DNA from: Planctomycetaceae bacterium | GTDB lineage: Bacteria > Planctomycetota > Planctomycetia > Pirellulales > Pirellulaceae | DNA length: 61,259 nucleotides | Direction of reading: 5' to 3' | Assembly: GCA_018660825.1 (NCBI GenBank) | Contig: JABJJO010000108.1 | Span: 1-61,259, forward strand | Part shown: positions 1-61,259 of the stretch, one piece after another | Layout of the letters: each line of letters begins with the position of its first letter | How positions within the stretch are numbered: the stretch's first letter is position 1 | Program-made: the position numbers and the translations under genes | The notes under the pieces: generated by a model | The model's input: only the letters and a program-made list of their open reading frames with translations | Databases searched by the model: none | What the model was told of the DNA's origin: nothing

Positions 1-417
1 AAAGCCAAAGTGATTGGGCCCCCATTTGGGGAGTGACCCGAGGTGCCATTTTCCGGTGAGACAGGTTTCATAGCCGCGGGATTTGAGGGCGGCCGCTAGG
101 GTGACCGTGTCAGTTGGAAGTGCGCGGGTGTTCGTGGGCGAAGTGATTCCGAAGCGACTCCAACAGCGACCGGTGAGCAGTGCCGTGCGAGTGGGTGAGC
201 AGACCGGGGCGACGTAGTGTTGCGTGAGTTCGAGGGACTTGGCAGCCAGTTGCTTGAGGTTTGGCGTAGGTGCGTTTCCCTGGTGGTCATTAAAGGCAAC
301 GTCGGCCCAGCCGAGGTCATCAGCCATGATGAAGACGATGTTCGGTGGCGCGGCTTGTGCGGTCGCCGCGGTTGCGAGACACAACACAAAACAGAATCGT
401 AATATTTTATTAAGCAT
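1..417 (-). CDS. Sulfatase, N-terminal part (cut by window edge)
   Basis: Exported arylsulfatase-type hydrolase that cleaves sulfate esters. Only the first 139 codons are present; the gene runs off the left edge. Reading from ATG at 417 gives a signal peptide (residues 1-22, ending A-Q-A-A), the metal-binding stretch M-A-D-D-L-G-W at about 31-37, and the formylglycine motif C-S-P-T-R with the modifiable Cys at residue 73, followed by the usual L-L-T-G-R. The later G-K-W-H-L motif is also present. This order is diagnostic of family S1 sulfatases. The natural substrate cannot be told from this fragment. The nearest neighbour on the same strand, the HEPN gene, ends 103 bases upstream of the start, so it probably has its own promoter. 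Confidence 0.93.
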   Translation of the reverse strand, partial: MLNKILRFCFVLCLATAATAQAAPPNIVFIMADDLGWADVAFNDHQGNAPTPNLKQLAAKSLELTQHYVAPVCSPTRTALLTGRCWSRFGITSPTNTRALPTDTVTLAAALKSRGYETCLTGKWHLGSLPKWGPNHFGF

Positions 418-520
418 CGATGGTTTCCATTTTTATCAAATAGTATATTTCGTGGTGGCCAGATAGTGTTGCCGATTTGCGTTGAACAGGGACACATTGA
501 TTATAACATTATCGATCGTG

Positions 521-1216
521 CTATTTAACAGGCGCGTAGCACATGGTGCCCCATTCTTCGTACGCACCGTAACGGACAAACACTAACATCGACGCGCGGA
601 CGATGTGGTCTAACATCTCGCTGCACAATGCCACCGAGTCCCTGTTCTCGCGACTGCCGTACGTTGCCGCGCCGTGTATCAACTGACACCTCTGTAAATA
701 TATCCGCCGCACCAATTGATCCAAAATGCTCGTCCAGTTCTCCTCTAAATACCACGTGTGCGAACTGTAGAAATCCTTCCGCGACCGCTTAGCAGCTAAC
801 TCGGTAGGATCGCGCCAAAAATAATTACTCAAGAACTGATTGGTGAAAATTATCTCAACCTGCTCCCGATTTTCCAACAACACCTGCTTAAACAATTCAT
901 CCGCGTCTAATTTCACAATCTTCCCGTTAAACTCCCGCCACGATGAAATGTCCTTCTTCGGAATATTCTCCTCCTCGTTCCACTGACCATACAACGCATT
1001 AAACGCTATCCACTGATACAACAACGCCTTGTCAATATCTTTAACTTCACCAGTCTCTGCCGACACTAACTTCTCAACCTCAGCTAGCCAACTACACGCA
1101 CGATGAAAACGTATCGCTGTATGACTGCCATCAGGATACGTCTTGCTCAACAATTCCTTGTGAGGCATCCAAACACGACGCAAATCGCGAACCGTACACG
1201 TTGCATACTCCGTCAT
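521..1216 (-). CDS. HEPN-domain protein (Apea-like)
   Basis: A 231-residue soluble protein without signal peptide. Residues 65-80 contain a Y-Q-W-I-A-F-N-A-L-Y-G type helix typical of Apea-like HEPN proteins. R-C-Q-L-I-H at residues 176-181 matches the R-x4-6-H motif of HEPN ribonucleases and nucleotide-binding HEPN folds. HEPN proteins are often toxins or RNA-cleaving effectors, but no antitoxin-like partner (MNT nucleotidyltransferase or small DNA-binding protein) is visible next to it. It is the last gene of a minus-strand run after the two TGA-containing genes (66 bases after the stop of the thioredoxin-like gene), so it may be co-transcribed with them. The HEPN assignment is by motif only; its activity is unknown. 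Confidence 0.7.
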   Translation of the reverse strand: MTEYATCTVRDLRRVWMPHKELLSKTYPDGSHTAIRFHRACSWLAEVEKLVSAETGEVKDIDKALLYQWIAFNALYGQWNEEENIPKKDISSWREFNGKIVKLDADELFKQVLLENREQVEIIFTNQFLSNYFWRDPTELAAKRSRKDFYSSHTWYLEENWTSILDQLVRRIYLQRCQLIHGAATYGSRENRDSVALCSEMLDHIVRASMLVFVRYGAYEEWGTMCYAPVK

Positions 1217-1282
1217 GATGAGAATTTCCTTTTCCGGAGTTGAATGGACTTCATATTTACACGTTCGCTGCCGGGACCGCTG

Positions 1283-1738
1283 CTAAGGACGTTTTCTCAA
1301 ATTCCCATGCAGATGTCGTTCCATGAAATTCAGAATAGACTCGAGGGTTTGCGGGTTTTCCAATCTTCCCACCTCAGTAGCATCCGGTCTGAGGATCAAC
1401 ACATAGGCAGAATTACGCTCAACATTCAGACGCGGCACGAACTCAGATCGACCGTTCTTAGTATCCAAACTTCCGTAAATATAGTTCTTCATCAATTTTG
1501 CAAACCGCCGGTTCGCACTCGAACTCTGCTCCAGAACTCGACATTCACTGCCTCATATCGAATCGTACACATAAACGAAAATCGGTAATCCGCGACGCTG
1601 CGCCTTGGACATCGCGTCAGCCAATCCAGTGTCCGGTGAATCCGCTTGAATGACATTCACACACAACACAATCACCAAAGCGGCAAAGCCACCTCGCCAC
1701 CAAAATCCCCCTCCGCTTATATTCAACGCTGGTTCCAC
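1283..1738 (-). CDS. Thioredoxin-like exported protein with in-frame TGA; candidate selenoprotein
   Basis: The reading frame from GTG at 1738 encodes an N-terminal hydrophobic segment (residues 17-30) and then the first helix and strand of a thioredoxin fold ending F-V-Y-V-Y-D-S-I. It meets TGA at 1553-1555 (codon 62), and the same frame continues with G-S-E-C-R-V-L-E-Q and the rest of a thioredoxin-like domain to a stop at 1283. The total is 151 residues if TGA is read. The TGA lies where thioredoxins carry the W-C-x-x-C active site, with a Cys four residues later (C66). A 10-bp perfect hairpin follows at SECIS-like spacing. The start lies 3 bases after the stop of the upstream gene, so the two are co-translated. 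The known family supports a thiol-redox role; decoding as Sec is inferred. Alternatives are a TGG-to-TGA nonsense mutation (a Trp here would align with the Trp of WCxxC) or a base-calling error. Confidence 0.65.
1519..1541 (-). promoter_or_regulatory. SECIS-like stem-loop after in-frame TGA
   Basis: On the minus strand the arms TCGAGTTCTG and CAGAGTTCGA pair over 10 bp (8 Watson-Crick, 2 G-U) around a GAG loop. The arm starts 11 nt after the TGA and the apical loop starts 21 nt after it. The published bacterial SECIS model asks for a loop 16-37 nt downstream, a stem of 4-16 bp and a G among the first two loop bases; all are met. The hairpin lies inside coding sequence and has no U-tract, so it is not an intrinsic terminator. 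SelB binding is inferred, not shown. Confidence 0.55.
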
Positions 1739-1741
1739 AAT

Positions 1742-3793
1742 CTATCGATCACCTTTGAACCGGACTTTGCCTTTGCCCTCGCTGATGTCCCGCCGAATAC
1801 CATCGACCAGTGCCGGGCAACCGCACAAATCAATTCCCTCAAAGCCCTGCTGCTCAATTACTGCGCGATACGTTTCATACATGACAAAGCTTACCCCCTC
1901 ACGAATCGAGGACAACTCACGATGCCATACTTGCAATTCGTTTCGCGGTGCCGGTTTAAAGGAATTGCCAGCAAGCTTATCCAACGTCTCAAGCATATGC
2001 TGTACCATCACGGCCCGCCGACCATAAGCGAGGGCAGTGCGGTCACTCACCTTAGCAACTTGACCCTTGAGAAGTTGATACGTAACCGGATCGCTCGACA
2101 TACTCCAATAATGACTGCGGGCTCCATCTAACAACAACTCCGCAAATGGCATGCGTTCAATTGCGGTCAAGTTGTTTAAACTAAAGGGATTGGCACTCTC
2201 CTGATAACCAACTTCGATCGCACCATGTTCCAACCGAGCGAGCGCTAACACCCAACCAATACCACGGCGGCGAAAATCGTCGTTGGGCACTTGGGGGAAC
2301 TCATGTAAATGTGACTGCTTATACCGTTGTGCGATAGAAGTTCCAGCTAATCTGCCAAAACGACGTGAAAGATTTACATAGACACTAAATTCGTCAAGTT
2401 CCGAGACAATCTCGTTGTACGCCTCCAACTGCTCAGCATTAGCATTCTGTACTAACGGTATCAAGTGATTAAGTGCATTCGCATACTCTTGATAACCTAC
2501 GATCTGGTATGCATCACTCGGGTCGGGAGCATCGAATTCTACTAAATAGGCACGCACGGTGCCTTCAACAAAGTTTTTACCTCAGTGAAAATATTGAGAC
2601 TCTGCAACAACTGAACGCGTCCCGTACTCCACCTTAATGCCACCATTTTCCCAAGACCAAACATATTCATGTCGGCGTCCGACATAAGGTGATGCCAATT
2701 CGTTTTTAACCACAAATGGGTCATTCGCTTGAACCCGGTCTCGAGGCATACTCAGCGCAAATCCCGACGCGGGTATCTTTTTTACATGCTCGCCCTTCAA
2801 CAAACCATTGGCCGCGATTCCTTTGCCATATCGCCCCCGCAACCACCAATGCAAGCCAGTATACAATTGATTCGCAGAACGGAATAACTCTTGATGCGTA
2901 CCTTGCACAATTGCCACCGCCCCCTCGAGTTCCCGCAACTTAGGAGTAGGTACCCCCGCGAAATTTCCCTTGCCCTGCTGCTCTACAAATGCCCGCATGA
3001 CCTTCACATCTTGGTCTAACGCAAACGCCGCTTGTAATCGTTCTTTGAACGATATCGAATCTTCGAGAATACCCAACGCCAATTCGATTCGCCGCTCTCG
3101 TAACGATAGATCCAGCCTCAGGCGTTTCTCAATCTCAACTCCAACGGATTGTCTTACGGATTGAAAATCAAACGACAGTGTCTTCCGTTCAGTGGCGCTT
3201 AGTCGAGCATTCTGCAATACCAACTGTATAGTTCGACCTGCCATTTCCGCCGTCCGACCCAAGTTGGCCAGATCATTCTTATAGACATGCAAATCCCAGA
3301 GGGCACTCTCAAATTCACCTAGCTTCGTCGGTTCGACCGCTGCATCCCCATCTGCATTCATGATGACTGGACGCAATTCACCGCTGATGACTTTTTCAAC
3401 TTCGCTTTTGAAGTGTGGAACCGTAACCAACAACTCTTTCTTAGTAGCAGCAGGCCTAACCACTTTGTTTTGCACCAACAAGTTAAACCTAGACCTAGCA
3501 AGTACAACGCCCAATGCCTCGATCCCTTGGCCAGCTAAATACTCATCTATTTCAGCATTTACCGTCCCTCCAACTTGATTAACAATCATCGCTCCAGAAA
3601 ACACGACGACGTCAAGATTACCCGTTCTATAGGCCGGGATTAATCGTTGATCTAGCTCGACTTTCACGTCTCGAGGAATCGCCCCTTGTATTTGCTGAAC
3701 CGCTGTCAAATCGAACAGCAACACGAGCAACACTAACAACACAGAAAACCGCGATAACAACAGCCTTGGGGCACGACTGTTAATATGTTGCAT
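1742..3793 (-). CDS. Large exported planctomycete protein of unknown function, read through in-frame TGA
   Basis: Two ORFs in one frame, 2582-3793 (403 aa) and 1742-2557 (271 aa), are separated only by TGA at 2582-2584 plus eight sense codons. Joined they give 683 residues with the TGA at codon 404 (Y-F-H-TGA-G-K-N-F-V-E-G). The N terminus has a signal peptide (leucine-rich core, residues 10-35). The rest is mostly helical and charged; I recognise no domain. The downstream half has a C-G-C motif near its end. A 6-bp perfect hairpin follows the TGA at SECIS-like distance. An alternative is that the second half is a separate gene starting at GTG 2557 with GAAGG as ribosome binding site, but it would then lack an export signal. 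The ribosome site for the full gene, AGAGGTGA, lies before ATG 3793. Function is unknown. Confidence 0.5.
2548..2564 (-). promoter_or_regulatory. Second SECIS-like stem-loop after in-frame TGA
   Basis: On the minus strand arms AGGCAC and GTGCCT pair perfectly over 6 bp around loop CGTGC. The stem starts 17 nt and the loop 23 nt after the TGA at 2582-2584, and the second loop base is G, within the bacterial SECIS model. It also overlaps the possible internal GTG start at 2557, so it could instead modulate initiation of a separate downstream gene. Confidence 0.4.
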
Positions 3794-3999
3794 TATACCG
3801 TCACCTCTGTTTTCTCAGGAGCATAACCTAATTACCATTCAATACATCATTATTCTATCTTCTCTCCGCAAAGGCAAGCAGATATCGCAGTTTGTTTATC
3901 CCATTTGCAGCCTGCTATTATCTGCGATCGGTCGATGTTAATTCATGGTAAAATAGTTTGCTACTAACCACATAACTTACCGACGAGGCTTGGTTCACC

Positions 4000-5475
4000 A
4001 TGCGATACCAGTTAACCCTCCTTTTGCTCCTAACCTTCACTACAACCAATGTCCGGGCGGCGGCAGACACTCGCCCTAACCTAGTCATCGTCCTCTGCGA
4101 CGACCTCGGCAATGGTGACCTAGGGTGTTATGGCAACAAAGTCGTCAGCACTCCACATTTGGATCGATTCGCGGCAACTGGCGCAAAGTTTACTCGTTGT
4201 TATTCTGCTGCCCCCAATTGCTCACCGTCACGGACGGGACTAATGACCGGACGCACTCCTTATCGCGCCGGCATCCACAACTGGATTCCACTCGATTCAC
4301 CCATGCACGTCCGACGCCATGAAATTATGTTGTCGCGAATCCTTAAAGAGGCGGGATATCAAACCTGCCACTTTGGTAAATGGCATATGAATGGAAATCT
4401 AACAAACAAAGACCTACCACAACCCGCTGACCATGGTTTCGACTGGTCCTTTGGCACTCAGAATAATGCTTTACCTAGTCATAAAAACCCGACCAATTTT
4501 GTCCGCAACGGCAAACAAACAGGGCAACAACAAGGATTCGCGGCGGATATTGTCACCGACGAAGCTATCCGATGGATCAACGAAGAGCGTGATTCAGAAA
4601 GACCGTTTTTCATGTTTGTCGCCTATCACGAACCACACGAACCCATCGCCTCAAACCATAAATACACCAAGCTGTATGAAAGGAAAGGCAATCCCAGCCG
4701 TTACGACCCAAGCGTTTCTAGTTTCCAAGCACATCACGGAAACCTAACCCAAATGGACTCTGCTTTTGGGCGATTGATGCTCCATCTAGACGAAACACAC
4801 CTGCGTGACAACACCGTCGTGTTGTTCACCAGCGATAATGGCCCAGCGATCACCGGTGCCCATCCCCACGGAAATACTGGCGGCCTACGAGACAAGAAGG
4901 GCTCTGTTTACGAAGGGGGAATCCGTGTACCAGGCATTCTTCAGTGGCCCGCAAAACTAACTCACGCACAAGTCATCGACACACCGATTTCCGGAGTTGA
5001 TGTATTACCCACATTTTGTGATATCGCTGCGGCCAAAATACCAACAGCGCTCAAGCTTGACGGAACAAGCTTCCTACCAGCACTTCAGGGAAAGCCACTC
5101 CGTCGCAATAACCCACTCTATTGGCAATTTCACGGCGCCCGTGGTGAGGACCAAGTAGCCATCATCGATGGTAATTGGAAACTTGTCGGTCAATTTGATG
5201 GAGGCAGTTTGAAGCCACATGGTGATATATTCAAGGAACACCAGAACCGGATCCATAACGTCAAAATCGCGCGATACCGACTGTACAACTTAGCGAACGA
5301 CGAGACAACAGATATGTCGCAAGCGAACCCACAGGTATTGAAACGGTTAACAACCGAGATGACTCGTATGTTTTCATCCGTGCAAGCGGACAACCCGACA
5401 TGGCCAGCATGGGCTTGGCCCCGACTCGAAGGCAAGCAGATCAACGCCTACGTGGAGTCATTGAAGAGGCAGTAG
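4000..5475 (+). CDS. Exported sulfatase (arylsulfatase A type)
   Basis: Secreted or periplasmic sulfatase of 491 residues. A signal peptide covers residues 1-21. C-D-D-L-G at 33-37 supplies metal ligands. The formylglycine motif C-S-P-S-R has its Cys at 74 and is followed by T-G-L-M-T-G-R. H-F-G-K-W-H and F-T-S-D-N-G-P complete the catalytic set, and G-G-I-R-V-P-G is the usual C-terminal-half signature. All expected catalytic residues are visible, so it should be active after maturation by a formylglycine-generating enzyme encoded elsewhere. It is transcribed divergently from the TGA-containing operon across 206 bases and faces the L-fuconate dehydratase gene, which fits use of sulfated fucose-containing glycans. 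The exact substrate is not deducible. Confidence 0.95.
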   Translation: MRYQLTLLLLLTFTTTNVRAAADTRPNLVIVLCDDLGNGDLGCYGNKVVSTPHLDRFAATGAKFTRCYSAAPNCSPSRTGLMTGRTPYRAGIHNWIPLDSPMHVRRHEIMLSRILKEAGYQTCHFGKWHMNGNLTNKDLPQPADHGFDWSFGTQNNALPSHKNPTNFVRNGKQTGQQQGFAADIVTDEAIRWINEERDSERPFFMFVAYHEPHEPIASNHKYTKLYERKGNPSRYDPSVSSFQAHHGNLTQMDSAFGRLMLHLDETHLRDNTVVLFTSDNGPAITGAHPHGNTGGLRDKKGSVYEGGIRVPGILQWPAKLTHAQVIDTPISGVDVLPTFCDIAAAKIPTALKLDGTSFLPALQGKPLRRNNPLYWQFHGARGEDQVAIIDGNWKLVGQFDGGSLKPHGDIFKEHQNRIHNVKIARYRLYNLANDETTDMSQANPQVLKRLTTEMTRMFSSVQADNPTWPAWAWPRLEGKQINAYVESLKRQ

Positions 5476-5524
5476 GATTTCGCGCAACCACGGTGAAATC
5501 GCAAACACGTGTCGCAGCACACCG

Positions 5525-6847
5525 TTAGTTGTCCGGTTTTTTCGACCGAGCTTTCCATACCGGACCATTAGGATATTCGAACTCATCCAAGGATTCCTGT
5601 TTCATGGTGATACTGTAACCAGGTTCCGATGGTGCCACATAACACCCATCGTGTATAACCACTGGATGCTCGAAGTGTTCATGTAAATGGTCAACGTATT
5701 CGATCAGTCGTCCATCCGTAGTCCCACTAACACAAACAAAATCAAACATCGCCAAATGCTGAACATATTCGCACAATCCCACACCACCAGCGTGTGGACA
5801 AACGGGCACTCCGAATTTTTTCGCCATCAAGATAATCGATAAAATCTCATTCACTCCGCCTACTCGTGTACTATCAATCTGACAAACCGTAATCGCTTGT
5901 GCCTGCAATAACTGTTTAAACATGATTCGATTCTGGCACATCTCGCCAGTTGCCACTCCAACCCCCAACGATGCTAAGTTCTTGGCAATTCTCGCATGAC
6001 CTAAGACGTCGTCCGGGCTCGTTGGTTCCTCAATAAACCACGGTTTAAACTCGGCTAGTCGAGTCATATTTTCAATCGCCTCCTCGACTTCCCACACCTG
6101 GTTCGCGTCCATCATAATCGTCGCATCCCAACCAATTTCCTCTCGGATCAATCTCGCTCGATGCATGTCGTCTTCGATATCGCGTCCCACCTTAATTTTA
6201 AAGTGTGACCATCCGCGTTGCACACCTTCGCGGCACAACCGCCGCAGCTTCTCGTCGCTATACCCCAACCAACCCGCTGATGTTGTGTATGAAGGAAAAC
6301 CCGTCTCCTGCAGTTGCTGCACGCGTTCGCCTCGCGCCGACCATGATTGTTGCAATATCTCAAGTGCTTCCTGTGGCGTCAGTGCATCGCTGATGTATCT
6401 GAAATCAATACACTTGACGGTTTCCTCTGGCGTCATATCCACGAGTAATTGCCAAAGCGGTTTACCTTCCTCTTTCGCCCACAAATCCCATACTGCATTG
6501 ACAATAACACCGACCGCAAAATGCATCACGCCTTTGTCTGGTCCCAACCACCGCAGTTGACTGTCACCAGTGACCTCACGCCAAAACCCCCCCATGTCGC
6601 GGGTGATTTCTTCAAGCGTTTTACCTACAACTAACCGTCTCAGAGAATTAACTGCCACGGCAATAAGTTCGGTGCCGCGTCCCAGCGTAAACGACAGTCC
6701 ATGGCCAACCTGACTACCGTCCGTAATCAACGTCAGGTAAGCGCACGAATAGTCAGGATCCGGATTCATTGCGTCAGAACCATCCAAGTTATCCGACGTC
6801 GGAAAACGAATATCACGCACTTGGATGTCAGTAATTGTCAGTGTCAT
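5525..6847 (-). CDS. fucD: L-fuconate dehydratase
   Basis: Cytoplasmic enolase-superfamily enzyme that dehydrates L-fuconate to 2-keto-3-deoxy-L-fuconate in non-phosphorylating L-fucose breakdown. At 440 residues it has family length. Visible catalytic elements are K-x-K at 217-219 (H-F-K-I-K-V-G), Mg ligands in M-M-D-A-N-Q (Asp247), I-E-E-P (Glu273) and G-E-M (Glu302), and the general acid/base His352 in P-H-A-G-G-V-G. The conserved block R-W-L-G-P-D-K-G near residue 99 and the C-terminal G-C-Y-V-A-P...G-Y-S pattern also match FucD/ENOSF1. It lies 25 bases downstream of the end of the alpha/beta-hydrolase gene on the same strand, so the two are probably one operon; the hydrolase may deacylate the sugar or glycan. 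Confidence 0.92.
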   Translation of the reverse strand: MTLTITDIQVRDIRFPTSDNLDGSDAMNPDPDYSCAYLTLITDGSQVGHGLSFTLGRGTELIAVAVNSLRRLVVGKTLEEITRDMGGFWREVTGDSQLRWLGPDKGVMHFAVGVIVNAVWDLWAKEEGKPLWQLLVDMTPEETVKCIDFRYISDALTPQEALEILQQSWSARGERVQQLQETGFPSYTTSAGWLGYSDEKLRRLCREGVQRGWSHFKIKVGRDIEDDMHRARLIREEIGWDATIMMDANQVWEVEEAIENMTRLAEFKPWFIEEPTSPDDVLGHARIAKNLASLGVGVATGEMCQNRIMFKQLLQAQAITVCQIDSTRVGGVNEILSIILMAKKFGVPVCPHAGGVGLCEYVQHLAMFDFVCVSGTTDGRLIEYVDHLHEHFEHPVVIHDGCYVAPSEPGYSITMKQESLDEFEYPNGPVWKARSKKPDN

Positions 6848-6872
6848 ATTGAAACTATCTTTTTCATTTGTG

Positions 6873-8096
6873 TCATTTAGTGGTTACTATCGGCGCACTG
6901 CTAACAGTCACACCGCGTGCATCCTGCAGGTCCACATACCAAACCGTGACATTCTCAGGTGGCGCGGCGCCACTGATTCGAACACCATTTATCGTCAAGT
7001 CCGTAGTCACCCATTTACGGTCCTTATTCAACGCGTGCGACCCCGTGGTGTAATGCAGTCGAGCCGACACCAATTTGGTTTTAGTGCGTACTAATGCCGA
7101 CATCTTTGCATCCGTTATCGTCGGCTTCAAAATCGTCGGCATCGGAGTACCACCTTTGCAATACTGGTCGATAAACACAAAGAATTCAGCAAACCCAAAA
7201 ATATGCCCATGCCGCATCGCTAGTTGGATGCTGTAGTTCTTTTCGCCCGTCACTAGCGCGCACGTTTTCGCATAGCTATCCATCGGGTACGCAAAATCGT
7301 TCGTACCATTTATAAACATCACCGGCATCTTCGTGGAGCCAATATACATCGAGGGGTCCCACAACTTGTGCCACTTAGCAATCTGAGGCGGCGTCATTTT
7401 GGAAAACTCAGACTTGACCCAAGCACTGTTATCCTTCAGGAAACCGCAACCATACACCGGCATCGCGACTTGAAAACGATCGTCCAAACCGGCGACGATA
7501 CAGGTGAGATATCCACCCCAACTAATGCCGGTAACGGCCGTATTAGAAACATCAACTTCATCAAGGCGGCGCAACAGCGAATGCCCGCGTATGACGTTCG
7601 CCACTGCATGGTATGTCCATTGATCCTCTAGCGGCCCATCGATCGTTTGGAACTTATCGCCGTGTGATTGATCCGGCCCACCATCAGCCAGTTTTTTAGC
7701 CCCCCCACCGCGGCCAGCCAAATCCATCGCAATCGCCACGTAACCTCGCTTAGCCCATAGCAACGCCCACTCTGAAAACGCTTTCCCGCCTCCGCCGTGC
7801 ACCAACACGATCGCAGGATGTTTTTCGTGATCATTTTCCATTCCCACTGTTTTCGGAGAAGCATAATAAGCAAACACGCTTGTCGCTTTACCGAGGTAAC
7901 TTTCACCTTCGTATTTAAGAGAATACACCGGTCCAGACTGATCCACCCATTGATATTTCGGGGCAGTAAACAAATGTTTCAGATCCCACGGACTGGATTT
8001 CGGCAGCGGACGAGGCTGTGCTCCCACCAGAGCAGGGCACAGTACAGCCAGCAACAAAACCCGCGTGATACGACATAATCGATTACGGCAATTCAT
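6873..8096 (-). CDS. Exported alpha/beta-hydrolase (acetylxylan-esterase / dienelactone-hydrolase-like)
   Basis: A predicted secreted esterase of 407 residues. I chose ATG 8096 because GGAG lies 6 bases before it; a start 15 bases further upstream is possible but has no ribosome site. A signal peptide occupies residues 1-26 (L-L-L-A-V-L-C-P-A-L-V-G-A). H-G-G-G-G at 100-104 is the oxyanion-hole region. G-I-S-W-G-G carries nucleophile Ser192. The Asp in N-G-T-N-D-F and His in M-R-H-G-H complete the triad. The C-terminal 80 residues form a beta-rich extension resembling that in planctomycete acetylxylan-esterase-like proteins. Its operon position before L-fuconate dehydratase suggests deacylation of a sugar polymer, but the substrate is inferred. 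Confidence 0.85.
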   Translation of the reverse strand: MNCRNRLCRITRVLLLAVLCPALVGAQPRPLPKSSPWDLKHLFTAPKYQWVDQSGPVYSLKYEGESYLGKATSVFAYYASPKTVGMENDHEKHPAIVLVHGGGGKAFSEWALLWAKRGYVAIAMDLAGRGGGAKKLADGGPDQSHGDKFQTIDGPLEDQWTYHAVANVIRGHSLLRRLDEVDVSNTAVTGISWGGYLTCIVAGLDDRFQVAMPVYGCGFLKDNSAWVKSEFSKMTPPQIAKWHKLWDPSMYIGSTKMPVMFINGTNDFAYPMDSYAKTCALVTGEKNYSIQLAMRHGHIFGFAEFFVFIDQYCKGGTPMPTILKPTITDAKMSALVRTKTKLVSARLHYTTGSHALNKDRKWVTTDLTINGVRISGAAPPENVTVWYVDLQDARGVTVSSAPIVTTK

Positions 8097-8160
8097 AGTG
8101 TACTCCATCACAACTTGGCGGCCAAGATTTCAAAAACAATTCAAAGTGGAGTGGACCCGT

Positions 8161-9411
8161 TTAACTGCCCCCCCAACCACTCCAATCAGTATCCAAATTG
8201 TTGAACGTACCAATTCGGTGTAACTCTCTGAGTAGTTCATCCGGAGACGCGTATCGATCCTCGGGACGCTTCGAAAGCATTTTCATGACAACGTCCTGAA
8301 ACAATTCATCCACCGACAATTGAAATTCCTTCGGACGTATCGGTACAACTTCCCGTACTCTCTTTATCATATCAATCATCGACCCCTCTTCCACCGGAGG
8401 ACGACCCGTCATCAACGCGTACAGCGTAGCGCCTAGCGAGTAGATATCTGAGCGGGCGTCCAGGACCTTTTCCGCTCTTGTGCTTTCTGGTGGCAAGAAA
8501 GGTATATCACCAATAATCTGCCCTGGACCCGTTACTTGGTATGACATTGAACCCTCTAGTGCCTTGGCAAACATCAGGTCACCCACTAGACACGATCGGT
8601 CACCCTTGCGTCTGAGTATATTTGATGGCGTCAAGTTGCGATGTACAATTTTATATTTCGACGCTTCATGTAAAGCCCGACTCACTTGAACTCCGATCTG
8701 CCACACTTTACGCCAGTCGACCATGCCGTCAAAACCGATGTCATTGATTACGTCGGCTAAACTCCCTCCGTCAACATATTGCATCGCTATCCAACAGAAC
8801 TCACCAGTTTTCCCCGCATTGTATATTTCAATAATATGATCATGCTTCACGGGTATCATGGTCTCCATAGCCCGCACAAATCTAGCACGCTGTTCTTCGT
8901 CATCAGCGAAACTTGGTGACATTACTTTGACAGCACAAACACGATCACGTTTTACATCCATCGCGCGATAGATTTTGCCGTTATTACCGCTCGCGATAAT
9001 CTCATCCAACCGATAGTCGTGTATGACCATCCCCAATAACTCCGCCTTGTTCCCTGCAGGGAAACCGCTGCCCGTTTTATCAGCCTTAACCGCAGCAGCG
9101 CCTCTACTCGGCGTAATTTCACAATCCTCGAACAACAATTCTGATTTACCGACTGTCAGAATATCCCCTGATTTTAGAATTTTGGATTCGACAAGTTTCC
9201 CCGCGACAAATGTCCCTGAACTACTACCAGCATCAGTCAGCGTCGCCCATTGATCATCCGTGGTTATTCGGCAATGAACGCGCGACATCTGTACATCGTC
9301 AATTACTGTGTCGCTATCCGTGCCACGACCAATAACCAGTTCAGCACCATCACTTAATTCATAGACCGCCCCTTTGGACGACCCGTTCAAGACTGTAAGG
9401 CGACATTTCAT
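8161..9411 (-). CDS. FHA domain plus Ser/Thr kinase domain, probably a pseudokinase
   Basis: Cytoplasmic signalling protein of 416 residues. ATG 9411 is preferred: GGAG lies 6 bases upstream, whereas a TTG at 9435 has no such site. Residues 6-95 form an FHA phosphothreonine-binding domain (I-G-R-G at 27-30, S-R-V-H at 43-46, G-T-F-V near 66-69). Residues 132-400 have a Hanks-kinase fold. The ATP Lys (A-V-K, K162) and Asn264 are kept, but H-R-D is H-R-N (Asn259 for the catalytic Asp), the following Lys is Thr, D-F-G is D-L-M (278-280), and the glycine loop is weak (S-G-N-N-G-K). This predicts loss of phosphotransfer. It is divergent from an active kinase-WD40 gene and may act as its phospho-dependent partner. 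Confidence 0.88.
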   Translation of the reverse strand: MKCRLTVLNGSSKGAVYELSDGAELVIGRGTDSDTVIDDVQMSRVHCRITTDDQWATLTDAGSSSGTFVAGKLVESKILKSGDILTVGKSELLFEDCEITPSRGAAAVKADKTGSGFPAGNKAELLGMVIHDYRLDEIIASGNNGKIYRAMDVKRDRVCAVKVMSPSFADDEEQRARFVRAMETMIPVKHDHIIEIYNAGKTGEFCWIAMQYVDGGSLADVINDIGFDGMVDWRKVWQIGVQVSRALHEASKYKIVHRNLTPSNILRRKGDRSCLVGDLMFAKALEGSMSYQVTGPGQIIGDIPFLPPESTRAEKVLDARSDIYSLGATLYALMTGRPPVEEGSMIDMIKRVREVVPIRPKEFQLSVDELFQDVVMKMLSKRPEDRYASPDELLRELHRIGTFNNLDTDWSGWGGS

Positions 9412-9692
9412 ATGCAGCTCCAAATAAACTGTCAATCAACAAACTATCGAATCACGCAGTGTCCACATCAGGACAAACGTAACAACTAATGTTGGCAATA
9501 TACCTTTATGGCGCATTTACTACAAACCACCATTTAACATTTGAGCGAAGACCCGTTACCTCCACCTGTCCCATGGAGTTAAGAGTAGATTACTACCACC
9601 ACAACTCAATATTTTGTATATTTAACTCACGTCAAATCTTTTATCGCAAAAGCCCACTACCTCTTGCTAAATAATACAACAGTCATGCACTC

Positions 9693-12600
9693 ATGAAAAT
9701 ACGCTGTCCCCATTGTCACAATGCTATTGAGATGCTCCACGATTCTGAATTCAAAGACATGTCTTGTGAAAGTTGTGGTAGCAATTTCAACTTAGTTGAG
9801 GATCCCGATGCGAAAACTATCGTTTCCCAACTTCAAACGATAGACCACTTCACATTGTTAAACGAAGTCGGCACCGGGGCGTATGGCACCGTTTATAAAG
9901 CGACAGACACAAAACTAGATCGTACTGTTGCTGTAAAAATTCCACGTAAACATAATATGACGGCGGAGGATCAAGAACAATTTCTGCGTGAAGCTCGAGC
10001 AGCGGCTCAGTTGGCACATCCCAATATCGTCAGCGTGCATGAAGTTGGCCGCGACAAAGATAATCTATATATCGTCAGCGACTTTATTGAAGGCAATAAT
10101 CTTGCAGACGAACTTACACTCACCCGCTACACCCCACGAAAAGCGGTTATCCTTTGTGTCAAAATTGCAGAAGCGCTGGATCATGCCCATCAACAGGGTG
10201 TAGTACACCGAGATCTTAAGCCTAGTAATATCATGCTCGACCCACAAAATGAACCGCTCGTGATGGACTTTGGGCTAGCCAAACGCGATGCTGGTGAGAT
10301 CACGATGACATGGGACGGTAAACTGCTGGGTACACCTGCCTATATGCCGCCAGAACAAGCACGCGGTGAAGGCCACACTGTCGATGGTCGAGCGGATATG
10401 TATTCGCTGGGAGTCATACTATTCGAACTTCTCACAGGCGCCTTACCGTTTCGGGGTACAGCTCGGATGCTACTTAACCAAGTGCTGCATGACGACCCAC
10501 CCGCTCCACGCACTCTACAGGGATCTATACCAAAAGACCTCGAAACAATCACACTCAAATGCCTTGAAAAAGACCCGAATAAACGATACGACAGTTGTCA
10601 ACATCTAGCCAATGATTTGACGGCTTGGTTGCAACACCAACCAATCGCGGCGCGCCCCGTAGGCATCCTCGGGAAACTTTTGCGTTGGCGTAAGCGAAAC
10701 CCCGTAGTCGCCAATCTCAGCGGCAGTCTAGTTGTATTACTCATGTTATGCACCACACTCTCGCTAACATTTGCAATCCAAGCAGCGCGGGAAACTGCGA
10801 TCGCGCAGCAGGCAATGATCTCGGCTACCACAGCCCAAAATAAGGCGATCACCGCCAAATCACTCGCGGATAATTTGGCCACAGCGGAAAAGGTTCAACG
10901 GAAAAATGCGGAAGCAGCGCTAATCCGCGCCGAGATCGCCGAAAAGGATGCGATGAATAGCGAAGAACAAGCTCGCCAACTTGCTACCGAAGCAATCACC
11001 GCTCGCAAACAATCAGAAACGCTACGACTACTCGCCGAAGAGATAAGTACTCTAGAACGGCGACGTGCCTACCAAGGTGATATTTTCTTAGCGAAACGTG
11101 ACTGGGATGCCGGCAACATGTCCAATCTCACCGATCGATTATATCGATATTCTCAAGACACTCACCTCAGAGGAATAGAGTGGAATTATCTTGAGCGTTT
11201 GGCCCATTTGGAACTATTAACACTAACGGGGCACGTCGATCGCGTGCAAAGCGTTGCGTTCAATCAAAGTGGAAATCGAGTCGTTAGCGGCGGCGCTCGA
11301 GAAGTTGTACTCTGGGATTCTATCAGCGGGCACAAACTTTTAGAGATGCAGGGACACACTCGAGCCGTCACCGCCGTTTGTTTCAATACCGACGCAAGCC
11401 AGATTGCGAGTTCAAGTCAAGACGGAACAATCCGGCTTTGGAATGCCGTCACCGGCAAATTAATCTCATCGTTGAAAGACCGTGACGAGTCGATCAATCA
11501 TTTACAATTTACCTCCGCTGGACGGCACCTTGTTAGCGGAAGTCAAAACGGTTTAGTCAAGCTTTGGGACTGTGCAACCGAAACAGTTTTGCAAACATTT
11601 AAAGGTCATGCGGGCAGCGTGTTTTCGATCGCTTTATCCCCCGACGGCAAGCAAATCGCGAGTGCATCGGCCGACAAAACAGTCAAATTATGGGATCTGG
11701 AAGCCGGCACGCTGTCTTGGACATTGAGAGGCCACACGGAAGCGGTTTATAGTGTGGCGTTCACCCTCGACAGTCAACATCTTATTAGCGGAGGCAACGA
11801 CCATGTCATGATCGTTTGGGATTCACAGAACGGAACCGAATTGCGCAAAATGACTGGACACAGCGCTAACATTGTTTCATTGAGCATCAATCAAGAAAGT
11901 ACTTTAGTTGCCAGTGGAAGTTCGGATGAGACAATCAAAATATGGAACATCGAATCCGGCAGTTGCGAACAGACGATTAAGGGTCACCACCTAGGTGTCA
12001 CAAGCGTCCAATTTAGTCACGACGGGACTCGACTTGTCAGTGGCTCTAAGGACAAAACACTCAAGATCTGGGATCTTCAAACCGCCCACCCAACGATTTC
12101 CGTAACACCCCATTTTCAAGAGATCACCAGCGCTTGTTTCAGTCCGGACGGGAAACAAATCGCAAGTAGTAGCGGAACGGGGGTTAAACTATGGGACACC
12201 GAGACCGGTGAATTACGGGTGGGCTTGATCGGCCATACCCAACAAGTCAGCTGCGTCTGCTTCAGTCCTAACGGCGAATACGTAGCAAGTGCTAGTTATG
12301 ATAATACGGTCAAACTATGGCATGTTAGAACAGGCGAATTAGTTGAAACACTCACTGGACATACGAAACGCATCTATTGCGTGAGATTCAGTGCCGATGG
12401 TGCGTTACTTGTCACTGGCAGTGGTGATCACACGGCAAAAGTCTGGGATGTAACCACCGGCGAAACACTTGTAACGTTAAAGGGGCATGGCCGAGAAGTC
12501 TTTGATGCTAGGTTTAATCATGATGGTACACAAGTTACCACGGGATGCTGGACCTCGGGACAAAAAGTCTGGGATGTCAAATCTGGTAAAGCGATACATG

Positions 12601-13016
12601 CATTTAGTCCTCATACCCGTGAAGTTTATTCCGTCAGTTTCAGTCCCAACGGCCTGTTCGTAGCTAGTGGAAGTGACGATAAATCGATTATTATTTGGGA
12701 CATCGCACAAGAAATCGAAGTCGCGAGACTCAACGGGCATGCACACAATGTCCGTAGTCTAGAGTACAGCCCCGATGGAACTCGCATCATCAGTGGTAGC
12801 GATGACCACACAATAAAGATATGGGATGCGCAATCCGGCGAGGAACTACTTACGCTTAATGGGCACACCGGTCCAGTGCGATCCGTTCGCTTCAGTTCCG
12901 ATGGCAACCGCATTGTCAGCACTGGCATCGACCAAACGGTCAAAATTTGGGATGCTCGAAGAACTGCAAGTGGCCTCCGCGCACAAGCTCAATACGAACT
13001 TTCAAAACACAAGTGA
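9693..13016 (+). CDS. Transmembrane Ser/Thr protein kinase with WD40 double propeller
   Basis: A 1107-residue sensor kinase. An N-terminal zinc ribbon (C5, C8, C25, C28) precedes a complete Hanks kinase domain (about 51-315): G-T-G-A-Y-G loop at 60-65, K82, H-R-D-L-K-P-S-N from 172, D-F-G 192-194, and the activation-segment M-P-P-E-Q. One membrane helix spans about 338-362, followed by an Ala/Glu-rich coiled coil to about 455. From about 500 to the end I count 14 WD40 repeats with G-H...W-D pairs, enough for two seven-bladed propellers outside the cytoplasm. This layout is common in planctomycetes. The kinase should be active, with WD40 propellers sensing or binding a ligand. The 281-base gap to the divergent pseudokinase gene must hold both promoters. 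Confidence 0.95.
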   Translation: MKIRCPHCHNAIEMLHDSEFKDMSCESCGSNFNLVEDPDAKTIVSQLQTIDHFTLLNEVGTGAYGTVYKATDTKLDRTVAVKIPRKHNMTAEDQEQFLREARAAAQLAHPNIVSVHEVGRDKDNLYIVSDFIEGNNLADELTLTRYTPRKAVILCVKIAEALDHAHQQGVVHRDLKPSNIMLDPQNEPLVMDFGLAKRDAGEITMTWDGKLLGTPAYMPPEQARGEGHTVDGRADMYSLGVILFELLTGALPFRGTARMLLNQVLHDDPPAPRTLQGSIPKDLETITLKCLEKDPNKRYDSCQHLANDLTAWLQHQPIAARPVGILGKLLRWRKRNPVVANLSGSLVVLLMLCTTLSLTFAIQAARETAIAQQAMISATTAQNKAITAKSLADNLATAEKVQRKNAEAALIRAEIAEKDAMNSEEQARQLATEAITARKQSETLRLLAEEISTLERRRAYQGDIFLAKRDWDAGNMSNLTDRLYRYSQDTHLRGIEWNYLERLAHLELLTLTGHVDRVQSVAFNQSGNRVVSGGAREVVLWDSISGHKLLEMQGHTRAVTAVCFNTDASQIASSSQDGTIRLWNAVTGKLISSLKDRDESINHLQFTSAGRHLVSGSQNGLVKLWDCATETVLQTFKGHAGSVFSIALSPDGKQIASASADKTVKLWDLEAGTLSWTLRGHTEAVYSVAFTLDSQHLISGGNDHVMIVWDSQNGTELRKMTGHSANIVSLSINQESTLVASGSSDETIKIWNIESGSCEQTIKGHHLGVTSVQFSHDGTRLVSGSKDKTLKIWDLQTAHPTISVTPHFQEITSACFSPDGKQIASSSGTGVKLWDTETGELRVGLIGHTQQVSCVCFSPNGEYVASASYDNTVKLWHVRTGELVETLTGHTKRIYCVRFSADGALLVTGSGDHTAKVWDVTTGETLVTLKGHGREVFDARFNHDGTQVTTGCWTSGQKVWDVKSGKAIHAFSPHTREVYSVSFSPNGLFVASGSDDKSIIIWDIAQEIEVARLNGHAHNVRSLEYSPDGTRIISGSDDHTIKIWDAQSGEELLTLNGHTGPVRSVRFSSDGNRIVSTGIDQTVKIWDARRTASGLRAQAQYELSKHK

Positions 13017-13063
13017 TCCACGTTACGAAGCTGAGTTATTCCGTTTGTTGCAATTCGTGACTG

Positions 13064-14452
13064 TTATTTCAACAAATCAGTTTCAACTCGAAAACTATCT
13101 GCGAACCGATCGCCCTTTAGGCCTAACGCCCGCGCTTGAGTCAACCATAGATTTGACAGTGGCGTACCCTCAGCACAGTGTAAATGCATACCCTGTTGCA
13201 AACGACCGCCACCGCCGCCAGCGACGACAATTGGCAACTCTGTATATTGATGCGTCGCGCCGTCACCCAACCCGGAACCATACGTAAAAATCATATTATC
13301 CAACAACGTCGAACCATCAAACTCGCGAACCGCCGACATACGTTGGACCATATAGACAAACTGTTCCATATAAAACTTGTCAATCTTTAACAACTCGCCG
13401 ATAAACCGTTTCTGATTATGCGACATCACATGGTGACTCACGGGATTGTCAAATAACCCCTCAAACATGTACGGCGTGTTCCAACGTTCGGGCCCGATCA
13501 TCATCGTGGCGACGTTGGTCAAGCCTGCCTGAAAAGCAGTGATCATTAAATCACCCATCAAACGAATATATTCGCCGCGTGGCATTAACGACTCGTTGCT
13601 GACCGGAACGTTATACTCCTGAACACCGGTTAAATTGCTCTTCATTTTAGATAGATTATCCATCTGCTGCTCAATGCTGCGAATGCCTTCAAAGTACTCC
13701 TCAAACTTCTCACGGTCCACACGCCCAAGCTTACGCTGTAACGACCGCGCATCGCGTAAAACCAAGTCGGTGATGTCCCTTTGCAACGACATCCGCTTGG
13801 TGCCAAACAGTCGATCATACGCCTGACGAGGGTCACGGATTGAAGGTGCAACGTGGCCAGTCCCATACCAAGAGATATTATCAAAATAGATCGATTCTTT
13901 ATTGTCTTTGTGACTGTTGCAACTAAGTTCAAGCGTGTGAAACGGAGTCTCGCCACCGATGCCATCTGCGACTACGTGGTCAAATGTCCGCGCTAAAGGA
14001 TAAACCGACGAGGCAACTGTTTCGCCGGTTGCACTACTCAAAAAACAAGATCCACACTGGGCGTGCACATCACTGCCATGGCGATACGTCCGATTCAAAC
14101 CGCTAATAAATGTCACTTTATCCATAACGCTCTCCAACGGTTGTTGCGTCGGCGCTAAAGATTTCAATTTTCGTATTCCGACGCGAGTCTGGACCAGTGA
14201 TTTAGCTTCCGGTTCCGACACAAACTCGGGAATTTTCGTTTCCGCTTCTCCAGGAAAGAACCCCCGCCGAATCACACCCATTGGGACATAATAGATCGCC
14301 ATTCGCACCGGCGGTTTAGCAGATTTAGACGGTGACGTAGCCGCAGCAACACCGGCTAAACTTTCAAACAACGGCAAGGTTAAACCCGCACCGGCCGCGC
14401 CTTGAATCACCTGCATAAATTGACGTCTGTTTGTTTTGTTCATTCTCGACAT
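13064..14452 (-). CDS. DUF1552 protein, Tat-exported
   Basis: A 462-residue protein of the DUF1552 family (PF07586), which in planctomycetes usually accompanies DUF1592-type cytochromes. The N terminus carries a twin-Arg signal N-R-R-Q-F-M followed by a hydrophobic stretch to about residue 37. M-A-I-Y-Y-V-P-M-G-V and the central H-V-M-S-H family block, G-P-E-R-W-N, and D-N-M-I-F-T-Y-G-S-G-L-G-D near the end are characteristic. No activity has been established for the family as far as I know; its fold resembles DUF1501 and the alkaline phosphatase/sulfatase superfamily. Its ATG directly follows the TAG of the cytochrome gene, so the two are translationally coupled and likely work together outside the membrane. 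Confidence 0.9.
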   Translation of the reverse strand: MSRMNKTNRRQFMQVIQGAAGAGLTLPLFESLAGVAAATSPSKSAKPPVRMAIYYVPMGVIRRGFFPGEAETKIPEFVSEPEAKSLVQTRVGIRKLKSLAPTQQPLESVMDKVTFISGLNRTYRHGSDVHAQCGSCFLSSATGETVASSVYPLARTFDHVVADGIGGETPFHTLELSCNSHKDNKESIYFDNISWYGTGHVAPSIRDPRQAYDRLFGTKRMSLQRDITDLVLRDARSLQRKLGRVDREKFEEYFEGIRSIEQQMDNLSKMKSNLTGVQEYNVPVSNESLMPRGEYIRLMGDLMITAFQAGLTNVATMMIGPERWNTPYMFEGLFDNPVSHHVMSHNQKRFIGELLKIDKFYMEQFVYMVQRMSAVREFDGSTLLDNMIFTYGSGLGDGATHQYTELPIVVAGGGGGRLQQGMHLHCAEGTPLSNLWLTQARALGLKGDRFADSFRVETDLLK

Positions 14453-16507
14453 CTATTTGGATACCAACTTTCTTTTCGACCCGTGAAAGGCGTCGCTTAG
14501 TACAACTTCACGGAGTAACGCTCGTAATCGATACTCCGACTTTGCCGTTGCTTTGACGATCGCCTCGACTGCCAACGCATCCCGGTAATCCATTTTCCTA
14601 CCGAGGGCGTACGTCAATAAATGCTTTGCCAGCGCGGCTGTAAAACGATCTTTTTCTTGCAACAAGGCGTCCTTAAATTCTACGACATCGGAGAATGCAT
14701 ATTGACCTAACAACACTCCATTCGATTCCACTGGCTTCCCGTCACGGTACTCATCTCGCCAAAACCCAACTGGATTATAGTTCTCCAACACAAATCCCAA
14801 CGGATCAATTTTTCGGTGGCAGGATGCACAACTTGCGTTCTCTTGGTGGGATGCAAACTTTTCCTTGATCGACAGTTCATCGGCAGGGTCGTCAACATTC
14901 TTTAACAATGGGACGTCTGCTGGTGGCGGTTCTGGCGGGTCATTCAGAATTGCGGTTGCGATCCAAGCGCCGCGAGTAATCGGCTGCGTCTGATCCGATC
15001 TCGAAGTCATCGTCATGATGGCCGCATTCGTAAAGATGCCTCCCTGCCGGCGATCCGTAACGGGAACTCGCTTAAACACCAATTCACCTGGTCCGTGAAA
15101 GGCAACCGGATTCGCTGCGTCGTACCATGTTGTGAGCATCGGGCTGCGATAACTGAAATCCGAGTCGATGAACTGCAGAATCGACAAATCCTCTACAAGC
15201 ACCGTTTCAAATAATAACAAAGGCTCGGCCATCAAGTTCATACCGGCGTTGTATTTTAAAAAATAGTATTCGGGAAACAGTGTTTTATCTGGAGTGGCAG
15301 AAACAATTTTTTCCAACTGCAACCACTGTGCAGGAAAACTATCACAAAAACGCTTCGTCAATTCATTGTCGAGCATACGACTAACTTGTGCGGACAACAC
15401 CTCCTGTCGGTGCAACTCCCCCGCCGTAGCCAGTCGCAACAATTCGTCATCGGGAATACTACCCCACAGGAAAAATGAGAGCTTTGAGGCGAGCGCAAAT
15501 TCACTGTCATCAACCGCGATTTTACCACCCTTGTCACTGCGACCAACGTGTTGCCCTAGATAAAAGAACTGCGGCGAAGCGATCGCCGCAGCGACAGCAC
15601 TTTTCATTGTCTGGGTGAAATTGCCGCCACGTTCTAGCTGCACTACGCCAAACGCCGAATAACGTTGCAGCGTTGCCTTATCTACCGTTACGCGAAAAGC
15701 CCGCGTTAGGAACTGTTGTAGTCGATTTTGGATGATCTCGGGAAGGTCCGAAGCGTCCACGTCCGCCGGAGCAGCGAACAATTCTTGCCAGACACCAACG
15801 GTACCTTCGTGAAAATCTGGACTATTGACGATCGACATCCCCAGTTGCATAAACGACTCTAACAACAGTGGTGACATCGTGAGGTGGTCCGCTTGTGTAT
15901 CGTAGCCATGTTCCGCACGCAGGTCCTGCGGAAAGGCGGCCACTCCACCTAATCGAGGTTCGATCAACTGCGACTTACCTAACGGTCGACTTCCGACACG
16001 AACACTATCAGGCATTTTTCCGGTGGACGGTTGATAATAGTTGAGATACTCACGCATCATACGCTCAGGCAGTGTAAAAACCTCAACATTAAGTTGCAAC
16101 AAATCTTTCACCGCATTGTTGTACTGAAATCTAGTCATTCGGCGGACCAGAGGCGTTAGTTGCACGGGCGCTCGTTCGAGGGCCGCAACACGCAACGACC
16201 GCAGAAGGTTTGCAAACACATTCCGGTCTCTCACGGATAACTCGGACGCTTCCTCTGGTGGCATTATCCGGTCGTTGAGAACATCCACCATTTGCTGCAA
16301 CAATTCAGGTTCTGCTATGAGCGAATTGTCGTTGCGAATCCACGACAGATCGACCGCGCCGGGCTCTCGATCATTGCCTCTGTGACACGAAAGGCAATGT
16401 TGTTCTAGTAAATTTTTAATTGCAGAATTCGCAAGCAATGGAGCAGCGCTTAGACACGCAAATATGGTGATTAAATTAACCAGCGAATTTTTGAACAGTC
16501 TTGACAT
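14453..16507 (-). CDS. Planctomycete cytochrome c protein (DUF1587/1592/1588/1585)
   Basis: Exported multidomain protein of 684 residues. The signal peptide covers residues 1-28. A c-type heme motif C-L-S-C-H lies at 38-42, and a second C-x-x-C-H (C-A-S-C-H) lies in the DUF1588 block (P-L-G-F-V-L-E-N-Y-N-P-V-G). In order the protein shows DUF1587, DUF1595/1592, DUF1588 and DUF1585 segments, the standard planctomycete arrangement. It probably binds two c hemes and acts in the periplasm or at the surface; the substrate is unknown. ATG 16507 is chosen over a GTG 27 bases upstream because it leaves a clean signal peptide; neither has a strong ribosome site. It forms an operon with the following DUF1552 gene. 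Confidence 0.92.
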   Translation of the reverse strand: MSRLFKNSLVNLITIFACLSAAPLLANSAIKNLLEQHCLSCHRGNDREPGAVDLSWIRNDNSLIAEPELLQQMVDVLNDRIMPPEEASELSVRDRNVFANLLRSLRVAALERAPVQLTPLVRRMTRFQYNNAVKDLLQLNVEVFTLPERMMREYLNYYQPSTGKMPDSVRVGSRPLGKSQLIEPRLGGVAAFPQDLRAEHGYDTQADHLTMSPLLLESFMQLGMSIVNSPDFHEGTVGVWQELFAAPADVDASDLPEIIQNRLQQFLTRAFRVTVDKATLQRYSAFGVVQLERGGNFTQTMKSAVAAAIASPQFFYLGQHVGRSDKGGKIAVDDSEFALASKLSFFLWGSIPDDELLRLATAGELHRQEVLSAQVSRMLDNELTKRFCDSFPAQWLQLEKIVSATPDKTLFPEYYFLKYNAGMNLMAEPLLLFETVLVEDLSILQFIDSDFSYRSPMLTTWYDAANPVAFHGPGELVFKRVPVTDRRQGGIFTNAAIMTMTSRSDQTQPITRGAWIATAILNDPPEPPPADVPLLKNVDDPADELSIKEKFASHQENASCASCHRKIDPLGFVLENYNPVGFWRDEYRDGKPVESNGVLLGQYAFSDVVEFKDALLQEKDRFTAALAKHLLTYALGRKMDYRDALAVEAIVKATAKSEYRLRALLREVVLSDAFHGSKRKLVSK

Positions 16508-16603
16508 ACCTTTGATTTTACAGGTTTGAACCACTATGTTCTATGGAGGTTGCCGATAAGTCGATATTGCTTGTTCTTATTATTCGAACTGGATCTTTTT
16601 TAA

Positions 16604-17503
16604 ATGCGAATAGAATCCTTTTTTCTATCAATCCTATTTACGCTCAGCGCAGTCTTCTTGGAAACGCTCTGTTGCAGCGGGCAGGAAACTAAAAGCTATA
16701 CATTATGGCAGTTACCGCCACGCACCTCAACACAGAACATGGCCTATGTTGTGCGTACCCGCGATGGCAAAGTGATCGTGATTGATGGTGGCAATGCAGG
16801 TGATGCTGAATACTTGAAGGGTTTTTTAGCCCCCCTAGGAAACCATGTAGATGCCTGGTTTATCTCACATCCACATCCTGACCACGTCGACGCCTTAACC
16901 GCCATCCTGAACAACCTTGGCCAACTCAAAATCAACAATATCTACGGTTCGATGCCGTCGTTGGATTGGGTCGCAAAGTATGAAGCGAAACCAACTTCGC
17001 ACTTAACCACGGTTAAGAACTTCTATCAAGCGGTGCGCAAGCGTGACAAGACGATCCATGAACTGCAGTTAGGGCAAATACTTCAATTTGGGGATTTAAA
17101 AATCCAAGTCCTCGGAATCAAAAACCCTGAAATCACAGCAAACGCCATAAATAACTCCAGCATCGTCTTGCGATTCGGGGACCGGTATAAATCGGTGCTG
17201 TTTACCGGAGACTTAGGTGTTCAGGCTGGACAAAAGCTCATGAAAACCAAATACGCAGGGCAACTCAAATCTGATTATGTTCAAATGGCCCATCACGGAC
17301 AAGCGGGCGTCGATCGCAATTTTTATGCCGCGGTGGAGGCAAAAGCCTGCCTCTGGCCAACGCCAATCTGGCTATGGAATAATGACAAAGGGACGGGTAA
17401 AGGTTCCGGGCCGTGGGGCACACTAACAGTCCGCCAATGGATGGACGAACTCGGGATCAAAAAGCATTACGTCTCGGCCTATGGCATTTCGATAATAGAA
17501 TGA
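16604..17503 (+). CDS. Exported metallo-beta-lactamase-fold hydrolase (ComEC/Rec2-type domain)
   Basis: A 299-residue MBL-fold hydrolase with an N-terminal signal peptide (about residues 1-26). The zinc motif H-x-H-x-D-H is at 89-94 (S-H-P-H-P-D-H). F-T-G-D at about 200-203 provides the bridging Asp and M-A-H-H-G the later His ligands. This order resembles the ComEC/Rec2 C-terminal and related stand-alone hydrolases rather than true beta-lactamases. The substrate could be a phosphodiester or another small ester; no further inference is possible. It is divergent from the cytochrome operon and convergent with the DUF1501 gene at 17554, so it stands alone. Confidence 0.85.
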   Translation: MRIESFFLSILFTLSAVFLETLCCSGQETKSYTLWQLPPRTSTQNMAYVVRTRDGKVIVIDGGNAGDAEYLKGFLAPLGNHVDAWFISHPHPDHVDALTAILNNLGQLKINNIYGSMPSLDWVAKYEAKPTSHLTTVKNFYQAVRKRDKTIHELQLGQILQFGDLKIQVLGIKNPEITANAINNSSIVLRFGDRYKSVLFTGDLGVQAGQKLMKTKYAGQLKSDYVQMAHHGQAGVDRNFYAAVEAKACLWPTPIWLWNNDKGTGKGSGPWGTLTVRQWMDELGIKKHYVSAYGISIIE

Positions 17504-17553
17504 CACTGCCCCGTCAAATGGCATTGACAAACGAACCATTGCCTAGACAACGC

Positions 17554-18957
17554 CTACCCAAACAAATCCAATATTGGCTTACCTGTTGTGAGCGGACGAG
17601 AGATGCCGCTATTTGTTTCAGGGCCATTGATGGGAATGTCCATTGCGTGATAAATCGTTGCCGCTAATTCCTCAACTCTCACCGGATTCACAGTCGGTTG
17701 ATTGGCATGTTTGTCGGATTTGCCATACACCTGACCGCCTGCGATCCCCCCCCCAGCTAAAATTGACGAAAAACAACGGGGCCAATGTTGTCGCCCAGGA
17801 GGTTGCTGCGTTAGCACTTTGGGGGTTCGCCCAAATTCGCCGGTCACGACGACCAATGTATTATCGAGCATGCCGCGAGCCTTCAGGTCCGTTAGCAATG
17901 CCGAAAGAGCTTGATCGAGTCGCGGTAAACAAAACCCCATGCCGTAGGATCCTTTGCCAAAAGCGTTGCCCATCCCCATATTACCGCCATGCATATCCCA
18001 ACTACTTGCTGGTGGTCCTTTCGTTTCGTGGTCGGCTTGACCCGCCCAACCATTGACCGTTACAAATCGCACGCCCGCTTCGACCATTCGCCGTGCTAAG
18101 AGCATGTTTTGCCCCAGCGGGTGTCTTCCATAGCGGTCCCGCATTTTAGGACTTTCTCGGTCCATCTCAAAAGCCTCGCGCCCCTCAGACCGTGTCATTG
18201 CGTCATATCCCAATTCACGTAGATTTGACCAATCTTTCCCTTTGGAATCTTGGGACACCGCCTTACTCTCGATTTTTCCAAGCAACTTGCGGCGTTTTGC
18301 CAACACGATTGGATCACCGAGGTCATAAATTTGCGGAGGTTTAAAATCATCCATCGAAGGATTATTTTTGTCAGATCCGACAAAAACGGGGGCATAGGCT
18401 GAACCTAAATAGCCACCGATACCGAGGTTGGGTGCACAAAACACTGGAGGACCAACGCATTTCATTAGCCATGCGTTGGAGACAATATTGCGAGTACTTG
18501 GACTATGTTTTGCTACGAACGACCCGAGATAGGGTTGGTCATCACTCACTCCATTTTGAACCCGTTTGAGAGACTGTCCACTTAAGAGATTGTGCATAGC
18601 ATCAAAATGATTACTAATGGCGCCGGGGTGGGTCATCGAGTTTATCAACGTGAAGTGGTCCGTTACCTTAGCCAGTTCTGTATGCATTTCGTTGATGCGC
18701 ATGCCAGGAACTTTGGTGGCGATCGGTTTATAGGGTCCGCGAATAGAATCTGGTGCATTGGGCTTCATGTCCCACGTATCCACATGACTTGGTCCACCAC
18801 ATAGCAACACGAAGATACATGATTTTTCGGATGATACCGCGTTACCACTTTTGTCAGTTGCATCTCTGCCAATCACAACGCCAGGCATATTGAGTGAGAG
18901 CGCGCCCAGGCCACCGGTAATCAGCGCCTGACGTCGATTCATTTCATACGTATTCAT
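17554..18957 (-). CDS. DUF1501 protein, Tat-exported
   Basis: A 467-residue DUF1501 protein (PF07394), distantly related to the sulfatase/alkaline phosphatase superfamily. M-N-R-R-Q-A at 6-11 begins a twin-Arg type signal, giving export to about residue 31. Family landmarks are G-G-P-S-H-V-D-T-W-D-M-K-P, I-R-G-P-Y-K-P-I, and near the end V-T-G-E-F-G-R-T-P and the H-W-P-R block. In planctomycetes these genes usually follow a DUF1549/DUF1553 cytochrome, but here none is adjacent; it is a single gene facing the MBL hydrolase. Function is unproven for the family. Confidence 0.93.
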   Translation of the reverse strand: MNTYEMNRRQALITGGLGALSLNMPGVVIGRDATDKSGNAVSSEKSCIFVLLCGGPSHVDTWDMKPNAPDSIRGPYKPIATKVPGMRINEMHTELAKVTDHFTLINSMTHPGAISNHFDAMHNLLSGQSLKRVQNGVSDDQPYLGSFVAKHSPSTRNIVSNAWLMKCVGPPVFCAPNLGIGGYLGSAYAPVFVGSDKNNPSMDDFKPPQIYDLGDPIVLAKRRKLLGKIESKAVSQDSKGKDWSNLRELGYDAMTRSEGREAFEMDRESPKMRDRYGRHPLGQNMLLARRMVEAGVRFVTVNGWAGQADHETKGPPASSWDMHGGNMGMGNAFGKGSYGMGFCLPRLDQALSALLTDLKARGMLDNTLVVVTGEFGRTPKVLTQQPPGRQHWPRCFSSILAGGGIAGGQVYGKSDKHANQPTVNPVRVEELAATIYHAMDIPINGPETNSGISRPLTTGKPILDLFG

Positions 18958-19149
18958 GTGTGCACCTTGCTAACTTATACCGGTAACCGAACCCCTTGAT
19001 TATGTAGCCTGCGAGCTGAAAACGCAAACCGACTTCATGGTTGCCCGCCCGCTAATTCAACTATTTAGCCACATTCTTGCAAACTCCCCGTTGAAGGAAC
19101 CGCCCCTCCGTTCGTTTATTGGTTGTTTTATGAATTTCGAAGGGGTGTT

Positions 19150-20469
19150 TCAACTGCGGATGACCCAGGATAACATGCGGCGGAAACTGGCAGCTTCACC
19201 TTGCATCAGAATCCCCATGCGGAATATCTTTCCAGCGGCGGATATAAATAGTATCGTCGTCAGAATCACCAGACCACACCCTAAAAACGGTTGCCAAAGA
19301 GGTATGCTACCCGGAGCGGCAAGTCTCAATAGCATTAGCATTGGCGTAGCCGGGGGAAACAGCGATATCGCTACTGAAAAGGTGCTTTCAGGTTCACGAA
19401 CCACATTTAACCAAACGAACATAGGGGCCATTGCCATAATCATCACCGGCATCATTGCACTTTGCGCTTCACGCATATCGTTCACCGCCGCACCAATGGA
19501 AATAAACAGGGCGCCAAACATTAGAACTGCCAAAGACTGGAATACTAACAACCAGATAATAATATCAAGTGGTGGAAATAGATGAGATTGATCCAAATAT
19601 TGCAAGGTGCAAAATCCACCAACAATATAGACACCAACCGTCGTTAAGCTTACCGCAACATTACCAGCAAGTTTTCCTAACATGAGTTGGAAAGGTTGGA
19701 TGGAACCCAACAACACTTCGGAAATGCGAGCTTGTTTTTCTTCCATCACGGCTTGCATCAAAGGCGTTGCTCCAACCATGACCGCCATAAAGATCAACAT
19801 CATTAATGCCATCGGTAAAACAATGTCCACCAATGGATTCGAATCTTGGGGTGCACTAATTCCACCAGTTTCCGCATCCCGCTCGACAAGACTCATATCT
19901 TTAACTTCAACGGCTTGCATAACACGTTGAATTACCGCTCGGTCAATCCCCGCCTTTTCACTTCGAATTCGCTGCATCGTTTCATTCACCACTTCACTAG
20001 CAAAGCGTCGAAAGGCGTTGTCGACCGAAGTCTGCGAATGATAATTGACATTCGAATCCACTTCAGAATCAACCACGCCTGCGTCAATTTCGATAAATCC
20101 ACTGATCTCCTTATTTCGCACTCGATCGGACAACTTCAAGGTGGATTCTGGCGGCTCACCTATCGACTCTGGGTCAATAAACTCTAATATAAATGCCGGC
20201 TTCACCTTTTGCCGCTCGTCCCCATCGCCTTCAAAAACCATCGCTTGATTAAGCAAAGTAACCGCCGCTTTAAATGAATCTTCAAATTGACCTGTGCGAT
20301 CGACCACTGCAAACGTCTTATCGCTCGTATCCACCTTGTCTTTCAATAGAACCTGCACAATGATCGATCCAATCATCAAGACGGGCATCGCTACAAGTGT
20401 AATCACAAAGGCCTTACTGCGGACGGCCGCGCGGTATTCTCGCAAAGCTATGACAAATGATTTATTCAT
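19150..20469 (-). CDS. ABC-2 type exporter permease (NatB-like)
   Basis: Integral membrane subunit of an ABC exporter, 439 residues. The start is taken at ATG 20469, overlapping the last 8 bases of the ATPase gene; earlier in-frame starts would run deep inside that gene. A first membrane helix (about 15-40) is followed by a large extracytoplasmic domain of about 200 residues, then five to six hydrophobic helices from about 195 to 420. This is the NatB/ABC-2 layout (M-N-K-S-F-V-I-A-L-R-E-Y start, E-E-K-Q-A-R-I-S-E-V-L-L motif near 240). It works with the upstream ATPase. The substrate could be Na+ (as in NatAB) or an organic compound; the sequence does not decide. Confidence 0.9.
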   Translation of the reverse strand: MNKSFVIALREYRAAVRSKAFVITLVAMPVLMIGSIIVQVLLKDKVDTSDKTFAVVDRTGQFEDSFKAAVTLLNQAMVFEGDGDERQKVKPAFILEFIDPESIGEPPESTLKLSDRVRNKEISGFIEIDAGVVDSEVDSNVNYHSQTSVDNAFRRFASEVVNETMQRIRSEKAGIDRAVIQRVMQAVEVKDMSLVERDAETGGISAPQDSNPLVDIVLPMALMMLIFMAVMVGATPLMQAVMEEKQARISEVLLGSIQPFQLMLGKLAGNVAVSLTTVGVYIVGGFCTLQYLDQSHLFPPLDIIIWLLVFQSLAVLMFGALFISIGAAVNDMREAQSAMMPVMIMAMAPMFVWLNVVREPESTFSVAISLFPPATPMLMLLRLAAPGSIPLWQPFLGCGLVILTTILFISAAGKIFRMGILMQGEAASFRRMLSWVIRS

Positions 20470-21385
20470 GGGATTCCTCTTCACTCTCGGGACCAGCGAT
20501 CCGGACAAAAATATCTCGCAGGGAGGGGCGGCAAAGTTCAAAATGGCGGACTGTTCCAAGCTCCATCAATCGCCCCAATAGCGACTGGGTATCCGCATCA
20601 GGTTTTAAGCGGAGTTCTTGGACCTGTCCAAAATCATTTAACACTTCGACTTCAGCCAAGCTTTCAAGTTGTCCCTGTGTAGCACCGCCATCTGCTATTT
20701 TCACTCGTACGACGTCTTGCCCATAGTCGCCTTGGATTGCATCCATTGTGCCGTCGATCACTTTCTTACCTTTGAACATCATGCAGATGTAGTCACACAT
20801 TCTTTCAGCAACTTCCATGTCGTGAGTGGAAAACAGAATCGTTGTTCCCTGTTTACGCAATTCAAGCACCGTGCGTTTAATTACTTCGGCATTGACCGGA
20901 TCGAGACCGGCGAACGGTTCGTCAAGAATCAATAGTTTCGGTCGGGCAATGATGGATGCGATGAATTGGATTTTTTGAGACATCCCTTTGGAAAGAGTCT
21001 CTACTTTTTTATTTCCCCACTCTCCCAATCCCAATTCCTCAAGCCAGCGACGCGCTTCGGTTTTCCCGTCTCGGTTCCCTTTGAGGGCTGCGAAGAACTT
21101 CAACAATTCAAGAACCTTCATCTTCTTGTACAGTCCGCGTTCTTCAGGCAGGTAGCCAACTAGGTCATTGTCGGCTGCTAAAGAGTCCTTTCCTAACACG
21201 CGAATCTGCCCTTGATCGGGGTGAATAATTCGTAAAATCATTCGTAGGGTTGTAGTTTTCCCGGATCCGTTAGGACCAATAAATCCATAGATAGCGCCCT
21301 CGGGTATCGACAGCGATAAATCACCTACAGCGTTTACGTCTCCAAAACGTTTCGTCGCTGATTCTATTTCGACAGCATGCATCAT
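20462..21385 (-). CDS. ABC exporter ATP-binding subunit (NatA-like)
   Basis: Cytoplasmic ATPase of 307 residues partnering the overlapping permease gene. ATG 21385 is preceded by GAGG at 8 bases; the longer frame to 21457 lacks a ribosome site. Walker A is G-P-N-G-S-G-K-T-T near residue 38. The signature is L-S-K-G-M-S-Q-K, and Walker B L-L-I-L-D-E-P-F-A-G-L-D is followed by switch His in S-T-H-D-M. A C-terminal domain of about 90 residues (D-V-V-R-V-K-I...) matches the DUF4162-type tail of NatA/CcmA-like exporter ATPases. It may energise export of Na+, drugs or lipids. The two genes form an operon with promoter in the 21386-21874 gap. Confidence 0.93.
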   Translation of the reverse strand: MMHAVEIESATKRFGDVNAVGDLSLSIPEGAIYGFIGPNGSGKTTTLRMILRIIHPDQGQIRVLGKDSLAADNDLVGYLPEERGLYKKMKVLELLKFFAALKGNRDGKTEARRWLEELGLGEWGNKKVETLSKGMSQKIQFIASIIARPKLLILDEPFAGLDPVNAEVIKRTVLELRKQGTTILFSTHDMEVAERMCDYICMMFKGKKVIDGTMDAIQGDYGQDVVRVKIADGGATQGQLESLAEVEVLNDFGQVQELRLKPDADTQSLLGRLMELGTVRHFELCRPSLRDIFVRIAGPESEEESHE

Positions 21386-21874
21386 ATTTATTGCCTCGTT
21401 ACTTGAACTTTGGAATCCATTATTAAATACTATCAACTGGTTTGTTGTCATTGACAACCTATTGGCGGTTGTCTCAAAACAAATATTGACTATTTGTCGT
21501 CAAAGTATATGCACGCTTAACCTGCGCATTTATTGCACAATTGATCGAACAATTTGCATGTTTACTGAAAACAACTCTACCTTATTTAGTATTCACGGTA
21601 AGCAATCTTTATTTGCTACATCAACAGCCACGGAATTCCGAAACGAACCAGACCATTAACGGTAGCATCTGATCATAATGGGATAAAGCTGTTCGCTCAA
21701 AACCCTTCGGTAATTCATGAAATAATGATCACCACTAATGGCTGGCAGGCACAGTTTCCCAGTTATTTGCCGTTGATATGACAATCGGCTGAAATACCCT
21801 CGATGCCATATATGTCCAAAAGGTTCTGGTGACACTCTCCATTATCTTTTTCATATTCTGCTACACTCTGTTGT
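21386..21874 (+). other. Intergenic region with divergent promoters
   Basis: A 489-base AT-rich gap between the divergent ABC-exporter operon and the methyltransferase gene. It must hold both promoters. I see no conserved ORF, RNA gene or convincing inverted repeat; the small ORFs here have no recognisable features. Confidence 0.5.
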
Positions 21875-22783
21875 ATGAATGTTCGCAAACTCATCGCGGT
21901 TTATCTTGTCATGCAGGGCGTCGCCACGGCTCTGTGGTGGTGCGTACTCTTTACCTTCCCCGCAGCGGTGGAATGGTTCCATCCTAAAGATTGGCCTCGC
22001 GAATCATTGCTCGGGTTTTGGCTCAGCGATTCAATGCTGCTTGTTGCGGGTTCGTTTTTCACCGCCGCAGCAGTTGTCACAAATAAACCGTGGTCAAGCG
22101 TCGTAATCTGGACATTAGCTGCGGCAACCTGGTATCCAACTTTGTACTGCCTTGGCGTAAGCTTTATGACCGACCAAGCATGGATTGCTTCGGCGCTAAT
22201 GACCTGTATGGCCGGGATCACTCTGTCAATGGCTACCATCTACGGACACTCTGGCCAAACCCCTGCGATGTTTCGCTCGGCCCCGATGACCAAGCGTGCC
22301 GCAGCAAGTTGGACTGCCGCGCAGATTCTAATTTTCTGGTGCACGTTCCTATGGATTCTACCCAAAGGCATATTCGAACTAGAAGAAGAACTCGGCGTTA
22401 CCGCTTTTACCCGCTTTACACAAAATCAAATCATCGCACCAATTCTATTTGCACTGGCATCCGTCATTGGAATTGCCGCCGCCCACGCGATGAACTGCAC
22501 TGGCAAGGGAACTCCACTTCCAACAGCAAACGCTCCCAACCTCGTAACCACGGGCCCATACCGCTTCGTCCGCAATCCCATGGCACTCGCCGGAATCCTG
22601 CAAGGTCTTTGCACAGGCTGGTTTCTCGGCAGTTACGCCATTTTGGCATACGCATTCCTAGGAGCTCTAGTTTGGCATATCATTGTCCGTCCGACTGAAG
22701 AACGAGACCTGGCCAAACGATTCGGCGACGAATATGCGTTGTACAAATCAACCGTGCCGCTTTGGATTATCCGACCTTTTTGA
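21875..22783 (+). CDS. Membrane methyltransferase of the ICMT/PEMT type
   Basis: Polytopic inner-membrane protein of 302 residues with about seven to eight hydrophobic helices. The C-terminal third contains the ICMT/PEMT signature G-P-Y-R-F-V-R-N-P-M near residue 227 and E-E-R-D-L-A-K-R-F-G-D-E-Y-A-L-Y-K near 272, which form the SAM-binding site in isoprenylcysteine carboxyl methyltransferases and phospholipid methyltransferases. The N-terminal half (about 140 residues) is an extra multi-helix module not typical of the family. Bacterial members often methylate lipids or are of unknown substrate. It stands alone, ending at a shared bidirectional terminator with csp. Confidence 0.82.
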   Translation: MNVRKLIAVYLVMQGVATALWWCVLFTFPAAVEWFHPKDWPRESLLGFWLSDSMLLVAGSFFTAAAVVTNKPWSSVVIWTLAAATWYPTLYCLGVSFMTDQAWIASALMTCMAGITLSMATIYGHSGQTPAMFRSAPMTKRAAASWTAAQILIFWCTFLWILPKGIFELEEELGVTAFTRFTQNQIIAPILFALASVIGIAAAHAMNCTGKGTPLPTANAPNLVTTGPYRFVRNPMALAGILQGLCTGWFLGSYAILAYAFLGALVWHIIVRPTEERDLAKRFGDEYALYKSTVPLWIIRPF

Positions 22784-22814
22784 GGACTCAATATACCTCA
22801 CTTATTCAGCGCAC

Positions 22815-22851
22815 AAAAAAAGGCGCCTTCCGACTGGAAGACACCTTTTTT
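22815..22851. terminator. Bidirectional intrinsic terminator
   Basis: Arms GGCGCCTTCC (22822-22831) and GGAAGACACC (22836-22845) form a 10-bp stem around GACT, flanked by A7 on the left and T6 on the right. On the plus strand it ends the methyltransferase transcript; on the minus strand (with two G-U pairs and a U7 tract) it ends the cold-shock transcript. Confidence 0.9.
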
Positions 22852-22885
22852 CTTGTTCGACGAGTGAAATCACTCGCGTCTTACC

Positions 22886-23083
22886 TTATGAAGGGCTTAC
22901 ATTTTCCGCACAAGGGCCTTTAGGACCCATTGATTCGTCAAATGTTACTTCATCGCCTTCGCGTAGTTCGTTGTAAGTAGTTCCAACGACTGCTGAACTA
23001 TGAAAAAATAAATCCTTCGGTCCGCCCATATCAATGAATCCGAAACCTTTGTCTGTAAGACGTTTAATTGTGCCTGTGGCCAT
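22886..23083 (-). CDS. csp: Cold-shock domain protein
   Basis: A 65-residue single cold-shock domain, an RNA/ssDNA-binding chaperone. RNP1 is K-G-F-G-F-I (12-17) and RNP2 is D-L-F-F-H-S-S (24-30), with E-G-D-E-V-T-F and the G-P-K-G-P-x-A-x-N-V ending. Length is typical. A ribosome site AGGAAG lies just before ATG 23083, and a strong hairpin lies further upstream in the leader. The transcript ends at the terminator at 22815-22851. It is divergent from a DEAD-box helicase gene, a pairing that fits a shared role in cold adaptation or RNA unfolding. Confidence 0.97.
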   Translation of the reverse strand: MATGTIKRLTDKGFGFIDMGGPKDLFFHSSAVVGTTYNELREGDEVTFDESMGPKGPCAENVSPS

Positions 23084-23114
23084 TGTATCTTCCTAAAAAA
23101 CTGAATAACTTGTT

Positions 23115-23135
23115 GGTGATGAAGAGTTCATCACC
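23115..23135 (-). promoter_or_regulatory. Stem-loop in the csp 5' leader
   Basis: A perfect 9-bp inverted repeat (GGTGATGAA, loop GAG, TTCATCACC on the plus strand) ends 31 bases before the csp start codon. It lies upstream of the ribosome site and has no U-tract, so it is more likely an mRNA leader element affecting stability or temperature-dependent translation than a terminator. Cold-shock genes of other bacteria have structured leaders; this one is an inference. Confidence 0.55.
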
Positions 23136-23689
23136 CTTCTAATTAAGTATTAGTTTATGCTCTAAATGCAATCTTGTGCAGGAAAAGAATTAATTTTCTC
23201 AAAATATTTTGGCGTGATTATGACGCTACAAAACCCAACCGGTGCAGTTATCGCAACCCAACTATCCGTTAACGAACCGGCCATCGCGGTAAAACATCCT
23301 TCATTTTCACTTCGTTTGCCATTGACGATTAGTTACCCACTGTTAAAGTGACCACTAAGTAAGACTTGCTCATCCATGCACACCAACGTATAGCATGTAT
23401 CCACGGCAAGCAAAACATATGTTGCTGTGAGAGCAACGCGAGAATCTAACTGTACAAACGACCATTCGTTTGCTTCTTTATTCGTCGTGTTCTTTCTAAT
23501 TCAAGGCCCAAGGCGGCTTTCGATCACGACTGATCTCTCGTGCAACACCTAATAACAGCACAACAGCATGACGCTGGAAATATTTCCAGCCAACGATATT
23601 TTTTTCGTTCACGCCTGTATTTGCTACACCCCATTTTTTTGGCGAGCGTTTAGTACGTCTCGTCCCATGAAAGAGTATCCGAGTCCATT
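23136..23689 (+). other. Long intergenic region between csp and the helicase gene
   Basis: About 550 bases without a supportable gene. It must contain the promoters of csp and of the helicase gene and possibly long leaders. The notable structure is the 18-bp palindrome listed separately, followed by a weak AACGA/TCGTT repeat with a T-run. I found no tRNA or known riboswitch pattern. Confidence 0.5.
23573..23590. promoter_or_regulatory. Perfect 18-bp palindrome, candidate operator
   Basis: GCTGGAAATATTTCCAGC reads the same on both strands. It lies 100 bases upstream of the helicase start. Without a central loop it fits a dimeric regulator's site better than an RNA hairpin, but no regulator is known here. 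Confidence 0.45.
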
Positions 23690-25015
23690 ATGAATTTTGA
23701 ATCACTAAATCTACACAAGTCCATTCTCAAGAGCCTAGCGAAAAAAGGTTACAAAGAACCTACTCCGATCCAAGAACAAACCATTCCACACGTCCTAGCC
23801 GGCAGGGATGTCGTCGGTTGTGCTCAAACCGGTACCGGCAAAACCGCCGCTTTCGCCTTGCCCACAATTCAACGCATCTTAGAATTGCTTGGCAACCCAA
23901 CAACTGGTGCCGAAAAACGCCGGCAACGTTCCGGACGCCGAGTCATTCGCTGCTTGATCCTCTCACCTACTCGAGAGCTTGCCGGCCAAATCGGTGAAAA
24001 CCTCGACACCTATAGCGAGTTCACTACCCTGCGCAACACCGTCGTCTACGGGGGGGTCAAACAATACTCGCAAGTTAAAGCGCTTAAACGCGGCGTCGAT
24101 ATTCTTGTCGCTACGCCTGGTCGTTTGATTGACTTGGGCCAACAAGGATACGTTGACCTAACAAAAATTGACGTGTTGATCCTCGACGAAGCGGACCAAA
24201 TGCTCGACATGGGGTTCATCCCCGACCTAACTTTAATTGTATCGAAGTGTAACGAAGAACGACAGACATTGATGTTTTCCGCCACAATGGCCCCCGAGAT
24301 CCGACGCCTGTCAACAAAGTGGTTGAACAATCCTAAAGAAATTCAGGTGGCGGCTGACGCAGCCACTCCGGAATTAGTTGACCAATCTCTCTTTTATGTT
24401 GACCGCCAAGACAAGCAACAAGTGCTCACTGAACTCTTACGAAGCATTGAAGGGGAGAAGACACTTGTGTTCACTCGCACCAAACGAGGAGCCGACAAGG
24501 TCACCAAGCGTCTTTCTCGCGATGGCATCAAAGCGATAGCGATTCATGGTGATAAAAGCCAGGCGCAACGTCGAGCAGCAATGGAACGTTTTAAGTCCAA
24601 GCGCCCTCCTGTCCTCATTGCAACCGATCTCGCCTCTCGTGGATTAGACTTCTCGGACATTTCCCACGTCATAAACTACGAACTACCGCAGACTCCTGAA
24701 GTATACGTGCACCGGATCGGACGCACAGCGCGAGCGGGACGTGCGGGAGTAGCAATTAGTTTCTGTGCCGGAGATGAGCGCAAGCAACTCCGTTTGATCG
24801 AACGTTTGATGCGTGAAAGCGTACCCGTCAAACCCATTTCGGTGATTTCTGAAGCGTTGGTTGGTGTCGTAAAAGAACTGCCCGAAGAAGAAGCACCAAC
24901 CCCTAGCCGAAAACGACGTAGCAGCCATCCCGGTCGCCGCCGTTGGCACGCTAGAAACAATTCTGGAAAATCCAAGTCAAACGGCGGAAATCGTCGTAAA
25001 TCCAAACAACAATAG
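23690..25015 (+). CDS. rhlE: DEAD-box ATP-dependent RNA helicase (RhlE type)
   Basis: Cytoplasmic RNA helicase of 441 residues. It has the Q motif (F-E-S-L...P-T-P-I-Q-E-Q), Walker A A-Q-T-G-T-G-K-T at 45-52, P-T-R-E-L-A, D-E-A-D near 165, S-A-T near 198, and the C-terminal R-G-L-D-F and H-R-I-G-R-T-A-R-A-G-R motifs. The last 45 residues are a basic Arg/Lys/Ser tail, as in RhlE-like helicases, likely an RNA-binding extension. RhlE helicases assist ribosome assembly and RNA decay, often in the cold. It is divergent from csp. Confidence 0.95.
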   Translation: MNFESLNLHKSILKSLAKKGYKEPTPIQEQTIPHVLAGRDVVGCAQTGTGKTAAFALPTIQRILELLGNPTTGAEKRRQRSGRRVIRCLILSPTRELAGQIGENLDTYSEFTTLRNTVVYGGVKQYSQVKALKRGVDILVATPGRLIDLGQQGYVDLTKIDVLILDEADQMLDMGFIPDLTLIVSKCNEERQTLMFSATMAPEIRRLSTKWLNNPKEIQVAADAATPELVDQSLFYVDRQDKQQVLTELLRSIEGEKTLVFTRTKRGADKVTKRLSRDGIKAIAIHGDKSQAQRRAAMERFKSKRPPVLIATDLASRGLDFSDISHVINYELPQTPEVYVHRIGRTARAGRAGVAISFCAGDERKQLRLIERLMRESVPVKPISVISEALVGVVKELPEEEAPTPSRKRRSSHPGRRRWHARNNSGKSKSNGGNRRKSKQQ

Positions 25016-25149
25016 TTGTTTGGTGGCAGTTAATTTATTTAAATTGGCGATCGCATTTATTCGAAACCGCTAACGAAGGAACAGCTTGTGTGCCTGTATG
25101 CACTTGCTTTCCGATGCCATAGATAAACATTAGTGTTAGAATATTTTAT

Positions 25150-25968
25150 ATGAAAACATCTTTAACACTTTCTGTCTTGTTCATTATTCTCGCCGCCTCG
25201 CTTTCGCTGAATGCACATGACTACTGGATCGCACCTCAGAACTACCAGCCTCGAGTTGGCCAGTCCGTAGCGATAAAACTATTCGTTGGAGATCATTTTA
25301 GCGAGGATAAAGAGCGGACGTTGCACCAACAAATGACGGTTGATTTCTTGTTGCACAACGGAACGACAACTCCCAAGAACCTAATCGTAGAAGACCAATT
25401 CTCAAAAACGCCCGTCGCTCAGTTCGTCTTCGATAAGCCGGGTACGCATGTCATCTCGATGCAACGTAACTGGGCCCGAATTGAAATGGCCGGGAAAAAG
25501 TTTCACCAGTATCTTGAACATGAAGGTTTACATCACATCATTGCCCAACGCAATAAAGCGGGCGAGGGTGATAAATCAGCGACGGAACGTTATCGGCGAT
25601 ATCTCAAATCACTTGTTGTCGTCGGTGGAAAACGAACGTCAACGTGGAACAAACAACTAGGCCACAAACTAGAAATCATTCCGCTTTCAGACCCCACCGT
25701 TGCCAAGCAAAATGAAACCGTGCAGTTTCGCGTCTTGCTGGACAACAACGCTTTAGCAAACGTGCAGCTAGCCGCTTTAGGGCGCCAGGCTGACAAAGTC
25801 ACCGACATTCATACCACGACCGGAAAAAACGGCGTCGCTAGTCTCAAACTTCCACACACGGGAGAATGGCTCGTGCGTCTTGTCTATTTGCGACGTTGCG
25901 CACAAAAAGATGTCGAAGCTGACTGGGAAAGCTTCTGGGCGGCGCTGACATTCTTGGCCGGATCATAG
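25150..25968 (+). CDS. DUF4198 exported protein
   Basis: A 272-residue exported protein. The signal peptide spans 1-23 and the mature protein begins H-D-Y-W-I-A-P, the usual opening of DUF4198 (PF10670) proteins, with L-F-V-G-D-H-F soon after. The C-terminal half (V-Q-F-R-V-L-L-D-N-N-A-L-A-N-V, T-G-K-N-G-V-A-S-L-K-L-P-H-T-G-E-W) is a carboxypeptidase-regulatory-like beta domain. Some relatives sit beside metal-uptake genes, which are absent here. The inositol oxygenase gene follows after 34 bases, so the two may be co-transcribed. Function is unknown. Confidence 0.8.
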   Translation: MKTSLTLSVLFIILAASLSLNAHDYWIAPQNYQPRVGQSVAIKLFVGDHFSEDKERTLHQQMTVDFLLHNGTTTPKNLIVEDQFSKTPVAQFVFDKPGTHVISMQRNWARIEMAGKKFHQYLEHEGLHHIIAQRNKAGEGDKSATERYRRYLKSLVVVGGKRTSTWNKQLGHKLEIIPLSDPTVAKQNETVQFRVLLDNNALANVQLAALGRQADKVTDIHTTTGKNGVASLKLPHTGEWLVRLVYLRRCAQKDVEADWESFWAALTFLAGS

Positions 25969-26002
25969 CCAAATCGCCCGCTTTGTCGACGGAAGTAAAA
26001 TA

Positions 26003-26785
26003 ATGCCCTCTCTGGATGATCACAATTACAGGAATTACTCAGCGACGACGCCGCAACACGTCCGCGATTTCTATCGTGATAACCATCGATTTCAAACGGT
26101 AGAATTTGGAGAATCTCAACGCAATAAATTCCTAAATCACTCTTACGCGAAGATGGGGATTTGGGAAGCACTGGAATTATTGAACACGGTCATTGACAAA
26201 AGTGACCCTGATACCGATCTCTCACAAATACAACATTGCCTGCAAACTTCCGAGGCTATTCGCGCGCAGGGATATCCGCGCTGGTTTATCCTCGCCGGAC
26301 TGATCCACGACCTGGGCAAAATATTGTGTCTTCGCGACGAACCACAATGGGCGGTCACCGGTGACACCTTTCCGGTCGGATGTCCATTTTCTGACAAGAT
26401 TGTGTTTCCAGAGTTCTTCGCGTCCAATCCCGATCTCAACAACGCGCATTATCAGTCTGAATTCGGCATCTACCACGCGGGCATTGGCTTAGACAAAGTG
26501 ATGATGTCCTGGGGCCACGATGAGTATTGTTACCAAGTCGTCAAGAACTATTTACCTGACCCAGCGTTAGCAATAATCCGTTACCACTCGTTCTACCCTT
26601 GGCACCAAAACAATGCGTACTCTGCATTAATGAATGATCATGATCGGACGATGTTGCCTAGTGTTCAAGCGTTTCAGCCGTTTGATCTATACACCAAACA
26701 TGATCATCCGCCTAACGTCGAACGGTTGCGACCGTTTTACGAGGAACTGATTTCAGATTTTTTCCCCGTTCAAATTGACTGGTGA
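26003..26785 (+). CDS. myo-Inositol oxygenase
   Basis: Di-iron HD-fold oxygenase that cleaves myo-inositol to D-glucuronate with O2. The 260-residue length matches the family. By comparison with the mammalian enzyme, likely iron ligands are His78, His102-Asp103 (L-I-H-D-L-G-K), His172 (W-G-H-D-E-Y), His195 (R-Y-H-S-F-Y) and Asp228 (P-F-D-L-Y-T-K). The R-Y-H-S-F-Y-P-W-H and P-D-x-D-L blocks and the C-terminal I-D-W ending are also typical. The start is ATG 26003 with GGAAG 8 bases upstream. Known mainly from eukaryotes, this enzyme occurs in scattered bacteria. It would let the cell feed inositol into glucuronate catabolism; no other inositol genes are nearby. Confidence 0.95.
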   Translation: MPSLDDHNYRNYSATTPQHVRDFYRDNHRFQTVEFGESQRNKFLNHSYAKMGIWEALELLNTVIDKSDPDTDLSQIQHCLQTSEAIRAQGYPRWFILAGLIHDLGKILCLRDEPQWAVTGDTFPVGCPFSDKIVFPEFFASNPDLNNAHYQSEFGIYHAGIGLDKVMMSWGHDEYCYQVVKNYLPDPALAIIRYHSFYPWHQNNAYSALMNDHDRTMLPSVQAFQPFDLYTKHDHPPNVERLRPFYEELISDFFPVQIDW

Positions 26786-26818
26786 AACATCCTCGGTGAC
26801 AAGTCCCACCAATAGACA

Positions 26819-28378
26819 TCAACTTTTCCCAATTGCCTGATCCAATAAATTAGCCGTCATCTGTTGCACTCGCGAATCAGGCCCGTGTGGTCGACTCCAA
26901 TGGGACCACGGCAAGATATGCCCTGGTGGCGTGGACAAGCCTTGCGACCAAAAGATCGTGGCTGCATTAAACACAAAATTTCCGTTACCTCCTGGGAAAA
27001 TCGTGGCTGCATATTTTCCTTCACGCGTGCCTCCCGCCCACACAGAACCCTCCGCAACAACTTGCAATCCATGTCTTTCTAAATCCGGCTCCCCGTGATG
27101 TTCCCATCCCACGAGTCCCGCAATGCTTTCACCGCGTTTCATTCCAGTCCCTTGAAATAGCCAGTGCTGCGGATTACTGCACGTCCAGTCGCCACCCCCG
27201 TTGAATGGAACAACACTACGCGCTCCGATAATTCGTCGCTCATCCAGTCCTGTATCGCGCAGGCCCGCAAACATTGCTTCATACGATTCGATCTCATCGT
27301 TGCGCAGCACACCATAACATCCTTCACGAGTGATAGTCCGTTTTGGGGATCCGCTCGCACTATCTGAAAACGGTGAAACGATAAAAACTGAGTTGCCACT
27401 GAGCCAAAGATAATTCACACCGCGTTCAATTGCGGTCTCTGCAGCTTGGTACTGCCGAATGTCCCAATACTCATCGTGCCCCACACTCAAAAACGTTTTA
27501 CAGCGGGTAATGAAATCTACATCGATGCCATCTGCATTAGAACCATAGGTTACATCATATCCTTGTTGCTCAAGCCAATAGCATAACGGATATTCCCACA
27601 ACAAAAATTCTCCCGAACCGATAGACAGCGCCGGCTTAAAGATTTGAGTGTACATCCCGTAGGGTCGATTGAAACTAACGGCCACCCCCGGTGCATGTGC
27701 ACCCGCTGGATGGGTATACAACGACTCGTTTTCCGGCCAACGGTTGTAGGCTTGCCATGTGTTGTCACTGCACTGGAATAATACATCTGCGGGCCGGTCG
27801 TCCGTCACAACAAAAACAACATAGCTCTGCCAATACGGATCGGAGCTTGATTTGGGTACAGTGGTCAGTTTACCTAAATAGACACCGCTCACCCAATTCT
27901 CGGCAATTCTCAACGACACACAAACGTCCCACTGGCACTCTCTTAACCTCTTAGGAGCGGCAGTCATTTCAGGAACCGCCTGTGGCTTCCCTTGAAGTGG
28001 CCCGATTGTCTTCTTATGGCAAGCGCCCGTACCGCCGTAGTAGCCCATGCGATAAATATCGATTGTATATTCGCTTTGCGGGTCACAACTAACAAAAATA
28101 TCCAGCGATTCTCCGGCTGCAATAGATTGATGTGAACAATAGCCTTCGATCAGCGAGGTGCGAAAGTTATCCCGATTTGGCCACACTCGTGTCAATTGCC
28201 AATCACGTGTACCGCGGAGATCGTTTTCTTTTTGGATTAACGATCTTCTACCGACTGGCTTACTAGTGACCACCCCCTGTGCAGTTCCCGTTACTACAGC
28301 GGCTACAGATAGTGAAGCGGCAGCAGTTTTCTTAATCACACTACGCCGATCCAAATCGGTTCGTTTATCTTTAACCAT
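26819..28378 (-). CDS. N,N-dimethylformamidase large-subunit-like protein, Tat-exported
   Basis: A 519-residue protein. ATG 28378 follows a GAGAG ribosome site; a GTG 15 bases upstream is possible. A twin-Arg signal D-R-R-S-V-I-K-K-T covers the first 40 residues. The rest matches the DMFase large-subunit C-terminal-like family (PF20254): Y-R-M-G-Y-Y-G-G, Y-N-R-P-Y-G type motifs, W-E-Y-P-L-C-Y-W-L-E-Q-Q-G-Y-D-V-T-Y, and V-G-H-D-E-Y-W-D, with L-S-G-N-S-V-F near 340. In real DMFase this subunit hydrolyses the amide, but planctomycete homologues are exported and surely act on something else. It is convergent with the inositol oxygenase gene. Confidence 0.8.
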   Translation of the reverse strand: MVKDKRTDLDRRSVIKKTAAASLSVAAVVTGTAQGVVTSKPVGRRSLIQKENDLRGTRDWQLTRVWPNRDNFRTSLIEGYCSHQSIAAGESLDIFVSCDPQSEYTIDIYRMGYYGGTGACHKKTIGPLQGKPQAVPEMTAAPKRLRECQWDVCVSLRIAENWVSGVYLGKLTTVPKSSSDPYWQSYVVFVVTDDRPADVLFQCSDNTWQAYNRWPENESLYTHPAGAHAPGVAVSFNRPYGMYTQIFKPALSIGSGEFLLWEYPLCYWLEQQGYDVTYGSNADGIDVDFITRCKTFLSVGHDEYWDIRQYQAAETAIERGVNYLWLSGNSVFIVSPFSDSASGSPKRTITREGCYGVLRNDEIESYEAMFAGLRDTGLDERRIIGARSVVPFNGGGDWTCSNPQHWLFQGTGMKRGESIAGLVGWEHHGEPDLERHGLQVVAEGSVWAGGTREGKYAATIFPGGNGNFVFNAATIFWSQGLSTPPGHILPWSHWSRPHGPDSRVQQMTANLLDQAIGKS

Positions 28379-28480
28379 GTTGCTCTCGTTCACTTAAACT
28401 GTTCTTGAAAACAAATCTCGTACATTCTATAATAGAACCACGCCCTACCTCAACCACTCCCACCCCTCGCATCCGTCCAC

Positions 28481-29821
28481 ATGCTTAACATACTCGGCAA
28501 AATGAAACCTCGACTGTGTTCAGGGCCCACACGGCGCGACGCGATCCAAATTGGTTCTTTGGGATTCGCCGGGCTAACTTTGCCAAAGTTATTACGGCAA
28601 GAAGCGTTTGCTGGCTATGCCAAAAGATCCAAGCGCAGTGTGATCCTGATTTGGCAACATGGCGGTCCTTCGCAGCTCGACACGTTCGACATGAAGCCAG
28701 ACCAACCAACCGAAATCCGAGGGCCCTATTCATCAATCGAAACCACTGTCCCTGGGATTCGCATTAGTGAAATCCTACCATGGCAAGCCAAAGTCATGGA
28801 CAAATGTACCATCATCCGGAGTTTCACGCATGGCAACGGCGATCACTGGGCCGCAGCCCATTGGATGTTGACCGGTTACACTGGGGCGACAGGCTCTGAT
28901 CGACCAGCACGTATGCCGTCAATGCAATCTGTTTCGTCGCTGCTACTTGGCCCTCGTCGAGGAGGCGTCCCCAGCGGGATCAACATCAATGATGGCGGCT
29001 TTGGGTATCACGGCGCTGCTCACCTAGGCGTACAACACAACCCTTTTCGCATTGGCGACTTTAGTTATGGGAATGAAGCAGGGCGACTTCCCACCGGCAG
29101 CGATAAAAGTTTCTCCTTGTTTGACGGACTCACAAAAGATCGGCTTTCAAACCGGTTGGACTTAATGCGCAAATTCGACAAGTTACGCAGGGATGTCGAT
29201 AACCAAGGCACGTTTGACCATATGGATGAGATGGCGGTCCAAGCGCAAGACATCCTGCTTTCAGGCAGCGCTCGCAAAGCTTTCGATCTTTCCGACGAAG
29301 ACCCAGCACTTGTTGAGCGTTATGGTACTGGGTGGGGCGAACAGGCATTGCTTGCACGACGGTTTGTTGAAGCAGGCGTACGTTTTGTTACGCTGAACAC
29401 CGGTTACTGGGACAACCACAGCAATATCAAGAGCGCGCTCGATAGCAAAATGGTCAACCACGATCGTGCGGTAGGCGTGTTAATCCAAGATTTATCCGAT
29501 CGAGGAATGCTCGACGATACGCTTGTGGTCACCGCTGGCGAATTTGGACGAACTCCTAAAATTAATGCTAACAATGGACGAGACCACTGGCCTGGTGCGC
29601 AAAGTATTTTGTTTGCCGGCGGGGGCTACCGACATGGCCAAGTAATCGGCAGCACGAACTCCAAGGCTGAGCATCCCAAGTCACGACCTGTGAAGCCAGC
29701 TGATTTTAATGCGATCATCTACCATTGCTTGGGTCTCAAGCCCACCGACACGATTAACGATCTGCGCGGTCGTCCGACGCATCTCGTTCCCGGCGGCGAA
29801 GTCCCCCGTGAAATGCTCTAG
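28481..29821 (+). CDS. DUF1501 protein
   Basis: A 446-residue DUF1501 protein. The N terminus has T-R-R-D-A-I-Q-I-G-S-L-G-F-A-G-L, a twin-Arg-like export signal. Family landmarks W-Q-H-G-G-P-S-Q-L-D-T-F-D-M-K-P, I-R-G-P-Y, A-G-E-F-G-R-T-P and D-H-W-P are all present. ATG 28481 or the in-frame ATG 21 bases later could start it. It is a single gene with no adjacent cytochrome partner, divergent from the DMFase-like gene and facing a sulfatase. Confidence 0.93.
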   Translation: MLNILGKMKPRLCSGPTRRDAIQIGSLGFAGLTLPKLLRQEAFAGYAKRSKRSVILIWQHGGPSQLDTFDMKPDQPTEIRGPYSSIETTVPGIRISEILPWQAKVMDKCTIIRSFTHGNGDHWAAAHWMLTGYTGATGSDRPARMPSMQSVSSLLLGPRRGGVPSGININDGGFGYHGAAHLGVQHNPFRIGDFSYGNEAGRLPTGSDKSFSLFDGLTKDRLSNRLDLMRKFDKLRRDVDNQGTFDHMDEMAVQAQDILLSGSARKAFDLSDEDPALVERYGTGWGEQALLARRFVEAGVRFVTLNTGYWDNHSNIKSALDSKMVNHDRAVGVLIQDLSDRGMLDDTLVVTAGEFGRTPKINANNGRDHWPGAQSILFAGGGYRHGQVIGSTNSKAEHPKSRPVKPADFNAIIYHCLGLKPTDTINDLRGRPTHLVPGGEVPREML

Positions 29822-29860
29822 AGCACAGAAAACGCATTTAAGCATCCGCAGATCCGGCAA

Positions 29861-31318
29861 TCACCGATAATCCGCTCCTTGTTTGCTCGCCTGGCAACTT
29901 TTAAGCCATCGCTGCAATTCTTGTTTCATCTCATCCGCGATGACAGGGTACTTTGCAATCAGATTATTGGTTTCCCGTGGATCATTGATGATATCATACA
30001 ATTCCCATTGGGAACGTTCGCCTTTCCCTGTATCACTGCGTTGCCGTTTTTCTGACAAATTGTGTACCAACTTATACTGATTCCCACTCAACGCTTCCAT
30101 TCCGAGACCGGCAAATGCGATGGCCCGCGGCCGCAGTGTACTGCCTTTTTCAATCAAAGTCATTAACGACAAGCCATCATACGGGCGTCTCTTATCTCGT
30201 GGCAAGTCGTATCCAACCACATCCACCACAGTTGGGAAATAGTCACTCGTCACAGCCGGATAATCTGTCTGACGGCCAGCTTCGACTTGTGCCGGCCATT
30301 CCAAAATCCCAGGTACGCGAATCCCTCCTTCGTACAAGGACCGTTTTCGACCTCTAAACTCGCCGGCCGATCCTTGCCGCCGGTTCATCGCAGCTGGGTT
30401 TCCTTCCGGCCCATTGTCCGAACAAAACCACAACATCGTATTCTCTGCCACGTCAAGTTCACGCAACTTGGCACGCAGTCGGCCAATTTGTTCATCTAAC
30501 GCAGTTACGACTGCGAAGTAATGTTGCCGATTAGTTGTCTCCTGTGGATACATCGCTAAGTACTCCGGCCCACCGATGATCGGTTCGTGAGGCGCATGAA
30601 ACCAAATTACCGTAAAGAAGGGGACTTCATCGGCAACTGCTGATTCGATAAATGGCAAAGCCTTGTCCATAATGATACTGCTGTCACAACCCGTCAAACC
30701 AGTTACTAGGCCGTCTGCGACATTCACTCCGTTCTCCCAATAAAGGAGCCGTGAGTCAAACGGTGACGCATGCGCATTCGCGGGGTCATAGGGATCCCAT
30801 GTTGCCACCGCAAACTCAGTGCTAAACCAAGTGTCGAAGCCAACCATTCCGGGTGTTAGGTAATCCGCCTTCGGGTTTCGCCCTTTCTTACCCGAGTAAT
30901 CGCTGGACAATGTCCCCAAATGCCATTTTCCAAAATGCCCGTTACGGTACCCCTTATCACCAAGCACCTCCGCGAGGCTGAGTTCGCCCCGCCGTAAATG
31001 TCCTTGATTCGCCGTCACGATTCCAAAACGTGAGGCGTGTCGACCGGTCAAGCATGTTCCGCGTGTCGGCGAACAAACGGCCGCACCGGCGTAAAAGCGA
31101 TTAAACTGTAATCCAGCGCGAGCCATCGCATCGAGATGTGGAGTTTTCAATACCTGATGACCGTTATATCCAGTATCCCCCCATCCTAAATCATCGGCCA
31201 TGCATAGAATAATATTAGGTCGCGCAGCAAAACCCACCTCGAATGGAAACAGACTAAGAATCAAAAAAACCAGGAGCTGGAACCATCGACGATGGTCTAT
31301 CAGGAGATATTTTCTCAT
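29861..31318 (-). CDS. Exported sulfatase
   Basis: A 485-residue S1 sulfatase with signal peptide (about 1-31). M-A-D-D-L-G-W-G-D at 40-48 supplies metal ligands. C-S-P-T-R has Cys82 for formylglycine, followed by C-L-T-G-R. H-F-G-K-W-H-L, W-F-C-S-D-N-G-P-E and G-G-I-R-V-P-G-I complete the set. All catalytic residues are visible, so it should be active. The substrate is unknown; the protein ends with a short lysine-rich tail. It stands alone between a DUF1501 gene and the plus-strand membrane protein. Confidence 0.95.
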   Translation of the reverse strand: MRKYLLIDHRRWFQLLVFLILSLFPFEVGFAARPNIILCMADDLGWGDTGYNGHQVLKTPHLDAMARAGLQFNRFYAGAAVCSPTRGTCLTGRHASRFGIVTANQGHLRRGELSLAEVLGDKGYRNGHFGKWHLGTLSSDYSGKKGRNPKADYLTPGMVGFDTWFSTEFAVATWDPYDPANAHASPFDSRLLYWENGVNVADGLVTGLTGCDSSIIMDKALPFIESAVADEVPFFTVIWFHAPHEPIIGGPEYLAMYPQETTNRQHYFAVVTALDEQIGRLRAKLRELDVAENTMLWFCSDNGPEGNPAAMNRRQGSAGEFRGRKRSLYEGGIRVPGILEWPAQVEAGRQTDYPAVTSDYFPTVVDVVGYDLPRDKRRPYDGLSLMTLIEKGSTLRPRAIAFAGLGMEALSGNQYKLVHNLSEKRQRSDTGKGERSQWELYDIINDPRETNNLIAKYPVIADEMKQELQRWLKSCQASKQGADYR

Positions 31319-31438
31319 ATTATTTCATGCCTATTGAATTCCATATTCCGTTTCAAACCAAGCTATTGTTTGATTATACAATGCATTATATTGACGCCGT
31401 AGTTTACTTAACAGTTTAATTTACAATCAGGAAATTCC

Positions 31439-32044
31439 ATGGCCAGTCAACCTCCGTCCAATCCCTATCAATTCGAAGCTCAAACGCCTTATGAATCAGC
31501 TCCGCAGGGCCAACAATTGGAGAAACCTAAATCTATCAAAGTGTTTGGAATACTCAACGTCATTTTTGGTGGGCTGGGGTTACTGTTTACTTGTATCGGA
31601 TTAGTAGCAATCCTAGCAATTACATCCGGCGTCTTCCCCGTTCCAGACGGACAGTCAAACCCCGCATTTGTGACACAGGATGAAAATGCATTTCTGCATT
31701 TTTACAACATTATATCAGTAACATGCGCAATAATTTTTACTACGGTCTTACTCGTCAGCGGCATTGGTTTATTGAACCACAAAATGTGGGGCAAATCAGC
31801 CGGTTTGACGTGGGCCGTTTACAGCGTTCTGGCAACGATTGTGGCAGCGGTGATAACATGGACACACATCTACCCCTATCAACTGGCAACGATGGACGAA
31901 GCAACGGCGGCTGTTCCGAATATGGAGGCGATTTTGATGGGCGGCATGATCTTTGGCAACGTCGTGTCTGTAGGCTATCTTATTTACCCTGGCCTATTCG
32001 TATTCTTCAGTTCCAAACAACCATTCAAAGACGCACTAGATTGA
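31439..32044 (+). CDS. Small multi-helix membrane protein, function unknown
   Basis: A 201-residue protein starting at ATG 31439 with AGGA 6 bases upstream. A Gln/Pro-rich cytoplasmic N terminus (residues 1-33) is followed by four predicted membrane helices at about 36-60, 90-115, 120-143 and 160-185. Proteins of this shape (short polar tail plus four helices) are frequent in planctomycetes, but I recognise no domain. It is convergent with the ABC-F gene. Confidence 0.75.
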   Translation: MASQPPSNPYQFEAQTPYESAPQGQQLEKPKSIKVFGILNVIFGGLGLLFTCIGLVAILAITSGVFPVPDGQSNPAFVTQDENAFLHFYNIISVTCAIIFTTVLLVSGIGLLNHKMWGKSAGLTWAVYSVLATIVAAVITWTHIYPYQLATMDEATAAVPNMEAILMGGMIFGNVVSVGYLIYPGLFVFFSSKQPFKDALD

Positions 32045-32100
32045 TTTGAATCCGCGAGTCAGTCGCACTGCCTAGAATTACAATGCGAACTCAAGCAAAG

Positions 32101-33906
32101 TCATTCGCGATCCAATGCTTCCCAACGCTCAAGTGCCGTTGCCATTTGTTCTTCACACTCTTTCAAACGGTCGCCTCTGGATTTCAATTCATCAGTTGGC
32201 CGTTTATAGAACTCTGGATCAGCCATTTCCTCATGCAGACTCTGAACTTCTGTTTCGAGTTCATCTATCAACTTGGGCAACGACTCCAACTCCTGCTGCT
32301 CCTTATAGGTCAACTTCCGTTTCTCAGGCATCGTGGCACTCGTCGGTGGTGCGTCTTGAGCCTTATTTGAGATGCTCATTCCCGCATCACCCGACAAGGT
32401 GTTGTCTGTGCCTCGTTGCCGAACCCAATCGTCATACCCGCCGACATACTCCTTGACCAAACCTCGCTTACCATCCTCGAACACAATAGTACTGGTCACG
32501 ACATTATTCAAGAACGAACGGTCATGGCTCACGACCAACACTGTCCCTTGATATTCAACCAAGCGTTCTTCAAGCAATTCCAGTGTTTCCGCATCCAAGT
32601 CATTGGTTGGCTCATCCATTACGATTACGTTTGCCGGTTTGGCAAATAGTTTGGCCAGCAACACTCGATTCCGCTCGCCACCAGACAGGTACTTAACTTG
32701 CATCCGCGCACGATCCGGTGCAAAAAGAAAATCCTGCACATAGCCCATAATATTTTTAGTCCGGCCGTTGATCGTCACTGTGGAATAACCATCCCCCACG
32801 TTGTCAATTACCGACGCTTCGTCGTCGAGCACATCACGCAGCTGATCAAAATAGGCGATTTGCAGATTCGTCCCCAACTTTACATGACCCTCATCCGGTT
32901 TTATTTTACCGAGCAACAACCGCAACAAGGTTGTCTTCCCCACACCATTAGGTCCAATTAAACCGATTTTATCCCCCCGCATAACAACCGTCGACAAATC
33001 TTGCACGATCGGCAAGTCGGGGTACGAAAAACTCAATCCGTCAACCTTCGCCACAAGATTCCCGCTGCGTTGTCCTTCTTGAATCTCGATCCGACTATTA
33101 CCCGTCTTCTGCCGTCGGTCACTACGTTCTTCCCGCAATTTTTTGAGCGCGCGTACGCGTCCTTCATTACGTGTACGGCGGGCTTTGATTCCTTGCCGAA
33201 TCCAAACCTCTTCTTCCTTCAGTTTTTTGTCAAACAATGCGTTCTGTTTTTCTTCTGTTGCTAACGATGCTTCCTTGCGTTCCAGAAACGTCTCGTAGTC
33301 GCACGACCAGTCGAAAATGCTGCCCCGGTCAATTTCAACAATTCGAGTTGCCAGATTCTGAAGAAAAGTGCGATCGTGCGTGACAAACAATATCGCGCCT
33401 TCCCAAACGCTGAGAAACTGTTCAAGCCAATTGATAGCATCAATATCCAGATGATTCGTTGGTTCATCGAGCAGTAAGAGATCAGGATTAGACACAATCG
33501 CTCGGGCCAATAGCACTCGGCGTTTCATTCCAGAGGACATGTTTTCAAACGATTGATTTAAATCAAGATTCATTCGAGCTGCGATTTGGTCAACTTGGTA
33601 ATCACATTCCCAATCCTCGAGTAATTCATCACTTACACCCTTTGCGATGATTTCAGCGACCGATCCAGTTGTGTCACTCGGGACATTCTGCTGCAGCAAC
33701 GCTACCTTTGTATTGGGTTCAATGATTACCGCGCCAGAGTCTGGTTGTTCATCTCCAACAATCAAACGCATCAGCGTTGTTTTCCCGGCGCCATTGCGGC
33801 CCAGTAAACCTATCCGTTGCCCTGCTTCTAAGCGGCAATGTACCGCATCAAGTAACGGCGGACCGCGATAACCGATAGTTAGGTCTTCTAGGACAACGAG
33901 CGACAT
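32101..33906 (-). CDS. uup: ABC-F family ATPase, Uup type
   Basis: Cytoplasmic protein of 601 residues with two ABC domains and no membrane segments. Domain 1 has Walker A G-R-N-G-A-G-K-T-T near 36 and signature M-S-S-G-M-K-R-R; domain 2 has G-P-N-G-V-G-K-T-T near 319 and L-S-G-G-E-R-N-R. Both have L-D-E-P-T-N / M-D-E-P-T-N Walker B. The linker (K-A-R-R-T-R-N-E-G-R-V-R-A-L) matches the P-site tRNA-interaction motif region. The last 70 residues form the coiled-coil C-terminal domain typical of Uup, which binds DNA or ribosomes. ABC-F proteins act on stalled ribosomes. The gene stands alone. Confidence 0.93.
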   Translation of the reverse strand: MSLVVLEDLTIGYRGPPLLDAVHCRLEAGQRIGLLGRNGAGKTTLMRLIVGDEQPDSGAVIIEPNTKVALLQQNVPSDTTGSVAEIIAKGVSDELLEDWECDYQVDQIAARMNLDLNQSFENMSSGMKRRVLLARAIVSNPDLLLLDEPTNHLDIDAINWLEQFLSVWEGAILFVTHDRTFLQNLATRIVEIDRGSIFDWSCDYETFLERKEASLATEEKQNALFDKKLKEEEVWIRQGIKARRTRNEGRVRALKKLREERSDRRQKTGNSRIEIQEGQRSGNLVAKVDGLSFSYPDLPIVQDLSTVVMRGDKIGLIGPNGVGKTTLLRLLLGKIKPDEGHVKLGTNLQIAYFDQLRDVLDDEASVIDNVGDGYSTVTINGRTKNIMGYVQDFLFAPDRARMQVKYLSGGERNRVLLAKLFAKPANVIVMDEPTNDLDAETLELLEERLVEYQGTVLVVSHDRSFLNNVVTSTIVFEDGKRGLVKEYVGGYDDWVRQRGTDNTLSGDAGMSISNKAQDAPPTSATMPEKRKLTYKEQQELESLPKLIDELETEVQSLHEEMADPEFYKRPTDELKSRGDRLKECEEQMATALERWEALDRE

Positions 33907-34089
33907 ATATCAACAAACTTACTAAACATTGAAAAAACTACCAGCAAACGACACTGCTTTGCTCGCAAGGGAAACGGTAATGATAACAACTGAATTGACT
34001 TACGTCACTCGCTAATCGCGCAATTCGACTCGCCTCTAAAACATCGCAACCTATTCCCTAGCTTTACCGTCTGTTTTATACTGGATTTT

Positions 34090-37000
34090 ATGGTTCAAAA
34101 TTACCAACTCTTGATGTTGTTTTTCGCGGCGACTACCGTCGTTCAAGGCGAAAATAATAACGACAACGATATATCTTTCACCCGTGACGTCCGCCCCATC
34201 CTGTCTCGTCGCTGTTTTAAATGTCATGGTCCAGATGACGACGCTCGCGTTTCCGACATGAGGCTCGATACACGTGCTGGACTATTTAATGGAAAATTTT
34301 CTCCAATTGTCCCTGGCAATACATCCGCCAGCGAACTTTATTCAAGAATCACGGCTGCCGATCCCGATATGGCCATGCCCCCAGTCGACGCAAATTCACA
34401 AATAACCGATAAGGAACGTGCGATAATACGCCGTTGGATTGAACAAGGGGCGGATTGGGAAAACCATTGGTCCTTTAGCCCCGTCGCGGCGCCTCGACCA
34501 TCCCGTAATCGCACCCGAGCAACTGGTGCCATTCATAACAACCATCCAATCGATGCATTTATTCGCTCCCGCCAGCAACCACTCGGTCTTCGTTCTAACC
34601 GCCAAGCCACTCCATACGTTCTTATTCGACGACTCTACCTAGACCTCATCGGCCTACCACCAACTATTGAACAAGCTGACCATTGGCGGACAACCGCCTT
34701 TACACAACGGGGCACGATTAAACCTTCCCAATTCGCCTCGCTGGTCGATGGACTGATCAATTCAAAGCAATACGGTGAACGCTGGGCCCGCCGCTGGCTC
34801 GATCTCGCCCGCTACGCTGACACCAACGGCTATGAAAAAGATCGAGACCGTAATATGTGGCCCTATCGAGATTGGGTTATCCAAGCAATCAATGATTCCA
34901 TGCCATTCGATCAGTTTACGATCGAACAAATTGCTGGAGACATGTTGCCGGCAGCCTCAACCTCGCAGCGAATCGCGACCGGATTTCACCGCAACACGAT
35001 GCTCAATGAAGAAGGAGGTATCGACCCCTTAGAATTTCGATTTTATGCAATGACCGATCGAGTTGCGACAACTGGCACGACTTGGCTCGGGCTAACTATC
35101 GGATGTGCCCAATGTCACACACACAAATACGACCCGATCACCCATCGCGAATACTATCAATTGATGGCATTGATGAACAATTCAGACGAACCCGAACTAG
35201 AGATTCCTGACGCCAAGGTTGACCAGCAAACTCAAATCAACCTCGACAAGGTTCAGCAACTCATTCGGGCCCTACCAAGTCACTGGCCAACTGGTGATTC
35301 GGATGAGGACAAAACAGGCACAAGACGCGTGATCGAACAAAGGTTTGCCAAATGGCTAACTCAACAGAAAACGCGTGTACGCAATTGGACAACTATTACG
35401 CCAGCCAAATTCAGTGCTAATCTCCCACATCTCGAACTTGAGGACGATGGCACCGTATTTGCTTCCGGAGATTCTACCAAGCACGACATTTACAACTTGG
35501 AATTTTCCGTTAACCCCGACAACGTAACGGCATTGCGAATTGAAGCACTGCCTGACCCTCGACTGCCCAATCGTGGCCCCGGCATGACCAATTATGAGGG
35601 CACCATTGGCGATTTCTTCTTGACGGAGTTTCATCTCGAGGTGAACGGCAATCAAATAGAATTCACTAACGCCGAGCACAGTTACGCGAAAAACCGTTAT
35701 GGTGACAAAGACACCTCTGCCAAAACAATGATCGATGGTGATATTCAGACCGGCTGGTCCGTACACAAGGGGCAAGGTCAACGACATGTGGCGGTGCTAC
35801 TACCGGCGCAGCCAATACCGAGTGGAAAATGGTCGCTCACCATGCACTTTGGACGCCACTTTTCTAGTTCTCTTGGAAAATTCCGCTTGTCCATCGCTAC
35901 CGATCACAAACCATTATCTGCCAACGAATTACCCCCCGCGATTGAGCGTTTGCTTCTGATTGAGCCTACTTCGCTAAGCAGCGAACAACGTCAAGTGCTT
36001 AAAGACGAATTCCTGCTTAATACTAAAGAGCTCGCAGAATACACCAAAGAGATTCGGGAATTACGTAAGCGTTTACCTCTCCAGCGAGCGTTAGTGTTGC
36101 AACAGCGTCCCCGTTCAAACCCACGGGAAACCTACATTCATCACCGCGGCGAATTCCTGAACACCAAAGGCGAATCCCTCACCGGCAGCGGGCTCGATGC
36201 ATTACATCCATTTGAAGGCGAATTCAATGCGGATCGACTGGGCCTCGCTCAGTGGTTAGTAAGCCCCCAAAACCCCCTAACCGCTCGAGTAATCGCGAAT
36301 CGGCACTGGCAAGCGTTCTTTGGCGAAGGAATCGTACGGACTCTTGACGACTTTGGTTTTCAAGGGCAACCACCATCGCACCCCCAATTACTTGACCACC
36401 TTGCCTCCTCATTAGTAACAAACAACTGGTCGGTTAAGTGGCTGCATAAGCACATCGTAACGAGTACGACATACCAGCAGTCATCCATCGTGGACCCTGA
36501 TGAATACAAAAAGGATCCCCGCAATCAATGGCTCAGTCGTTTCCCTCGCACCCGCATCGACGCAGAGATCATACGCGATTCAAGTCTGCTCAGCGCGGGC
36601 ATCTTATCTGTCAAAATGTTTGGGCCGCCTGTCAAACCACCGCAACCCGCCGGCATCACCGAAACCGCATATGGAAACCCCAAGTGGTCAGCGAGCGATG
36701 GCGAGGATCGATACCGCCGCAGCATTTACACCAAAGTCAAACGAACCGCACCGTTCGCCATGGGACTAACGTTCGATGCTCCGAGTGGGGAATTCTGTAC
36801 AGCTCGACGTGACAAATCAAACACGGCGTTACAAGCATTGACGTTGCTCAACGATATTATGTTTATGGAGATTTGTCAGTCGACTGCCTTGCAATTAACA
36901 AACTTGAGATCGACTTTGAATTCCACGGACAAGGCGCGGGCTGTCAATGCATTTCGCCGAATTCTCATTCGCCCACCCACGCCAACAGAGCTAGACGAAA

Positions 37001-37161
37001 TCCTCGCGTTCTATTATCACCAACTCGCCGAATTCAAATCCAACAAAAAAGCAACTCAGGCGGTCGTGGGCAAATCCGACAACCCGACTGCCCAGCACGC
37101 TGCTTGGACAATGGTTGTCCGAGCGCTATTATCACTTGACGAAACCGTAACTAAAAACTGA
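34090..37161 (+). CDS. Planctomycete surface cytochrome (PSCyt1 / DUF1549 / DUF1553)
   Basis: Exported 1023-residue protein. The signal peptide (1-20) is followed by PSCyt1 with heme motif C-F-K-C-H (42-46), then DUF1549 (R-W-A-R-R-W-L-D-L-A-R-Y-A-D), a second C-A-Q-C-H-T-H-K-Y-D-P near 345, a carbohydrate-binding-like beta domain around 460-620, and DUF1553 at the C terminus (R-V-I-A-N-R-H-W-Q-A-F-F-G-E-G, T-A-R-R-D-K-S-N-T-A-L-Q-A-L-T-L-L-N). The beta insert may bind polysaccharide. It forms an operon with the DUF1501 gene starting 3 bases after its stop. Confidence 0.95.
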   Translation: MVQNYQLLMLFFAATTVVQGENNNDNDISFTRDVRPILSRRCFKCHGPDDDARVSDMRLDTRAGLFNGKFSPIVPGNTSASELYSRITAADPDMAMPPVDANSQITDKERAIIRRWIEQGADWENHWSFSPVAAPRPSRNRTRATGAIHNNHPIDAFIRSRQQPLGLRSNRQATPYVLIRRLYLDLIGLPPTIEQADHWRTTAFTQRGTIKPSQFASLVDGLINSKQYGERWARRWLDLARYADTNGYEKDRDRNMWPYRDWVIQAINDSMPFDQFTIEQIAGDMLPAASTSQRIATGFHRNTMLNEEGGIDPLEFRFYAMTDRVATTGTTWLGLTIGCAQCHTHKYDPITHREYYQLMALMNNSDEPELEIPDAKVDQQTQINLDKVQQLIRALPSHWPTGDSDEDKTGTRRVIEQRFAKWLTQQKTRVRNWTTITPAKFSANLPHLELEDDGTVFASGDSTKHDIYNLEFSVNPDNVTALRIEALPDPRLPNRGPGMTNYEGTIGDFFLTEFHLEVNGNQIEFTNAEHSYAKNRYGDKDTSAKTMIDGDIQTGWSVHKGQGQRHVAVLLPAQPIPSGKWSLTMHFGRHFSSSLGKFRLSIATDHKPLSANELPPAIERLLLIEPTSLSSEQRQVLKDEFLLNTKELAEYTKEIRELRKRLPLQRALVLQQRPRSNPRETYIHHRGEFLNTKGESLTGSGLDALHPFEGEFNADRLGLAQWLVSPQNPLTARVIANRHWQAFFGEGIVRTLDDFGFQGQPPSHPQLLDHLASSLVTNNWSVKWLHKHIVTSTTYQQSSIVDPDEYKKDPRNQWLSRFPRTRIDAEIIRDSSLLSAGILSVKMFGPPVKPPQPAGITETAYGNPKWSASDGEDRYRRSIYTKVKRTAPFAMGLTFDAPSGEFCTARRDKSNTALQALTLLNDIMFMEICQSTALQLTNLRSTLNSTDKARAVNAFRRILIRPPTPTELDEILAFYYHQLAEFKSNKKATQAVVGKSDNPTAQHAAWTMVVRALLSLDETVTKN

Positions 37162-37164
37162 CCT

Positions 37165-38616
37165 ATGCAAAACAATTTACTCCACCCCCTAACAACCGCG
37201 AGCACTTCACGGCGTCACTTCCTGCGGGATTGCTCCGTGGGTACCGGCAAAATTGCATTGGCCAGCCTGTTGGCTAACGAGACGTTGTTCGCTAGTCCCA
37301 AATCTAATGCGAAAACGGGGTTGCCCGGTAACATCGACACTCATTTCCCGGGCAAAGCCAAGGCGGTGATCCATTTATTTATGGCGGGTGCCCCTTCTCA
37401 ACTCGAATTATTCACAGAAAAGCCAACATTAACCAAACTCGAAGGCCAACCACTGCCCGCCTCAATTCTCGGCGACCAACGCTATGCGTTTATCCAGGCG
37501 GACGCGGGTGTCTTGGGACCCCGGTTTAAATTCGGACACCATGGCGATAGCAAACAGGAATTGTCTGAAGCCTTACCACACTTAGCAACCGTTGCTGACG
37601 ACATCAGCATCTTCAACGCAGTTCACACGGATCAGTTCAACCACGCTCCAGCACAACTATTCTTGAACACCGGATTTGGCCAGCCTGGCCGCCCAAGCAT
37701 CGGGTCATGGGTCAAATATGCTTTGGGTGCAGAGACAAATAATTTGCCAGCCTACGTGGTTATGAACACGGGAGGAGGGGTTAGCGGTGGAGCAGGGCTC
37801 TATTCAAGCGGATTCTTGCCAACAGTGTATACGGGCATATCCTTTCGCGGCAAAGGTCCGCCGATTCTTAATGTCGAGACCCCAGCCGGCATCAGCGACA
37901 GTGCGCAACAAGCCACCTTTGATCTAATCAAGCGATTAAACCAACATCAACTGGCGGTAATCCAAGATCCGGAAATTTCCACTCGCATCGCTTCCTACGA
38001 AATGGCTGCCAGATTACAGCTTTCCGCACCGGAGCTCATTGACCTTACACAAGAAACCCAAGAAACACTTGACCTCTATGGATGCGACCCGACCAAGCCT
38101 TCGTTTGCCCGCGCCTGTTTGTTGGCACGTCGAATGGTTCAACGCGGCGTCCGTTTTATCAACATCTTTCACAGCGGTTGGGATGCACATTCGGATGTTG
38201 CCGGAAACACAAAAAACAATACCGGCAAGACCGACCAAGGCAGCGCTGCCTTGGTGAAAGATCTAAAACGGCTTGGCCTGCTCGATGAAACACTCGTAAT
38301 TTGGGGCGGCGAATTTGGACGAACTCCAATGATCGAACAGAACCCCACACTGGGTCGCAAAATGGGACGGGATCATCATCCTCAGGCATACACTATGTGG
38401 ATGGCCGGGGGCGGAATCAAACGAGGCTACCACATGGGCGTAACGGATGAATTCGGTTTCCATCCGACCGAAGACGCCGTGCACATTCATGATATCCAAG
38501 CCACCATTTTAGCAACGCTGGGCTTAGACCACGAACGCCTCACTTATCATCACGCCGGTCGCGATTTTAGATTGACTGACGTGCATGGAGAGGTCATCAA
38601 ACAAGCGCTGGTGTAG
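37165..38616 (+). CDS. DUF1501 protein, operon partner of the cytochrome
   Basis: A 483-residue DUF1501 protein beginning 3 bases after the cytochrome stop codon. S-R-R-H-F-L-R-D near 14 starts a twin-Arg signal. Landmarks include F-M-A-G-A-P-S-Q-L-E-L-F, L-V-K-D-L-K-R-L-G-L-L-D-E-T-L-V-I-W-G-G-E-F-G-R-T-P and G-R-D-H-H-P. The tight spacing implies coupling and joint function in the periplasm or at the cell surface. It has the H-H-P-Q-A-Y-T-M-W-M-A-G-G-G block used in the sub-group that pairs with DUF1553. Activity remains unproven. Confidence 0.95.
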   Translation: MQNNLLHPLTTASTSRRHFLRDCSVGTGKIALASLLANETLFASPKSNAKTGLPGNIDTHFPGKAKAVIHLFMAGAPSQLELFTEKPTLTKLEGQPLPASILGDQRYAFIQADAGVLGPRFKFGHHGDSKQELSEALPHLATVADDISIFNAVHTDQFNHAPAQLFLNTGFGQPGRPSIGSWVKYALGAETNNLPAYVVMNTGGGVSGGAGLYSSGFLPTVYTGISFRGKGPPILNVETPAGISDSAQQATFDLIKRLNQHQLAVIQDPEISTRIASYEMAARLQLSAPELIDLTQETQETLDLYGCDPTKPSFARACLLARRMVQRGVRFINIFHSGWDAHSDVAGNTKNNTGKTDQGSAALVKDLKRLGLLDETLVIWGGEFGRTPMIEQNPTLGRKMGRDHHPQAYTMWMAGGGIKRGYHMGVTDEFGFHPTEDAVHIHDIQATILATLGLDHERLTYHHAGRDFRLTDVHGEVIKQALV

Positions 38617-38701
38617 AGGTGGTTTGTGGCAAACACAGAACTTGTTCAATAGAAAACAAGGATGGATTTCCCTAAGGGTGAGGGGGACAAAACACCTGCA
38701 C

Positions 38702-40615
38702 TCACCTACGTTCTAAATCTGCAATCGTCTTAGCAAGAATCCCTTTCACATAGCCGTTATAGCGACCGTTCGGTGATCTCCCTCCGTTTATGGGCATCGC
38801 TTTAATCTTTGATAGATGCGGAGAAAAAAGACCGTCAAGCTTATCGATGGCGTTAAGAGCCATGATCGAGACGAATACATCTTGCTGCGGCGTCCAAGGC
38901 GCTAACTCTAACAACGTCGCCACCGCCGTTTGAACAAGGGCGGAATTCTTCGAATACTTCGCCACCGCATAAGACGCAGCTATCTGTGCGTACGGAGATG
39001 CATCGCTCATCAGGGTTTTGAGCTCCTTATCAGAAACCGCAACCGCCGGCGCCCCTCGATTTAAAATCCCCACGGCCACCCAATAGCGGACAGCCGAATC
39101 ATCGTCATCTATATATTTTTTTACATCTGGCAATTCATCGACGTCTTTATGAGTCGCCCAATTTGCTGCCGCCATGATGCGTTCTAACGGATACAACTTG
39201 TCGTCATGCCCCATCTCATAGGGCGTCGTTCCGACGCTGCGGCTATGAATTTCACCTTCCGGCAAGAACCCGACATCGCGAATTTCCAAGCACCAGTTGT
39301 TAAGTGCTTTCCTTAATTCCTTTAACTTCTTAGAGGCTGTGGTGGACCCAACTAAGTTATTAACTTCGTCCGGATCATTTTGCAGGTCATATAACTCTTC
39401 CGTTGGCTTCAAACCCCAAAATTGTTTTTGCGGTTCCGTAAGATTTCCTTTATCAAAATCCCGTTTCCACGCGGCCGTAGAAGGTGTGACAAAGTTGTAC
39501 GCCACATATTGTCCATAAATAAAATGTGGATTGTAGTTGCGAATGTAATGATAGCGTCCATCGGTAACTGTCCGGATGAAATCATTTCGCTCATCCATTC
39601 GTCCGCGGAATCCAAACATGTATTTTGGCGCTGCTTGTTGGTGAATTCCCGCAAACGCATGGCCCTGCATGTGCGCTGGTGGCTTCGTTCCCGCTAAACT
39701 CAAAACCGTTGGAGCTAGGTCGACAAAATTCACCATGCGATCACTTTTCCCACCGGTGATGTATTCCTTGGGCGCGAGGTGTTTCCATTTTTCAGGAAAA
39801 TAAACAATCACTGGAACCGATAATCCTGAATTATAGGTCCAACGCTTTCCGCGCGCCATGCCACTGCCATGGTCGCCAAAATAAAAGACAATCGTACTGT
39901 CAGTGAGCCCAGCATCGTCTAGTTCTGCAAGATGTTTACCTGCAATCGTATCTGCTCGGGTTACGATGTCGTAATATTGTGCCCAATCTTGGCGAGTTTC
40001 CTTATTGTCTGGATGGTAAGCAGGCACACGAACTTTAGCAGGGTCGGTAATCGCTGTATGCGGTCGTACTCGAATCTTGCTCTCGTGACTAACAGTGTTA
40101 TTAAAGATTGCAAAGAAGGGTTTGCCGTCCGGTCGGTTTCCATAATGCGCGTTTCTCGAGGACGCGTCCCAACCTTGATTTTCTTTAAAGACATTGTAAT
40201 CTTGTTTTGAATTATTCGTCGTATAGTAACCCGCCCGCTGCAAATAAAGCGGATAAAACTGGACGTATTTGGGCAGTTGCACCATGCTCCGCATGTGTTG
40301 TCCACCGATTGATGGTGGGTACATGCCTGTGATAATCGCGGTACGAGCGGGAGCACAGACCGGTGCACAGGACCACGCTAACTTGAACATCAACCCTCGT
40401 TTTGCCAAGGCATCCACATTGGGGGTAACAGCTAACTTGTCTCCATAGCAACCCATTTCTGGGCCATGGTCTTCGCTGGAGATCCACAAGATGTTAGGGG
40501 ACTCCGCGGCCACTACGTCCTGTAAGGGGGTTAACAAATTGCCACCTATCAGCAAGCTAGCAAAGCACGTTAATACACAGGGAACCTGGCCAAGTTTACT
40601 GATTTTTTTTCTCAT
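38702..40615 (-). CDS. Exported sulfatase with C-terminal HEAT-like extension
   Basis: A 637-residue S1 sulfatase of the heparan-N-sulfatase-like type. The signal peptide covers about 1-37. I-S-S-E-D-H-G at 45-51 has metal ligands, and C-A-P-A-R (Cys87) is the formylglycine motif. Y-F-G-D-H-G-S-G-M and G-L-S-V-P-V-I-V complete the active-site set. The region about 490-610 has several helical pairs with the pattern of HEAT repeats (D-S-A-V-R-Y-W-A, S-P-Y-A-Q-I-A-A-S-Y-A-V), an extension seen in planctomycete sulfatases and possibly used for substrate or partner binding. It is the last gene of a three-sulfatase block on the minus strand. Confidence 0.92.
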   Translation of the reverse strand: MRKKISKLGQVPCVLTCFASLLIGGNLLTPLQDVVAAESPNILWISSEDHGPEMGCYGDKLAVTPNVDALAKRGLMFKLAWSCAPVCAPARTAIITGMYPPSIGGQHMRSMVQLPKYVQFYPLYLQRAGYYTTNNSKQDYNVFKENQGWDASSRNAHYGNRPDGKPFFAIFNNTVSHESKIRVRPHTAITDPAKVRVPAYHPDNKETRQDWAQYYDIVTRADTIAGKHLAELDDAGLTDSTIVFYFGDHGSGMARGKRWTYNSGLSVPVIVYFPEKWKHLAPKEYITGGKSDRMVNFVDLAPTVLSLAGTKPPAHMQGHAFAGIHQQAAPKYMFGFRGRMDERNDFIRTVTDGRYHYIRNYNPHFIYGQYVAYNFVTPSTAAWKRDFDKGNLTEPQKQFWGLKPTEELYDLQNDPDEVNNLVGSTTASKKLKELRKALNNWCLEIRDVGFLPEGEIHSRSVGTTPYEMGHDDKLYPLERIMAAANWATHKDVDELPDVKKYIDDDDSAVRYWVAVGILNRGAPAVAVSDKELKTLMSDASPYAQIAASYAVAKYSKNSALVQTAVATLLELAPWTPQQDVFVSIMALNAIDKLDGLFSPHLSKIKAMPINGGRSPNGRYNGYVKGILAKTIADLERR

Positions 40616-40682
40616 TACGTCGTCTACTCTTTCTGCATATCGCTTCTGTCTATCAATAATAAATCACTAATCAATTCGGTTC

Positions 40683-42305
40683 TCAATATCCTTCATAAGG
40701 TATTGAGGAGTATGGATGGTTATCAAATAACGAACCGTCACCCGTTATACGGGGGTCAGCAGTACGTCTTAATTCTTGCATTAGTTGTTCTCGCAGAGAT
40801 TCTTTGACCATAGCCATTGCAGGAATGTTCGCAAGATTCCGCATCTGATCGGGATCTGTCGCGATCGCATACAATTCCTCATGAGGACGTTTAGCAAATG
40901 CATAATCATAGTATTTTTTCCACTGCGGGTCGTTACGATGCTGCACAATCCAAGCCTTGGTTGGACTGGCGTCGGGATCACCAAACGTAACAAACGTATT
41001 GTTTTCCAGCGCGTCTACGGGCGGCGTGAACACGTCGGTGACCGTCTTTGGGCCCCCCATGGGCCAACGATCTGGCTTGAAATTGATAATGTACAAGTAT
41101 TCTGGCGTGCGGATAGCGCGTTGAGGGTAGGGCAAGTTTCCTTCACGAACCGTCGCTACATGACGTTCGCGACCCGTCACCACCCAATTACGTGTCGGAT
41201 CAATCCAACCCGATTTAGCAGACCGCAAAACCGGAACTATACTCTGTCCCGTCATGACAGATGGTATCGGCACTTTACCTAGCTCCAAAAACGTCGGAGC
41301 AAGATCCATGAGGTTCACAAAATCCTCGACAACTCGCCCCCGCCGTTGTCCGGGCATTGAGACGATCAAAGGAACCTGAACACCAAAATCGTATAGATTA
41401 CATTTTCCTCGAGGAAACCCCGGAGCGCCATGATCGCCACTTATAAAGACTGCCGTACTCTGCAATTGCTGACTTTCACGCAGCATATTTATAATCACAC
41501 CTACTGCCGCATCAAAAGCCATCGCTTCGCCAAGATAATCCGCGAAATCCTGTCGTACTTCAGCAACATCTGGTAGGAATTTTGGTAGCCGATCTTTTAA
41601 TTTGTCTGGGTCAATTCCCCAGTATTTTTGTCCTGATCCCTTGATCCACTTGCGATGCACATTCGTTGGGCCAAACCAATAGCAAAACGGACGCCCTATA
41701 GGTTGAGCATCTAAGAATGCTTGGAAATTTCGCCGGACTTCAGATAGCATCCCCTGTTTCGCATCCGCCAAGCTTTGTTGTTGTCCAAGTCTACGTTGTA
41801 TCCCCTGCGAGAACCCATTGAATTGTGATCCACCTTTTTCGTATCCAAATTCCCCGCCTCCGAAAGGCGCGTCGCGCGGACGTCCTGGCGACCATACTTT
41901 ATATGTTTCTCCAATATGATAATCAGCGTCGTGCAGCAATAGTGGAAACACCGGTATACTAGGATCCCAGCGAGCGCCCTGTAGAATCGCGCCTAGGCCG
42001 GTGCGATAAAAATACTGACCCGACAACAAGGAACTCCGACACGGAGTACAAGAAGGTGCCGTCACAAAGGCATGTTTAAACAGGGTGCCCCGCTTTGCAA
42101 CCGAATCAATGTGAGGCGTACTAAAAGTCGCGTTGATAGAATCCTTACCGTCGATTTTGGCATAAGTACTGGCATACTTGCCCCAATCATCGGCAAATAG
42201 AAACAGAATATTGGGACGTGCATTCTCTGGGGGAGCTGCCAACGCTAAGCTGGAGACGGCAAGTAACAGAACGACACTGGCAAAGTACTTCATTTTGGCA
42301 TGCAT
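40683..42305 (-). CDS. Exported sulfatase
   Basis: A 540-residue S1 sulfatase. The signal peptide spans about 1-24 ([11 protein letters not shown]). F-A-D-D-W-G at 37-42 has the metal ligands, and C-T-P-C-R (Cys86) is a canonical C-x-P-x-R motif. F-I-S-G-D-H-G-A-P and F-G-V-Q-V-P-L-I-V follow. The sequence resembles the heparan-N-sulfatase-like group, so a sulfated amino sugar or polysaccharide is plausible. ATG 42305 or 42293 could start it; neither has a strong ribosome site. It lies between the other two sulfatase genes (67 and 36 bases), and all three point the same way. Confidence 0.93.
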
Positions 42306-42341
42306 TTCAAAGTTATGTGAAAAAAGTGTAACATCACAATT

Positions 42342-43721
42342 CTACTGGACAATATCATTATTTGCAGGTCTCGCCTGCAGCCACTGATTGTATTTCTGCT
42401 TTAATATCTTCTCAAATTTCCTGCGAACCGTAGCGGTTTCACGATTATCATCTTCGGAATAAATCATGTGCTGTTCCAGTGGGTCGTTTGCCACGTCGAT
42501 TAACTGTCCATTGTTGTAAAGTTTAAATTGCTTGTCTTGCACAAAACGATGTAGTTGAAATTTATGTTTATCCCAACCCGGCCGTGGGTCGTAATGATAA
42601 AACACATAATCTCTTGTCGAAGACCGCTTTTCAAGATCAAGTAATTGTTCATAAAAGCTAATGCCATCGAGTTTCGCAGACAGGGGGACCGTGCGTCCTG
42701 CCGCTCGGACCAATGTCGGCAAGAAGTCTGTCGAGTCGATTAGATTATCATTCACCGTTCCCGGTTTAATTGTCCCAGTCCACCTTGCATAAAACGGTAC
42801 GTGCACGCCAGCGTCGATCGTCAATCCTTTTCCGCCTTGGCTAGGCCCCCACTGCGTTTCCGTAATGATTTTTTGATTTGTACCATTGTCGCTGTAAAAC
42901 AAAACCAACGTGTCCTTGCCAATCCCAGCTGTATCGACCGCAGTGAGAATACGGCCGAGAATTTTATCCGTATATTCAACCATGTCACCATAATAACGAT
43001 TCTCCTCAGTGAACCGATTGCTAGAATCAGCCCATTCTGGTGAGTCCGGAGTAGGAGAAAAAGGATTGTGCGGTAGCGCCATCGCATAGTACAAGAAAAA
43101 AGGGCGATCGTGCTTTCTCGCGACGTATTCACTGATATAGTCGACCCACACATCTGGCCCATATTTACCTTGTGTATCGTTTAAGAATTTACCGTTTTGC
43201 TTTATGCGTGGGTCAGCATAACGAGAACCTTTGTCTTCGGTGTGGCGAGTGTGCCAGAGGCAGTATTCATCAAATCCCGCTTTGTTCACGTGCATGCCTT
43301 TGTCACGCCGCAATTCAGCCCCTGGATAATCTGGCGGGTCATAACTCTGGAGCTGCCATTTTCCCACGATACACGTTTCATAGCCAACTTCTTGCATATA
43401 GTGGCCGAACGTCTTGGCCTGTGGATCTAGAATACCAAAGGCCAACCAATTACGATGGTTGTAGATGCCCGTCATAAATTGGATGCGAGTGTTTGTGCAC
43501 AACGGCTGAGCATAGGCATGCGTGAATCTCATGCCCTGCCGAGCCATCTGAGACATATGAGGCGTCTTGTATTGCCGACCACCGTAATCTTGCACGCTAT
43601 CGAGCCCTAAATCATCCGCCATGATGAGAATAATATTCGGTCGATCAGCTGCCGCCAAAGACCCGCTCAAAACAGTGATAAACAAAATCCACACGATTGC
43701 ATATTTTTTATTTTTTACCAT
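42342..43721 (-). CDS. Exported sulfatase with unusual C-T-N-T-R motif
   Basis: A 459-residue S1 sulfatase. The signal peptide covers about 1-25. M-A-D-D-L-G at 34-39 has metal ligands. The modification motif reads C-T-N-T-R (Cys75), with Asn in place of the Pro of C-x-P-x-R. V-G-K-W-Q-L replaces G-K-W-H, so the usual His is Gln. F-Y-S-D-N-G-T and A-G-V-H-V-P are normal. The two changes mean that maturation or catalysis may differ from canonical members, although the fold is clear. It is the first gene of the three-sulfatase block and is divergent from a heme-protein gene. Confidence 0.92.
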   Translation of the reverse strand: MVKNKKYAIVWILFITVLSGSLAAADRPNIILIMADDLGLDSVQDYGGRQYKTPHMSQMARQGMRFTHAYAQPLCTNTRIQFMTGIYNHRNWLAFGILDPQAKTFGHYMQEVGYETCIVGKWQLQSYDPPDYPGAELRRDKGMHVNKAGFDEYCLWHTRHTEDKGSRYADPRIKQNGKFLNDTQGKYGPDVWVDYISEYVARKHDRPFFLYYAMALPHNPFSPTPDSPEWADSSNRFTEENRYYGDMVEYTDKILGRILTAVDTAGIGKDTLVLFYSDNGTNQKIITETQWGPSQGGKGLTIDAGVHVPFYARWTGTIKPGTVNDNLIDSTDFLPTLVRAAGRTVPLSAKLDGISFYEQLLDLEKRSSTRDYVFYHYDPRPGWDKHKFQLHRFVQDKQFKLYNNGQLIDVANDPLEQHMIYSEDDNRETATVRRKFEKILKQKYNQWLQARPANNDIVQ

Positions 43722-43862
43722 TCAATCATTTTACCAAACTAATATACGCTACGGGAACTACGGGGCTGATCCAATCCCCTCATTCACCCTTGCATTTGAT
43801 GTATAATAACAGCGATCACTACAAACGTTCCAGCTACAACCCGCACCCTAAACGCCCCGCCA

Positions 43863-44420
43863 ATGAATCTCACTAAACACATCTTAGCTTTAGTCTTCCT
43901 ATTATCAATCACAGTTTGCATGAACGCCGAAAATCCATCAGAGCCAACTACAATCACTATCGACGAAGCCCGCGGGCGGGTTCGAATTTTGGAAACCGTA
44001 TACCTCTCCTCCTTGCAAAATATCCATCGCAATTATTTTAGAGACGACCAAAGATTGCCGATTCCCTCGCGCGTTCTAGAAGACGTTTTTTACAGCGTCA
44101 GCAGTCGCAACGGAATTAAAAGTCGCTGGATAGCCGTCAATACACCGGCAATGAATGTTGAACACAAACCGAAACCGGGATTTGAAACTAGAGCAACCGC
44201 AGCGATGATCGCAAAAAAATCACGGTTTGAGGAAGTCAAAGATGATGTTCTATATAGTGCCCGCAGCGTAACGCTATTGGCATCCTGTCAGCGCTGCCAC
44301 CTCAGTTCGCTGGCGCAGCAAAATGGAGGTCGCCGTATTGCTGGACTTGTTATCGAAATACCGTTGAAAAACACCGCTGCGGACACAGATAATGAAGGCA
44401 GTGACCAAGATAACAAATAA
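43863..44420 (+). CDS. Exported heme protein (DUF3365/Tll0287-like)
   Basis: A 185-residue exported protein. Signal peptide about 1-22. The body has the pattern R-W-I-A-V-N-T-P-A-M-N of Tll0287-like (DUF3365, PF11845) sensor/heme domains, a heme c motif C-Q-R-C-H at 142-146, and R-I-A-G-L-V-I-E-I-P near 157-166. Such proteins are small periplasmic c-type heme sensors or electron carriers. The 3' end overlaps the start of the next gene by 29 bases, so the two are co-expressed. Confidence 0.82.
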   Translation: MNLTKHILALVFLLSITVCMNAENPSEPTTITIDEARGRVRILETVYLSSLQNIHRNYFRDDQRLPIPSRVLEDVFYSVSSRNGIKSRWIAVNTPAMNVEHKPKPGFETRATAAMIAKKSRFEEVKDDVLYSARSVTLLASCQRCHLSSLAQQNGGRRIAGLVIEIPLKNTAADTDNEGSDQDNK

Positions 44421-45696
44421 AACAAACCTCCCTGTAAACCAACTGTCCAGACGGCAGGTTATCAGGTCGCTGTCGGGTGCCGCTTTAATCGTTGCAACCA
44501 GTGCCCCCGCAGCTTTAGCTAATCGTCAACGAACAATTCGTGTCGCTGGCGTTGGCACTGTTTATAAACAAAATTCCCATTGCGATGTCATCTTTGGAAA
44601 AATACTGGAAGGTTGGCGGCATGATAATGGCCCCGGACCGAACATGGAGATTGCTGGTCTGTTTATGGATCAATTTCCGAACGACGATATGGCGCGCGAT
44701 CTGGCGAAAAAGTATGATTTCCCAATTTTTAACTCCATTCGGGAGGCACTGACTTTGGGGACTAACAAGTTGCAGTGTGACGGCGTTATTAGTGTCGCAG
44801 AACATGGCGAGTATCCTTATACGCCGGACACAAACCAACACAAATATCCGCGGCGCCTTTTTTTTGACGAGATTGCCGATACATTTGAATCCGTCAATAC
44901 AGTCAGGCCTGTGTTCAACGACAAACACCTCAGCTACAACTGGGCCGACGGTTACGCTATGTACCGTCGCGCCAAACAACTCAAAATACCTCTCATGGCA
45001 GGTTCCTCGCTACCGTTCGCTTGGCGTTATCCCGCCAAGGTCCTACCACGTGGCTCACAAATTACATCCATCATGGCCTGCGGATATGGCGGGCTTGAAT
45101 CTTACGGTTTTCATGCATTAGAAGTGCTGCAATCGTTGGCTGAGCGGCGCCGCGGAGGTGAAACCGGTATCAAATCCATCACGACGGTTTCCCGAGATGA
45201 AATATGGAAAGCAGAAGAGGCAGGACGCTGGTCCCGCAAACTCATGGCTCAGGCATTGGCAACCGCCGGTGAAAACGTTGACGACCTCGAAAATCGTTTG
45301 CAACTGAAAACCTCGGCGCTGTACCTCATCGACTACCTTGATGGGACCAACGGAGTGTTAGCCATGCTAGACGGCATCACTCGCGAATTTACTGTTGCTG
45401 CAGAGCTTGCCAATAGTAGCGATCGTTTTGCCCAATGGTATCGACTAGAGATGACAGCGCCCTTTGGCCATTTTGCGAAACTTGCGGCTGGCATCGAACA
45501 GTTTTTCCGAACCAGACGCGTTACCGCGCCTATTGAACGCACTCTTTTAACAACCGGAATCTTGGACCGCGCCATGCACGGCTACCTCCAAAACGGAAAA
45601 CGCCTCGCAACTCCCGAACTCGCCATTCGTTATCGGCACAGCAAGTGGCCTTTTGCCAACCAATTTGAAGAAAACTTTCCTGCGCCAATGCCATAG
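44392..45696 (+). CDS. Tat-exported protein of unknown function
   Basis: A 434-residue protein whose N terminus has a twin-Arg signal (S-R-R-Q-V-I-R-S-L-S-G-A-A-L-I-V-A). The mature part begins I-R-V-A-G-V-G-T-V-Y and contains D-G-V-I-S-V-A-E-H-G-E-Y-P, A-W-R-Y-P and E-S-Y-G-F-H-A-L-E, with a Rossmann-like start that recalls Gfo/Idh/MocA oxidoreductases, but the glycine-rich nucleotide motif is incomplete. I recognise no family with a known activity. It overlaps the heme-protein gene, suggesting a joint redox function, and ends 7 bases before the end of phnW on the other strand. Confidence 0.65.
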   Translation: MKAVTKITNKTNLPVNQLSRRQVIRSLSGAALIVATSAPAALANRQRTIRVAGVGTVYKQNSHCDVIFGKILEGWRHDNGPGPNMEIAGLFMDQFPNDDMARDLAKKYDFPIFNSIREALTLGTNKLQCDGVISVAEHGEYPYTPDTNQHKYPRRLFFDEIADTFESVNTVRPVFNDKHLSYNWADGYAMYRRAKQLKIPLMAGSSLPFAWRYPAKVLPRGSQITSIMACGYGGLESYGFHALEVLQSLAERRRGGETGIKSITTVSRDEIWKAEEAGRWSRKLMAQALATAGENVDDLENRLQLKTSALYLIDYLDGTNGVLAMLDGITREFTVAAELANSSDRFAQWYRLEMTAPFGHFAKLAAGIEQFFRTRRVTAPIERTLLTTGILDRAMHGYLQNGKRLATPELAIRYRHSKWPFANQFEENFPAPMP

Positions 45697-45703
45697 TTGC
45701 GTA

Positions 45704-46819
45704 TTAAATAGTGGCACTTTTTTTTAAGGCTGTCACCGATGCATTAACCGCGACTAATAACTCTTCGATGTCATCTACGGTTAAGTCGCCGATAGTACCG
45801 ATACGGAACGTTTCATGTTGAGAGACTTTACCCGGATAGATCACAAACCGACGCTGCTTCAGCAAATCATAAAACGCGGCAAATTCAAACCATGGTTCCT
45901 CTGGAAAGAAGAACGACGTAATAATTGGCGAATGGTCTTCAGCCTCTAGCAATGTTCTAAAACCAAGTTCATCCATACCGACTACGAGTCGTGTTTGGCA
46001 TCTGGTATACCGTTGGCACCGCGCGGCAATCCCGCCTTCGTCCTCCAGTTCTTGTAAAGCTCGTCGAAACGCCAGTAGCACGTGTGTCGGTGACGTAAAC
46101 CGCCATTTGCCTTCGTTTTCCTCCATGACTCGCCATTGATCATAGAGGTCCAAACTGACCGATCGGGCATACCCGGAGGATTGTTTGATAGCCTCTTCAC
46201 GGCAAATAACAAATCCGAACCCTGGCACCCCTTGTATGCATTTGTTAGCGGATGAAATCAAGTAGTCAACGCCCAAATCGTGCATGGCAATGGGCACCCC
46301 ACCGAAACTGGACATGGCGTCGAGAATTATTTGACAATCGTTTTCTTTTGCTATCTGACACCATTGCTCTAGCGGGTTCAACATTCCAGTCGTCGTTTCA
46401 CAATGTACAAACGCCACGTGCGTAATTGTCGGATCCGCGGACAATGCAGTCGTGAATTCCTCGACTGGGTAAGACGTTTCCATCGTTTCCACAACCGTGA
46501 CTGCTATTTTTAATCTTTCGGCAATCGCGACAATACGCGCTCCATACGCACCATTGTTCACAACCAGCAACTTGCCCGCGGGCGGAATAACCGAACCGAT
46601 TGTGGCTTCAACCGAAAACGTGCCACTACCCTGCATCAACACGCTCGTATAGCCCGGCTCGCTCGTAGCTAAGGCCACAAGAATTTGTCGGACCTCTTGG
46701 ACAATGGCGTTGTAATCTCGGTCCCATGTCGACAGGTCGACCTGCATCTCCGCTTTAACTTGAGCGGTAGTTGTTAACGGACCTGGTGTCAGCAACAAAT
46801 ATGGAATATCGTCCTGCAC
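45704..46819 (-). CDS. phnW: 2-Aminoethylphosphonate:pyruvate transaminase
   Basis: PLP enzyme of 371 residues that converts 2-aminoethylphosphonate plus pyruvate to phosphonoacetaldehyde plus alanine. L-L-L-T-P-G-P-L at 8-15 is the family opening. G-S-G-T-F at 64-68, H-C-E-T-T-T-G at 139-145, D-A-M-S-S-F-G-G at 167-174 and S-S-A-N-K (Lys193, Schiff base) with [10 protein letters not shown] are all in place. The gene is downstream of phnX on the same strand with 46 bases between, an operon giving the two-step route from aminoethylphosphonate to acetaldehyde plus phosphate. Confidence 0.95.
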
Positions 46820-46865
46820 ATTAACCCCTTACATGTTTACCAATATCGATTTTTGAATTTCCGAT

Positions 46866-47630
46866 TCATCCACCGAGCACTTGCAACAATTCGCCCGCGG
46901 ATCGAATCACATCGGTAGCACCACCCGTGAGGAAGATGGCTTTCGCGGATTCGTGTTTTTCGGTTTGTTCATCTTCGCTAAGAACTTGCAATTCGTCATA
47001 CGTCAATCCGACATCGTTACCTGTTAGGGTAATAGCAACGCTTCGCACTCCAGCGTTTAATCCTGCCAAGACATCCGGCATCGTATCCCCCACCTTGACC
47101 ACATCAGCGACAGACTGAACCTTGAGTTCTTGCATGCACTTAAAAATCAACCACGGAGCAGGTCGACCGTTAGGTACTTCATCTGAACAAGCGCGAAAAT
47201 CGACGGCCAATCCCGCCGCAGCCAAATCTTCCCATACTGGATCTGCAACAACCCGTGGATAACCCGTAGTCGCGGCGATTTTGATATCACAATTGCGTAA
47301 CGTCTCAAACAGTTCCAGCACACCAGGAATAATATCCACGTGTTCACGAGCAACCTTAATCTGCAGCGGCATAAATGTATCGTATACGTGCTGAACGTCG
47401 TCATCAGACCATGCTCGACCCTGAGCGACTTCCCAGCGACTGGCAATATCCGGAACTTCCAACAACGTCTGAATATGGTCTCGCTTATGCAACCCCATCG
47501 GGCCGCGAGCTTCAGCGACAGAAATCTCTACGCCCATGGATGCGAACGCTTGCACAAACGCCGAAATCGGAGCAAAACACCCGTGGTCAATAATTGTACC
47601 GGCCATATCAAAGATCACTAGTTTTGTCAT
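46866..47630 (-). CDS. phnX: Phosphonoacetaldehyde hydrolase
   Basis: HAD-superfamily C-P bond hydrolase of 254 residues that splits phosphonoacetaldehyde to acetaldehyde and phosphate. Nucleophile Asp8 is in F-D-M-A-G-T (7-12). Lys49 in G-P-M-G-L-H-K-R-D-H is the Schiff-base residue that defines PhnX. T-T-G-Y-P-R and K-V-G-D-T-M-P-D-V are the HAD motifs II and III/IV. It precedes phnW. No phosphonate transporter or regulator is adjacent, so uptake must be encoded elsewhere. Confidence 0.95.
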   Translation of the reverse strand: MTKLVIFDMAGTIIDHGCFAPISAFVQAFASMGVEISVAEARGPMGLHKRDHIQTLLEVPDIASRWEVAQGRAWSDDDVQHVYDTFMPLQIKVAREHVDIIPGVLELFETLRNCDIKIAATTGYPRVVADPVWEDLAAAGLAVDFRACSDEVPNGRPAPWLIFKCMQELKVQSVADVVKVGDTMPDVLAGLNAGVRSVAITLTGNDVGLTYDELQVLSEDEQTEKHESAKAIFLTGGATDVIRSAGELLQVLGG

Positions 47631-47773
47631 ATTATTTTGGTATTTCTTTCATCGATATTGGTTGGGAAGGGCCCCTGTAGCCGCCCGCTTTTCGGTACAT
47701 TGTAAACCATAAATCCTATTTGTGGCAATTCGTGGTCCGCCAGCCGCGTTTGTTTTAGTGGGCCCTGCTACGA

Positions 47774-48832
47774 TTAACGGCGTGCCACAAGCCATCTCCG
47801 TATCATCCGTTCCCATTCATATGCCGCTGGCCGGACAGACGCTAATGCAGTGCTCAGTTGAAACACCTGTTCAAACAACTCACAGATAATCTCGGCGATC
47901 ACGTCAACATGACTGCGAAACTCGGCTTGCTTAGCTACTTCGATCATCTGTGAATAGGATAGATGATTGGCAATCTCAGATAATCGCGTGTCGCAATTCC
48001 ATTCACCATTAATACGGGTCAACTTATACTTGTCCAACAGACGTTGGTTACGGATTTTTTGATAAACCCGATTTTGTTTAAGCACCTCGCGTAACAAACC
48101 TTCGGTGCGTGGTTCCCACACGTAAGGGTACATTTGTCCGAGCAATCCATAAGGTTGACCTATCCGCATGTAGTGAATTTGCGACATTTCAACGGGTGCC
48201 CGTGAGACAGAACCTAATACCCGCTCCCAATCGAGCCCTAGTTCTTTAACGCCTATTTCATGAATGGACACTAAATCCTGAATGGGCCTATTTGCTGGTG
48301 TATATTTCCCATCAAGCAAATGCATGTCGATTCCAGGTTGAATGGACTTAATCAGGCAATCGCCCACGATGTGTGCTAGCCAGCCAAAAATGTATGCTAA
48401 TTTTCGTTCACCTTTTCCATACCGCTGTACCACATCCTCGCAAACAACCGCGACATAGTCATGTAAATGATCCCACGGCAGCGTGTGCTTTCTTTGGTCA
48501 CCTTTCCATCCAAAGATCAAATGCGACCTACCATAAAACAAATCCGCAATTTCACTCGGACGATACTCTGCTCCTTGGTGCAGCAACTTCCACGGTACAA
48601 CGGGACCCCCAGTTAGCGGACTTTGCTGCAGAGCAACAGTTCCATAACCAACTGATTTTCCTGTATCAACACAAACCGCTTCTGGTAGTGTTTGAATATC
48701 TGCTCCTAAGTACGCGCCAGACAAAAAGCTATCAAAGTGTCGATGTATCAGACCGCCAACTGGCATTCTTCTTTCAATTGCTTTTCGACCCGCCAAAATT
48801 GCATACAGCGTATGGCCAACAACACCACTCAT
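47774..48832 (-). CDS. Zinc-dependent phospholipase C-like protein
   Basis: A 352-residue protein without a clear signal peptide. H-T-L-Y-A-I-L-A-G near the start and G-W-L-A-H-I-V-G-D near residue 154 resemble helices of the S1-P1 nuclease/zinc phospholipase C fold (PF00882), where His and Asp residues bind metal; H-R-H-F-D-S-F-L-S-G-A-Y-L-G-A-D near 31 adds a further His/Asp set. No heme, membrane helix or secretion signal is seen. Its proximity to phnX/phnW hints at phosphonolipid or phospholipid turnover, but the 143-base gap argues against a single operon. Assignment is tentative. Confidence 0.55.
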   Translation of the reverse strand: MSGVVGHTLYAILAGRKAIERRMPVGGLIHRHFDSFLSGAYLGADIQTLPEAVCVDTGKSVGYGTVALQQSPLTGGPVVPWKLLHQGAEYRPSEIADLFYGRSHLIFGWKGDQRKHTLPWDHLHDYVAVVCEDVVQRYGKGERKLAYIFGWLAHIVGDCLIKSIQPGIDMHLLDGKYTPANRPIQDLVSIHEIGVKELGLDWERVLGSVSRAPVEMSQIHYMRIGQPYGLLGQMYPYVWEPRTEGLLREVLKQNRVYQKIRNQRLLDKYKLTRINGEWNCDTRLSEIANHLSYSQMIEVAKQAEFRSHVDVIAEIICELFEQVFQLSTALASVRPAAYEWERMIRRWLVARR

Positions 48833-48848
48833 AATTTCTTCCTACCCC

Positions 48849-50249
48849 CTACCTATAAAGCGCGAGCATGGGTTTGCCAACTGAGACAGGAAACGGCCTG
48901 TCCAGTTCATCATAAAAATGCGAGTGCGGCTCGATACCTAACGCATGAAACATTGTCGCCGCTACATCCCATGGAGCGTACCGTTGATCAACAACTTCCC
49001 CGCCAAAGCGATCTGTCTTACCAATCACCGCACCGCGTGTCACCCCTGCGCCAGCTAGGAAAATAGAATAAGCACTTGCCCAGTGCTTTCGTCCCGCGCT
49101 CGCGCCTGCGAAATTCTTTTCTAATGCAACAACCGGTGCTCTACCAAATTCGCCCATCACAATCACCAGCGTTGTTTCCAGCAACCCGCGATTATCAAGG
49201 TCTTTGATCAATGCCGTAATTGTCTTATCAAATCTCGGAATGAGATGCTTCTTCAAGGCTGGAAAAATATCGTTATGAGTATCCCAGCCGTATTCCTCAA
49301 TTTCATCAGGTGCTAAATCTTGTCCGCGATTCGTGTGATTGAATATCACATTCACATACGGCACCTGCGCTTCTACCAACCGTCGACCCAGCAAACAAGC
49401 TTGTCCTGACCGATATCTGCCATAGTTGTCGCGAGTTTTGGCGGATTCCTTGTTAAGATCAAAAGCCGACACCACGTGTGGCGAAGTCAGCATATCAACT
49501 GCTTGCCCATAAAATCGATTGTTATTGCGTACTTGCTCGTTAGCATCCAAGGCCGTTTGATTGCGGTCTAAGGATTTCTTAAGTTGAATCAATTTCCGCA
49601 TCCTAATTTCGCTCAAGCGAGATTCATAACTAAGTCCAGGAATGGCAATTTCATCACTTGTCGGATCGCCTACCATGAGCGGGTCATAGGATTTCCCCAA
49701 AATACCGCCATACATGCCGGGAGCAATATTGATGGGAATTAGAGCAGGGCCGTTTATGTAAACGGAATCGTAGGGAAAGCGTGACTCGAATGGCAAACGA
49801 TTCAGTATAGAACCGAGCGCTGGCAAATCTGTCGGCTTGGGCAGGGGGTTCGTAGACAAACTTGGGTAATAGCGGCCGGTCATGGTTAAATAGGTCGCAC
49901 TGCCGTGGTCTAAGTCCTCGTGCGCCATACTTCGTACTAAAGTAAATCGATCAGCAATGGATGCGAGTCCGTGCATGTCCTCGGTGAAATGAATGCCTGG
50001 CAATTTAGTTTGTAACGGTAAGAATGCTCCTCGGATGTGTTCGGGAGCATCTGGCTTGGGATCCCACATGTCAATCTGACTTTGTCCACCGCTGGCAAAA
50101 ATCGTAAGTACGCTTTTAGCTCGGCCAAACCCAGTCACTTCACTGCTTCTTGCTTCTCCTGTTAGTCCCAACATCGCACCGGACGCCATCTGTAAACAGC
50201 GACGACGACTTAATGTAGATTGATGCGAGTTTTCAAATAAATTGAGCAT
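48849..50249 (-). CDS. DUF1501 protein
   Basis: A 466-residue DUF1501 protein. The ATG at 50249 begins M-L-N-L-F-E-N-S-H and is followed by S-R-R-R-C-L-Q-M-A-S-G-A, a twin-Arg signal; the longer frame to 50267 uses TTG. The bases just before it contain TATAAT, so the mRNA may have a very short leader. Landmarks G-G-Q-S-Q-I-D-M-W-D-P-K-P, M-G-E-F-G-R-A-P and K-H-W-A-S-A-Y are present. It stands 16 bases before the phospholipase-like gene and may be co-transcribed with it. Confidence 0.92.
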   Translation of the reverse strand: MLNLFENSHQSTLSRRRCLQMASGAMLGLTGEARSSEVTGFGRAKSVLTIFASGGQSQIDMWDPKPDAPEHIRGAFLPLQTKLPGIHFTEDMHGLASIADRFTLVRSMAHEDLDHGSATYLTMTGRYYPSLSTNPLPKPTDLPALGSILNRLPFESRFPYDSVYINGPALIPINIAPGMYGGILGKSYDPLMVGDPTSDEIAIPGLSYESRLSEIRMRKLIQLKKSLDRNQTALDANEQVRNNNRFYGQAVDMLTSPHVVSAFDLNKESAKTRDNYGRYRSGQACLLGRRLVEAQVPYVNVIFNHTNRGQDLAPDEIEEYGWDTHNDIFPALKKHLIPRFDKTITALIKDLDNRGLLETTLVIVMGEFGRAPVVALEKNFAGASAGRKHWASAYSIFLAGAGVTRGAVIGKTDRFGGEVVDQRYAPWDVAATMFHALGIEPHSHFYDELDRPFPVSVGKPMLALYR

Positions 50250-50441
50250 CTTTTCATTATAGCCCAATCGTTGTTTATTGGTTGTCCGTCGCTGTTGAAT
50301 CTAATGATGTTCTGCACGCATCGCTGCTACGGATGTGATTTAGTTTGCTGCCATATCGTCCACGATGAAAATGTGCATAATGGGCAATTCACCTGCCGTT
50401 TTCCGCCTAAACATCCCGCCTCCACTACGATTACCACACAC

Positions 50442-51758
50442 ATGTCCTCCTCAAGTACAGCTGTAACACTTTCTAACGACGCAGCGGATGGCGGCATGCA
50501 TCGCGGCTGGTGGATTCTGACAGTGGCTTTCACAGCCATTTTCATGTCAGCGCCTGGGCAATCGCACTCCATTGGTACGTTCCGCGACATGATGATCCGT
50601 AGTATGGATAATGTAACCGACACCCAGTATTCCACAGCCTATCTATTTGGAACGCTTTTTAGCGGTTTTGCGTTACCGTTTTTAGGACCACTCATTGATC
50701 GCTTTGGCGCCCGTACACTACTCCCGCTAACATCCATGTTCCTCGCCGCAGCTTGCATCCTGATGTCACGCGTCGAGCATTTGCCATTGTTGTATCTCAG
50801 CTTGGGAATGCTGCGGCTATTTGGGCAAGGCTTGATGTGCCTACTGGCTACTTGGTTAATTGGCGAATGGTTCCAAGAAAAACGTGGTCTCGCAATGGGA
50901 TTGATGGGGGTTGGCGGCGCACTAAGCGTCATGATATTCCCGATGCTCAATCGATACTTCATGCTGAACTATGACTGGCAAACAGCTTGGTTGGCACTAG
51001 CCGTCATTCTCTTAGTCACCTTCGTCATCCCACCCTGGTTGACAATCCGCAACCGTCCGGAAGACGAAGGCCTTTATCCAGATTGGGAACATCAACCACC
51101 CGCGGAGCATTCCTCGCGTACTGGCGAATATTCACCACATATCACTCAGGAAACATGGACGCGCCGCGAAGCGTTGCGCGACCCTACGTTTTGGAAATTG
51201 GTTATGTGCATCACCTGCACCGCCATTGTTGGGACAGGAGTGATCTTTTACGCGGATCGAGTTCTCGAGCGGGTGGGGATGTCCGGTAACGAACCATATT
51301 ATGTGTTAGCGCTGCAAGCGATTTTGGCAACGATTACGTGTATCGTAGCAGGATATTTAACGGCTAAGATCCAAGCACGCTATTTATTGGCAACCGCTAT
51401 GTTTCTCCTAGCCGCAGCGATGGGCATATTAGTCACGATGTCCAGTCCCTGGATGGCGTTGCCTTTTGCTATTTTGGGAGGCATTCATGGCGGAATTATA
51501 CGGACGGTGGGCAGTGTCGTATGGGTTAATTATTATGGTCGCGAGCACCAAGGTGCAATCGCTGGCGCTGCGGTTAGCGTCTCTGTAGCAGGTTCCGCAT
51601 TGGGACCACTACCGCTCGCCATCTCCGAGGACATCTATGGAACTCCTGGACCTGCAATGATTTTGTTTATGTGCTTGCCAATCATCGCTGGAATTATCGT
51701 GTTATCCGCCGCCCCACCAAAACGAAATACCGTTGAGTCTTCATCGGGGACGGCATAA
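50442..51758 (+). CDS. Major facilitator superfamily transporter
   Basis: A 438-residue membrane transporter with about 12 hydrophobic helices. The frame is open upstream to 50271, but those 57 residues are hydrophilic, Cys/His-rich and overlap the region that must hold promoters, so ATG 50442 is taken. After helix 2, D-R-F-G-A-R resembles the MFS motif A; the centre has a cytoplasmic loop around 235-270. The overall pattern fits the monocarboxylate/oxalate-formate type (G-Q-S-H-S-I-G-T-F-R at the first helix). Substrate is unknown; a small organic acid is the best guess. Confidence 0.85.
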   Translation: MSSSSTAVTLSNDAADGGMHRGWWILTVAFTAIFMSAPGQSHSIGTFRDMMIRSMDNVTDTQYSTAYLFGTLFSGFALPFLGPLIDRFGARTLLPLTSMFLAAACILMSRVEHLPLLYLSLGMLRLFGQGLMCLLATWLIGEWFQEKRGLAMGLMGVGGALSVMIFPMLNRYFMLNYDWQTAWLALAVILLVTFVIPPWLTIRNRPEDEGLYPDWEHQPPAEHSSRTGEYSPHITQETWTRREALRDPTFWKLVMCITCTAIVGTGVIFYADRVLERVGMSGNEPYYVLALQAILATITCIVAGYLTAKIQARYLLATAMFLLAAAMGILVTMSSPWMALPFAILGGIHGGIIRTVGSVVWVNYYGREHQGAIAGAAVSVSVAGSALGPLPLAISEDIYGTPGPAMILFMCLPIIAGIIVLSAAPPKRNTVESSSGTA

Positions 51759-51761
51759 ATA

Positions 51762-52937
51762 TTACTTGGCCGAGTCAATTGCCTTTGTAACGGCGCGGCG
51801 AAATTCCTCACGTGGATTATCAAATCCAGCAGATTGTGACAACGCCATTCCAACAACTTTGCGGGACGGGTCAATCCAGACAAATGTTCCTTCACTACCG
51901 GTATGTGAATACGACGCGTCGTCATGCACTTTCCAGCCAAGTCCATAATAACTCGTTCGGTCCAAGCGTTCCGCTGCGGAGTATATTTCCTTCGTTACCG
52001 GAAAAGTCGCCTGCTGAACACTCCGCCTCGAAAGAATACGTGACCCCTGATATTTACCTTGCCCTAAAAACATCTGACAAAATTTTGCGTAATCTTCTGC
52101 GGTCGACACCATTCCACCCGATGCGCGTACAAACGGAACACGCATGCGAGCTTCTCGCTTAAAACGTATCGACCATTCGTCACTGTCATTTTTTGTGGAC
52201 ACCCCATACACAACTGACATTTCCTCAATGCGTCCGACTGGCGGGGGGTTACTTGAATCCACCATCCCCAGTGGTTCATAGATATTTGAAATCAGGAACT
52301 GCTCTAGCGACTCCCCTGACACTTTTTCAACCAACGCGCCAATCGTGTTGTAGGCCGCATTGTTGTAGCTATAGCTCACGCCCGGTTCTATCGAAGGAAC
52401 AATTTTGGCCAATCGATTCACCTCTGACTGCAAATTCGGTCGTCGCGGGAAATCTTCATCAGGCTCCAGTAACGGAAAAACAAACAACGATTTAAAACGC
52501 CAGCCGCTGGTATGCGAAAGCATCTGTTTGATCGTAATTTCCCGATGTGCATCGTTATCAAACGCCGGTAGGTATTTGGACACGCGATCTTCAATCGACA
52601 ACAATCGACGCTGTTGCAGAATTAACACGGCAGTTGCTACAACGGCCTTGGTATTGGAAGCCATTCGCAGCAGAGTGTCAGTTTGCATTTCAGCTTGAGC
52701 CGCTTTATCACGCCAACCCAACGCCTCCGATACCACAATCTCGCCTTCATGAACCACGTATAAAATAACATTGGGCAATTTTCCCTGTTTAATCCGACTG
52801 CGGTAAACATCGACCGCCTCGCTCAGCAGTTCGTTTCCTGCGACTGGCTCTGTCGTGCAATACTGCGAGCATGCCAAAAAAAACACCGCTGAGTAGCACG
52901 CCATTTTTCGGATTTGTAGTAACGCCCTAATGTTCAC
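51762..52937 (-). CDS. Serine hydrolase, beta-lactamase class C / penicillin-binding-protein-like, probable lipoprotein
   Basis: A 391-residue exported serine hydrolase. A GTG at 52937 overlaps the symporter stop; the start is not certain. The N terminus (F-F-L-A-C) resembles a lipobox with Cys23. Catalytic motifs are S-N-T-K (Ser94, Lys97), Y-N-N after Y-S, and H-T-G in S-Y-S-H-T-G-S-E-G. These match class C beta-lactamase/DD-peptidase folds; most environmental members are esterases. The overlap with the symporter gene suggests translational coupling, and the hydrolase could release a substrate that the symporter takes up. Confidence 0.88.
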
Positions 52938-54750
52938 TAGCTTTACCTGCCCCACTAGGAATATGAATATTCTCTACCATTTTTTGGACATACCGCGGTG
53001 GCGGTGGACTCACTGTATTTACCAGAAACGCAGTGGCAAAATTAATCAGCATACCAAGCGTCCCAATTCCTTCTGGCGAAATGCCAAACAAGTATTGTTC
53101 CTTGGTGCCACCCATGAATTGAAAATAGACAATATAACCTAACGTAAATCCGATTCCACAGATCATGCCAGCGATCGCTCCTTCGCGACTCATCCGTTTG
53201 GCAAAAATCCCCAACAGTAGCGTAGGAAAGAAGGACGAAGCCGCTAAGCCAAATGCAAATGCAACTGTCTTCGCGATGAAAGCCGATGGCGGATTAATGC
53301 CAAAATATGACGCGACAATGAGTGATACTAGGGCTGCAACGCGGGCATAGGCAACCTCTTCCTTGTCTGACAAATCAGGTTTGATGATTTTCTTCATCAG
53401 GTCGTGCGAAATCGATGTGGATAGCACTAGCAGTAATCCGGCTGCCGTGGATAACGCAGCAGCTATGCATCCGGCCATCAACAAAGCGATTACCCATGGT
53501 GGCAAACCGGCCATATGCGGATTTGCCATCACCATGATGTCATTACCAAACCACAGCTCATTGGGGTTTGGATTTTTAGCCTCCTTATTGGCTAACAAAC
53601 GCTCTTGATGTTTTCCAAAAAGAACATCGGCACCAGATCCATCAGCCGGATACACAGGGGCTTTACCATCAAAGACATCGTTGGAATTCGTGTCTGATTC
53701 GGCGGGTCCATAATACTGAATAATGCCATCATCGTTTTTATCGACCCACGCCATCTGGCCAGTGGATTCGAATTCCTTAAACCATTTAGGAGCATCGACG
53801 TATGACGTTTGGTGCAGTTTTTCGATCAAATTAACTCGGGAGAAAGCTCCAATCGTCGGAGCTGTGAGATAGATGACTGCGATAAAAGCGAGCGTCCAGC
53901 ATGCTGATTTCCTAACCGCTAGTACGTCTTTTACAGTAAAGAATCTCACAATGACGTGGGGAAGACCCGCCGTGCCACACATCAATGCTGCGGTGATAAA
54001 AAACATGTCAACTTTGGATATGGAGCCGGACGTATAATGGGCAAAACCAAGCTCCGCGTTGATCGCATTTAGTTTATCCAGAAAGGGCACATGCTCTCCA
54101 CCAACGACATAGTCACCTATCAGGCCGAGTTGCGGAATGAAATTATCTGTAAGTGCAATGGCTATGTAAATTGCCGGAATGGTATAGGCGAAAGCCATCA
54201 CGCAGTATTGGGCGACTTGGGTATACGTGATCCCTTTCATGCCACCCATGCCAGCATAAAAGAACACAATCGCAGCGCCTATGATCACTCCCGCCGGTAT
54301 ACCAATTCCAAACAATTGCGAAAACACAACTCCGACGCCTCGCATTTGCCCCATGATATATGTCATGCAAATGAAGATAGCGCAAACGACTGCAACTCCG
54401 CGAGCAAGTTTTGAGTAATAGCGGTCGCCTATGAAGTCAGGAACGGTCGCTTTTCCAAACTTCCTGAGGTAGGGAACCATCAGTACGGTCAACAGGACAA
54501 AACCGCCAGTCCAGCCCATTAAGAATCGTGAGCCATCATAACCACCAATGGCCAACGACCCGGCCATCGAGATAAACGTCGCCGCGGACATCCAGTCGGC
54601 GGCTGTTGCCATACCATTCGCTAATGGTGAAACACCACCACCGGCAGTGTAGTATTCTTTAGTCGAACTTGCGCGCGACTTAAAAGCGATCCCGATATAG
54701 ATAGCAAACGAGATCCCAATAAAAATAAAATTCAGTGTGCTCTGTTCCAT
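52927..54750 (-). CDS. Sodium:solute symporter, large subunit (SSS family)
   Basis: A 607-residue membrane transporter with about 13 helices. It belongs to the SSS sub-group that works with a small DUF4212 subunit, encoded directly upstream. An aqueous insert at about 315-370 contains D-K-N-D-D-G-I-I-Q and [10 protein letters not shown], matching EF-hand/calcium-binding loops. The family imports acetate or other small organic acids with Na+. ATG 54750 is at the expected N terminus (M-E-Q-S-T-L-N-F). The stop overlaps the serine hydrolase start. Confidence 0.92.
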
Positions 54751-54787
54751 CGTCAGTTATGCTCTCACGTTGTTATAATTGTCCCGT

Positions 54788-55087
54788 CTAGTCCTTGGAA
54801 TCAACTGAATCGATGGAATCGGGCAGGAAATCAATATATCCATATTTAGAATCAAGGCGATACATTAATACGGCATAGGTAATTAGTAGCGACACAAAGC
54901 AAATAATTGACCCTTGTTGCGCCATCCAAAATCCGAAGGGGGCATTACCGACGTGTGGCATATTCTGATCCATCCACTCGCGAAACAAAATGCTACAACC
55001 AAGGCTTACCAAGAACCAAACCGCCAATATAGCGAGTGTTATATACAAACAGGCTTTGCGATGTTTGAGGGCATTAGAAGACGACAT
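54788..55087 (-). CDS. Symporter small subunit (DUF4212)
   Basis: A 99-residue protein with two membrane helices (about 14-36 and 52-74), the fixed partner of the downstream SSS large subunit. P-F-G-F-W-M-A-Q-Q-G-S at about 45-55 is the family signature. It ends 37 bases before the large-subunit gene, giving an operon: small subunit, large subunit, serine hydrolase. Confidence 0.92.
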   Translation of the reverse strand: MSSSNALKHRKACLYITLAILAVWFLVSLGCSILFREWMDQNMPHVGNAPFGFWMAQQGSIICFVSLLITYAVLMYRLDSKYGYIDFLPDSIDSVDSKD

Positions 55088-55312
55088 TGGGGATATGCTC
55101 AGCTAGAGGTTTGTTTGAGGGTTACGGATCTAATCACCTAATCTAAGCTAGTAGAATAAACCGTTTCAGTAGTACAAATCAAGTGCGGACGCAAAAACAT
55201 ACGGACTCGCAATAATTCGTAAGATTTTGTATCTTAACATCAAATATTCTGTCATTAATAACGAATAATGAATTGTTTACCAAATATCCTTCTATACAGG
55301 CAAAAGTAATCC

Positions 55313-55765
55313 ATGTCTGCAGATTCTCTATATTGCCCTAAGTGTGCAACTCCCGTTGCGCATGGGATCCCGGCATGCCCATCGTGTGGAGTACCATTTG
55401 TTCAACAAGCGGAAGCACCATCCGAGGGACAACCGGTGTATCAACAGCAACCGGTGTATCAACAGCAACCGGTGTATCAACAGCAACCGGTACCACATCT
55501 GTCAGAAGCCAACAGCAAAAAGATAACGGCAGGGCTCTGCGCGATATTTCTAGGCTACCTAGGAATCCATAAATTCATCTTAGGTTACCAAGGTGCAGGG
55601 TGGGTGTATCTCGGTTTATTCATCGGTGGCCTCATCACTTGCTTCGCCGCTATTTCGTTACCGATAATGGGGACGATTTCCTTCATCGAAGGTATCATCT
55701 ACCTCACCAAAACAGACGAAGAGTTCTACCACACTTATATGGTCAATCGTCGCGAGTGGTTCTGA
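55313..55765 (+). CDS. TM2-domain membrane protein with zinc ribbon and Q-P-V-Y repeats
   Basis: A 150-residue protein. An N-terminal zinc ribbon (C8, C11, C22, C25) is followed by a low-complexity segment of V-Y-Q-Q-Q-P repeats and then a TM2 domain: two membrane helices (about 72-94 and 100-122) with F-L-G-Y-L-G-I-H-K-F-I-L-G-Y. TM2 proteins are widespread small membrane proteins of unknown role. The repeat is encoded by exact 18-base copies. No partner gene is near. Confidence 0.88.
   Translation: MSADSLYCPKCATPVAHGIPACPSCGVPFVQQAEAPSEGQPVYQQQPVYQQQPVYQQQPVPHLSEANSKKITAGLCAIFLGYLGIHKFILGYQGAGWVYLGLFIGGLITCFAAISLPIMGTISFIEGIIYLTKTDEEFYHTYMVNRREWF
55431..55491 (+). repeat. 18-bp coding tandem repeat, three copies plus a partial one
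   Basis: Three perfect copies of AACCGGTGTATCAACAGC lie at 55431-55484, with the start of a fourth. They encode the repeated P-V-Y-Q-Q-Q of the TM2 protein. Identity at the base level suggests recent slippage. Confidence 0.95.
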
Positions 55766-55822
55766 CGCTTTCGGTGCTGCGTTGTTATTTATCTTTACTT
55801 GTGGGCGAAAACAGGGCGATTT

Positions 55823-57256
55823 TTAACTAACCAATTCACGAATCACCCGGGCGTCATAAACGTCGGTCAATTTTTCATCGCGACCATTTTTCTCGTGCAC
55901 TAGATCTTCATGATCAAGGCCCAGCAAATGTAAAATCGTTGCGTGATAGTCAGACATCTTTGTGCGATTGACGACCGACCGATAACCGAAATCATCGGTT
56001 TCTCCATAGGTTTGACCACCTTGAACACCGCCTCCAGCCATCCACACACTAAATCCATAAGGATGGTGGTCACGTCCCTCGGATCCCATCGATACTTTAC
56101 CACCTCGCAGTTCCGCACCGGGCGTGCGTCCAAATTCACCACCCCAAAGTACCAAGGTTGAATCCAGCAAGCCTCGTTGCTCCAGATCTTGCAATAGTGC
56201 GCCAATCGGTCCGTCGGTACGCTGGCAACAGGAACTCGTGTTTTTCACATTGTCAGAGTGTGTATCCCACGGCTGGCCACTCATCAGAATTTGCACAAAC
56301 CGCACGCCGCGTTCCACCAACCGCCGCGCCATAAGGCAGCGTTTTCCGTAAGACAGAGTCACCTTGTCCTCCAACCCATATGCCTTTTGAGTAACTGCTG
56401 TTTCCTGCGAGATATCCATCGCATCAGTGGCGGTTAATTGCATGCGCGCGGCTAATTCTAAATTAGAAATGCGCGCATCCAATTCCAGTTCGTGCGGATG
56501 ATTCACCTTGTGGCGTGCATTAATGGATCGCAATAAATCCAGCTTAGACTGACGCACTTGTTCTATTTGCATGTGCTTTGGATTCAAGTTTAAAACCGGC
56601 GTTCCCTCACTACGAAATGGTGTGCCTTGATAAACCGGCGGCAACCAACCGTTGGACCAATTTCGCACTCCGTCCACCGACTGACCGGCCGGATCCGGCA
56701 ATACTATATATGCCGGCAGGTTTTGGTTAACGGTGCCCAATCCATAAGCCGACCACGCACCGAGCGTTGGACGCCCGGGTGTAATCAATCCGGTTTGAGC
56801 CATCCAAATTGCCTGTTCGTGATTCCTATGTTCTGTGAACATAGACCGGATCACGGCGATTTTGTCGGCGTGCTTAGCGATGTTGGGCAGGCGGTCGGAA
56901 AACTCGACACCATTCTCGCCATATTTGCGAAACTTAAACGGCGTTCCGAATAGGTATTTCGTGCGATTCTCATCGTCGACTACACTGTCCGGTGGCGTTT
57001 TACCATGGTATTGATTCAACATTGGTTTTGGATCTAACAAATCAACCTGGCTAGGTCCGCCATGCATGAACAACTGTATCACTGATATCGCGCGAGGTTT
57101 AACGCCCGGTGAACGTTGGCTTAAATCGTGAATCCCTTTCGACGCAACGGCATCCTCGTGCAGCAGCGTAGACAAGGCCAAACCGCCGAATCCAGCACCC
57201 AGTTTCTGTAATACCTCCCGACGGGATCGTCTGGTTTGATTTGCTGTTTGATTCAT
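55823..57256 (-). CDS. DUF1501 protein, operon partner of the cytochrome
   Basis: A 477-residue DUF1501 protein. R-R-S-R-R-E-V-L-Q-K-L near 9 starts a twin-Arg signal. M-H-G-G-P-S-Q-V-D-L-L-D-P-K-P, L-V-L-W-G-G-E-F-G-R-T-P and G-R-D-H-H-P-Y-G-F-S-V-W-M-A-G-G-G are present. It starts 39 bases after the cytochrome gene and is its operon partner, with the redoxin-like gene upstream of both. Confidence 0.95.
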   Translation of the reverse strand: MNQTANQTRRSRREVLQKLGAGFGGLALSTLLHEDAVASKGIHDLSQRSPGVKPRAISVIQLFMHGGPSQVDLLDPKPMLNQYHGKTPPDSVVDDENRTKYLFGTPFKFRKYGENGVEFSDRLPNIAKHADKIAVIRSMFTEHRNHEQAIWMAQTGLITPGRPTLGAWSAYGLGTVNQNLPAYIVLPDPAGQSVDGVRNWSNGWLPPVYQGTPFRSEGTPVLNLNPKHMQIEQVRQSKLDLLRSINARHKVNHPHELELDARISNLELAARMQLTATDAMDISQETAVTQKAYGLEDKVTLSYGKRCLMARRLVERGVRFVQILMSGQPWDTHSDNVKNTSSCCQRTDGPIGALLQDLEQRGLLDSTLVLWGGEFGRTPGAELRGGKVSMGSEGRDHHPYGFSVWMAGGGVQGGQTYGETDDFGYRSVVNRTKMSDYHATILHLLGLDHEDLVHEKNGRDEKLTDVYDARVIRELVS

Positions 57257-57295
57257 TACATTCTCATCTTCTTTAATAGTTAACCAGTAAGTCGC

Positions 57296-59983
57296 TCAAT
57301 CAATGTACGCAAATTCATTGCTCGACAACAAAACATGGCAAAGATCCACCAGCGCCAAACGGGTTGCTTGCTTCAGATTCTGTTCAGTTGATTTTTTCTG
57401 CTCATCCTGCTCACCGCTCAAATAGATGTCTGCCTGCCGCCGAATAAATTCTTCCAATCCTTGACGCTGTTCAGCATCAGCGCGACGTCCAGTCACGGCC
57501 ATGAATGTATATCCAATCGGATCTTGAGGCGACTCTAGCAGAACACGATCCGCGAACGCCGCCGCGGCATTAACGACCAAGTCACTGTTAAGTAACGACA
57601 AGGCTTGCAGCGGGACAGTTGACTGATTACGCCGAGTGCAATTTGTTTCGATGTCTGGTTGATCAAATAGTTGCAGTATTGAAACCGGTGCAGAGCGTTT
57701 ATTCCGCAAATAGATTGATCGTTTTTGTGGTAACTTGCCATCGTTCACCACAACCTCGCCATCAGGACGGCGGACAATGGCCGTCGGCGCACCATACATA
57801 TCACTGCGCAAGGCCCCCGCAAGATGCAAAATGCTATCACGCAGCGGTTCGGCTTCCATCCGCCTTAAATTTTGACGCCACAACAAACGGTTGTTGGGGT
57901 CAACCGTTTCAGCGTGACTCGCGGTGACCGCAGAGGATTGTTGGTATGCTTGCGTTGACAAAATCAAACGATGCAAATGCTTCAAGCTCCACTGATTCGA
58001 TTCCAGCTCTACCGCCAACCAATCCAACAACTGTTGGTGTTGCGGTTCTTCTCCAGCCCAGCCAAAATCCTCAACCGTGGATACTAAGCCCTCACCAAAA
58101 TGGTGTAACCACAGTCGGTTTGCCATTACTCGAGAAGTTAACGGATGGCGGTTTTGAGTCAACCAATTGGCAAATGCTGTACGGCGCAACGACGTCGACA
58201 CTTCACCTTCAACGGCTTCCCACACAAACGGTTCATCTGCTTGGATCATCTCTGGCACGCCTGGCCGTACCACTGCGCCTGGGGTTTGCGCGTCACCGCG
58301 GCGCAAAAAGGGGGTATACGGTACACCTGAAACATCGTATGCGGCATAGACATAGTCAAAGTGCTGACGACGTTGCTCCACTACTATTTGCTGTGTCGCA
58401 TTATCGGCGACCGCTTGTTTATACACCGGATAATCCGAGAGTAACGCAGCTTCAAGTGCTTTCGCTTCGGGACGTAACAACGAACCGAATTTCTCAACTA
58501 AGTACTTTTGAACAATTGTTTGTTTGTCCACTGCAATCTTTACAGCCGCAGATACATCGGCCTGAAGAACTTCGGGCAATGCACCCAAACGTTTCATAAA
58601 CAATTCTTCAATCTTCATTTCACGCAGAGTCGCTAATTCTTTTTTTAACGCTATCAACTCTACGTCTATCTGCTTATTGTGAATCGCCGCTGCATCCACT
58701 TGGCTCTTTGAGGCAACAGGTCGTTTGCGATCACGAAAGGGAATCCAAGCGTCTGGATTATAGACGCTCATAAAGATCGCCTGCAGTTGATAGTAATTTT
58801 TTTGTGTCAACGGGTCGAACTTGTGATCGTGGCACTTGGCACACTTCACGGTAATCCCCATCAAACCGCTGGTCACAATTTGCAATTGTTTATCAATTGT
58901 GGGGTAGTAATAAAGTCCGTTCACATTTTTGATCGTTTTGAAGTCTGGGCGACTTGCATCGGGAGCAGTACGCAGAAACCCTGTCGCCGATAATGCTTCC
59001 ACAACATTCCTTGGCAGTTCAGTGCTATTTTTAAAATGCTCCCAGTAATTATGAACCTCGTCGCCCGCAATCTGCTCACGCACAAACTGATCATAAGGAA
59101 GATCACGATTAAGGGCGCGAATTACGTAGTCACGAAATCGCCAAATCAATTGCCGGTCTTGATCGGCAGATAACACCCCAGCGGAATCAGAATAGCCTGC
59201 TACATCAAGCCAATGCCGCCCCCAACGCTCACCGTAGCGAGGATCAGCAAGTACTTCATCAAGTAACCGCTGAAAACCAAGCGGGGAATCATCCGCGACA
59301 AACCGTTGTATCGCCTGCGGAGATGGCAGTATGCCCAGCATGTCTAGATAGACTCGGCGTATAAGAGTGGACTTTGCTGCCGGGGGAGAAAACGAAAGGC
59401 CTTCCGCAGACAATTGTTCCAGCAAAAACAAATCAATCGGGTTGGTAATAGAATCTGAAGATTCTTTGCCGCTGACAACGGGCACAGGTGGTCTTTGCGG
59501 AGGCGTAAAGGACCAATATGTATATTCAACTTGATTGTAAGAAGTCGTTTCTACGGCATTTATGTCAACGTTATTCGAATTGGCCACGGCTAACTTCAAA
59601 TCGTTCCTAGCATTTTCGTTTATCCAAACTCGGATCTTACCTTGCTCTACATCGGTCAACGGTTCCCCTTTGGGAGGCATCTTTCCTGATGAGACGACTT
59701 CGTAAAGCAAGCTCGTTTCCGCAGCATCTAAGCGAATGGCCGGTCCAGATTTTCCACCCTGCAAAATTCCAGTAACCGTCCGCAAATCTAAGCCAACTTT
59801 TGGCGCCGCGCCACCATGACACCCGATACAGCGAGACTTTAGGATCGGCAATATATCCTTATCGAAAACAGACGCCATTTCCATTGACTGGGGTGTTTGC
59901 GCTTCTTTTTCCTCTTTCCCTAACGCGGGTAAGGTAAACAACAAACAAAGACTAAACTGCAGGAAGTTTCGCATCATAGACAT
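57296..59983 (-). CDS. Planctomycete surface cytochrome (PSCyt1 / DUF1549 / DUF1553)
   Basis: A 895-residue exported protein. Signal peptide about 1-22. PSCyt1 has C-I-G-C-H at 52-56 and K-M-P-P-K-G. DUF1549 follows (R-W-G-R-H-W-L-D-V-A-G-Y-S-D). A second heme motif C-A-K-C-H-D-H-K-F-D-P lies in the middle, then a coiled-coil-like stretch and DUF1553 (R-V-M-A-N-R-L-W-L-H-H-F-G-E-G, N-C-T-R-R-N-Q-S-T-V-P-L-Q-A-L). It begins 4 bases after the stop of the TGA-containing redoxin-like gene, implying translational coupling and possibly electron or thiol exchange between the two. Confidence 0.95.
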   Translation of the reverse strand: MSMMRNFLQFSLCLLFTLPALGKEEKEAQTPQSMEMASVFDKDILPILKSRCIGCHGGAAPKVGLDLRTVTGILQGGKSGPAIRLDAAETSLLYEVVSSGKMPPKGEPLTDVEQGKIRVWINENARNDLKLAVANSNNVDINAVETTSYNQVEYTYWSFTPPQRPPVPVVSGKESSDSITNPIDLFLLEQLSAEGLSFSPPAAKSTLIRRVYLDMLGILPSPQAIQRFVADDSPLGFQRLLDEVLADPRYGERWGRHWLDVAGYSDSAGVLSADQDRQLIWRFRDYVIRALNRDLPYDQFVREQIAGDEVHNYWEHFKNSTELPRNVVEALSATGFLRTAPDASRPDFKTIKNVNGLYYYPTIDKQLQIVTSGLMGITVKCAKCHDHKFDPLTQKNYYQLQAIFMSVYNPDAWIPFRDRKRPVASKSQVDAAAIHNKQIDVELIALKKELATLREMKIEELFMKRLGALPEVLQADVSAAVKIAVDKQTIVQKYLVEKFGSLLRPEAKALEAALLSDYPVYKQAVADNATQQIVVEQRRQHFDYVYAAYDVSGVPYTPFLRRGDAQTPGAVVRPGVPEMIQADEPFVWEAVEGEVSTSLRRTAFANWLTQNRHPLTSRVMANRLWLHHFGEGLVSTVEDFGWAGEEPQHQQLLDWLAVELESNQWSLKHLHRLILSTQAYQQSSAVTASHAETVDPNNRLLWRQNLRRMEAEPLRDSILHLAGALRSDMYGAPTAIVRRPDGEVVVNDGKLPQKRSIYLRNKRSAPVSILQLFDQPDIETNCTRRNQSTVPLQALSLLNSDLVVNAAAAFADRVLLESPQDPIGYTFMAVTGRRADAEQRQGLEEFIRRQADIYLSGEQDEQKKSTEQNLKQATRLALVDLCHVLLSSNEFAYID

Positions 59984-59987
59984 AATC

Positions 59988-60551
59988 TTATTTCAAAATC
60001 GTTCCGAGACTAACGATCACTTTCTTAATTGCCGCTGCGTTTAATTCCCCCACGGCAAAAGCATGATTCGCCTTAACTTGCAAACCGGTCCACAACATCA
60101 CCGTAACTTCAGCGTCCGCCGCAATTTTATAATCTGGCGGGCCTTTAGCATCCTTAAACACCGTTAATGGAAGAGTACGCAGTCGGTTCATTTGCGCAAT
60201 TTCGCTCAATTTACCTTCTTGTTTTTGCGGTTTGTCACTCAACACAACTACAAATGCTCGCAATTGTTTATTCGAGTTTTCAAATAATTTTGCTTGAAGT
60301 TCTTTGGCCAAACTGACCACGTTATCGTCGAGCGAGCGAGTAAAAACTGCTACAACCGGACGACCGCCGTAAACTCAGCGATAGCAAAGGGTCTTACCAC
60401 GAGTTTGCGCCGAGGAACAATCCTTCACGTCAAACGCATCGGCGTAATCGCCAATTTGTAAACCTGATTTTATCTCAGCGTGCAATAGCGTGGTAAACGC
60501 AAGCCAACCGAAGCAAGCCAGCATAACCATAGTTTGTCGTTTCATGTTCAT
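59988..60551 (-). CDS. Exported redoxin-like protein with in-frame TGA at the CxxC position; candidate selenoprotein
   Basis: From ATG 60551 (GGAAG 9 bases upstream) the frame encodes a signal peptide (1-25), then G-D-Y-A-D-A-F-D-V-K-D, and at 54-58 T-L-C-Y-R, TGA at 60375-60377 (codon 59), and continues V-Y-G-G-R-P-V-V-A-V-F-T-R-S to a stop at 59988: 187 residues if TGA is read. Planctomycete relatives, from memory, have L-C-Y-R-C followed by Y-G-x-R-P-V-V; TGA thus sits at the second Cys of C-x-x-C, giving C-Y-R-U. If translation began only at the downstream GTG 60320 the signal peptide and redox motif would be lost. The gene is coupled to the cytochrome/DUF1501 operon and is divergent from a TlpA-like gene. 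Alternatives are TGC-to-TGA nonsense or error. Confidence 0.68.
60350..60372 (-). promoter_or_regulatory. Hairpin directly after the in-frame TGA (weaker SECIS candidate)
   Basis: On the minus strand TTACGGC and GTTGTAG pair over 7 bp (three G-U) around a 9-nt loop that begins GGTC, the tetranucleotide also found in the E. coli fdhF SECIS loop. The stem starts 2 nt after the TGA, so the loop starts only 9 nt downstream, shorter than the 16-37 nt of the bacterial model. Support for a SECIS is therefore weak. Confidence 0.3.
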
Positions 60552-60661
60552 CGAAATTCACTTCCGTTCTTATTGTATAGTTATTAAACGTATGGCCTAC
60601 ATTCATTATAATCAATTCATACTTCTACTATCAGGTTATTATCACCAGCGGCCAAATTCTC

Positions 60662-61240
60662 ATGAAAAACCCAACCAATCGAACCTATTTTGTCGGCATC
60701 CTACTCGTAACTATTTCCTGTGGTTGCGGCGCAGATAATGTTATTGTGCCAACTCCAATCGGCGATGCCCCAACAACCAAACAAGTTGTTGAGACGCCTC
60801 TAACCACAATGGGAACTTGGGCGGATATCGAGACTCTTATCAAAGAAAACCGCGGAAAGGTTGTCGTCGTGGACATTTGGAGTACTTATTGTGCGCCGTG
60901 CATGAAAGAATTTCCTCGATTGCTTGCGTTGCAAAAACAACATGGCGATAAATTGCAATGTGCATCATTTAACATCAATTACGCTGGACTACCGAATCAA
61001 ACTGTTGAAACGGACCTGCCATACATCCATAAGTTCTTAGCAAAGCAACAATTTCAGGTGACCAACATTGTTTCAACCGAAACCGACGAGCAGGTTTATG
61101 GACAACTTGAAATATACGCGATCCCGGCAATCCTAGTGTTCGACAAAATGGGCAAGCGAGCGGCGACTGTTATGGAAGAAGCAGCCTATGAAAAGACGGT
61201 AAATCCGTTGGTCGCGTCGTTAATTGGCGAGCAGAAGTAG
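60662..61240 (+). CDS. TlpA-like thioredoxin-fold lipoprotein
   Basis: A 192-residue exported thiol-disulfide protein. The N terminus has a lipobox-like V-T-I-S-C (Cys20). The thioredoxin domain has V-V-V-D-I-W-S-T-Y-C-A-P-C (Cys77, Cys80) and P-A-I-L-V-F-D-K-M-G-K with cis-Pro near 156. This is the TlpA/ResA group that keeps periplasmic thiols reduced, for example for heme attachment, which suits the c-type cytochromes nearby. It is divergent from the TGA-containing redoxin-like gene across 110 bases. Confidence 0.88.
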   Translation: MKNPTNRTYFVGILLVTISCGCGADNVIVPTPIGDAPTTKQVVETPLTTMGTWADIETLIKENRGKVVVVDIWSTYCAPCMKEFPRLLALQKQHGDKLQCASFNINYAGLPNQTVETDLPYIHKFLAKQQFQVTNIVSTETDEQVYGQLEIYAIPAILVFDKMGKRAATVMEEAAYEKTVNPLVASLIGEQK

Positions 61241-61259
61241 GAGGAACGCTCCGCGATTT

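Follow-up and report, generated by a model that had tools for sequence, protein, structure and literature searches.

A probable exported CxxU selenoprotein with a peroxiredoxin/ResA-type fold in Planctomycetota

The Gene and Its Reading Frame

Close to the end of the window, meaning the whole stretch of 61,259 nucleotides that was analysed, lies a gene interrupted by one in-frame TGA. It occupies the minus strand from 60551 to 59988 and yields 187 residues when the TGA is translated as selenocysteine (Sec). The observation of an earlier note on this DNA, that a single frame is open except for the TGA at 60375-60377, holds on that strand; on the plus strand, frame 1 contains five TAA/TAG stops and one TGA. 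The features of the locus are as follows.

55823..57256, minus strand: DUF1501 protein (Pfam PF07394), downstream of the PSCyt gene
57296..59983, minus strand: PSCyt1-PSCyt2-PSD1 protein (planctomycete cytochrome C; Pfam), starting 4 nt past the stop of the selenoprotein gene
59988..60551, minus strand: candidate selenoprotein coding sequence, 187 residues including Sec59, TAA stop at 59990-59988; from translation, homologues across Planctomycetota and dN/dS
59988..60320, minus strand: 110-residue GTG-start frame expected from a standard gene caller (table 11 translation)
60324..60364, minus strand: SECIS-like hairpin found by a scan, about -11 kcal/mol; its apical loop measures 11 nt and begins at base 27 past the UGA
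60375..60377, minus strand: TGA, codon 59, almost certainly read as Sec59, the second residue of CxxU; TGA or Cys codons only in 80/80 loci
60384..60386, minus strand: codon of Cys56, the first motif residue, an invariant column among 67 aligned members
60477..60551, minus strand: probable Sec-type signal peptide, residues 1-25, ending LHA; by inspection, with low pLDDT over residues 1-20
60662..61240, plus strand: divergent TlpA/ResA-like thioredoxin with a CAPC motif and, by inspection, a lipobox-like ISCGC; Pfam Thioredoxin_8/Thioredoxin

The minus-strand translation places the TGA in the context TLCYRUVYGGRPVV, and the protein reads MNMKRQTMVMLACFGWLAFTTLLHAEIKSG...GKTLCYRUVYGGRPVVAVFTR..., with Sec59 arising from the TGA at 60377-60375. 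By inspection, GGAAG lies a few bases 5' of the start codon. The first 25 residues are likely an export signal, in keeping with the note's description of the protein as exported. Its expectation for gene calling was equally borne out: translation with table 11 gives only the frame of 110 residues from GTG at 60320, so standard gene calling would miss both the export signal and the active site. Compared with a 91%-identical relative (L134), dN/dS is 0.23 before the TGA and 0.07 over the 128 codons after it, and the latter value means that selection continues downstream of the TGA.

The TGA/Cysteine Column Across the Family

Two surveys, which overlap in organisms and whose counts are not additive, describe the codon aligned with the TGA. 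The first covered 117 genomes (the source genome and relatives) with the protein as query, TGA being read as Cys. Matches occurred in 80/117 genomes, and 105 listed matches were used after omission of 14, namely the fragment G096:C289 and 13 with E >= 9.9e-7. Of these 105 homologues, 34 carry TGA and 66 TGC/TGT at the codon; the remaining five comprise one Ser, two Lys (a motif-less paralogue, QK), one Val (DV) and one truncated sequence. The TGA form is present in 31 of the 117 genomes, the source genome included.

The second survey queried a GTDB-based collection with an alignment restricted to the sequence downstream of the TGA, which avoids bias at the site. A single peptide pattern was used, and 80 of 83 confirmed loci were kept. 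Here the codon is TGA in 33/80 and TGC/TGT in 47/80, with nothing else, and the 13,429 codons of the matched domains hold no further in-frame TGA. The note had placed Cys at this position in planctomycete relatives and had read the TGA as Sec replacing Cys in a CxxU motif; both points agree with the two surveys.

All second-survey record titles name Planctomycetota or merely 'bacterium', and plasmids searched by tblastn gave no match. Within these surveys the family is thus seen in Planctomycetota only, which a one-pattern search does not turn into proof of restriction. A phylum-wide sample gave matches in 35/294 genomes; beyond the window's own, all 13 of its TGA-bearing matches, which belong to other classes, have the TGA at CxxU, as CYVU, CYIU or CPVU.

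Within the family, exchange between Sec and Cys has taken place repeatedly. On an 81-row tree built without the site, with changes counted in either direction, there are at least seven changes between the two states, four of them forced by well-supported branches.

These distributions bear on two readings in which the TGA would not encode Sec. One takes the gene for a pseudogene, a Cys redoxin with a recent nonsense mutation and a true stop, and it is true that standard translation ends at the TGA and leaves a shortened downstream frame. However, the TGA recurs at the same codon in 33/80 loci and 31/117 genomes, it exchanges with Cys only, repeatedly on the tree, and dN/dS stays low behind it; the reading is rejected on conservation past the TGA in independent genomes and has a negligible probability. 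The other supposes a sequencing or assembly error at this codon, for which the draft state of the source genome (221 contigs) might speak. Seven further genus members, L134 among them, carry the TGA in separate assemblies, which makes such an error very unlikely, to the point of being disregarded.

Selenocysteine Machinery

All four components of the Sec pathway exceed their cut-offs in the source genome, which answers the note's call to look for selA, selB, selC and selD. SelB scores 335 bits (371 with a second piece) and adjoins SelA (535 bits). The tRNA-Sec(UCA), with the anticodon loop CUUCAAA, reaches 63.9 bits in Rfam (gathering score 47) and lies about 8 kb from SelB/SelA on the same contig, so that selC, selB and selA fall within 12 kb. 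ARAGORN did not report this tRNA at L048 (G000:C22), contig positions 29322-29417, despite its Rfam score. SelD scores 349 bits. The SelD gene (L126, G000:C110:40163-41083) is itself a selenoprotein gene with an in-frame TGA in ASCAGUAGK. This second in-frame TGA of the genome stands at the UxxK place, as it does for SelD in the main text of PMC13188914; SelD, an enzyme of the Sec pathway, is unrelated to the CxxU protein.

SelB (E <= 1e-60) was found in 27/31 TGA-form genomes versus 17/49 genomes with other forms only (Fisher p 3e-6, relatedness being ignored), where five of the 49 (G017, G039, G058, G063 and G077) rest on listed matches alone, with no stop listed there. SelB also occurs in 19 further genomes in which the family has no match at all.

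The four TGA-form genomes in which SelB was not found are G003, G006, G008 and G031. G031 has SelA, tRNA-Sec and a SelD with TGA. The draft genomes G006 and G008 lack SelB and SelA over the cut-off; both retain a SelD with TGA, but tRNA-Sec reaches the gathering score in G006 only. G003, a genome 69% complete, has no SelA, SelB, SelD or tRNA-Sec over cut-off. With selC, selB and selA as close together as in the source genome, a single assembly gap could remove all three, and the missing genes in G006 and G008 may reflect either such a gap or real loss. Elsewhere, G101 has SelB without a SelA over the cut-off, and in G007 only a fragment of SelB, scoring below it, is present.

That UGA might be read as another amino acid, by reassignment to Trp or Gly or by suppression, found no point in its favour and is vanishingly improbable: the column alternates with Cys rather than Trp or Gly, Sec machinery is present, and 15 of the window's 37 open stretches spanning at least 250 codons end at TGA, which marks it as a normal stop there, not generally reassigned.

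SECIS-Like Hairpins

Across the family, stronger hairpins follow the TGA than follow Cys codons. The comparison used 60-nt windows after the codon in 34 TGA and 66 Cys members, five of the 105 homologues (two QK, the Ser, the DV and the truncated one) being omitted. Against shuffles, the mean folding z is -1.72 after TGA (n=34) versus +0.13 after Cys codons (n=66; p 1e-10). A synonymous-recoding control that keeps the protein gives -1.19 versus -0.40 (p 9e-5); windows taken as controls from other parts of the TGA genes range from -0.07 to -0.28. In a scan for the geometry of bacterial SECIS elements, the best hairpin averages -14.7 kcal/mol after TGA versus -11.4 after Cys.

The window's own hairpin (-11.0 kcal/mol, loop at +27) folds no better than its shuffles, with z values of -0.57 and -0.5, and +0.33 in the synonymous control. 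Its loop start is identical in all eight rows of the genus and the 11-nt loop is kept in seven of them. Six genus members share a consensus hairpin of 16 pairs, which contains no compensatory changes. RNAalifold returned no common structure and no pairs for the 34 TGA windows, nor any pairs for a control of 34 of the 66 Cys windows; such a lack of consensus is expected if the stems shift in position and is not positive evidence. An Rfam search of 59000-61259 at E <= 10 gave two chance snoRNA matches only and no SECIS family.

Decoding of the TGA at codon 59 as Sec is almost certain.

Fold and Position of the Motif

The family is a widespread planctomycete one without an entry in Pfam or NCBIfam. 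None of 34 members matches the Pfam profiles AhpC-TSA, Redoxin or Thioredoxin at E <= 0.01; the four matches that this search did return are to unrelated models and at chance level (best E 0.0054). NCBIfam release 20.0, with 18,950 models including many named selenoprotein families, has none over cut-off for the 34 members, two matches at chance level to unrelated models (best E 0.0037) and none for L160. Sequence searches of the PDB likewise stayed at chance level, with a best profile match of E 0.14.

Structure prediction is more informative. An AlphaFold2 model from 67 alignment rows has a pLDDT of 89.7 and a pTM of 0.83. Foldseek finds 391 matches to it at E <= 0.001, and among the 50 rows shown, VIA-align places peroxiredoxins and ResA/TlpA proteins at Z 15-17 (up to 16.8) with 8-17% identity. 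The predicted fold is confidently that of a peroxiredoxin/ResA-type thioredoxin. Of the row sets used in the analysis, A4 contains 26 of the 34 TGA members and A6 66 of the 80 loci plus the window.

The place of the motif within this fold is unusual. In the model the motif (residues 56-59) is followed by a strand (66-71) and then a helix (76-91). The canonical redox place, after the core strand at the N-terminal end of the helix, is taken by residues 72-79, RSLDDNVV, which include neither Cys nor Sec. The alignment to the ResA entry 1st9 (Z 15.9) pairs model 33..187 with chain 37..173 and takes in 136 of the 137 residues of that chain; by these ranges model residue 59 reaches only about ResA chain residue 64. 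The ResA cysteines, numbered 74 and 77 in the title of the structure entry, come after the strand. In the model, then, the CxxU is displaced, ahead of the core strand rather than after it, and the order of elements suggests that it sits at the strand's opposite end. The note's designation of the protein as a redoxin stands for the fold, which is peroxiredoxin/ResA-like; it does not stand for the standard active site.

The nearest known systems differ from the family in distinct ways. AhpD is all-helical. SelW-like and AhpD-like CxxU selenoproteins, as given in the main text of PMC13188914, also have Sec at the second place of a CxxC-type motif, but no sequence relation to them was found with NCBIfam or Pfam, where matches were at chance level only. 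Peroxiredoxins (Bcp/PrxQ, Tpx, AhpE) have the fold in common, at Z 15-17 over about 140-150 residues, but at 8-17% identity, with Pfam profiles (AhpC-TSA, Redoxin) that match none of 34 members at E <= 0.01; the family has CxxU before the core strand and no redox-active residue at the peroxidatic place. Selenoprotein peroxiredoxins with TxxU, and Prx-like ones with UxxC and UxxU, appear in the same main text. ResA/TlpA thiol-disulfide oxidoreductases share both fold and export, and the family's own neighbours are TlpA-like, some of them UxxC; ResA nevertheless has Cys74/Cys77 after the strand and the family its motif before it.

Neighbouring Genes

Neighbours were counted over the 80 loci, with flanks of differing length. 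The note had coupled the protein to a c-type cytochrome/DUF1501 operon. This coupling did not survive comparison: the PSCyt gene stands directly 3' of the family gene again only in the nearest relative L134 among the 80 loci, with L193 and L195 breaking off within some 110 bp, and a conserved PSCyt/DUF1501 operon is rejected. The six other genus members have another gene 3', forming one cluster (a short-chain dehydrogenase in L138, the only member run). What is conserved instead, in 7/7 nearest loci (L134-L140), is the divergent TlpA-like thioredoxin gene at 60662-61240, separated from the selenoprotein gene by 110 nt. Its product is, from this neighbourhood, a likely redox partner. Three other matches to it in the source genome are weak, and a profile comparison between the CxxU family and this thioredoxin found no relation.

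A TlpA-like gene lies near the family gene in 16/80 loci, 15 recognised by clustering and L154 by motif. Five of these TlpA-like lipoprotein neighbours (L142:7338-7973, L154:7697-8353, L156:7338-7865, L160:7342-7869 and L212:7368-7898) have a TGA at the first motif Cys, as WUxxC, so that a UxxC TlpA-like selenoprotein would stand beside the CxxU gene. For the neighbours in L142, L154 and L156, the nearest NCBIfam models (TlpA, ResA and WAxxUGC_long) are far below cut-off. In L168, L176 and L177 the main gene and its TlpA-like neighbour both have Cys. The window's genus and L203 combine a Sec main gene with a Cys neighbour, so the two Sec states are not always paired.

Between the family gene and the TlpA-like gene of L154, L156, L160, L212, L168, L176 and L177 sits a protein of 618-668 residues; the frame that lies between the two in L142 runs on the opposite strand. 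The cluster of this protein occurs in 13/80 loci, with two CxxCH in 12 of the 13. The three members run (L164:5393-7273, L212:5494-7365 and L158:5279-7363) have beta-propeller and cytochrome domains, with CCP_MauG over cut-off in L164 and L158 and slightly under it in L212. The L212 protein further shows a resemblance to hydrazine synthase beta/gamma models, at scores well below cut-off. Separately, in 7/80 loci the gene immediately upstream, in the same orientation, belongs to a cluster of AhpC/TSA peroxiredoxins (L155:4099-4698; Pfam was run on L155 only).

Proposed Function

Taken as a whole, the gene very probably encodes an exported CxxU selenoprotein of peroxiredoxin/ResA-type fold. SelB and tRNA-Sec(UCA) would read the UGA of codon 59 as Sec, producing the motif C-Y-R-U. 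The protein would act in the extracytoplasmic space, with Sec59 as the attacking nucleophile and Cys56 resolving it as a selenenylsulfide. The neighbouring thioredoxin (60662-61240) could then return the CxxU protein to its reduced form, and its other partner would be a haem protein or peroxide. The leading options for the substrate are peroxide or the thiols of proteins, haem proteins included. Judged by the neighbours, a relay coupled to TlpA has about an even chance. A more detailed proposal falls somewhat short of even: an undescribed family with a displaced redox centre would form half of a CxxU + UxxC TlpA relay in the cell envelope, exchanging electrons with the beta-propeller dihaem cytochrome.

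The main competitor keeps the selenoprotein and changes its role. The protein might be a stand-alone peroxidase, its Sec59 attacked by peroxide, that counters oxidative stress in the envelope, and not a partner of TlpA or cytochrome. Many of the top matches among solved structures are peroxiredoxins (Bcp4, Tpx, AhpE), and the AhpC/TSA cluster upstream in seven loci points the same way. But no Cys or Sec occupies the canonical peroxidatic position, Z values do not separate peroxiredoxins from ResA, and TlpA-like (16/80) and dihaem-cytochrome (13/80) neighbours are commoner. A peroxidase acting alone is a serious candidate, though less likely than not.

Relation to Described Selenoproteins

A 2026 review (PMC13188914) covers 119 selenoprotein families and subfamilies. 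The passages of it that were consulted describe no planctomycete CxxU redoxin, and none was found in searches of an open-access library. Passages of PMC4807772 report selenoproteins in two planctomycetes, one of them a Rhodopirellula, and name FdhA and FmdB. The family could already have been described under another name, for instance in supplementary lists of planctomycete selenoproteins; S9 Table of PMC4807772 lists those of Rhodopirellula and could include it. This is unlikely, as only chance-level matches came from the 18,950 NCBIfam models, and the main text of PMC13188914 contains neither 'planctomycet' nor 'Pirellul'.

With the CxxU protein, the list of bacterial selenoproteins would gain a family that is common in Planctomycetota. 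Its displaced motif within a classical fold, together with the TlpA and dihaem-cytochrome genes that recur in its neighbourhood, suggests an undescribed redox route in the planctomycete envelope. Because Sec and Cys have been exchanged repeatedly inside one phylum, natural pairs can be used to test the benefit of Sec over Cys. The source genome itself also holds a Cys paralogue, L052 (G000:C172:31662-32204), LCYRCKNGGRPQV, which is 42% identical, so the Sec and Cys forms coexist there. In L214 (G160:C214:118833-119995), two copies of the family stand in tandem, with a TGA at the motif in both (CYVU and CYIU).
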